Source: Dysgonamonadaceae bacterium (GTDB lineage Bacteria; Bacteroidota; Bacteroidia; Bacteroidales; Azobacteroidaceae). From it: 35,514 bases of DNA. The position numbers were made by a program, and so were the translations under genes. The notes under the pieces were generated by a model. The model had not been told where the DNA came from. It saw nothing but the letters and a program-made list of their open reading frames with translations, and ran no database searches. Positions 1-35,514 of the stretch are shown piece after piece. The stretch is taken from NCBI GenBank assembly GCA_031259075.1, contig JAIRLY010000006.1:1-35514 (forward strand). Reading direction: 5' to 3'. How positions within the stretch are numbered: the first letter of the stretch is position 1; each line of letters opens with the position of its first letter.

Positions 1-120
1 AATATTGCCATTGATTTTTACTGTTTCTTACTAAACGGCATTCACTTTATTTTAGTATTTAAAATATGTTAAAAATCCTCTCCCTTATTTTTTGAGATTT
101 TTCTTCCGAACACGACTGGG

Positions 121-170
121 CTGAGGCCCCTACCTTGTCTTATCTTGCAAAATTAGCCGGAATTTTTTAT
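121..170. repeat. Dispersed 50-bp repeat, copy 1
   Basis: Bases 121-170 match bases 7381-7430 at 46 of 50 positions, in the same orientation. Read on the minus strand, the element contains TAATTTTG, which fits the Bacteroidetes -7 consensus TAnnTTTG, but no clear -33 box lies at the right distance. Copy 1 begins with a small GC-rich palindrome (GGGCTGAGGCCC, 118-129). Bases 1-120 hold nothing I can assign. The element could be a mobile-element remnant or a minus-strand promoter for a gene left of the window. Confidence 0.75.
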
Positions 171-263
171 TTTTCCTAATCTTTTATCCTTAAATTTTCA
201 ACTTTTTGAACAGACCTACATCTCTCTAAAGCAGCCCGCGTGAAGTATAATAAAAAAAATTAT

Positions 264-271
264 TACCTTTG
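264..271 (+). promoter_or_regulatory. Probable -7 box of the ychF promoter
   Basis: TACCTTTG matches the Bacteroidetes -7 consensus TAnnTTTG and lies about 75 bases before the ychF start codon. I do not see a convincing TTTG -33 box 19-21 bases upstream, so this is a partial match. Confidence 0.4.
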
Positions 272-345
272 CAACCGGCAAAATCAGTTTTATTTAATTT
301 GATTTTGATGATATTTGTCTGATTATAAATATATTAAGGAAAATA

Positions 346-1449
346 ATGTCATTACAATGTGGTATCGTAGGTCTTCCTAACGTTGGAAAATCGACTCTTT
401 TCAATTGCCTTTCCAATGCGCAAGCGCAAGCGGCAAATTTCCCTTTCTGTACAATAGAGCCTAATGTAGGCATGATTACTGTACCTGATGAACGTTTGAC
501 CCAATTAGCCGCTCTGGTGCGTCCACAAAAAATTATACCGGCAACGGTAGAAATTGTAGATATTGCCGGTTTGGTGAAAGGAGCGAGTAAAGGAGAGGGT
601 TTAGGCAATAAATTCTTAGCTAATATCCGCGAAACAGATGCTATTTTGCATGTTTTACGCTGTTTCGACGATGAAAATGTGACTCATGTAGACGGAACAG
701 TCAATCCGGTTCGCGACAAAGAAATTATTGATTATGAATTACAGTTGAAAGACCTCGAAACAGTAGAATCTCGTATCAATAAAGTGCAAAAACAAGCGCA
801 AACCGGCGGAGATAAACAAGCTAAAGCCGCATTAGATGTTTTATTGCGTTACAAGGAAGTATTGGAACAAGGAAAATCGGCGCGGACCGTCAGGTTCGAC
901 AACAAAGAAGATGAAAAAGTAGCTCGTGAATTATTTCTTTTAACGAATAAACCGGTGCTCTATGTTTGCAATGTAGATGAGGCTTCGGCGCTGTCGGGCA
1001 ATCAATATGTCGACCGTATCAGGGAAGCGGTAAAAGAAGAAAATGCCGAATTATTGGTTGTGGCCGCAAAAATCGAATCGGAAATTGCCGAATTTGAAAC
1101 ATACGAGGAACGTGAAATGTTTCTCAGCGAATTAGGCTTGAAAGAATCCGGAGCGAACCGTTTGATTAAAGCCGCTTACAAATTACTGAACTTGGAAACA
1201 TTCTTCACCGCAGGTCCGCAGGAAGTTCGCGCATGGACTTATCTGAAAGGAAGTAAAGCCCCTCAATGTGCGGGAGTGATCCATACCGATTTCGAAAAAG
1301 GATTTATCCGGGCGGAAGTGATAAAATACAGGGATTATCTGGAATTAGGCTCGGAAAACGCTTGTAAAGAAGCCGGTAAAATGAGCATTGAAGGAAAAGA
1401 ATATATCGTACAAGATGGAGATATCATGCATTTTCGCTTTAACGTGTAA
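346..1449 (+). CDS. ychF: YchF/OLA1-family ribosome-binding ATPase
   Basis: The 367-residue product has the normal YchF length. The P-loop is at residues 9-17 (GLPNVGKST), followed by the [17 protein letters not shown] switch region typical of this family. The G4 position reads NVDE rather than NKxD, as expected for the OLA1/YchF branch, which prefers ATP over GTP. A C-terminal TGS-type domain runs from about residue 283. Family members bind ribosomes and respond to oxidative stress in the cytoplasm. The ATG at 346 is chosen because the conserved N-terminus starts there. The DUF3078 gene follows after 22 bases, so the two probably share a transcript. Confidence 0.96.
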
Positions 1450-1471
1450 CTTTTAATTAAAAACTAAAAAA

Positions 1472-2362
1472 ATGAAAAAAAGAAGAATATTATCGCTTTT
1501 GTGCTTTTGGACAGGAATATCTTTCTGTGTTTCAGCACAAAGCACAAAATCGACCGTTGACAATTTATCTGCTTACGTAACCAAAGATTCCATTCAAGGA
1601 TGGACACATTCGGGATTAGTCGGCATTACTTTCGGACAAACCTCTTTACATAATTGGGTTGCCGGAGGTGATAATACCATTTCGGGAAATGTAATTCTTA
1701 ATGGTTTTGCAAATTACGTGAAAGACAAATGGTTTTGGGATAATAAACTGTCGCTGGAATATGGAATGGTTTATTCGTCTTCCTACAACTGGCAGAAAAA
1801 TGCGGATAAAATCAATTTAACTTCTGTGGCAGGTCGCAAAATTACCAATAAATGGTCAACCTCTTTTTTGTTGAATTTTAACACCCAATTTGCAAAAGGG
1901 TATAATTATCCGAATACGGAAAACTATATCTCAACATTTATGGCGCCTGCTTATACCGATGCTGCTTTGGGATTTACGTATAAACCGAACAAAAAATATA
2001 CTTTATTTATTTCTCCTATTGCCGAAAAAGTAACTTTTGTTTTAAATGATTCATTGTCTTCTATTGGAACTTTTGGAGTGGAGCGGGGAAAGACAATAAA
2101 ATGGGAAACAGGAGCCTATTTAATGGCAAGTACCAGTCAAACTGTTTATGGAAATATCGGAATTATTTCCTCCTTGAATTTATTTACGCCTTATGATAAA
2201 AACTTTGGAAATATTGACGTAAACTGGGATTTGCTGATTAGCTACAAAATAAAAAAAATGTTCACGGCAACACTTAATACGGCACTCCGTTATTACGACA
2301 ACGAAATAAAAAGGATACAATTTAAGGAAATTCTGGGTTTAGGATTGACTTATACTTTTTAA
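1472..2362 (+). CDS. DUF3078 outer-membrane beta-barrel-like protein
   Basis: The 296-residue product starts with a signal peptide (basic MKKRR, hydrophobic stretch, cleavage near VSA-Q at about residue 23). The mature part alternates polar and aromatic residues in short strands and ends in a C-terminal Phe (LGLTYTF), as outer-membrane beta-barrels do. The GWTHSGLVGITFGQTSLHNW block after the signal is characteristic of the DUF3078 family, which is widespread in Bacteroidetes and has no established function. It follows ychF by 22 bases. The family call rests on remembered sequence pattern, not on a search. Confidence 0.8.
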   Translation: MKKRRILSLLCFWTGISFCVSAQSTKSTVDNLSAYVTKDSIQGWTHSGLVGITFGQTSLHNWVAGGDNTISGNVILNGFANYVKDKWFWDNKLSLEYGMVYSSSYNWQKNADKINLTSVAGRKITNKWSTSFLLNFNTQFAKGYNYPNTENYISTFMAPAYTDAALGFTYKPNKKYTLFISPIAEKVTFVLNDSLSSIGTFGVERGKTIKWETGAYLMASTSQTVYGNIGIISSLNLFTPYDKNFGNIDVNWDLLISYKIKKMFTATLNTALRYYDNEIKRIQFKEILGLGLTYTF

Positions 2363-2382
2363 GAGTTGCCGACGGATGTGAA

Positions 2383-2414
2383 TTTTGCAATATTCTAAAA
2401 AAAACGTATATTTG
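2383..2414 (+). promoter_or_regulatory. Bacteroidetes-type promoter for the GNAT-parE-coaD run
   Basis: A TTTTG -33 box at 2383-2387 is followed, after a 19-base spacer, by TATATTTG at 2407-2414, an exact TAnnTTTG -7 box. The site lies in the only sizeable gap before the acetyltransferase gene, which starts at 2446. It probably drives the three closely packed genes up to 5892. Confidence 0.75.
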
Positions 2415-2445
2415 TGCATCTTAAAAACCCTCTAAATCGTAATAA

Positions 2446-3573
2446 ATGTCTATTGTAATCAGAGAAGTAACGGACAAAGCTACTCTTAAAAAGTTTGTTT
2501 CTTTTAATATAAAGTTATATAAAGAAAGCCCTTACCATGTTCCTACGTTAATCGAAGATGAACTTATGACTTTAAGAAAGGACAGAAACCCCGCTTTTGA
2601 ATTTTGCGAATCAATTTATTATTTAGCCTATAAAGACAACAAAATAGTAGGTAGAATAGCCGGAATTATCAATCATCGAGCCAACGAAACATGGAACCAA
2701 CAGTACGCACGTTTTGGCTTTTTAGATTTTATTGATAACGAGGAAGTTTCAAAAGCATTGTTTCAGGCGGTCGAAAAATGGGCGGTCGGAAAAGGCATGA
2801 ATGGTATTCAAGGCCCTTTGGGTTTTACCGATTTGGATCATGAAGGATTGCTGGTTTGGGGATTCGATCGAATGGGAACCATGGCAACTTCTTACAGTTT
2901 TCCGTATTATAAAGAACACCTAGCCAGATTGGGTTATGAAAAAGACCAAGATTGGCAAGAATTTTTAATTAAAATACCGGAAGAAGTCCCTGAAAAACAT
3001 CGCAGGATTTCAGAAATTGTCTTGAAAAAATATGGCTTGAAAATCAAAAAATTCAAACGAACAAAAGAAATCTGGCCTTATGCAAAGAAAATATTTCTAT
3101 TGTGGAATGAAGCTTACAGACCGCTTTACGGCTATTCGGAATTATCGCCTAAACAGATCGAATATTATATTAAAATGTATATTCCGATGTTGCGTTTAGA
3201 ACTGATCACATTGGTAGTCAGAGAAGATGATGATGCTGTAGTGGGATTGGCAATCACTTTGCCGAGTTTATCAAAAGCATTGAAAAAAGCAAAAGGAAGA
3301 CTGATACCTGTCGGATGGTTTTATTTATTAAAAACCTTATACGGGAAAGGAAATGTCGTTGACTTATATATTATGGGCGTTTTGCCCGAATACCAAAACA
3401 AAGGGATAAACGCATTGCTCTTTTACGATTTGATCCCTATTTTTAATAAATTAGGATTCTCTTGCGCTGAAAGCAATCCCGAATTGGAAATGAATAGAAA
3501 AATGCAATCACAATGGGATGATTTTGATACGGAACATATCAAAACCCGAAGAGCATTTATCAAAAAATTATAA
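2446..3573 (+). CDS. GNAT-family N-acetyltransferase-like protein
   Basis: The 375-residue product is twice the size of a minimal GNAT domain. Its C-terminal part carries the acetyl-CoA binding signature: beta strand VVDLYIMGV, then [14 protein letters not shown], which fits the R/QxxGxG/A loop (QNKGIN). The N-terminal half has a second GNAT-like segment ([12 protein letters not shown]). Long proteins of this type are common in Bacteroidetes; the acceptor substrate is unknown. A promoter at 2383-2414 precedes it, and parE follows after 11 bases, so it heads an operon with housekeeping genes. There is no signal peptide, so the product is cytoplasmic. Confidence 0.75.
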
Positions 3574-3584
3574 AGAAACTATCT

Positions 3585-5423
3585 ATGAATCAAGAAATAA
3601 TCTACGACGAAACAAACATTGTAAAACTGGAGTGGTGGGAACACATACGTGTTCGTCCCGGAATGTATATCGGAAAATTAGGCGATGGAAACTATTCCGA
3701 TGACGGGATCTATGTATTGTTGAAAGAAGTGTTGGACAATGCCATAGATGAACACATGATGGGATACGGAAAAAACATTGATATTATCATTGAAGATGGC
3801 GTTGTGACCGTACGTGATTATGGACGAGGAATCCCCTTGGGGAAAGTGGTAGACGTTTCTTCTCAAATGAACACCGGAGGAAAATACGACTCAAAAGCAT
3901 TCAAGAAATCCGTCGGAATGAATGGAGTCGGGATTAAAGCCGTTAACGCACTTTCTTCTTATATGCTTGTGCAAAGTTTTCGCGAAAGAGAAACAAAAGC
4001 CGTAGAATACTGTAGAGCGCATGTTACAGAAGATATGCCGGTACAGGCGAGCAATGAGCCGAACGGCACTTTAGTCCGTTTTATTCCGGATAAAGAAATC
4101 TTCAAAGAATACCATTTTCAAGATAAATACGTAGAACCTTTGTTGAAGAATTATGTCTTTCTTAATTCAGGCCTGACAATTAATTACAACGGAAAAAAAT
4201 TTTATTCCAAAAATGGATTGGAAGATCTTCTAAACGAAAATATGACTTCAGAACCTTTATATCCGATTATCCATTTGCAAGGAACAGATATTGAAATTGC
4301 CATAACTCATGCCCACCAATACGGAGAAGAATACTATTCGTTTGTAAATGGACAATATACGACGCAAGGGGGAACACATTTATCGGCATTCAAAGAAACC
4401 ATTTCCAGAGTAATTAAAGAATATTACAGTAAAAATTTTGAATATTCGGATATCCGGATGGGAATTACAGCCGCCATTGCTATTAAAGTCGAAGAACCCG
4501 TATTCGAATCACAGACAAAAACCAAATTAGGCTCTAAAGATATGGGACCGGGAGCCCCCTCCGTTGCTAAATTTATAGGCGATTTTATAAAAAAAGAGTT
4601 GGATAACTACCTTCACAAAAATTCCGAAACTTCGGATATTCTCCTTAAAAAGATTACCGATTCGGAAAAAGAACGAAAAGCCATTGCCGGAGTTACCAAA
4701 TTGGCAAAAGAAAGAGCTAAAAAGGCAAATTTGCACAATAAAAAATTGCGTGATTGCCGGTTGCATTATACGGATATAAAAGGAGATAATCTGGATGAAA
4801 CCTCTATTTTCATTACCGAAGGCGACTCGGCCAGCGGATCCATTACTCAAAGTCGAGACCCAAATTATCAGGCTGTATTCAGCTTGCGGGGAAAACCTTT
4901 AAATACGTTCGGATTAACCAAAAAAATTGTCTATGAAAATGAAGAATTTAATCTCTTGCAAGCAGCCTTGAATATTGAAGAAGGATTGGAAGGATTGCGC
5001 TACAATAAGATCATTATTGCTACCGATGCAGATGTAGATGGAATGCATATTCGTTTATTAATTATTACTTTCTTTTTACAGTTCTTTCCCGATTTGATTA
5101 AAAATAAGCATGTTTTTATTTTGCAAACACCACTTTTTCGGGTACGAAATAAAAAAGAAACCATTTACTGCTATTCTGAAGAAGAACGAATAAATGCGAT
5201 AGAAAAATTAGGCCCTAATCCTGAAATCACCCGTTTCAAAGGATTAGGCGAAATATCGCCTGCCGAATTTAAACATTTTATTGGGAGTGATATTCGTCTG
5301 GATCCTGTCGCTATGAGAAAATCAGATGCAGTGAAAGAAATGCTGGAATTTTATATGGGAAAAAACACGATGGAAAGACAAAACTTTATCATTAATAACT
5401 TAGTTGTAGAAGAAGATGTTTAA
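3585..5423 (+). CDS. parE: DNA topoisomerase IV subunit B
   Basis: The 612-residue type IIA topoisomerase ATPase subunit pairs with ParC to decatenate chromosomes. The GHKL ATPase domain shows EVLDNAIDE (residues 48-56, with Asn52 in the Mg-ATP site), DYGRGIP (78-84) and [14 protein letters not shown]. The TOPRIM domain shows [10 protein letters not shown] (Glu412) and the metal-binding DADVDGMH (Asp481, Asp483, Asp485). The start [19 protein letters not shown] and the length fit Bacteroidetes ParE better than GyrB, which is usually about 650 residues. GyrB remains a less likely alternative. The last 8 bases overlap coaD, which suggests translational coupling. Confidence 0.9.
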
Positions 5424-5892
5424 AAGGAAAGCAATATTCCCCGGCACTTTCGACCCATTCACTATCGGACACTTGTCGTTGGTAGAAAGAGGGTTACAAT
5501 TAGTGGATGAAATAGTCATTGCTATCGGGGTCAATCCGAACAAAAAAACGTTTTTTTCGCCGGAGCAACGACTGGAAACTATTTCAAAACTTTTCGAACA
5601 AAATCCACAGGTATCAGTGCAGTTCTACGATAGTCTGACGGTAGATTTTGCAGAAAAAGTCGGCGCACGATTTATTCTTCGAGGCATTCGTTCCGTCAAT
5701 GACTTCGAATATGAAAAAAACATTGCCGACGTCAACCGTAAAATATCGGGTATCGAAACTTTCGTGTTATTTACCGAACCGGAACATACGCATATCAGTT
5801 CTTCTATTGTCAGGGAATTGCTGGCGTATGGTAAAAATGTAGATGACTGGGTACCCATTGTCTCTTCCAATTCCGGCGGGGAAGAATTTTAA
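5416..5892 (+). CDS. coaD: Phosphopantetheine adenylyltransferase
   Basis: The 158-residue product matches CoaD, which makes dephospho-CoA from 4'-phosphopantetheine and ATP, the penultimate step of coenzyme A synthesis. It has the nucleotidyltransferase motif TIGH (residues 16-19) after FPGTFDP, the [12 protein letters not shown] substrate loop (89-100) and the C-terminal [10 protein letters not shown] motif (127-136). The start codon at 5416 lies inside the end of parE. A long hairpin at 5948-5991 follows the stop and can end transcription from both sides. Confidence 0.96.
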
Positions 5893-5947
5893 TGGCGATT
5901 GTTGCGCGGGTCCCGTTTTTCGCTCATCTCTAAAAAAGCACTGAAAA

Positions 5948-5991
5948 GATGTTTCCCCTGCGCTTGCTTACGCAAGTGCAGGGGAAACATC
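5948..5991. terminator. Long hairpin between convergent genes, likely bidirectional terminator
   Basis: Two 20-base arms (5948-5967 and 5972-5991) pair fully around a 4-base loop, with one G-U wobble on the plus strand. Reading minus, the hairpin follows the stop of the 5994 gene by two bases and is succeeded by T-rich sequence. Reading plus, CTTTATCTTTTT follows. The position between coaD and the oppositely oriented secreted protein supports a shared terminator. The stem is much longer than a usual terminator stem, so it may also be a repeated palindrome. Confidence 0.7.
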
Positions 5992-5993
5992 CT

Positions 5994-6797
5994 TTATCTT
6001 TTTATACACCGGACAGGATATGCACCCCCTGTCCATGTGTTATTATCTTGTCTTTCCAACCTTCCTTCGCCACCAACAAATAGTACGTTCTCGACTGTAG
6101 TGTAGTACCAAACTATATTACTCCAATGCGAAAATTCCGACTTCGCAATATTCGCGCATCGCCCTGCATAGATCCCCCAATCTAACCAGTATGGCCAGGC
6201 CGTCGGCGACGAAGTATGGGCATTCAAATAAGTCGCCAAGCCTCGCCATTCGGTGGGATTGGGCAAATACCATCCGTCTGTATTAGGACAAGCCTCAGGC
6301 GCTTGCTCAAAGGTGTAATAATACCCCCGTTCTCCTTCAGCACGACCGGTATAAGTTGTAGCGCTTGGAGTTCCTTCTTTCGAATTTTCAAGCATCCATG
6401 TACCGACGTCATAGGGATACGTATAAATTTTATACATATTGTCTCCAATTTTTGCCGTAGCCGAACCCTCATTTGTATCTTCGCTATTATCCGTATTGAC
6501 GACATTCCATTTTTTGCCATTCCAAATATAAATACCTTTTCCGTTGCCGTCTTTAATGGATGCATTTGTATTGTAAACCATCATTCCTGTAGCCGTACCG
6601 ACATCGCCGGCTAATCCAAAAGTAATAACATCAGCCAGCGAAACGGTTGGTAATTTGAATCCCTGAGTGGTCGATTGTAAATCCAACACTGCGCCGTCAT
6701 GCGGATCGGCTTCACTACCGATTACCACTTGTGCATTCACACTTGCTGTGCTCAACATTAGGAGCATCAGCGCTAAAAACATCATCTTTCTTTTCAT
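5994..6797 (-). CDS. Secreted FISUMP-like protein (paralog 1)
   Basis: The 267-residue product starts with a Sec signal peptide (MKRKMMFLALMLLMLSTASVNA, no lipobox cysteine), then a module shared with the genes at 9619 and 15931: VVIGSEADPHDGAVLDL, LPTVSL, GMMVYNT and GIYIWNGKKW (about residues 24-100). The rest resembles a diverged FISUMP domain (Fibrobacter succinogenes major paralogous domain): a GTWMLEN core, a GWYLPNPTEW block at about residues 185-195, and the closing YPVRCIKR. FISUMP proteins are secreted or surface proteins of unknown function. A perfect 12-base inverted repeat lies upstream (6844-6914) and a strong hairpin follows the stop. Confidence 0.75.
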   Translation of the reverse strand: MKRKMMFLALMLLMLSTASVNAQVVIGSEADPHDGAVLDLQSTTQGFKLPTVSLADVITFGLAGDVGTATGMMVYNTNASIKDGNGKGIYIWNGKKWNVVNTDNSEDTNEGSATAKIGDNMYKIYTYPYDVGTWMLENSKEGTPSATTYTGRAEGERGYYYTFEQAPEACPNTDGWYLPNPTEWRGLATYLNAHTSSPTAWPYWLDWGIYAGRCANIAKSEFSHWSNIVWYYTTVENVLFVGGEGRLERQDNNTWTGGAYPVRCIKR

Positions 6798-6843
6798 GTT
6801 TGAAAAATTAAATTAATATTTATTGTTTATTTGAAACGGTTCC

Positions 6844-6914
6844 GGTAAAGACAACCGGCTTTTATTAAACAATGAGAACAAATGATTTTTTTAATTCGAA
6901 TAGTTGTCTTTACC
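6844..6914. repeat. Perfect 12-bp inverted repeat upstream of the FISUMP-like gene
   Basis: GGTAAAGACAAC (6844-6855) and its exact complement GTTGTCTTTACC (6903-6914) flank 47 bases. The pair lies 47-117 bases upstream of the minus-strand start at 6797, in the expected promoter area. I see no clear TAnnTTTG box inside. It could be paired operator half-sites, a leader hairpin or a small invertible segment. Confidence 0.7.
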
Positions 6915-6990
6915 ATCGACCGTATATTCATATTATACTATGTTCAAGATTATTTAAAAATACGAAGCGTGGGGACCTTTAACTTTATCC

Positions 6991-7105
6991 GCTTATAGAG
7001 GTTCTCGACTACCCATAGCTGCAAATAAGTTATACCCACGCCTTCAACGTGAGCGTTTACAAACTTACTCCTGCAGCTATCGAAATTGTCGAGATTTCTA
7101 TAAGC
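6991..7105 (+). ncRNA. Candidate structured RNA: nested long hairpin
   Basis: The arms nest in order: 6991-6999 with 7097-7105 (9 bp), 7003-7008 with 7089-7094 (6 bp), an asymmetric bubble (7009-7014 against 7081-7088), 7015-7023 with 7072-7080 (9 bp, perfect), 7027-7031 with 7062-7066, and 7037-7040 with 7048-7051. Two G-U pairs (7000/7096, 7001/7095) extend the outer stem only on the plus strand. A plus-strand terminator-like hairpin lies at 7284-7330. I do not recognise the family. The overall shape (long rod with a central bubble) is like 6S RNA, but that is only a shape resemblance. Confidence 0.3.
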
Positions 7106-7283
7106 AAGAATAAAAGCTAACGCTTTCTGAATTAATATGTAATTTTAAAAAATACTGTCTGTTTCTTTATGAAATTTTAATTAATCGTTTTATGTTTATA
7201 AAATCGCACAAAATTAGTGAGATTTTTTGAAATAGAAAAAGAAAAAGGAAAAAATAACAGCACTTCAGCGATTAAAAAACAAT

Positions 7284-7330
7284 AGTCGCAAAGCTTAGTT
7301 ATCACAACTTCCTTGCGGCTTTAATTTTTT
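7284..7330 (+). terminator. Rho-independent terminator-like hairpin on the plus strand
   Basis: Arms 7284-7293 (AGTCGCAAAG) and 7312-7320 (CTTGCGGCT) pair with one G-U and one bulged A, and TTAATTTTTT follows. No plus-strand protein gene precedes it in the 1.4 kb back to coaD, so it suggests an untranslated plus-strand transcript. The candidate structured RNA at 6991-7105 is the obvious upstream partner. Confidence 0.4.
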
Positions 7331-7380
7331 ATAAATGAAAGAACAGTATAGTTAACCACTCAGTCTCAAATACTTAGGGG

Positions 7381-7430
7381 CTGAGACCTCTGCCTTGTCT
7401 TATCCTGCAAAATTAGCCGGAATTTTTTAT
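7381..7430. repeat. Dispersed 50-bp repeat, copy 2
   Basis: It matches 121-170 at 46 of 50 positions. Here it lies 21 bases beyond the stop codon of ettA. A small hairpin, GTCTCA at 7363-7368 with TGAGAC at 7382-7387, overlaps one end. The bases just beyond (7431-7445, CCCTGAATCGCTGAT) recur exactly at 17753-17767. Confidence 0.75.
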
Positions 7431-7451
7431 CCCTGAATCGCTGATCTTTTA

Positions 7452-9137
7452 TTAGCTTATTAATTTACGATATTTGACTCGTTTAGGTTCGACATTACCT
7501 AAGCGGTGTCGTTTGTTTTCTTCATATTCCGAATAGGAGCCTTCAAAGAAAAACACTTCCGAATCTCCTTCAAATGCAAGGATATGAGTGCATATTCTAT
7601 CCAAAAACCATCTATCATGAGAAATAACAACGGCGCAACCGGCAAAGTTTTCTAATCCTTCTTCCAATGCGCGTAAAGTATTCACATCAATATCATTCGT
7701 TGGTTCGTCGAGCAAAAGGACATTGGCTTCCGACTTTAAAGTTAAAGCCAGATGCAAACGATTTCTTTCGCCTCCGGAGAGTGCGCCGCATTTTTTTTCC
7801 TGATCCGCACCGCTGAAATTGAATCTTCCCAAATAAGCCCGCGAATTGATTTCTTTTCCACCGACGCGAATAAATTCCGTTCCACCGGAAACGATCTGAA
7901 ATACTGTTTTTTCAGGATTTATTTCCGCATGACTTTGATCAACATATCCGATGCGGACTGTTTCACCCACTTCAAATATTCCCTTATCCGGTTTGTCTAA
8001 ACCCATAATCAAACGGAAAAGCGTTGTTTTACCAGCGCCGTTGGGACCGATAATTCCGACAATTCCATTGGGAGGAAGCATGAAGTTTAAATTATCATAT
8101 AACAATTTATCTCCGAATGCTTTTGCTACTTGGATGGCTTCAATGACTTTATTTCCTAAACGAGGTCCGTTGGGAATAAATATCTCCAATTTTTCCTCTC
8201 GTTCTTTTGTATCCTGATTCAATAACTGTTCGTAAGAATTTAGGCGAGCCTTTCCTTTAGCATGGCGGGCTTTTGGCGCCATTCGCGACCATTCCAATTC
8301 CCGTTCTAAAGTTTTACGGCGCTTACTGATTTGTTTTTCTTCTTGAGCCATTCGCAAGGTTTTCTGTTCCAGCCAAGAAGTATAATTTCCTTTCCAGGGA
8401 ATACCTTCTCCTCTGTCTAATTCCAGAATCCAACCGGCTACATGGTCCAGAAAATAACGGTCGTGCGTAATACAGATGACCGTTCCGGCATATTGTTGAA
8501 GATGCTGTTCCAGCCAATCAATGGATTCTGCGTCCAAATGGTTGGTTGGTTCATCCAACAAAAGAATATCCGGCTGTTTCAACAGAAGACGACACAATGC
8601 CACGCGCCGTCTTTCCCCTCCCGAAAGCGTTCCGACCAGTTGATCTTCCGGTGGACAACGCAAGGCATCCATAGCTCGTTCCAACTTACTGTCGATGTTC
8701 CATGCGTCTGTAACATCTATTTTATCTTGTAACTCTGCTTGACGAGCAAAGAGTTTATCCATTTTATCCGCATCTTCGTAATATTCGGGAAAGCCGAATT
8801 TTTCGTTTATTTCTTCATATTCTTTCAAGAGGCCAATTGTATCTTGAACTCCTTCTTGTACAATTTCTTTTACGGTCTTTGAATCGTCTAATGACGGATC
8901 TTGTTCCAAATATTCGATAGAATATCCCGACGAGAAAACTACTTCTCCCTGATATTCTTTTTCTATCCCTGCAATAATTTTCAGCAAGGTAGATTTTCCG
9001 GAGCCATTCAAACCTATAATTCCGATTTTCGCTCCATAGTAGAAAGAAAGATAAATATCTTTAAGTACTTGTTTGTTAGGAGGAAAAGATTTACTTACCC
9101 CTACCATTGAAAAAATAATTTTTTTATCATCTGCCAT
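7452..9137 (-). CDS. ettA: ABC-F protein, energy-dependent translational throttle
   Basis: The 561-residue product from the ATG at 9137 matches EttA in length and layout. It has two ABC ATPase domains without membrane segments. Domain 1 has Walker A GLNGSGKS, signature LSGGERRR and Walker B LLLDEPTNHLD. Domain 2 has GPNGAGKT, LSGGERNR and LLLDEPTNDID. The C-terminus (EPKRVKYRKLIS) is the EttA-type tail. EttA binds the ribosomal E site and gates elongation by ATP/ADP ratio. The frame is open up to 9215, but conserved sequence begins at MADDKKIIFSM, and the promoter at 9163-9194 lies between, so 9137 is the start. Confidence 0.92.
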   Translation of the reverse strand: MADDKKIIFSMVGVSKSFPPNKQVLKDIYLSFYYGAKIGIIGLNGSGKSTLLKIIAGIEKEYQGEVVFSSGYSIEYLEQDPSLDDSKTVKEIVQEGVQDTIGLLKEYEEINEKFGFPEYYEDADKMDKLFARQAELQDKIDVTDAWNIDSKLERAMDALRCPPEDQLVGTLSGGERRRVALCRLLLKQPDILLLDEPTNHLDAESIDWLEQHLQQYAGTVICITHDRYFLDHVAGWILELDRGEGIPWKGNYTSWLEQKTLRMAQEEKQISKRRKTLERELEWSRMAPKARHAKGKARLNSYEQLLNQDTKEREEKLEIFIPNGPRLGNKVIEAIQVAKAFGDKLLYDNLNFMLPPNGIVGIIGPNGAGKTTLFRLIMGLDKPDKGIFEVGETVRIGYVDQSHAEINPEKTVFQIVSGGTEFIRVGGKEINSRAYLGRFNFSGADQEKKCGALSGGERNRLHLALTLKSEANVLLLDEPTNDIDVNTLRALEEGLENFAGCAVVISHDRWFLDRICTHILAFEGDSEVFFFEGSYSEYEENKRHRLGNVEPKRVKYRKLIS

Positions 9138-9162
9138 AATCAGGATTGCTTTTAAACGATTG

Positions 9163-9194
9163 CGAAGGTACGAACATCCGGTTAAAACTCCAAA
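9163..9194 (-). promoter_or_regulatory. Promoter of ettA
   Basis: On the minus strand a TTTG -33 box (complement of 9191-9194) is followed by a 20-base spacer and TACCTTCG (complement of 9163-9170), which differs from TAnnTTTG at one position. It ends 26 bases before the ettA ATG. It also argues against the longer reading frame that would begin at 9215. Confidence 0.6.
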
Positions 9195-9330
9195 TGTTTG
9201 CGCTATTGGGTTCATGGTTTAAAATTTGTATCTTTATATGGTATCTATTCATTAAAGAATCATTCACAATTTTATTTGACTCAGTCAAACGATTCTGTTC
9301 GGATTCAGTAACTCCATGAATATAAAAAGG

Positions 9331-9399
9331 TAGCATTCTGTTTTTTATAAGTTGCTGATTTTTAGTAACTTTGTGTTACAAAATAAAAAACAAATGCTA
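9331..9399. repeat. Inverted repeat enclosing a promoter-like site
   Basis: The left arm 9331-9348 and right arm 9383-9399 are complementary over 17 positions with one extra base in the left arm. Between them lies a smaller palindrome GTAAC-TTTGT-GTTAC (9365-9379) that contains TAACTTTG (9366-9373), an exact TAnnTTTG -7 box on the plus strand. The right arm covers the ATG of the small open frame at 9394. This nested symmetry around a promoter suggests an autoregulated site or the end of a mobile element. Confidence 0.6.
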
Positions 9400-9495
9400 C
9401 ACAAAATAAAGTACACAAATTATTTTGGAACTCAAAAATTATTCGTTCAAACGAAGAAATATTTCAAATGCGGGTTACAGTATTGCGTTCTTTGA
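9394..9495 (+). CDS. Possible small basic protein, 33 residues
   Basis: An ATG at 9394 opens a 33-codon frame ending TGA at 9495, just downstream of the -7 box TAACTTTG (9366-9373). The product is rich in Lys and Tyr with two Cys near the end (KCGLQYC) and has no membrane segment. I recognise no family. It is the only support for coding in the 9216-9618 gap, and the frame could easily arise by chance in AT-rich DNA. Confidence 0.2.
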   Translation: MLHKIKYTNYFGTQKLFVQTKKYFKCGLQYCVL

Positions 9496-9618
9496 ATATT
9501 TCTGACTTTAGTGTACCTCTTTCTTTGGACAGAAATTAATACTTTGTGAAACAAATTTATTATAACATTTCTTTTCCGAAGAAAGATCAAAACGGGTTAC
9601 TGGTCAATATTGGAAAAA

Positions 9619-9942
9619 TTAGACTTTCAAGGGTTCCCATCTATTTAGGTTTGTCCAGATATAAATACCGGCGCTGCCATTTCCGCCGATAGTATTGGGG
9701 TTGATGTTATACACTAACATCCCCAGACCATTGTCTGAAGATCCTTTTAATTGCCAATCGGTAACGTTTTCCAGTGAAATGCGTGGCAATAACAAACCTA
9801 AATTCTGACCTTTTACTTTTGACAAATCCAAGACAGCTCCGCTGTGCGGATCTTGATCACTACCGATTGTTACTCGCGCTTTCATACTTGCTACACTCAA
9901 AAATAAGAGCATCAGCACTAAATAAATTATTTTTCGTTTCAT
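9619..9942 (-). CDS. Secreted protein reduced to the shared N-terminal module (paralog 2)
   Basis: The 107-residue product starts at MKRKIIYLVLMLLFLS (ATG at 9942). The frame stays open to 10122 but the extra 60 codons have no resemblance to the paralogs. It has the same signal peptide and module as the genes at 5994 and 15931: VTIGSDQDPHSGAVLDL, GLLLPRISL, GMLVYNI and GIYIWTNLNRW. It then stops where the paralogs continue into a FISUMP domain. Signal cleavage is less certain here (SMKA-R). It may be a stand-alone module protein or a truncated gene. The roughly 120 bases after the stop do not translate into FISUMP motifs. Confidence 0.6.
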   Translation of the reverse strand: MKRKIIYLVLMLLFLSVASMKARVTIGSDQDPHSGAVLDLSKVKGQNLGLLLPRISLENVTDWQLKGSSDNGLGMLVYNINPNTIGGNGSAGIYIWTNLNRWEPLKV

Positions 9943-10179
9943 ATTTAATAAATTTTCAATGTAATTACAAACTGTAAAGCCGTGCACTTTGCACTTTAAT
10001 CTCATATTCAAGCAATTTGAACTTCCATATACCGAGAGAGAAAAGGTTGTTGAAATCATCGATATTTCAGAAGCAAGAATACAGGATAATACTTTATATA
10101 CTAATGTATTATATCTTTGCAAAATACTTCTTAACTGTGTCGTTAAAATTACCTTTTATCTATTTTGCAATTGATTGTG

Positions 10180-10187
10180 CAAAAGTA
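10180..10187 (-). promoter_or_regulatory. Possible -7 box for the module-only gene at 9619
   Basis: The minus strand reads TACTTTTG, an exact TAnnTTTG match, about 240 bases upstream of the start at 9942. The -33 region is poor. A plus-strand TATCTTTG also occurs at 10112-10119 with no gene immediately downstream. The rest of 10123-10347 shows nothing else I can assign. Confidence 0.25.
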
Positions 10188-10347
10188 GTAAGGTTTTTTA
10201 CGACTAAAAGAATAATATTGTATCATAAAAATTACACTTTGTTTACTTTTTTAATAATATATAGAAAAGACAAAGGAGAAAGACATAAACAGGGAAGAGA
10301 AAAGGCGTTTTTCTGTCTCGCTTTTTTCTTTCAAATTTAGAACGAAA

Positions 10348-10402
10348 AAATATCCCTATTAATTGGGGGGATACGATAGTAAATATCCCTATAAATGGGG
10401 AT
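10348..10402 (+). promoter_or_regulatory. Two tandem palindromes, candidate operator of the porin/imelysin operon
   Basis: Two copies of a near-identical element starting AAATATCCCTAT lie at 10348-10372 and 10381-10402. Each is an inverted repeat: TATCCC (10351-10356) with GGGATA (10368-10373), and ATCCC (10385-10389) with GGGAT (10398-10402). Their centres are about 31-32 bases apart, close to three helical turns. The second ends on the promoter's -33 box (10401-10404). This is the classic layout of a dimeric regulator's site. I cannot name the regulator. Confidence 0.65.
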
Positions 10403-10432
10403 TGTAAAGAAGAATCGGAACTTGTACTTTTG
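10401..10432 (+). promoter_or_regulatory. Promoter of the porin/imelysin/di-heme operon
   Basis: ATTG (10401-10404), a 20-base spacer and TACTTTTG (10425-10432, exact TAnnTTTG) lie 26 bases before the ATG at 10458. The -7 box is inside a small palindrome GTAC-TTTT-GTAC. The -33 box overlaps the second upstream palindrome. Confidence 0.7.
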
Positions 10433-10457
10433 TACCGTCAGAAAATAAACAAAAAAA

Positions 10458-11750
10458 ATGAAATTTAAGTATCTTTTAATAATAAACTTTCTCATTTTTT
10501 CTCCATTTTTAATTGTTCAGGCAGAAGTAAAAGACACGACAACTGCCGTAACGCCTCTAAAACACCGTTTTACATTGGGTGGTTATGGAGAAGCAATCGC
10601 TCAACGCATGTTTTACAGCGATAATGTGGCCCGGTATATGTACCCCGAAAGTAATAAGGACGCCACACACGGTCGTTTCGACTTGCCCCATGTAGTCGTT
10701 TATATGGCTTATGATTTCGGCAAAGGCTGGAAATTTTCTTCTGAAATAGAATTTGAACATGGTGGCTCCGGAAGTACATTTGAAATAGAAAAAGAAGAAA
10801 CCGGCGAATATGAGACCGAAATAGAAAAAGGAGGCGAAGTCGTTCTCGAACAGTTTTGGATCGAAAAAACGTTTTCCGATGAAGCCAATCTTCGAATAGG
10901 GCATATTATTGTTCCTATCGGATTGACCAATCAATATCATTTACCGACCGATTTTTTTTCAGCGCTCCGACCGGAAGAAGAAACGGCCATTTTGCCTTGT
11001 ACATGGCATCAAACCGGTATCAGTTTTTGGGGTAAAACCAAACATTGGCGCTATGAAGCCCAATTCTTATCGGGATTGGATGCCGAACGGTTCAGCAACG
11101 CCGGATGGATCAAAGAAGGTGCTATTTCTCCTTACGAATTTGAAATTGCCAATTCGTATGCAGGTGCTCTTCGAGTAGACAATTATTCCGTTCCCGGATT
11201 GCGGATCGGACTGAGCGGGTATTACGGCTACAGCGCTCAAAACAGCTTGAAATGGGAACGTTATAAAAATCAAAATGTAAAAGGCGCTGTAAGTATCGGC
11301 GCACTCGACGCTGTTTATAACGATTATAATCTGTTGGCTCGCGGCAATGTAATCTATGGACATTTAGTTAATTCGTATGCTATTTCCATGATTAATAAGA
11401 AACTGCCTTCGGCAAGTCCATCGCCAAGAACGGATGTGGCTTCCGATGTGTTAAGTTATTATGTAGAAGCTGGATACGATCTGTTTTCTTTCTTTCCGAA
11501 ATTCCGAAACAAACAAGAAAAACTGTATGTTTACGGACATTATGGTTTTTATGATTCCATGTATAAAACCGATAAAAGAATTGCGGCAAAAGATTGGACG
11601 AAAAAAACAATTATTAGCGGAGGCATCAATTATTATCCGCTAAAAGAAATTGTAGTGAAGGCAGAATATTCTTTCCGGAAATTCAGCGCTCTCTACAACA
11701 ATGAGCCGACATTTTCGTTGGGAATCGCATACGCAGGGCTTTTTAAATAA
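10458..11750 (+). CDS. Outer-membrane porin-like protein
   Basis: The 430-residue product has a signal peptide (MKFKYLLIINFLIFSPFLIVQA) and a mature sequence of alternating polar and aromatic strands. The opening HRFTLGGYGEAIAQRMFY, the segment RFDLPHVVVYMAYDFGKGWKFSSEIEFEHGG and the regular short turns are typical of porins related to the phosphate/carbohydrate-selective group in Bacteroidetes. The last residues (GIAYAGLFK) do not form the usual terminal aromatic. It heads an operon with an imelysin lipoprotein (28 bases downstream), a di-heme cytochrome and CcsA, so it may pass a metal or metal chelate. The substrate cannot be read from sequence. Confidence 0.75.
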   Translation: MKFKYLLIINFLIFSPFLIVQAEVKDTTTAVTPLKHRFTLGGYGEAIAQRMFYSDNVARYMYPESNKDATHGRFDLPHVVVYMAYDFGKGWKFSSEIEFEHGGSGSTFEIEKEETGEYETEIEKGGEVVLEQFWIEKTFSDEANLRIGHIIVPIGLTNQYHLPTDFFSALRPEEETAILPCTWHQTGISFWGKTKHWRYEAQFLSGLDAERFSNAGWIKEGAISPYEFEIANSYAGALRVDNYSVPGLRIGLSGYYGYSAQNSLKWERYKNQNVKGAVSIGALDAVYNDYNLLARGNVIYGHLVNSYAISMINKKLPSASPSPRTDVASDVLSYYVEAGYDLFSFFPKFRNKQEKLYVYGHYGFYDSMYKTDKRIAAKDWTKKTIISGGINYYPLKEIVVKAEYSFRKFSALYNNEPTFSLGIAYAGLFK

Positions 11751-11778
11751 AAAATAACAATTAAAAAATAAAGACATT

Positions 11779-12939
11779 ATGAAAAGTTTAATGAGAAATG
11801 GTGTACTCGTATGGGCGCTAACAGCGTTCGTTTTGAGTTTTTCTTCTTGCGAAGAAGAAATAAAAGAAAATAACGATGACGTAAAAGTAAATGCGGCTGT
11901 GGAGGCATGTTCAAAACTTGCAACATTATTTACAAGTATTGAATATGACAAGGGAAGCGATGATTTGTATAAACAAATTCTGGAAAATTATGTTAATTCA
12001 ACGATTATTCCGACATATCGCTCTTTGGCGGAAGCTGCCCTTGAAATGCGTACGGCCAATGATGCATTAAAAGCAAATCCGGCCAATGAAACCATGAAGA
12101 AAGCGTCGGAAGCATGGATGAAAGCGCGTATCTGGTGGGAAATCAACGAAGCGTTTCTTTTTGGTCCGGTAGGCGAAAGCGCTCTGGATATTGACGGCCA
12201 CATTGATTCCTGGCCTTTGGAATTGGAAGCCATCCAAACTTCCATTGCCGAAGGGGGAAATATCACCGGTCAGGATGCATGGAATTTGAATGCGGAAGTG
12301 ATCGGCTTTCACGTGACCGAATATTTACTTTACCGCGACGGACAGTCCCGTCCGGTAAGCGATTTGACGTCTGCCGAATTGAATTATCTTACCGCAGCTA
12401 CCGATGCATTGGTATGGGATTGCGTTCTGGCTTATGTGGCTTGGGTTGGCGAAGACAATGTATCAGAGGAGATGAAAACCGTTTTCAAGGAAAACTCTGA
12501 TGTGGTAGCTCATTTGGAGAATAATCCTACTTATAAAAATTTTGCCGCTAAGATGAAAGATGCTTCCGGTTTTTCAAATTCCTTTGCTTCTGCTGTTAGT
12601 CAAATTTCCGATGGCGCTGCCGAGATAGCGAATGAAGTAGGAGAAACAAAAATAGCCGCCCCTTATGCAACCGGTAAGGTGGAAGAAGTCGAATCGTGGT
12701 ATAGCTGGCATTCATTGGACGACTATAAAAACAATATTGAAAGTATAAAAAATGCGTATTTAGGAGGTGTTGATGGCAGTACCCGTACTTCGACATCCCT
12801 GAGTACTTATGTTAAACAGATAAGCACGGATTTAGATACAGCTATTAAACGTCAAATAGATGACTGTATTTCGAAAATTGACGCCATTGGCGCCGACGGA
12901 AGATCTTTTTATGAAGTTGTGCGTGATCGTAAAAAATAA
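11779..12939 (+). CDS. Imelysin-family (M75-like) lipoprotein
   Basis: The 386-residue product carries a lipoprotein signal with lipobox FSSC and lipid-modified Cys24. The GxHxxE motif of imelysin/EfeO-like proteins is at residues 176-181 (GFHVTE). The preceding ARIWWEINEAFLFGPVG and DGHIDSWP fit the imelysin fold, which is a helical bundle. Members include the iron-binding EfeO and IrpA, and the peptidase activity is doubtful. Three acidic residues directly after the Cys (EEE) resemble the Bacteroidetes lipoprotein export signal, so surface exposure is possible. It lies 28 bases after the porin and 8 before the di-heme gene. Confidence 0.85.
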   Translation: MKSLMRNGVLVWALTAFVLSFSSCEEEIKENNDDVKVNAAVEACSKLATLFTSIEYDKGSDDLYKQILENYVNSTIIPTYRSLAEAALEMRTANDALKANPANETMKKASEAWMKARIWWEINEAFLFGPVGESALDIDGHIDSWPLELEAIQTSIAEGGNITGQDAWNLNAEVIGFHVTEYLLYRDGQSRPVSDLTSAELNYLTAATDALVWDCVLAYVAWVGEDNVSEEMKTVFKENSDVVAHLENNPTYKNFAAKMKDASGFSNSFASAVSQISDGAAEIANEVGETKIAAPYATGKVEEVESWYSWHSLDDYKNNIESIKNAYLGGVDGSTRTSTSLSTYVKQISTDLDTAIKRQIDDCISKIDAIGADGRSFYEVVRDRKK

Positions 12940-12947
12940 ATAATTAA

Positions 12948-14486
12948 ATGAAAGTCTTAAAATTATCTTTGAGAATTGTATTATTCCTTGTATTTGTTGT
13001 TTCTTGTGCGGATGAAAAAGGGACAGGTTCTGGAGAAATTGTAATACCGGATATTCCTTCCAATAGACCTCCCTATAGTGAAGAACGTTCGGAATGGTAT
13101 CCGGGTGGCGAAAATGGAACTGTATTTATTTCTAATACATTGTCTTATCAACAAGCGATGCCTTTCATTGACGCTAATCCGGAATTATACAGGGCTTTTA
13201 TGCGTGGTGAACGTATTTTTGAGAAAAGTTTCGTCACAACGGAGGGAATGGGTTATTCGGGATTAGGTCCTGTTTATATCCGGAAATCATGCATCGCCTG
13301 CCATCCGAGTTACGGAGGAAGAAGCAAACGGGTAGACAAATTCGATACCAACGATAGCCGAAACGGTTATTTGTTAATGATTTATGATCCTAATTCTCCG
13401 ACGCTGGCTTTAGCAAGCAATTATTTTACCGGAATGACTCAAACGCAAGCTGTTTCTCCCTATAAATCGCCGATCAAAGAATCGGGCATACACCTCGAAT
13501 GGCTTCCTTATACGGATGAATACGGTAACAAATATGAAGATGGAACTTCTTATTCGCTTATTTATCCTAAAATAACGATTGATCAGGACGCTATTTTGTT
13601 CAAAAATTTTGATATGAGCAAACACGCCGCTTCCATCGAAGCTACGATTGGCATTTACGGCGTTGGCTTGTTGGATGCTATTTCGGACGAAGACTTGCGG
13701 GCAGAACATCAAAGTCAACAAACGCGCGGGTATTGTCCGGGCGTTATCGGAGCAGATATTGATGAAACAGGATTAAACCCGTATTATCCGGGCAAACATC
13801 CCGGAAGGTTCACTTATCTTTGTACACGTGCTACGATTGATAACGGACCGGGTTCGAATGCCCTTTGGAATATTACGAATGTGACGCGTCCCGACAGAAG
13901 ATACCATTATATTACGGAAGAATATGCCAAAGTAATGTCCAAAGATCCGGATGTTCAAAAAGCATTGGGACAAAGTGAAGCGGAAATTTTTGCCTATCTG
14001 ATGTCCAAAGAGCTTAAGCCGGAAATGACAATGGAAGATTACAATGATTTTATGGTTTGGCATCGGGCAGTCGCTGTTCCGGCAGCCCGTAATTTGGACG
14101 ATGAGAAAGTGAAAAAAGGGAAAACGCTCTTCAGCGAAGCCGGTTGTGCCGCTTGTCACAAGCCTTCGTGGACTACGCGTAGCGATTATAAGCCGCAACC
14201 CGAACTTTCCAACCAGAAGATTTATCCTTATACGGATCTTTTGCGTCACGACTTGGATATGTATGAACCGGGGCGGGTGAAACTTTGCCGGACAACTCCT
14301 TTGTGGGGACGCGGCTTAATGCCTGTCGTATCCGGACATTCGGATCATCTCCACGATTTACGCGCCCGCAATTACGAAGAAGCTATCTTGTGGCATGGAG
14401 GAGAAGCAAAACAAAGTAAGGATAAATTTCGCAAAATGTCGAAAGAAGACCGTGATGCTTTGGTTAAATTCTTGGAATCTATATAG
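12948..14486 (+). CDS. Di-heme c-type oxidoreductase (DUF1111 family) lipoprotein
   Basis: The 512-residue product has a lipobox VVSC with Cys20, then two CxxCH heme c sites: CIACH (residues 115-119) and CAACH (400-404). The spacing, the RNGYLLMIYD block, PLWGRGLMP and the C-terminal HDLRARNYEEAILWHGGEA match the DUF1111 'di-heme oxidoreductase' family, distant relatives of MauG and bacterial di-heme peroxidases. Earlier annotation as thiol oxidoreductase is not proven. It would need cytochrome c maturation, which the next gene (CcsA type, 5 bases on) can supply. The role in an iron oxidation or reduction step is inferred from its imelysin partner. Confidence 0.88.
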   Translation: MKVLKLSLRIVLFLVFVVSCADEKGTGSGEIVIPDIPSNRPPYSEERSEWYPGGENGTVFISNTLSYQQAMPFIDANPELYRAFMRGERIFEKSFVTTEGMGYSGLGPVYIRKSCIACHPSYGGRSKRVDKFDTNDSRNGYLLMIYDPNSPTLALASNYFTGMTQTQAVSPYKSPIKESGIHLEWLPYTDEYGNKYEDGTSYSLIYPKITIDQDAILFKNFDMSKHAASIEATIGIYGVGLLDAISDEDLRAEHQSQQTRGYCPGVIGADIDETGLNPYYPGKHPGRFTYLCTRATIDNGPGSNALWNITNVTRPDRRYHYITEEYAKVMSKDPDVQKALGQSEAEIFAYLMSKELKPEMTMEDYNDFMVWHRAVAVPAARNLDDEKVKKGKTLFSEAGCAACHKPSWTTRSDYKPQPELSNQKIYPYTDLLRHDLDMYEPGRVKLCRTTPLWGRGLMPVVSGHSDHLHDLRARNYEEAILWHGGEAKQSKDKFRKMSKEDRDALVKFLESI

Positions 14487-14491
14487 GATGA

Positions 14492-15643
14492 ATGGAGAGA
14501 GGCAAAAGGAGAGAGAAAATCAAATATATAGCGTTTGGTAGCTTAATAGCGCTTTTAATAATACTCGCGACAGCTACCGTCGTCGAAAAACTTTGGGGTA
14601 GTGAGTTTGTTCATGCACAAATTTACAAAGCAGGGTGGTTTGTCGCTCTATGGTTTGTATTAGGCGTCAGTGTACTTTTTATTTTGTGCCGTGCGCCGTG
14701 TGTCATGCACCCTTTTACTCTATTATTGCATTGTTCGTTAGTAATTATACTCCTTGGAGCGTTTATTACTTATCTTACGGGCGACCGGGGATTTGTTCAT
14801 ATAAGACAAGGAGAAATAGCCAATTTCTATATTTCGGAAGAGAATGCTGTGAAGCATTCTCTTCCGTTTAACGTGAAATTACTTTTATTTGATATAGAAT
14901 ATCATCCGGGTACGGATGAGCCGGCCGATTATATTAGTTTCCTGAAAATAGATGAAGAAGTATGCAGGGTTTCGATGAATAAGATTTTCAAACGACAAGC
15001 CTATCGGTTGTATCAAATGGATTATGATGCCGACGAAATGGGAACAACTCTCTTGGTCAGTCATGATCCTTATGGGATCGCTGTCACCTATACGGGATAT
15101 GTACTACTTGCGATTTCCATGCTGGGATTACTGTTTATTCGAATAGATTGGAGAGGGATGATTTACACATTCGTTCCGGTTGCCGGATTGTGGTATTACA
15201 TTTCACAACTGAATCCGATAACTCCGGTCTTGCGTTCGCCACTATTAGCTGCTCATGTATCGGTCATTATGATTTCTTATTTGCTCCTTTTGATAATTGC
15301 CGTTTTAAGTATTATCGGCCTTTTTTCTAAAAAATTATCTAAAAAATTTTATCTCCGGAATAGTAAACTGCTGTATCCCGCATTGTTTCTCTTGGCCACA
15401 GGCATCTTTATCGGAGCCGTTTGGGCTAATATTTCGTGGGGAAGATATTGGGGCTGGGATGCTAAAGAAACTTGGGCGTTAATCACGCTATTGGTTTATG
15501 CATTTCCTTTACACAAAGGTAGTTTGCCTTTTTTCCGAAATCAACGAAAATTCCATATTTATTGCGTTATCGCTTTCTTTTCAATTTTAATGACATTTTT
15601 TGGCGTCAGTTATTTTTTGGGAGGAATACATAGCTACATATAA
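14492..15643 (+). CDS. ccsA: Compact ResB/CcsA-type cytochrome c assembly protein
   Basis: The 383-residue membrane protein carries the heme-handling tryptophan-rich motif WGRYWGWDAKETW (residues 316-328). Flanking histidines are at His255 (AAHVSV) and His380 in the typical CcsA ending GGIHSYI. The N-terminal third has transmembrane segments and an extracytoplasmic part (GFVHIRQGEIANFYI onward) like a short ResB. Fused ResB-CcsA proteins are normally far longer, about 800-1000 residues, so this is a minimal version. System II CcsA exports heme and attaches it to CxxCH apocytochromes. Position right after the di-heme gene suggests a dedicated assembly factor. Confidence 0.8.
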   Translation: MERGKRREKIKYIAFGSLIALLIILATATVVEKLWGSEFVHAQIYKAGWFVALWFVLGVSVLFILCRAPCVMHPFTLLLHCSLVIILLGAFITYLTGDRGFVHIRQGEIANFYISEENAVKHSLPFNVKLLLFDIEYHPGTDEPADYISFLKIDEEVCRVSMNKIFKRQAYRLYQMDYDADEMGTTLLVSHDPYGIAVTYTGYVLLAISMLGLLFIRIDWRGMIYTFVPVAGLWYYISQLNPITPVLRSPLLAAHVSVIMISYLLLLIIAVLSIIGLFSKKLSKKFYLRNSKLLYPALFLLATGIFIGAVWANISWGRYWGWDAKETWALITLLVYAFPLHKGSLPFFRNQRKFHIYCVIAFFSILMTFFGVSYFLGGIHSYI

Positions 15644-15727
15644 ATAGACATGTAATTTTATCTGCCGATTTTGGTTTTTCCAAAAAATCTCACTATTCTT
15701 GTTCGATTTTATTAAAAAATAAGCAAA

Positions 15728-15796
15728 GTTTCTACGGAGCGATACATTTCGGACGGAATGGGGTGCAGCACGCAGGTATCATATCCGGTATTCATA
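15728..15796 (+). repeat. Dispersed repeat of about 70 bp, copy 1
   Basis: Bases 15728-15796 match the complement of 26025-26095 at roughly 85% by eye, with a 2-base gap. The core GAGCGATACATT, GACGGAATGGG, TGCAGCACG and CGGTATTCATA is shared exactly. It lies between the ccsA gene and the FISUMP gene at 15931. I recall similar intergenic repeats in Bacteroidales genomes, but the function is unknown to me. The gap 15644-15727 holds nothing else. Confidence 0.8.
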
Positions 15797-15830
15797 ACGA
15801 GGAACTGCAAGGTTAACCTTTTTTTAAATA

Positions 15831-15857
15831 GCAAGGGTGGAGTATCTCCACCCTTGC
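15831..15857. terminator. GC-rich 12-bp hairpin downstream of the FISUMP gene
   Basis: Arms 15831-15842 and 15846-15857 pair perfectly around a TAT loop. The hairpin lies 74 bases past the stop of the minus-strand gene at 15931. A full palindrome AAGGTTAACCTT (15808-15819) follows on the minus-strand side. The stem core GGGTGGAG/CTCCACCC recurs in the hairpin at 33855-33877, downstream of another repeat-rich surface-type gene. No clear T-run follows in the minus direction. Confidence 0.55.
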
Positions 15858-15930
15858 TTGTTACGGCCACAGTTACACGATAGTCCTTCGATTAGGAAAG
15901 GCCGGATGCCTTTATGCATGGACAAATTGT

Positions 15931-17049
15931 CTAATTGTCATTTTTCTTGCAACGGACACTACGCATGTAGTATTTGTAGATGTTGTACCTGTACACTCCG
16001 GTGAGGTTGTTACGCAGGGTCCGGCACCATGCGAAGTTTTCTGAACGGGAACTAATCGACCAGAAGTACGCACCTGTGCCGTAACCGCCAAAATTTCCGT
16101 GATCGGCGCCGCCCACGAGCAAGGCGTCGAAACCGTTAGCGGTAAGATCGTTACTTGTGCCGTTAGTCGCAGTGGTCGAGGTCAAAACCTTCGTTGCGCT
16201 TTTCATGACTGAGCCATGACCGTTACCCGAGGAAGGACGGGGTTCATTATTAATTGTTTCCCAACTCTCGTTCCAAGCCGTTGTAGCACCGGTACCGTAA
16301 GTTCCCTCAGCGCTGTTGGCTATCTCTTTTTCCAACTCATTCCATTCCCTGTCGCTCGGCAGGTGCCAGCCGTCCGGACAGATGCCCTGAATGTTTTCCG
16401 AATTGCCGGCGTTGGATTCACCTTGTCCTTCATTATCACTTACGCCTGTACGACCGGTAACCGCAGCCCATGTATACAATAACCCGTATTCCGGATGGCT
16501 ATCCAATATATCATCGGCAGTAGCGGCGGCTACACTTGCTCTACTGCCCGGATACCAGTAATATTTTAATGACGAATCCTCACCGGGATTGCCGTTTTCA
16601 ATCAAGTCTGTTACTGAAGAAGACTTCGTGGAACGCAAATTCTGGGTCATCCAACAACCGGCGGCACCAAACCGGGCGGCGTAATAGCAATTCCCTTCAA
16701 TATCCTGAACAGACGAACAATCTTGAATTGTAGAAACCACAAGTTTCCATTTGTTCCCGTTCCACGTGTAAATACCTTCTGTGCACGGAACAGTGTTATA
16801 TACCGTCAGTCCGGTAAGCGCCTCAGGGTCTTTGTCGTCGCCGGAAATATCGTCGAGGCTCTCCAAATTCGTCAAAGCGACTCGAGGCAGCAGCAAGCCG
16901 CCTTTAAAAGTTTCCGTATTCTGCAAATCCAGTACAGTCCCGCTGTGCGGTTCATCGTTTTCACTGCCGCCGATTAATACCTGCGCATTCGCACTTGCTG
17001 CGCTCAACATTGTGAGCATCAGCGCTAAAAAAATCATTTTTCGTTTCAT
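15931..17049 (-). CDS. Secreted FISUMP-domain protein (paralog 3)
   Basis: The 372-residue product has signal peptide MKRKMIFLALMLTMLSAASANA, then the shared module (VLIGGSENDEPHSGTVLDL, GLLLPRVAL, GLTVYNT, GIYTWNGNKW, about residues 23-105). A canonical FISUMP domain follows: DIEGNCYYAARFGAAGCWMTQNLR (about 118-141), YGLLYTWAAVTG, ICPDGWHLPSDREWNELE, and the closing YFWSISSRSENFAWCRTL and MRSVRCKK. FISUMP proteins occur in many paralogs in Bacteroidetes and Fibrobacter, are exported, and are suspected adhesion or surface proteins without proven function. The cysteine pattern is complete. Start at 17049 is fixed by the shared leader. Confidence 0.88.
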   Translation of the reverse strand: MKRKMIFLALMLTMLSAASANAQVLIGGSENDEPHSGTVLDLQNTETFKGGLLLPRVALTNLESLDDISGDDKDPEALTGLTVYNTVPCTEGIYTWNGNKWKLVVSTIQDCSSVQDIEGNCYYAARFGAAGCWMTQNLRSTKSSSVTDLIENGNPGEDSSLKYYWYPGSRASVAAATADDILDSHPEYGLLYTWAAVTGRTGVSDNEGQGESNAGNSENIQGICPDGWHLPSDREWNELEKEIANSAEGTYGTGATTAWNESWETINNEPRPSSGNGHGSVMKSATKVLTSTTATNGTSNDLTANGFDALLVGGADHGNFGGYGTGAYFWSISSRSENFAWCRTLRNNLTGVYRYNIYKYYMRSVRCKKNDN

Positions 17050-17118
17050 GTTTAATAAAAATTAAAATTTTAATAATGTTATTTATTTTAGTTCCGTGAT
17101 TATGTTCTCTTTTACCTG

Positions 17119-17217
17119 TTCAACCCGCTTCGGGGTTGAAAGCGTTGTTGTTGTTTGTTTGTCCCCCAATCGCTTCGCTTCATTGGGGGTTATTTATCTT
17201 GAAGGCCTTCGGCCTTC
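17119..17217. repeat. Three consecutive hairpins
   Basis: Three perfect stems occur within 100 bases: TTCAACCC/GGGTTGAA (17119-17126, 17133-17140), CCCCCAAT/ATTGGGGG (17163-17170, 17182-17189) and GAAGGCC/GGCCTTC (17201-17207, 17211-17217). They lie between the FISUMP start and the gene fragment ending at 17244. None is followed by a long T-run. They resemble the short palindromes that collect in accessory intergenic regions. Confidence 0.65.
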
Positions 17218-17243
17218 CTTACCCCATTCTCTATTTTCCATTC

Positions 17244-17559
<316 letters not shown>

Positions 17560-17752
17560 AGAAAAATCCGGCGAGTTCCAACTGTTTTGTGTTAAAAATA
17601 TAAAATGTGCTTTTATTGAAACCGGTTGTCATTAATTTGAACAGATTTATATAATTCGGATACAAATGTATAACAGTTTTTCCATAAAACAATGAAAAAG
17701 TGTAAAAAAATATGAAGTCGACGGTTTTAGGTTATTATTTAATTTTGTTTCT

Positions 17753-17880
17753 CCCTGAATCGCTGATAATCAATAGCGATGGGACGCCCATCGGAAAGGG
17801 AGGCCGTTTCGTTTCCCCACAGGCCGAAAGCCGGCAAACCAACCAAGTGCCTGCCTCATACAGCAACAGGAGTAAGATGA
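17753..17880. other. Short GC-rich island with mutually exclusive hairpins
   Basis: Bases 17776-17880 are clearly richer in G+C than the AT-rich flanks. CGATGGG (17777-17783) pairs with CCCATCG (17787-17793). An alternative stem, ATCGCT (17759-17764) with AGCGAT (17775-17780), uses four of the same bases. GGCA/TGCC (17833-17836, 17848-17851) adds a third. An ATG at 17779 also opens a 33-codon frame (MGRPSEREAVSFPHR...). I recognise neither a riboswitch nor a protein. The first 15 bases repeat 7431-7445 exactly. It lies before the promoter at 17950. Confidence 0.35.
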
Positions 17881-17949
17881 AAAAATGATAACTTTTAGCC
17901 AAATTTCACTTGACATCCTAAATCAGAAAATAAATTTTTATACATATTT

Positions 17950-17981
17950 TTTGTAAATCACGCTATTTTCATTTAGCTTTG
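17950..17981 (+). promoter_or_regulatory. Promoter of the CapA-NlpC/P60 gene
   Basis: TTTG (17950-17953), a 20-base spacer and TAGCTTTG (17974-17981, exact TAnnTTTG) lie 28 bases before the ATG at 18010. This is one of the best-matching promoters in the window. Confidence 0.8.
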
Positions 17982-18009
17982 TAATCCAAATGTAAAAACG
18001 AATAGAATT

Positions 18010-19527
18010 ATGTTTTTAAAAGTCCGAATGTATGCTTTCTTTATTCTATTGATATTTTCTTTGCAAAGTTACTCTCAAGAAGCAGGAAAGGAAATCGTGT
18101 CGATTATAGGAACAGGCGATATTATGCTGGGTTCTAACTACCCTTCTCCGGACAAATTGCCTGTGTTAGACGGGAAAGAGTTGTTTCGCAACGTACAGGG
18201 GATATTAAAAAAGGCCGACGTTGCTTTTGGTAATTTGGAAGGCTGTTTTTTAGATAAAGGAGGTAACGTAAAATCTTGTAAAAAAGGATGTTATTTTTTT
18301 CGGATGCCCGATCGTTATGTCAATTACCTGGTAGAAGCCGGTTTCGATGTAATGAATATTGCGAATAATCACAATGGCGATTTCGGCGCTCAAGGGAAGG
18401 AAAATACGGTAAAAGTCTTGCAAGCAGCCGGTTTACATTATGCAGGACTAAAAAATATTTGTGAAACTTCGCGCTTTGAAATCAATGACGTTAAATATGG
18501 ATTTTGTGGTTTTGCACCTAATTCAGGCACAGTAAAGATAACTGATACGGAATATGCTGTAAAATTGGTTAAAGATTTGAAAAAAGATTGTGATATTGTA
18601 ATTGTTTCGTTTCACGGGGGAGCGGAAGGAAAAGCACATAACCGCGTTACTCGGAAAACGGAAACCTTTTACGGGGAAAATCGAGGAAATGTATACGAGT
18701 TTGCCCATGCTGTAATTGATGCGGGTGCAGATGTTGTTTTCGGACACGGCCCACATGTAGTTCGTGCAGCCGAACTCTATAAAGACCGTTTCATTATTTA
18801 CAGTATGGGGAATTTTTGTACCGCAGGAGAATTTAATATCAGTGGAATTAGCGGATATGCTCCAATAGTGAAAGTATATACGGATAAAAAAGGAAAATTT
18901 GTAAAAGGAGAAATTATTTCGGCGCTCCAAAAAGATAAAACAGGACCGGTATTGGATACGGATCATTCAGCAGCAAAAGAAATCAAACGATTGACCGAAT
19001 TGGATTTCCCCGAAACTAATCTTTCAATTTCTTCCGACGGTAAGATACAAAGAAAAATAGAAGAAAAGGTGATTGAAGAAGAAAAACAAACAGATAATCT
19101 TTTGTTTATAAACAAGAAAGATACTTTATCATACTCGTCATTGGCGCAAGATATTATTGATTATTCCCAGCAATTTATAGGGAAACCCTATCGTAGAGGT
19201 TCTAAAGGACCGAATACTTTTGACTGTTCCGGATTTACTTCTTTTATTTTCAAAAATTTCGGATATAATTTAAGTCAGGGTTGTGCGACTCAGGTGAAAG
19301 AAGGTACAAAAGTAGATAAAAAAGAATTAAAAACCGGAGATTTGATTTTTTTTAAAGGAAGAAATGTCAAATCGTCCGGAGTAGGGCATGTAGGAATTGT
19401 AATTTCCAACGACGGCAAGAAGGATATTACGTTTATTCATGCTTCTCGTAGAGGAGTGAGAATAGACCAACTCAGCGCGTCGGTTTATTATGCGCCGCGT
19501 TATGTAACAGGGCTTAGAGTTTTGTAA
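18010..19527 (+). CDS. CapA-like metallophosphatase-fold protein fused to NlpC/P60 peptidase
   Basis: The 505-residue product has a signal peptide (about 1-22), then a CapA/PgsA-type domain (about 28-295): GDIMLG, NLEGCF, NNHNGDFGAQG, SFHGGAEG and GHGPHVVRAAELY, ending YSMGNF. After a linker rich in Lys and Glu, an NlpC/P60 (C40) domain covers about 380-505, with Cys406 (FDCSGF), His460 (GVGHVGIV) and His477 (FIHASRRG) as the catalytic set. C40 enzymes cut peptidoglycan stem peptides, usually D-Glu-dipeptide bonds. CapA domains are linked to polyglutamate capsule synthesis. Joining both suggests an envelope enzyme acting on gamma-glutamyl bonds, which is inference. Confidence 0.85.
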   Translation: MFLKVRMYAFFILLIFSLQSYSQEAGKEIVSIIGTGDIMLGSNYPSPDKLPVLDGKELFRNVQGILKKADVAFGNLEGCFLDKGGNVKSCKKGCYFFRMPDRYVNYLVEAGFDVMNIANNHNGDFGAQGKENTVKVLQAAGLHYAGLKNICETSRFEINDVKYGFCGFAPNSGTVKITDTEYAVKLVKDLKKDCDIVIVSFHGGAEGKAHNRVTRKTETFYGENRGNVYEFAHAVIDAGADVVFGHGPHVVRAAELYKDRFIIYSMGNFCTAGEFNISGISGYAPIVKVYTDKKGKFVKGEIISALQKDKTGPVLDTDHSAAKEIKRLTELDFPETNLSISSDGKIQRKIEEKVIEEEKQTDNLLFINKKDTLSYSSLAQDIIDYSQQFIGKPYRRGSKGPNTFDCSGFTSFIFKNFGYNLSQGCATQVKEGTKVDKKELKTGDLIFFKGRNVKSSGVGHVGIVISNDGKKDITFIHASRRGVRIDQLSASVYYAPRYVTGLRVL

Positions 19528-19575
19528 TATAAGATAGAAATATATCTTTATTTTTTTATTTTTAAATCAACTATC

Positions 19576-21495
19576 ATGAAGACTATTATTGATTTATTTG
19601 AAAGCAGTGTAAAAAAATATGCCGGTAACACTTTTCTTTGGGAGAAGAAAAAGGATAAGTTTGAACCGGTAACGTATGCGGAAACGAAGGAAAAAGTATA
19701 TCGTTTGGCCGCCGGATTAGTACAATTAGGCGTTCAGCCAGGTGATAAAATCGCATTACTTTCGGAAGGGCGTAATGATTGGATAATCGGAGAATTAGGT
19801 ATTCTTTATACCGGAGCGGTAAATGTGCCGTTGTCTATTAAGCTGGAAGAGCGAAATGATTTGATTTTCCGCCTCCGACATTCCGAGTCCAAATATATTT
19901 TGGTTTCGGGTGCTCAGTTGAAAAAAATCAAGGCAATTATTAAGGATTGTCCTTTAGTGGAAAAAATAATTGTTTTTGATCCGCAAAGCGCTTACGATGG
20001 AAAAGAAATTCCACTTGAAACTATTCTGAAAGAGGGAGATAAATATCTTGAAACAAATGAAGACGAAATTGTACGAAGAAGTCGTGCAATAAAGGATGAG
20101 GATATGGCCAATATTAGTTATACTTCGGGGACAACTGCCGATCCGAAAGGAATTATGCTTTCGCACCGGAATTATACGGCAAATGTAGAACAAGCCATGT
20201 CGTTGATTAAAATTGAACCGAACGATAGTAATCTGATTATTATTCCGCTGGATCATTGTTTCGGACACGTAGCTGGCTTTTATTCTTTTATGGCGTATGG
20301 AGCTAATGTCGCGACGGTACAGGCAGGACGTTCACCGATGGAAAGTCTTAAAAATATTCCTTTAAATATTAAGGAATTTAAACCGACTGTTTTGATGAGT
20401 GTTCCCGCTTTAGCTAAAAATTTTCGTAAGAATATCGAAAGTACTGTCCGTCAACAAGGACCTGCCGTGGAAAAGCTTTTCAAACATGCTTTGAAAACGT
20501 CATACGCTTACAACAAAGAAGGTTTTAATAAGGGCGGAATCAAGCAAATTCATCGTAAAATCCTCCTCAAAATATACGATAAAATTCTTTTCTCCAAAGT
20601 ACGTCAAGCCTTAGGCGGCAAATTGAAATTCTTTATCGGTGGCGGCGCTTTGTTGGATATTGAATTGCAGCGATTTTTTTATGCTATTGGTATTCCGATG
20701 TTTCAAGGATACGGTTTAAGTGAAGCGACTCCGGTTATTGCGTCCAATACGCTTCATAAACATAAATTGGGTTCTTCCGGTATCCTGGTTGAAAATCTGG
20801 AGTTAAAAATCTGCGATTTGGACGGCAACGAATTACCGTTGGGCGAAAAAGGGGAAATTGTAGTGAAAGGCGAAAATGTGATGTTGGGTTATTGGAAAAA
20901 TCCCGGAGCTACCGCTGAAACAATCAAAGACGGATGGCTGCACACCGGTGATATGGGTTATATGGATTCCGATGGATTTTTGTATGTCTCAGGCCGATTT
21001 AAAAGTCTTTTAATCAGTAGTGATGGAGAAAAATACAGTCCCGAAGGAATTGAAGAAGCGGTGGTAGATAAAACCAAATACATCGATCAAATGCTGTTGC
21101 ACAACAACCAAGATCCCTATACCGTTGCTTTGGTTGTCCCGGATCAAGAGCAGTTGAAAAAATATGTGCAACGTATCAAACCGGATTTATCGTGGGATTC
21201 GAGAGAAGCGAAAGAATTGGCATTGCTTAAAATACAGGAAGTTATCAACCGGTATAAATCCAATGGCATCTATGCCGGCGAATATCCCGAACGATGGTTG
21301 CCTGCTGCTATTGCCGTTCTTCCGGAAGCTTTTACCGAACAAAATTTGTTACTAAATTCTTCTCTAAAAATGGTAAGAGGTAAAATTGAAGAAAAATATG
21401 CCGACCGATTGAAACAACTTTATACGCCGGAAGGGAAGAATATAGTCAATCCGGCGAATCTGGAGGCGTTATGCTATGTCAGGCAAAATGGTTGA
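19576..21495 (+). CDS. AMP-forming acyl-CoA synthetase, long-chain type
   Basis: The 639-residue product is an ANL-superfamily enzyme. The phosphate-binding loop SYTSGTTADPKGIMLSHRN begins at residue 181, GYGLSEATPV at about 378, and HTGDMGYMD at 456-464. It closes with the RFKSLLISSDGEKYSPEGIEE hinge and the C-terminal subdomain. The length and the insert before residue 345 fit long-chain fatty acid-CoA ligases (FadD15-like). It would charge fatty acids to acyl-CoA at the membrane, for lipid synthesis or recycling. The chain length preference is unknown. It starts 48 bases after the CapA-NlpC/P60 gene and may be cotranscribed, with a weak TATCTTTA box in between. Confidence 0.88.
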   Translation: MKTIIDLFESSVKKYAGNTFLWEKKKDKFEPVTYAETKEKVYRLAAGLVQLGVQPGDKIALLSEGRNDWIIGELGILYTGAVNVPLSIKLEERNDLIFRLRHSESKYILVSGAQLKKIKAIIKDCPLVEKIIVFDPQSAYDGKEIPLETILKEGDKYLETNEDEIVRRSRAIKDEDMANISYTSGTTADPKGIMLSHRNYTANVEQAMSLIKIEPNDSNLIIIPLDHCFGHVAGFYSFMAYGANVATVQAGRSPMESLKNIPLNIKEFKPTVLMSVPALAKNFRKNIESTVRQQGPAVEKLFKHALKTSYAYNKEGFNKGGIKQIHRKILLKIYDKILFSKVRQALGGKLKFFIGGGALLDIELQRFFYAIGIPMFQGYGLSEATPVIASNTLHKHKLGSSGILVENLELKICDLDGNELPLGEKGEIVVKGENVMLGYWKNPGATAETIKDGWLHTGDMGYMDSDGFLYVSGRFKSLLISSDGEKYSPEGIEEAVVDKTKYIDQMLLHNNQDPYTVALVVPDQEQLKKYVQRIKPDLSWDSREAKELALLKIQEVINRYKSNGIYAGEYPERWLPAAIAVLPEAFTEQNLLLNSSLKMVRGKIEEKYADRLKQLYTPEGKNIVNPANLEALCYVRQNG

Positions 21496-21517
21496 ACTGT
21501 AAGATGCACCGGTTAAA

Positions 21518-23131
21518 TTAAAAGTTAACAGTAAGAATTGCTGCATCGTACGCTTTTACATGTGCAGGGAAATAAGAATCTTTAATCGGAGTTTTTTCTA
21601 TCCCGAACGTTTCGAAAGCATGAGTGGGCAAAAAAACGTTGACATTGACCTCTTTATCATCAAAATTGGCGACAATCAATAACAATTCATCTTCATGATG
21701 ACGCAAATAAGCATATTGTTTGTCGGGATTGAAATGTTCGTTGGAAAGATTTACATACATTAAATCATAAAATTTTCCTTCCCGGATGGCTTTGCTTTGA
21801 TTGCATAATTGTAATATTTTCGTGTAATAACGACGCAATTTTTTTTGAGTATCCGAAAGTTTATTCCGAAAAGAGGGAATGCTCCAATAATCAAAAATGG
21901 ATGTTCGTCCGTCGCAACCGCTAAATCCTTCTGCGTCCATACCCTGTTCGCCCAATTCTTGTCCGAAATAAACCATGAAAGGATTTGTGTTTAGTGTAGC
22001 GGAAACAACCAGTGCGGGAAGCGCTTTAAGCGGATTTCCAGCAAAAAAATTAGACGCAATACGCTGTTCATCATGATTTTCAAGAAAATTTAACATGCAG
22101 GATTGAATGTCATCTACCGATTGCCAACAATAAGTGATGGCTTTAGCCGGCTGACTGCCGGTAATAATCGAACGCAACGTATCGTAAAGGCCTACTTTAT
22201 CGTATAGATAATCAAATCTTCCGTAGCGAAGATAGTTCCGGTATTGTTGCGGATTATATATTTCTGCGATGAACTCAATATCGGGATATCTTTCTTTTAC
22301 CATCGAAACGGCATACGACCAAAATTCTACGGGCACCATTTCAGCCATATCGCACCGGAAACCGTCGACTCCTTTATCTGCCCAAAAAAGCAAAATATTG
22401 AGCATTTTTTTCCAAGTTGATAAAATAAAAGAAGACTCTTTCATTTGCTCATTTTTAAGGTAATTGAAACCATAATTGAGTTTTACGGTTTCATACCAAT
22501 CATCTCGGCTGGGATGAGCGGAAAAACAATCGTTCCCTGTAGCTTTAGCAGGATATTCTTTGTAAAAAGTTCCGTTTTCATCCAAACAGAAATCCGGATC
22601 AAAAGTTTGTTCCGGTATATAATAAAAATTATTATCCGGATCAAAAGTTACATGTTTATCATCGGAAGCGCCCAAGTCTTCGATTCCTTCCGGTTTTGCA
22701 TCCGAAAAATATTCGCGTGCCACATGATTGGGTACAAAATCAATAATCACTTTTAATCCTGCCCGATGCGTTCGTAAAATCAGCGCTTCAAATTCAGACA
22801 TTCTATTGGAAACATCATCCGCTAAATCGGGATCAATATCGTAATAATCTTTAACAGCATAAGGCGAACCTGCTTTTCCCTTTATGATTGCCGGATGATC
22901 TTTCCTGATACCCCAAGCAGAATAATCGGTTTGAGTAGCATGTTCCAAAAGTCCTGTGTACCAGATATGATTGAACCCCATTTTCTTTATTTCTTTCAAT
23001 ACCTTATCGGTAAAATCGGAAAGTTTTCCGCAACCGTTTTCTTTTACATTTCCATTTGGAACAGGGTAAGGATTGCGATTCCCGAATAATCGAGGTAAAA
23101 CTTGATAGATAATTATTTTTTCTTTTTCCAT
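21518..23131 (-). CDS. Alpha-amylase family glycoside hydrolase (GH13)
   Basis: The 537-residue product shows the four GH13 regions: I, VIIDFVPNHV (Asp131 region); II, DGFRCDMAEM with nucleophile Asp261; III, FIAEIY with acid/base Glu290; IV, FLENHDEQR with His353-Asp354. A C-terminal beta domain follows from about residue 440. There is no signal peptide, so it probably acts on cytoplasmic maltodextrin or glycogen. Trehalose- or sucrose-type specificity cannot be excluded. Its start overlaps the end of the patatin-like gene by 19 bases, so the two form a minus-strand operon. The stop is 22 bases from the convergent acyl-CoA synthetase stop, with no obvious terminator. Confidence 0.88.
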   Translation of the reverse strand: MEKEKIIIYQVLPRLFGNRNPYPVPNGNVKENGCGKLSDFTDKVLKEIKKMGFNHIWYTGLLEHATQTDYSAWGIRKDHPAIIKGKAGSPYAVKDYYDIDPDLADDVSNRMSEFEALILRTHRAGLKVIIDFVPNHVAREYFSDAKPEGIEDLGASDDKHVTFDPDNNFYYIPEQTFDPDFCLDENGTFYKEYPAKATGNDCFSAHPSRDDWYETVKLNYGFNYLKNEQMKESSFILSTWKKMLNILLFWADKGVDGFRCDMAEMVPVEFWSYAVSMVKERYPDIEFIAEIYNPQQYRNYLRYGRFDYLYDKVGLYDTLRSIITGSQPAKAITYCWQSVDDIQSCMLNFLENHDEQRIASNFFAGNPLKALPALVVSATLNTNPFMVYFGQELGEQGMDAEGFSGCDGRTSIFDYWSIPSFRNKLSDTQKKLRRYYTKILQLCNQSKAIREGKFYDLMYVNLSNEHFNPDKQYAYLRHHEDELLLIVANFDDKEVNVNVFLPTHAFETFGIEKTPIKDSYFPAHVKAYDAAILTVNF

Positions 23132-23892
23132 TCTTTCAATGCTTTTTGGGCATAATCGTATCCTATTTTAAATATTTTTTCGGCGCTTACCAAATCGAAA
23201 GTTTTGTAATAAATCAAATCTTCCATTTCGATAAGTACATCGCAAAGTTGGCGATCAAGTAAAGTATTGTTTCTCGACATATAGTGATACGAACGTTCTG
23301 CTATATGCATAATCGTTTTATTGTATTTTTTAGGAACAAGCGGACTAACATTCACCCCGATTATTTTTTCACATTCGCTTCGTATCTCCGAAACGGGAAA
23401 ATTTTTGAACAAGCCGCCGTCTACATAATTTATACCTTCAATCACTACCGGATTGAATATAATAGGGATACTGCAAGATGCAACAATCGGTTCGATGAGA
23501 GGTCCTTTGTGAAAAACCACGCTTTTACCATCATCTAAATTGGTTGTTACGACTTTGAGAGGAATAGATAAATCTTCAAACGTTTTTGCTCTCAGGTGTT
23601 TCCTCAGAAACTTACGAAATCCGCTGTTTCCAAAAATAGCTACTTTCGGAATTTGTATTTCTGCAAATTCTTTAAAATCTTTATTAATAAATAATCCTAC
23701 GATTTCTTCCGGGGTATAACCGTCGGCATAAAGTACTCCTGCTAAAGCTCCGGCGCTGGTTCCTGCTATTATTTCCGGTTTCCGACCAAAATCTTCAATC
23801 GCTTTTAAGGCTCCCGGATGAGCAAAACCGCGCGCTCCTCCTCCACTCAAAGCAAGTCCGAGCGTATATCTTTTTTCTGCGAGTATTGTCAT
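23113..23892 (-). CDS. Patatin-like phospholipase, RssA type
   Basis: The 259-residue product has the patatin motifs: oxyanion loop GGGARG (residues 17-22), nucleophile elbow GTSAG with Ser46 (44-48), and the catalytic DGG at 158-160 (Asp158). There is no signal peptide or membrane segment. The family hydrolyses acyl esters of lipids; the natural substrate of these small bacterial members is usually not known. The gene lies upstream of the GH13 gene and overlaps it by 19 bases, so translation is probably coupled. The 110 bases between it and the AAA/DUF1703 gene hold no clear signal. Confidence 0.88.
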   Translation of the reverse strand: MTILAEKRYTLGLALSGGGARGFAHPGALKAIEDFGRKPEIIAGTSAGALAGVLYADGYTPEEIVGLFINKDFKEFAEIQIPKVAIFGNSGFRKFLRKHLRAKTFEDLSIPLKVVTTNLDDGKSVVFHKGPLIEPIVASCSIPIIFNPVVIEGINYVDGGLFKNFPVSEIRSECEKIIGVNVSPLVPKKYNKTIMHIAERSYHYMSRNNTLLDRQLCDVLIEMEDLIYYKTFDLVSAEKIFKIGYDYAQKALKEWKKKK

Positions 23893-24002
23893 ACTAATGA
23901 ATTAAGGTGTTAAAGATAGTTATATTTTCTGATTCTAAATAAATAAATGACTTTTAAGCTATAATTTTTTCATCACTTAATGGAGAGTTCATAAAATAAA
24001 AT

Positions 24003-25718
24003 TTATACTTCGGTGATTTCAAATTGGTTTTTACCGATAAAAACCACAACGGCAGCTTTCATATCGGGGCGTTCATTCAATCGGTGGGAATGGAGGTATT
24101 GATGCAATTGCGCCATGCCTTCTTCCCGTTTGTGGGGAACTTCTTTCTCTTCTCCTGTTTTGCAATACTCCAATTCCAATATCCATTCGTACTTGACTTG
24201 CGGCAGATTAGGGTTGCGTTGCAGATAAATATCCGTATAACCCGGCGTTGCTTCGTACTCGCTCATCGGGATGTAAATATGGCTTTGGAAAAGGTATGCC
24301 AAAAGCAGGATTTGAATGTATTTCTCATCAAACTTTTTCAGGTCGCGATCCGAGAGTTTGCTGAAAGCGTTCTGCGAGACATAGTCTATGTAACGGTGAA
24401 CGTCGCCCTCCATTGCCATCGCAATAATAGCCTCATTCAAGAGTTGAGTTTCTAAGGTCAGGTTAGACGTTTCCCTCGTCAAACGACTGATATATTCCCA
24501 ATAAAGCGTTTTGACGGAATAGTTGGGAATACCAAGAAATACTTGTGAAAAATAAGGTCGCTTAATGGTCAGTAGCCCCATATAGAAAAGCAGGGATACA
24601 AAATAATCATCATCAGTTAAATTGTCAATAGAGAATTTTCTGATAATTGTAGTAGTTATCCCTTCGTCTTTCACAATTTGGATTAAACGGTCACGGTTTC
24701 GTTCGTTTTGAGTAAGACGTTGCAAACGTCCGTAATCCGTTTTTAAGTTATCGTCGATGATATTTTCCGGCGCTTTCCTTTCTTTCAGTATTTGATCAAA
24801 AAAATAAAGGATCATTGCCGGATTGTAAACACTATTTTCTCCTTCTTTATGAAAAAGATAGCCATCGTAATAGGTTTGTATATCAACATTGATACAAGCC
24901 GGATCAACGCCTGTTTCGACCATCAGTGTATCGACTTCGCTCTGGGTGAAGCCCATCATTTCATTGTATTGCAAGTCGAGCGTTAGATTGGCGGCAATAT
25001 TGAATCCGCTGGTGAGATCGTCGAGCATAACGGGAGAAATGCCGGTGATGAAAATACGATCGAGAACATTTTTTGTGGCAATTTTCAATGTTTCGTAGAA
25101 ATCGCGAACTAAACCGTTGGCATGCACCATTTGTTTGTAAATATCATTGCCGACACGATTTCTCATAGCAATCAGGTCGTTGGCGAAATGATCGTATTCG
25201 TCAATGATGACAAAGATTTTTTTTCCGGCTGCGTCTGCAGCGTCGTAAGCAATACGCAAAGCGTCAATACCTGGTTTTTCCGTATCTATTTGCTGAATAA
25301 ACATCTTGGATTCAGGGAAAAGAGAACTGTAATCATTGATAAAATGGCGAACAGTTGCTTGTACATTGCGGGAAAAAGATATTTTAAATTCTTCTTCTGA
25401 GGAAGTATTCATGCCGGAAAAATCGAACAGCATCATCAAATAACTGTTATGCCTGTGAGTAGGATTTTTTCCAATGTACAAATCACCGAAAAGCGCCTCA
25501 AAATCTTTAGCCTTGTTCAGATCGTAGTAATGATCCAATACAGAGAAGAACAAACTTTTCCCGAATTTGCGCGGACGGATAAAGAATTGATATTTGTTGG
25601 TTTCATTTTCCAGCAATTCTATAAACCGTGTTTTATCCACGTAGTAGTAATTTTCTTCTCGGATACTACTGAAATTTGAATTGCCGTAAGACAAACGTTT
25701 GATCTTTTTTTCAGGCAT
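24003..25718 (-). CDS. AAA-ATPase-like protein with C-terminal DUF1703 nuclease domain
   Basis: The 571-residue product begins at MPEKKIKRLSYGNSNF (ATG at 25718). The frame extends to 25748, but the family's conserved start is the later Met. The N-terminal AAA-ATPase-like region has REENYYYVDKT and the Walker A-like RPRKFGKSL (residues 48-56), with Walker B FVIIDEYDHF further on. The C-terminal part carries a PD-(D/E)XK-type core (GYTDIYLQ, then YEWILELEYCK). The family is abundant, often in many copies, in gut Bacteroidetes and Fibrobacter. Its role is unproven; mobile-element or defence-related functions have been suggested. It stands alone here. Confidence 0.85.
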   Translation of the reverse strand: MPEKKIKRLSYGNSNFSSIREENYYYVDKTRFIELLENETNKYQFFIRPRKFGKSLFFSVLDHYYDLNKAKDFEALFGDLYIGKNPTHRHNSYLMMLFDFSGMNTSSEEEFKISFSRNVQATVRHFINDYSSLFPESKMFIQQIDTEKPGIDALRIAYDAADAAGKKIFVIIDEYDHFANDLIAMRNRVGNDIYKQMVHANGLVRDFYETLKIATKNVLDRIFITGISPVMLDDLTSGFNIAANLTLDLQYNEMMGFTQSEVDTLMVETGVDPACINVDIQTYYDGYLFHKEGENSVYNPAMILYFFDQILKERKAPENIIDDNLKTDYGRLQRLTQNERNRDRLIQIVKDEGITTTIIRKFSIDNLTDDDYFVSLLFYMGLLTIKRPYFSQVFLGIPNYSVKTLYWEYISRLTRETSNLTLETQLLNEAIIAMAMEGDVHRYIDYVSQNAFSKLSDRDLKKFDEKYIQILLLAYLFQSHIYIPMSEYEATPGYTDIYLQRNPNLPQVKYEWILELEYCKTGEEKEVPHKREEGMAQLHQYLHSHRLNERPDMKAAVVVFIGKNQFEITEV

Positions 25719-25834
25719 AATGAGATTGCGTCTAACATATAAGGACAAAGATAATACATCTTTATCAAAAAGGCTAACAAGGTAAAATCAATCAGTGCAA
25801 CCGCATCAAAAATTAACATTTCTGTAATTAAAAG

Positions 25835-25859
25835 AAAAAGAGGGAATATCCCTCTTTTT
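25835..25859. terminator. Perfect 11-bp hairpin, symmetrical terminator
   Basis: AAAAAGAGGGA (25835-25845) pairs exactly with TCCCTCTTTTT (25849-25859) around an ATA loop, giving T-runs in both directions. It sits between the start of the AAA/DUF1703 gene and the dispersed repeat region. On the minus strand it would end a transcript coming from 26025-26095. Confidence 0.7.
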
Positions 25860-26024
25860 CATAAGTAACCCAAGATTGGGCGTTTTTCAGTATCCCATTG
25901 ACCTGCGGTTATGAAAGTTTCGTCCTTTAAGGACGTTACCCATTCTCCAAAATTGAACAAATTATTTTCATTTTTTAACAATCATAAATTAAAGTACATT
26001 GCACTGCGCCGACAGAACGAAAAA

Positions 26025-26095
26025 TATGAATACCGTTCAGGATACCTAATCGTGCTGCATCCCATTCCGTCAGGAATGTATCGCTCGGTAGAAAC
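26025..26095 (-). repeat. Dispersed repeat of about 70 bp, copy 2
   Basis: This is the inverted second copy of 15728-15796 (about 85% identical by eye). It includes a small hairpin CATTCC-GTCA-GGAATG. The neighbouring bases 25870-25960 carry another palindrome (CGTCC-TTTAA-GGACG) and may belong to a longer element ending at the hairpin at 25835-25859. No gene is visible in 25749-26128. Confidence 0.8.
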
Positions 26096-26145
26096 TTGCC
26101 AAATGCACTCAATCAATACCGTTGTACACTCCTTTTAAAAAGGAG

Positions 26146-26173
26146 AAAGAGCCAAATAAATAAATGGCTCTTT
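26146..26173 (-). terminator. Terminator of the TPR gene
   Basis: AAAGAGCCA (26146-26154) pairs with TGGCTCTTT (26165-26173). On the minus strand it follows the stop at 26202 by 28 bases, and a second small palindrome, CTCCTTTT/AAAAGGAG with T-run (26129-26145), comes next. It closes the TonB-PstS-TPR gene run. Confidence 0.7.
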
Positions 26174-26201
26174 TTACATTCTCTTTTTATAATCTTAATT
26201 T

Positions 26202-27899
26202 TCAGTATTTTATTTTCAACTGAGTCAAAGCGTCTTTTGCAATTGCGTTATCAGGTTCTACTTCCAAAATCTTTTTGAAGTAATCTCCTGCATTGATTTT
26301 ATCGTCCAACAACAAATAATACGATGCTAAATAACGATAAGCTTCTATAATTTCATTGTTTCTTTTTCCATCTTGATTGGCCGCCAGCATCACCTGCAAG
26401 GCTTCTTCGTAATAAGGTTTGGCAGCTCCTTGCATGGCCGAACCTTTCGCTTTTTGTTCTTTAACATCAATAAAGGAATTGAGTCGCGCTCTCCACAGAT
26501 AACCTAAATAAGATTCAGGCGACCGGCTGATTACCTCGCTAAAAGCATTATTCCCCTTTTCAATATAACTCTTGAAAGCAGCATCGTCTATCTCTTTTTG
26601 TTCGGGAGCAACAGGAGTTTCAAGATATTCGGCGTCAATATATTTGGATGCGGCGGAATAATTAGCTTGTCCATAATAAAAATAGTCATATACGACCGGT
26701 GTTGTTTCTACTTCAAAGTATTTTTCATATTGTTGTATTGCGTCGAGGTAATTATGCGCTGTTTCATAAGCATTCGCCAATTCTTTGTAAACTTCCGGTT
26801 TTTTCGGATCCAAAGCAGCTGCTTTCAAAAAAGCGTCAACTGCAATTTCCGCCTGTTTTTCTTTTATTAAAAGGCGTCCATAAGTAATATAGTCTAAATA
26901 AATATGTTTATCAACCGGATTATCCTGAAGAAATTTTGCCATTTCGGCCAGCGCTAATGCATTATTTTCCAACTTAAAATTATTGTATGCCTGTAAACGA
27001 TTCATAACCGGATTGGCCGGATCAATTTTCAATACATAATCAATTTGTGTTAAAGACTTTTCGTACTGATCCGTAAAATATAACAGTTGAGCATATCTTT
27101 CGTGTTGAAGAATAGGCACTCCCGGTATGGAAATAAATTTTTCATACGCTTTTAATGCCTGAATATACATACCGTTGTCGCGATTGATATCACCAATTAA
27201 AGCATAAGCAGGTATATAATCCGGATCAATACGCGTCAACTCGTCCAAATACTTTAATGCTTCGGAAATGTTAATATTTTTATAAACCTGAGCTAATTTT
27301 AAATAAGCGATTTTATCATTTTTTTCAAAAGCAATGGCATTTTCATAGCGGGCGCATGCTTCTCCTATTTTACCCTCTTTCATCAACATATCTCCTTCTA
27401 CCACATATATGCCGGGGTATTTTTTATTTATTTTCCGTGCTTTATCTAACGCTTCTTCTACTTGCGGCTTCAGATCCACATTCATGTAGACTTCTGCTAT
27501 GGTAGTTTGAACAGAAGGATTTTTTTTTGCCAAACCAACGGCTTTTTTAAACAATGAATCTGCCGTTTTAAGTTCTCCTTTTGTTAACGCAAGTTTACCT
27601 TCGCCGATGTAGCCGAAAGGATATTCCGGAGCGCTTTGAATCGCTTTTTCATAATAATATGCAGCCGAATCAATTTGTTGAAATTGATAATAAATTTGCC
27701 CCAGATAATAATAATTTTCAGCTTGTTCTTGGGGAGATTGATTTTGTTGATACAGGAAAAAAAGTTTAGCTGCATTATATAATTCAGCCCTGTAAAGATC
27801 GATTCCTTTCTCGTTACTATTTGCAAACACTCCCGAAATTGGCAAGAAGACCATTATTGCCAAATTTGCTATTTTTTTTATTAATTTCATTTTTTGCAT
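26202..27899 (-). CDS. Exported tetratricopeptide-repeat protein of the TonB cluster
   Basis: The 565-residue product has an N-terminal signal (KLIKKIANLAIMVFLPISGVFA). The rest consists largely of TPR-like helical repeats, for example AENYYYLGQIYYQFQQIDSA, and PEVYKELANAYETAHNYLDAIQQYEKYFEV in the second half. It likely sits in the periplasm and holds proteins together. Its first ATG overlaps the stop of the PstS-like gene (TAATG), which implies coupled translation; a second Met three codons on is an alternative start. In Bacteroidetes this order, after exbB-exbD-exbD-tonB and a PstS-like gene, recurs, so the product probably belongs to the TonB energy-transduction system. The exact role is unknown. 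Confidence 0.85.
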   Translation of the reverse strand: MQKMKLIKKIANLAIMVFLPISGVFANSNEKGIDLYRAELYNAAKLFFLYQQNQSPQEQAENYYYLGQIYYQFQQIDSAAYYYEKAIQSAPEYPFGYIGEGKLALTKGELKTADSLFKKAVGLAKKNPSVQTTIAEVYMNVDLKPQVEEALDKARKINKKYPGIYVVEGDMLMKEGKIGEACARYENAIAFEKNDKIAYLKLAQVYKNINISEALKYLDELTRIDPDYIPAYALIGDINRDNGMYIQALKAYEKFISIPGVPILQHERYAQLLYFTDQYEKSLTQIDYVLKIDPANPVMNRLQAYNNFKLENNALALAEMAKFLQDNPVDKHIYLDYITYGRLLIKEKQAEIAVDAFLKAAALDPKKPEVYKELANAYETAHNYLDAIQQYEKYFEVETTPVVYDYFYYGQANYSAASKYIDAEYLETPVAPEQKEIDDAAFKSYIEKGNNAFSEVISRSPESYLGYLWRARLNSFIDVKEQKAKGSAMQGAAKPYYEEALQVMLAANQDGKRNNEIIEAYRYLASYYLLLDDKINAGDYFKKILEVEPDNAIAKDALTQLKIKY

Positions 27900-28858
27900 T
27901 ATTTTATATTGTTTATTGGATATTCATCTTTTATATTTACCGGTATATTTTGTGGATCGGTAACGGGTAGTAAACCCGATTTTAATATAATTTTTTGTCC
28001 GATTTCATTCGCAAGAAAAATACTTAGTCCGGACGACAATCCGCTTTTTGGATCTGATAATATCACATATAGCGGCCTCCATAAAGGATAATTTTCTTGC
28101 GCTATATCTCCTGCATAAGGAAGATAACTGTTATTTACAGTGGCATGTTCTTCTTTACTTATTCTCAATAAACGAAACCGATTTTGATAAATCAATTGAT
28201 TTTTATCATTTATTGTATTGACGCCGATTAAACCTATACTATTCGGTAACTGTGCCACTCTTTCCATTACTTCCAGATAGTTGTTCAACGCATATAAGTT
28301 AGAAGAAAGCGCTTCGCCTTTGGTAATCGAATCTATACTGTAACGCAATATACCGGATTCTTTATTATCAAATATCACTCGAATAGTTCCTAATGGAGAT
28401 TGAGGATTGAGTTGAGACCACTCGGTAATTTCTCCTGTTAAGATTTTCTTTAAATCCTGCAATCCGATTACAGAATCGGTGTTCGCACGATTTATAATTA
28501 AAGCAATTCCATCAAAAGCAATCAAATATTTTTTTGCTTTCATTGAATGTTTTTTGAGAAGTGATTGTTCTTTCAGATTCAAATCCCGCGTTATTAGAGC
28601 AAAACGCACCGAATCTTCCGTTAATAAACGGATAGCTTCTATTTCGCTGGTATAAATCGGGATAATGGTTGCCTTGGGGTTATGAGCTTCAAACACTCTA
28701 ATTTCGGCATCCATTAATGTTTTAAAATTCGCATCGCAAGCGATTCTTATTAAGCCGGAATAAAGTGTATCATCCCATTTATTATTTACTTCTTTTTTAC
28801 ACGAAATAAAAGAAAATAGAAAAATAGATAATATACTTAAATATACTGTTCGTTTCAT
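27899..28858 (-). CDS. PstS-like substrate-binding lipoprotein
   Basis: The 319-residue product has lipobox FISC (Cys20) and a type II periplasmic binding fold: SGLIRIACDANFKTLM, VRFALITRDL, the GIALIINRAN and LKKILTGEITEWSQLNP blocks, then GILRYSIDSI. The last two match the phosphate-binding PstS family. No pstCAB transporter genes are nearby. Instead it lies between a small membrane protein and the TPR gene in the TonB cluster. It may therefore sense or hold a ligand rather than import phosphate. Start at 28858 gives a full lipoprotein signal. The hairpin at 28884-28924 separates it from the tonB genes. Confidence 0.8.
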   Translation of the reverse strand: MKRTVYLSILSIFLFSFISCKKEVNNKWDDTLYSGLIRIACDANFKTLMDAEIRVFEAHNPKATIIPIYTSEIEAIRLLTEDSVRFALITRDLNLKEQSLLKKHSMKAKKYLIAFDGIALIINRANTDSVIGLQDLKKILTGEITEWSQLNPQSPLGTIRVIFDNKESGILRYSIDSITKGEALSSNLYALNNYLEVMERVAQLPNSIGLIGVNTINDKNQLIYQNRFRLLRISKEEHATVNNSYLPYAGDIAQENYPLWRPLYVILSDPKSGLSSGLSIFLANEIGQKIILKSGLLPVTDPQNIPVNIKDEYPINNIK

Positions 28859-28883
28859 TGCCGTTAAGATATTTCTCTACTGA

Positions 28884-28924
28884 TAAGTCAATGTACCGAA
28901 GAAACATATCGGCACATTGACTTA
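28884..28924. terminator. Strong hairpin between the tonB genes and the PstS-like gene
   Basis: TAAGTCAATGT (28884-28894) and CCGA pair with TCGG and ACATTGACTTA (28914-28924), with one mismatched pair and a 9-base loop. It lies 4 bases past the stop of the 75-residue gene. No long T-run follows on the minus strand, so it may lower rather than end expression of the downstream PstS-like and TPR genes. Confidence 0.55.
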
Positions 28925-28928
28925 CACA

Positions 28929-29156
28929 TTAGCGTATTTTTTTTATTACTCTAAAAATTCTGAATATTCCGTAAATTCCCATTATAACTCCTATTACAGT
29001 TCTTATTCCTTCAAATTGTTCGGCAAATTGAACATGAAACAAGGAAGGAAAAAGGAAAATAACGGCAAAAACCAAATATAAAATAGCCATTACAGCCTCA
29101 AAAATGAACCATCCTAATTTTTGTCCATTGAATTTCTCGGAATTTTCAGTATTCAT
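28929..29156 (-). CDS. Small two-helix inner-membrane protein
   Basis: The 75-residue product has two predicted transmembrane helices (about residues 15-38 and 50-67) and a basic C-terminus (RIFRVIKKIR), which would face the cytoplasm. I do not recognise a named family. It begins 6 bases after the stop of the second tonB gene, so it is in the same operon, and small membrane proteins are commonly seen at this position in Bacteroidetes TonB clusters. It may be an accessory subunit of the ExbB/ExbD/TonB complex; that is inference. Confidence 0.7.
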   Translation of the reverse strand: MNTENSEKFNGQKLGWFIFEAVMAILYLVFAVIFLFPSLFHVQFAEQFEGIRTVIGVIMGIYGIFRIFRVIKKIR

Positions 29157-29162
29157 AAATAT

Positions 29163-29981
29163 TTATTTTTGCAATTTGAACAATATCGGTAATGTATAAT
29201 ACACATATACTTTATTCCCGTTTTGTTTTCCGGGAATCCATTTCGGCATTTTCTTTACCACGCGGACAGCTTCTTTATCACAACTTGGGTCTAAGGGTTT
29301 CACAACTTCTACATTGCTTATCGATCCATCCGTTCCCACAACAAAACCAACTATTACGCGGCCTTCGATACCTTTTTCTATGGCGATAGCCGGATAAATG
29401 ATATTTTCCGCCAGCCATTTCATCAGTTCTTTTTCGCCGCCTGCGGGAGTTGGAGGAACTTCGACAAATTTATGGATAACCGGCTCCGCTGCCGGCTCTC
29501 CGATTATTTCAGTAACAACAGCCGGATCTACGCCGCCAATTAGCACGCCATCCGTTGTTGTATTGGAAATAACGCCTGTTTCCATTGTCAATTCAATTTG
29601 AGTTGCTATCTGTTTTTTTCCATCTATCAAATCGTCCGGTCTAATTACCGGAGGCGTAAATTGAATTGCTTTCTTCACTTCCGGAGAAGGAGGAGGAACA
29701 ACTTTTATTTCCGCTACTGTAGTTTTCTCCTGAATTTCAGGGATAGCGCTCATAACTATTCCAGCATTTTGAACAACCTTTGCCGATTGTTGATGTACCA
29801 CAGAGTTAACTAATCGGGAGAGGCAAATAAACAGCAAACACCCGACTATAACAATCACTAACGCTTTAATATGGCGGTCAGAAGAACTCTCGCGTAATTC
29901 ATAAGCGCCATATTCCTTATTTTTCCCTTCAAAAACAAGGTTCAACCATTCCCTTGACGTTAAATCAATGTCTTTAGTCAT
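29163..29981 (-). CDS. tonB: TonB-family energy transducer, paralog B
   Basis: The 272-residue product has a cytoplasmic start (LTSREWLNLVFEGKNKEYGAYELRE), one transmembrane helix (about 33-53), a Pro-rich periplasmic stretch (VPPPSPEVKKA) and a C-terminal TonB domain (about 185-272: GIEGRVIVGFVVGTDGSI, then VRVVKKMPKWIPGKQNGNKV). TonB couples the proton motive force at ExbB/ExbD to outer-membrane receptors. It is a tandem duplicate of the gene at 30099, with an almost identical C-terminal end. A 117-base gap with a hairpin separates them. Confidence 0.92.
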   Translation of the reverse strand: MTKDIDLTSREWLNLVFEGKNKEYGAYELRESSSDRHIKALVIVIVGCLLFICLSRLVNSVVHQQSAKVVQNAGIVMSAIPEIQEKTTVAEIKVVPPPSPEVKKAIQFTPPVIRPDDLIDGKKQIATQIELTMETGVISNTTTDGVLIGGVDPAVVTEIIGEPAAEPVIHKFVEVPPTPAGGEKELMKWLAENIIYPAIAIEKGIEGRVIVGFVVGTDGSISNVEVVKPLDPSCDKEAVRVVKKMPKWIPGKQNGNKVYVYYTLPILFKLQK

Positions 29982-30067
29982 GACTTTTCATTTTTAATTG
30001 TGATACAAATAATTAATAATTCTCACTGTGTGGTTTTTTCTTACTACCGGATAGTCATTCTCCGAAT

Positions 30068-30089
30068 GGCGGGGAGCACAATCCCCGCC
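30068..30089. terminator. GC-rich hairpin between the two tonB genes
   Basis: GGCGGGGA (30068-30075) pairs exactly with TCCCCGCC (30082-30089) around a 6-base loop. It lies 10 bases past the stop of the upstream tonB gene. No T-run follows on the minus strand. It could stabilise the 3' end of the upstream message or reduce read-through. Confidence 0.5.
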
Positions 30090-30098
30090 ACGATCAAT

Positions 30099-30914
30099 TT
30101 AGTTTTGTAGTTTAAACAGCACCGGTAGCGTGTAATATACATACACCGCATTCCCGTTTTGTTTTCCGGGAATCCATTTCGGCATTTTTTTCACCACGCG
30201 GACAGCTTCTTTGTCGCAACTCGGATCTAAGGAGCGTTGCACTTCCACACTTCCAACCGATCCGTCGGGGCCGACTACGAAACGTAAAATTACACGACCT
30301 TGAATGCCTTGTTCGGCTGCAATTACCGGATAATTAATGTTTTCCGTCAACCATTTCATCAGTTCTCTTTCTCCTCCCGGAAAGGATGGAGGTACTTCTA
30401 CGTGTGAAAAGATTTCCGGTTTTTTTTCTTCTTGAACTACTACTTTGTGATCTTGAAGGTCGGCAATATCTACGCCGCCTTCTTTTACTCCTTCTACGGT
30501 TTTTACAGAAATATCCGCTTTATTATCCGTTAACTCTTGTTGAGTGACCACCTCATTTTTCACTTCTTCATCTCTTTTGATGACCGGAGGAGTGAATTGT
30601 ACGGTTTCTTTTAACAAGGGAGGAGGAGGAACATTTTCTATCTGTTTGATCTGATCTTCTTCCGGAATTTCCTGATTAAATTCAACCATATTGACTTCTT
30701 CGGTCTGTATTATATCAGGCGCTTTGGGGATCACCGAACTGATTACTTTCGGAAGAAATACCAATGCTAACCCCACAACAGCAACAATCAGTAATGCTTT
30801 CAAATGACGATTACCGGATTCTTCACGCAACACATAAGCGCCATAGCGTTTATTTTTACCTTCAAATACCAGGTCTAACCATCTTTGAGCAGTTAAATCA
30901 ATGTCTCTAGCCAT
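30099..30914 (-). CDS. tonB: TonB-family energy transducer, paralog A
   Basis: The 271-residue product has the same layout as its neighbour: LTAQRWLDLVFEGKNKRYGAYVLREE, a transmembrane helix (ALLIVAVVGLALVFLPKVI, about 35-53), an acidic then Pro-containing linker (NVPPPPLLKE), the VEVPPSFPGGERELMKWL motif common in Bacteroidetes TonB, and a TonB C-terminal domain ending VYVYYTLPVLFKLQN. The linker differs most between the paralogs, which suggests different receptor sets or span lengths. It follows exbD by 19 bases and is probably the main TonB of the operon. Confidence 0.92.
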   Translation of the reverse strand: MARDIDLTAQRWLDLVFEGKNKRYGAYVLREESGNRHLKALLIVAVVGLALVFLPKVISSVIPKAPDIIQTEEVNMVEFNQEIPEEDQIKQIENVPPPPLLKETVQFTPPVIKRDEEVKNEVVTQQELTDNKADISVKTVEGVKEGGVDIADLQDHKVVVQEEKKPEIFSHVEVPPSFPGGERELMKWLTENINYPVIAAEQGIQGRVILRFVVGPDGSVGSVEVQRSLDPSCDKEAVRVVKKMPKWIPGKQNGNAVYVYYTLPVLFKLQN

Positions 30915-30933
30915 AATCTTCTTTGTTATTACC

Positions 30934-31638
30934 TTATTTGTTTCCTTGAGCTAACTGTTCAGGGGTAAGATATTTGCCGTCATCTGTTTTTTTATACAGC
31001 AAATACCGGTCTCCATCAGTTATATCTATTACTGCGTAAGCGCCAATGTTGGAAATCAACATTTCGTCCAACACATCCACCAAGTTTTTATAAGTCGAAA
31101 AATCGGTAGGTTTGATCATCACAGTAGGAGGAACAATCCGTGGATTTTCTTTTGCCTTATCATATATTTCTTTCGATTTTTGTCTGAATATCGAATCCGG
31201 AATTTCCTGATTTTGTAATTGCACTTTCAATTCCTGAATTTGTTCATACGTGCCCGCATTCCTTTTTATCAGGTATTCCCTCAGCCCATCCAATTCGTAA
31301 GAAGAAACTTGTAGAAAATTGGGATCGTCATAATGATCTTCTCCCGTTTTTTCGTCTTTGGGCATACCTTCATAATAGTAGAGTTGGTCATCTCCGGCCA
31401 ATAACAAGGTGATAGCTCCGGAAGCTTTTACTTCCTGTTGTTCGTCTTTCTCGACTTTGTCATTGGAAGGCATATTGATATTCATTGTTTGCGGCTTTAA
31501 AAGCGTTGTACAAAACATAAAAAAAGTAATCAACAACATGTTCATGTCCACCATCGGAGTGAAATCAACACGAAGCGTTTGTTTTTTCTGTTTATTTTTT
31601 CCACCCTCGCCGCTTTCCTTAACTTGTACTTCTGACAT
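30934..31638 (-). CDS. exbD: ExbD/TolR-family protein, second copy
   Basis: The 234-residue product has one N-terminal transmembrane helix after a Lys-rich start, with the conserved membrane Asp in VDFTPMVDMNMLLITFFMF (second Asp of the segment, about residue 31). The periplasmic part is much longer than that of E. coli ExbD (141 residues in total), with a helical insert at about 100-150. ExbD forms the proton path with ExbB. It lies between the other exbD (37 bases upstream) and tonB (19 bases downstream). The C-terminal KKTDDGKYLTPEQLAQGNK tail is unusual. Confidence 0.9.
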   Translation of the reverse strand: MSEVQVKESGEGGKNKQKKQTLRVDFTPMVDMNMLLITFFMFCTTLLKPQTMNINMPSNDKVEKDEQQEVKASGAITLLLAGDDQLYYYEGMPKDEKTGEDHYDDPNFLQVSSYELDGLREYLIKRNAGTYEQIQELKVQLQNQEIPDSIFRQKSKEIYDKAKENPRIVPPTVMIKPTDFSTYKNLVDVLDEMLISNIGAYAVIDITDGDRYLLYKKTDDGKYLTPEQLAQGNK

Positions 31639-31675
31639 TTGTTCTTCAGCTTAAAATAAGATTAAACATTTAACT

Positions 31676-32371
31676 TCAATCGCTGGAAGCCGTTTTCAAA
31701 TTTGTAATCAAGAGATAACGATTTTTACGCAATTCCGGAGAACGTAAGTCATCCATCACTTTTTTGACAATCGGATAATTGGTCTGTTTATCTGCTTTGA
31801 TAGCAAGCTGCAATTCCGGGAGATCCGGATTTCCTTTCCTTGCGTCATCTCTGATTTGAGTAGCATATCTTATCCAACGTTTAAATTCATTATCTTTTGA
31901 AATTGTACCGCCTACTGCATCTTTTACTTCGACACTATCCGTAGGTATTCCCACTCTCGGATTGTTTACATCCATCAAATATGCGTCTTGCTTATCGACG
32001 GGTAAATCTAAGAAGGCAGCCATAGAAGCAATCGGAACTCCAAATGATTTCAGTTTTTTGAAATTCTCTTCTTGCTTGGGAGTAAATGTGTAACCATAGT
32101 CGTTACTCACAGCCTTTAATGTTTCCAACACCTGATCTTGCTGATAATCTAAACTCAAGAAAAGTTTACCTTGTTTATCAACCAAGATCGTTATCAAATT
32201 GGCTTCCGGAACTTTGATTTCGGAAACCGAACTTGGCGTTGTTACTTGTATCGGTTCCTTTGAAATAAAAGTAGATGTCAACATAAAGAAAGTAAGCAAA
32301 AGAACAGTTACATCACTCATCGCCGTCATGTCGATAAATGTACTTTGCTTTTTTACTTTTACTTTTGCCAT
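31676..32371 (-). CDS. exbD: ExbD/TolR-family protein, first copy
   Basis: The 231-residue product begins at the ATG at 32371 (MAKVKVKKQSTFIDM). The two codons before it would need a TTG start and are not needed. The membrane segment MTAMSDVTVLLLTFFML contains the conserved Asp. The periplasmic region is long (about 190 residues) and differs from the second ExbD, so the pair may form a heteromer. It follows exbB after an 86-base gap that carries a long AT-rich imperfect stem, and precedes the second exbD by 37 bases. Confidence 0.9.
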   Translation of the reverse strand: MAKVKVKKQSTFIDMTAMSDVTVLLLTFFMLTSTFISKEPIQVTTPSSVSEIKVPEANLITILVDKQGKLFLSLDYQQDQVLETLKAVSNDYGYTFTPKQEENFKKLKSFGVPIASMAAFLDLPVDKQDAYLMDVNNPRVGIPTDSVEVKDAVGGTISKDNEFKRWIRYATQIRDDARKGNPDLPELQLAIKADKQTNYPIVKKVMDDLRSPELRKNRYLLITNLKTASSD

Positions 32372-32396
32372 AATCAATAAATTAATTAGAATAATT

Positions 32397-32457
32397 AAAA
32401 AAATGAAGAAAATGAAGGAAATAGATTTTCATTTCTTTCATTCATTTCATTTTTTCA
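32397..32457. other. AT-rich imperfect inverted repeat between exbB and exbD
   Basis: The GAAGAAAATGAAGG-type arm (from about 32397) pairs over some 24 positions, with a few mismatches, with the TTCATTTCTTTCATTC arm ending near 32456. The stem follows the stop of exbB on one side and precedes exbD on the other. It could protect the exbB message or act as a processing site, giving more ExbB than ExbD. Confidence 0.4.
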
Positions 32458-33276
32458 TTAACTATTGTGTGTTTCAGCATAAGTTTGAGTTAAAGCAAAA
32501 CCCATTTCATCAATAGCATAAGTCATATTGTCGATTTTACCGCTAAAGTAAGAATAGCTGATAATTGCCAACGCTCCGGTTGCAATACCTGTCGCTGTAT
32601 TTACAAGCGCTTCGGAGATACCAACAGAAAGAGCAACAGAGTCAACAGCTCCTGCTTGACCTAAAGCTTGGAACGATTTAATCATACCTAATACCGTTCC
32701 GAACAATCCCATTAGTGTTCCTAAAGTAGAAATAGTAGCAATTATCGGAAGATTTTGTTGCATAGACGGCAGTTGCAATGCAGTTGCCTCTTCGATTTCG
32801 GCTTTAATCTCTTCGATTTTTGCTTCTTTTGGTAAATTTTGATTTTCCATTTCTTTGTATTTCTTCAGTCCGGCATCCACAATTGCAGCTACAGATCCTT
32901 TTTGTTTGGCGCAAAGTCCTTCGGCAGCAGAGATATTCCCTTTTTTCAAATCTGCTTTTACATCATATACAAAGCTTATTAAGTTTCCTTTTCCTTTCGC
33001 TTTTGAAAGAGCAAAATAACGTTCTACACTTAATATTATGACAGTTAACAACAAAGTTAAGATAAGAGGTACAACGAAACCACCCTTAAACATGGTTCCC
33101 AACAAATTATTAGGATGATGTTCCGGATTATTACCTTCAAAATTTGAATTTGCTCCTAAAACAAAATAAAAGAATAGTTCTGCTAAAACGAGAGCAACTA
33201 AAATAACGATAGCAGCCGAAATACCGCGAGATTTTTTACCTTCTCTTTTTTCTACTGTTTGTTTTTTTGTTTCCAT
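32458..33276 (-). CDS. exbB: ExbB/TolQ-family proton channel protein
   Basis: The 272-residue product is the first gene of the minus-strand TonB operon. Transmembrane helices are at about 15-40 (GISAAIVILVALVLAELFFYF), 62-84 (GGFVVPLILTLLLTVIILSVERYFA), about 180-205 (LPIIATISTLGTLMGLFGTVLGM) and about 222-248 (ALVNTATGIATGALAIISYSYFS). The last two are the conserved MotA/TolQ/ExbB core. It has an additional N-terminal helix compared with TolQ. With ExbD it converts proton flow into TonB movement. Confidence 0.93.
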   Translation of the reverse strand: METKKQTVEKREGKKSRGISAAIVILVALVLAELFFYFVLGANSNFEGNNPEHHPNNLLGTMFKGGFVVPLILTLLLTVIILSVERYFALSKAKGKGNLISFVYDVKADLKKGNISAAEGLCAKQKGSVAAIVDAGLKKYKEMENQNLPKEAKIEEIKAEIEEATALQLPSMQQNLPIIATISTLGTLMGLFGTVLGMIKSFQALGQAGAVDSVALSVGISEALVNTATGIATGALAIISYSYFSGKIDNMTYAIDEMGFALTQTYAETHNS

Positions 33277-33356
33277 AAAAAATTGCGTTCTTTTTTTAAA
33301 TTAGATAAATTTTTAATATTAATTATAATTTTCATTTTTTGTACAAAAACGTTCTG

Positions 33357-33364
33357 CAAATATA
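33357..33364 (-). promoter_or_regulatory. Probable -7 box of the exbB-tonB operon
   Basis: The minus strand reads TATATTTG, an exact TAnnTTTG match, about 80 bases before the exbB start at 33276. The -33 region 20 bases upstream is only TA-rich. The stretch 33365-33600 is AT-rich, with no other feature that I can support. Confidence 0.5.
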
Positions 33365-33609
33365 ACGAATTTATAACATTATCATATAAAAAAGAGCACA
33401 TACCGTGTATTTTTACGAAAAGTTAACAAATTCGATTCTCTTTTTTCTCTCAAAAGATATAAAATTTTTCTCAAAGATAAATTATTTCTTCTAACTTATG
33501 CTTCATTTTTCGACTATTTTACTCCTTTTCTATTAAACATATTGTAAAAATCAAGATATATTTATATTTCAAGATAATTGAGAAAAAGGTGTTTTTACTT
33601 CTTTTCAGG

Positions 33610-33822
33610 GCAAAATCATTCGTCGCTTTTTTCAAGTTCGGGGAGGATTATTTCATAAAATATATTATCGGAACAAAAATTAAAAATGAATCGGATACGG
33701 TTAAACAATGGATTTTGAAACATCAAAAACAGGATGGTCTATTTCAAACAAGGTAAACTGTTGAACAGATTACAAAATTTACCGGTTTCTCTGCTGAAGA
33801 AGTGAAAGACATTCGGACTTGA
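33610..33822 (+). pseudogene. Decayed gene fragment with helix-turn-helix-like end
   Basis: One plus-strand frame reads GEDYFIKYIIGTKIKNESDT and KQWILKHQKQDGLFQTR, then a TAA (33754-33756), then TVEQITKFTGFSAEEVKDIR to a TGA at 33820-33822. The VEQITKFTGFSAEEV segment looks like the short helix-turn-helix that ends some Rpn-type transposase/nuclease families. There is no ATG of good context, and the frame is interrupted, so it is likely a remnant. The identification is weak. Confidence 0.3.
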
Positions 33823-33854
33823 GAAAAAGCCCGAATACCTTTTTTTATTTTTTA

Positions 33855-33877
33855 TAGGGTGGAGGGTCTCCACCCTA
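33855..33877. terminator. GC-rich hairpin downstream of the repeat-built surface protein
   Basis: TAGGGTGGAG pairs with CTCCACCCTA around GGT. The stem core is the same as at 15831-15857, and both hairpins have A-rich sequence plus AAAGGT on their minus-strand side. Both lie about 75 bases beyond the stop of a secreted-type gene on the minus strand. Confidence 0.5.
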
Positions 33878-33954
33878 ATGAGTTACGGGTATACGATGCT
33901 TAGCCGCGCAACAATTACATCTCATAGAAGGCTAATACAAGAATGTATGCAAGT

Positions 33955-35514
33955 TCATTTAATGCAGGTACAAACAAACGTAATGCTGGCGTTTGAATCA
34001 TCATAACTTTCCATGTTATTAAAAGTAAAAACAACGTTAGTTCCATCAATCGATAGCGTAACATATTCGTTCTTGTAGAAGCCTATTATAGTTTCTCCGG
34101 ACATCTGCACGAAGTTCGTAATATAAGCGGAATTCACGACTGTACAGTAGTCCGACACGTCGAAGGAGTCTTGGAACGTAGGTGTTATTGCTTTCTTTGG
34201 TATATATAAATACTTAGTAAGCGAATAGGAGTTGATGTTGCCTGCAGCCCACCCGGTACCGTTATAATATAGCACCTGTCCAGCCTTTGGAGTTGTTCCG
34301 CTCCATACCGCAGCGCTGCCAACGGTGGTCAAAATCTGTCCGTTTGTGCCCGGATCAATTTTTATGGTCGTAACAGCTTTATCCTTTATCTTATCGGTGG
34401 TTACCGCAGCATCCGCTATTTTCGCCGTAGTAACGTTAGCATCTTTTATCTTGGCGGTGGTTACAGCATTAGAAGCTAAATCGGCTTCGGCCACCTCACC
34501 GTCTTTTATCTTGGCACTTGTTACCGCATTGGCTGCAATGGTAGTCGCATTGTTGTCAGCAGAAGCCGTTACGTCTCCGGTAAGAGCAGCGCGCTTAAAA
34601 CTGGTGCCATCAAGTGTAATCGAGGTTGAACCGCTATAAGTAGTGTTTTTAGCGTCAGCCCAAGCAACAGAAGTGCCGGATGTGGTCAAAACCTGTCCGC
34701 TTGTGCCCGGATTAATTTTCGCGATCGTTACGGCTTTATCCTTTATCTTATCGGTGGTTACCGCAGCATCCGCTATTTTCGCCGTAGTAACGTTAGCATC
34801 TTTTATCTTGGCACTTGTTACCGCACCGTCTGCAATGGTAGTCGCATTGCTGTTGGCGGAGGCCGTTACGTCTCCAGTAAGTGCAGCACGCTTAAAACTG
34901 GTACCATCAAGCGTAATTGAGGTTGAACCGCTATAAGTGGTGTTTTGATCGGCGGCCCAAGCAACAGAGGTGCCGGATGTTGTCAAAACCTGTCCGCTTG
35001 TGCCCGGATTAATTTTTGCGATCGTAACGGCTTTATCCGCAATTTTTGCCGAAGTAACCGCTCCGTCTGTGATCCTTGCCGAAGTCACTCCACCGTCCGC
35101 AATTCCCAATGTATAAGGCGATCCCGCAGTTCCCGAACCGGACCGGGTCAAACCGCCACTAGCCGTTGCGGTAGTCACTTCGTTGCCGATTATTCCATCG
35201 GCTTCAGTTGCTAAACCGGCATCAGCAGCCGGCGCCCAAGCTGATCCGTTGTATTTCAATACTTGCCCGCTGGTAGCGCTCATGCTGTTCAGTTTGGCGG
35301 CTGTCACCGCTTTATCCTGAATATCTGCCGAACTAACGGATTTATCGACAATTTTTGTCGAGTCGACTGAGTTGGCGGCTAATTTTGCCAAAGTAACATT
35401 CGCATTTCTTATGTTAGCAGTAATCACGGCATTGTCCTGAATATCCGTCGAACTAATGGATTTGCTTTTAATTTTCGTTGAGTCGACCGCATCAGCCGCG
35501 ATCCTTGCCGAAGT
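33955..35514 (-). CDS. Large repeat-built secreted or fibre-like protein, 5' end outside window
   Basis: The frame is open from the right edge (35514) to the stop at 33955, so 519 residues of a longer protein are visible. There is no start in the window: the GTG at 35427 lies inside the repeats. Short repeats of about 10 residues (AVTSAKIKD, NVTTAKIAD, AVTTDKIKD) alternate with GTSGQVLTTSGTSVAWA and an insert of about 35 residues (TYSGSTSITLDGTSFKRAAL onward), which appears twice almost unchanged. A unique C-terminal domain of about 100 residues follows (from YLYIPKKAITPTF to FVCTCIK). Such repeats occur in phage tail fibres and surface fibres. The GQVLxYNGxxW units resemble parts of the module in the FISUMP paralogs. 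Confidence 0.75.
   Translation of the reverse strand, partial: TSARIAADAVDSTKIKSKSISSTDIQDNAVITANIRNANVTLAKLAANSVDSTKIVDKSVSSADIQDKAVTAAKLNSMSATSGQVLKYNGSAWAPAADAGLATEADGIIGNEVTTATASGGLTRSGSGTAGSPYTLGIADGGVTSARITDGAVTSAKIADKAVTIAKINPGTSGQVLTTSGTSVAWAADQNTTYSGSTSITLDGTSFKRAALTGDVTASANSNATTIADGAVTSAKIKDANVTTAKIADAAVTTDKIKDKAVTIAKINPGTSGQVLTTSGTSVAWADAKNTTYSGSTSITLDGTSFKRAALTGDVTASADNNATTIAANAVTSAKIKDGEVAEADLASNAVTTAKIKDANVTTAKIADAAVTTDKIKDKAVTTIKIDPGTNGQILTTVGSAAVWSGTTPKAGQVLYYNGTGWAAGNINSYSLTKYLYIPKKAITPTFQDSFDVSDYCTVVNSAYITNFVQMSGETIIGFYKNEYVTLSIDGTNVVFTFNNMESYDDSNASITFVCTCIK
34345..34985 (-). repeat. Tandem near-identical DNA repeats inside the fibre-like gene
   Basis: Bases around 34371-34455 and 34731-34815 share a run of about 80 identical bases (TTATCCTTTATCTTATCGGT onward). 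The segments 34565-34650 and 34865-34945 share the insert with a few changes. The low divergence points to recent duplication or recombination and makes copy-number change between strains likely. Confidence 0.8.

Follow-up and report, generated by a model that had tools for sequence, protein, structure and literature searches.

An operon for a porin-like protein, an imelysin-family lipoprotein and a di-haem oxidoreductase in a Dysgonamonadaceae genome is preceded by two nearly identical sequences in tandem, and the question is what protein reads them. In the stretch of 35,514 nucleotides that was analysed (the window), the copies AAATATCCCTATTAATTGGG (10348-10367) and AAATATCCCTATAAATGGGG (10381-10400) agree at 18 of 20 positions and start 33 bp apart, just where an earlier sequence-only reading had seen them. 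The exact 12-mer of these repeats occurs at the two sites and nowhere else in the 3.8 Mb genome, and matches with three mismatches are found in the rest of the genome at the control level; that the tandem palindromes stand well beyond chance is confirmed. The TTG and TACTTTTG that follow form a textbook Bacteroidetes -33/-7 promoter, in which the ATT before the G of the -33 element is invariant (alignment A1). The covariance model described below, R1, recognizes the proximal operator in this genome with an E-value of 4.5e-6; the distal operator has a degenerate right half, as it does in most orthologs. No RNA element of the Rfam collection was found within the window.

Positions of the operators, promoter boxes and operon genes in the window, and of the candidate regulator genes elsewhere in the same genome
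Feature	Position	Strand	Remarks
Distal operator, core TCCCTAT-TA-ATTGGGG	10353..10368	+	second-best 16-mer of the whole 35.5 kb window; 33 bp upstream of the proximal operator
Proximal operator, 7-2-7 palindrome TCCCTAT-AA-ATGGGGA	10386..10401	+	best 16-mer of the whole 35.5 kb window; 32 orthologous promoters
-33 element TTG	10402..10404	+	abuts the proximal operator directly
-7 element TACTTTTG (TAnnTTTG)	10425..10432	+	20 nt after the -33 TTG
Gene 1, outer-membrane porin-like protein, 430 aa	10458..11750	+	no Pfam match; orthologs in the same operon
Gene 2, imelysin-family lipoprotein	11779..12939	+	PF09375
Gene 3, di-haem oxidoreductase, c-type	12948..14486	+	PF06537
Gene 4, ResB/CcsA-type cytochrome c biogenesis protein	14492..15643	+	PF05140 and PF01578
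LuxR-type gene of the pair (lux), contig 389 (G000:C389, L253)	6589-7179	-	profile search
Hemerythrin gene of the pair (hem), contig 389 (G000:C389, L253)	7179-7847	-	profile search

Relatives of the operon are common enough to show which features of the promoter are held constant. A relative of the imelysin gene is present in 29 of 61 close genomes, and in the majority of these the porin and di-haem genes are its neighbors; the 23 named contigs that carry a relative of the di-haem gene are termite-gut-type Bacteroidales MAGs (Candidatus Symbiothrix, Dysgonamonadaceae, Tannerella and others). The motif is conserved in 32 orthologous upstream regions, with the 21-mer consensus TATACCNANAAATAGGGATTG, and is absent from three orthologous operons (L058, L060 and L061). 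The sequence-only reading had named lack of conservation before orthologous operons as a ground for refutation, and apart from these three the motif passed that check. In every one of the 32 motif-bearing regions the 21-mer starts exactly 41 nt before the TAnnTTTG box, and the -33 and -7 elements are always separated by 20 nt of sequence that is not itself conserved. At locus L078 a symmetric variant, TCACTACTTATAGTGA, is seen by inspection at the same spacing before GACTTTTG. One genome (G032) has two paralogous porin-imelysin-DHOR operons (L061 and L065), with the operator before one and absent from the other.

The core of the 21-mer, at positions 3-18, is a 7-2-7 inverted repeat, TMCCYAW-N2-WTRGGKA. 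When the aligned 16-mer profile is compared with its own reverse complement, its symmetry is 0.57, as against -0.04 +/- 0.20 in permutations of the columns, none of 5000 of which was as symmetric, and the symmetry is high about one axis only. The palindrome described from the single sequence is thus real, but the GGGGGGAT arm assigned to its first copy lies 3 nt out of register with the 16-mer derived from orthologs. To look for a second site, the top-scoring site of every promoter, nearly always the proximal one, was taken into a symmetric matrix. Thirty promoters extend far enough upstream for this search, and in every one the best-scoring additional 16-mer falls at -31 to -33 relative to the first, with 24 at exactly -32; the chance of such a position is 3 in 54 for each promoter, and the promoters are not independent. 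Transcription of Bacteroidetes promoters starts about 4 nt after the -7 box. With the start assumed there, the centres of the two sites fall near -42, the class II position, and near -75, on one face of the helix. The promoter architecture has been kept in 32 diverged promoters, and the results support the arrangement that had been proposed, with sites three helical turns apart that end on the -33 element, as well as a specific, probably dimeric, regulator.

A regulator dedicated to the porin operon, as at first suggested, is not what the wider distribution of the motif indicates. Scanning this genome and its relatives with R1, a sequence-only covariance model of 51 nt that spans the site, the spacer and the -7 box, delimited a regulon: when loci in the 61 genomes were taken in rank order and duplicates collapsed, a score of at least 17 defined 43 distinct promoters. 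They precede 18 TonB-dependent receptors, 10 porin operons, 4 flavodoxin genes, 2 feoAB loci, 2 hemerythrin genes, 1 P-type ATPase and 6 others, among which a CobN-like protein and an ABC exporter were noted by eye. The strongest matches are often outside the porin operon. Since the 41-nt spacing is built into R1, its matches are skewed toward it; the operon promoters and the regulator-adjacent loci in G057, G044 and G026 can be found free of this bias. A distal copy is present at 31-33 bp in 26 of the 43 promoters, as compared with a background of 0.14% per offset. Pfam families at the motif loci include the TonB receptor, DUF4374 and PepSY combination of the XusABC layout, HmuY and flavodoxin. 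The same promoter architecture thus stands before TonB receptors of XusABC-like and HmuY types, feoAB, flavodoxin and regulator genes, and this content supports its assignment to a putative iron-limitation regulon. The clear members in the genome under study are the window operon and two TonB-receptor loci, on contigs 120 and 155; the latter is XusABC-like and has a full tandem operator. On contig 120 a good motif promoter is followed by a receptor gene (L210, 7047-8169) that is split into short reading frames; this member of the regulon looks decayed here.

The genes that accompany the motif suggest the identity of the regulator. A pair of genes, encoding a hemerythrin-domain protein (PF01814) and then a protein with a GerE helix-turn-helix (PF00196; hereafter the LuxR-type protein), adjoins feoAB in G059 and an HmuY operon in G034, and a profile search finds the pair in nearly all motif-bearing relatives, usually once per genome. 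The order hem-lux-[motif]-porin operon is seen in G020, G004 and G026; [motif]-hem-lux-feoAB in G057; hem-lux-[motif]-gene-feoAB in G059 and G038; hem-lux-[motif]-TonB receptor-HmuY in G034; and feoAB-[motif]-hem-lux in G044. In G056 the pair is divergent from the porin operon. The porin operon of G054 closes with a single open reading frame in which hemerythrin and GerE domains are joined; a second fusion occurs in G055. The pair of the genome under study, on contig 389, does not adjoin a motif promoter.

Co-occurrence extends to the order as a whole. Among 148 Bacteroidales genomes at least 90% complete, with the motif called at E<=0.01, the hemerythrin gene of the pair is present in 101, the motif in 77 and both in 73 (2x2 table 73/28/4/43, p=7e-14), and the association is also seen across the 61 genomes (p=0.0016); genomes are not independent, so that these p-values overstate. 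In the order-level sample 21 motif matches are no more than 3 kb away from the hemerythrin gene, where 0.34 would be expected. Four of the sampled genomes have weak motifs only and no pair, and among the 61 the motif is present and the pair not detected in G007, G013 and G033, which are MAGs of 81-89% completeness. At the level of the class, related hemerythrin genes are rarer and weaker, being found in 25 of 149 genomes, 5 of them of the order. The comparative search for a co-occurring regulator thus converges on one pair, which accompanies the motif in 73 of 77 motif-bearing genomes, and the candidate regulator with the most support is a NarL/LuxR-type protein whose receiver is degenerate and whose gene accompanies that of a RIC/YtfE-like hemerythrin protein. 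As a separate matter, G030, G037, G041, G056 and G060 keep the pair and have no strong motif match; their operators may have diverged.

Both proteins resemble characterized families and depart from them in some respects. The LuxR-type protein of this genome matches the GerE domain with an E-value of 7.5e-16, a domain that it has in common with NarL and NarP, and NarL (1a04) is among its closest solved matches. The NarL consensus is TACYYMT-N2-AKRRGTA. It too is a pair of inverted heptamers in 7-2-7 arrangement, like the operator described here. Almost no variation is seen in the recognition helix, [I/V]-[S/T]-H-R-[K/R]-N, and at the positions of Lys188 and Val189 of NarL the LuxR-type proteins mostly have Ile and Ser/Thr. 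A phosphorylatable receiver was not found: the protein has no above-cut-off match to Response_reg, the acidic pair DD is mostly EP, and most residues of the acidic pocket are gone. Unlike NarL, 41 of 45 aligned proteins have another residue in place of the receiver phospho-Asp (D59), in 35 cases Asn, and the partner is a hemerythrin-like protein instead of a sensor kinase.

The hemerythrin partner keeps the six di-iron ligand positions of the RIC type (H91, H135, E139, H167, H210 and E214) in 43 of 43 sequences, and its best matches in the PDB are ScdA (9j47) and YtfE (5fnn). Unlike RIC, YtfE and ScdA, it scores far below the equivalog cut-off of TIGR03652 (52.3 bits, against 204.7) and is coupled to a LuxR-type gene or domain; at its N-terminus, by inspection, GFG replaces the Cys-Cys-Gly-Gly motif, and C47 is invariant. 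The G054 fusion has no receiver between hemerythrin and helix-turn-helix, which makes the hemerythrin domain the likely regulatory module. Taken together, co-occurrence, adjacency and fusion suggest that the partner is the sensory half of the system. If so, it would be an iron sensor belonging to neither the Fur nor the DtxR family. A comparison of working principle only may be drawn with eukaryotic FBXL5, in which a hemerythrin domain reads iron status (weak match to 3v5x, E 0.0018); FBXL5 controls protein degradation, not transcription, and its partner is unrelated.

The tandem palindromes are very probably the double operator of a CdhR-type LuxR/NarL activator that acts with its hemerythrin partner to switch on iron-uptake genes in low iron. 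One dimer of the LuxR-type protein would occupy the proximal 7-2-7 palindrome at about -42, where it could touch the -33 element and sigma, and a second dimer would bind three helical turns upstream, at about -75, on the same face of the DNA. When iron is scarce, the hemerythrin partner would lose its di-iron center, and the LuxR-type protein would thereby be released or activated. It might then turn on the porin/imelysin/di-haem/ccsBA operon, TonB receptors of the XusA and HmuR types, feoAB, flavodoxin and its own operon. The analysis itself shows that the operator is conserved and rigidly placed, what the regulon contains, and that the regulator genes co-occur with the motif, adjoin it and are at times fused; low-iron induction and hmu activation come from published work. 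We infer binding of the motif by the LuxR-type protein, activation rather than repression at this promoter, and sensing of iron by the partner.

Published work on other Bacteroidales fits this proposal. The operons PG1236-PG1237 (CdhR) and BT0519-BT0520 have the same gene order, hemerythrin and then DNA-binding regulator, and the two are fused in Prevotella intermedia (PIN17_RS10465); low iron induces BT0519-20 by 16-20-fold and PG1236-37 by about 7-fold (PMC10434189). Adjacent hemerythrin and LuxR-type genes in this order were found in the genome under study and in most relatives, and gene order, domains and the published fusion, rather than a sequence comparison, are what argue for orthology with PG1237 and BT0520. 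Low iron also raises BT2473-82 (CcsA, porin, thiol oxidoreductase and peptidase M75) by 63-324-fold in B. theta (PMC10434189), and the gene content of that locus matches the window operon. CdhR systems share, besides induction by low iron, a link to heme uptake of the hmu/HmuY type (PMC10434189, PMC10101095, PMC9666725). CdhR is a regulator of hmu (PMC10101095, PMC9666725); its reported targets are hmuYR, which it activates (PMC10101095), and mfa1 and luxS, which it represses in P. gingivalis (PMC4082711), as against the wider regulon described here. The CdhR literature surveyed yielded neither an operator motif nor a tandem arrangement of sites nor a broader set of targets, and an earlier published site may exist; the P. 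gingivalis hmu promoter, sought by way of an EMSA primer, had no match in 300 genomes of one family. A search of the text of papers on the HaeR two-component system (PMC3764172), CrpPg and PgFur turned up no matching motif.

Several other readings of the palindromes deserve consideration. Because the regulon is one of iron uptake, its content is compatible with Fur, and the palindromes might be Fur boxes at which an iron-bound Fur-family repressor covers the -33 element until iron is low. The genome has Fur-family genes of its own (C282, 89.8 bits; C167, 39.5 bits), and in G019 a Fur-like gene is divergent to a motif promoter, the sole such adjacency. The occurrence of canonical Fur, however, does not follow the motif: the median -log10E is 4.64 in genomes with it and 4.03 in those without (61 genomes, p=0.48, against 0.0016 for the hem-lux pair), Fur is strong in motif-poor G041, G048, G050 and G058, and canonical Fur is undetected in motif-rich G018, G020 and G024. 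The Fur box is GATAATGATAATCATTATC, which the 7-2-7 TMCCYAW core does not resemble, and rigid placement at -42 and -75 would be unusual for a steric repressor. Fur-box systems also control iron-uptake promoters, but with a different motif and regulator family and with neither the activator geometry nor the co-occurrence seen here. We consider this reading very unlikely. As candidates for the regulator itself, Fur was rejected as patchy and lacking association with the motif, and DtxR as a family that is missing from this genome and from nearly all motif-bearing genomes.

It is also conceivable, though unlikely, that the LuxR-type protein acts at these promoters as a repressor that blocks the -33 element in iron-replete cells. 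The abutment of the proximal operator on that element and the repression of mfa1 and luxS reported for CdhR would suit such a role; in favor of activation are the constant distance between the class II site and the -7 box, the helical phasing of the second site, the description of CdhR as an hmu activator and the joint rise of pair and regulon in low iron. A different helix-turn-helix protein with symmetric 16-bp sites, for example a CRP/FNR-family member of the HcpR, PgRsp or CrpPg type in class II position at -41.5, would be equally at home on a 16-bp core centered near -42, and P. gingivalis has members of that family linked to heme (PMC12040651, PMC6955866). Among motif-adjacent genes checked by eye, however, no CRP/FNR gene recurs, whereas hem-lux recurs 21 times within 3 kb; one Crp-like gene beside hem-lux, in G027, is an isolated case, and we regard such an operator as highly improbable. 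Finally, orthologous promoters share descent, and part of their likeness is inherited rather than selected. Yet both sites and all distances have been retained amid divergence of the 20-nt spacer and the flanks, and the same architecture precedes unrelated genes, so that a chance repeat or shared ancestry with no regulator involved is scarcely credible.

Activation of iron-uptake genes by the CdhR-type pair, most likely across gut and oral Bacteroidales in low iron, would bear on a gap in knowledge, since both iron sensing in Bacteroidetes and the mechanism of CdhR regulation were described as unclear in a 2023 stimulon paper (PMC10434189). A broader proposal is that Bacteroidales sense iron scarcity independently of Fur, through a RIC-like di-iron sensor that controls an activator of the LuxR type with a dead receiver on tandem 7-2-7 operators at -42 and -75, and that this is the main iron-starvation regulon of the order; we would put the chances for and against it at about equal. 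Bacteroidetes are dominant in the human gut and mouth, and an operator together with a named regulator-sensor pair makes iron sensing directly testable in B. thetaiotaomicron. With the operator as a tool, iron regulons can also be read in any genome or metagenome of Bacteroidales.

A few minor observations concern Fur relatives and the remainder of the window. At one locus (L141) a Fur-like gene (6629-7130) and an adjacent TonB receptor are divergent to a motif-controlled XusABC-like operon, with the motif at about 7187; cross-talk between two metal regulators is possible there. At six loci (L142, L143 and L151-L154, in G005, G014, G029, G031, G002 and G012) a Fur/Zur-like domain and a TonB-dependent receptor share one uninterrupted open reading frame of about 510-890 aa, in which the receptor keeps its own signal peptide. 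L151 and L152 have no ATG at the junction (GTG and GCG) and may therefore be real fusions; others could be translationally coupled through an internal ATG. Within the window, the open reading frame at 17305-17595 has repeated Ser-Leu (SLSLSLSL) at its end, and the one at 33955-35427 encodes a long protein with TSAKIKDANVTTAKI repeats.
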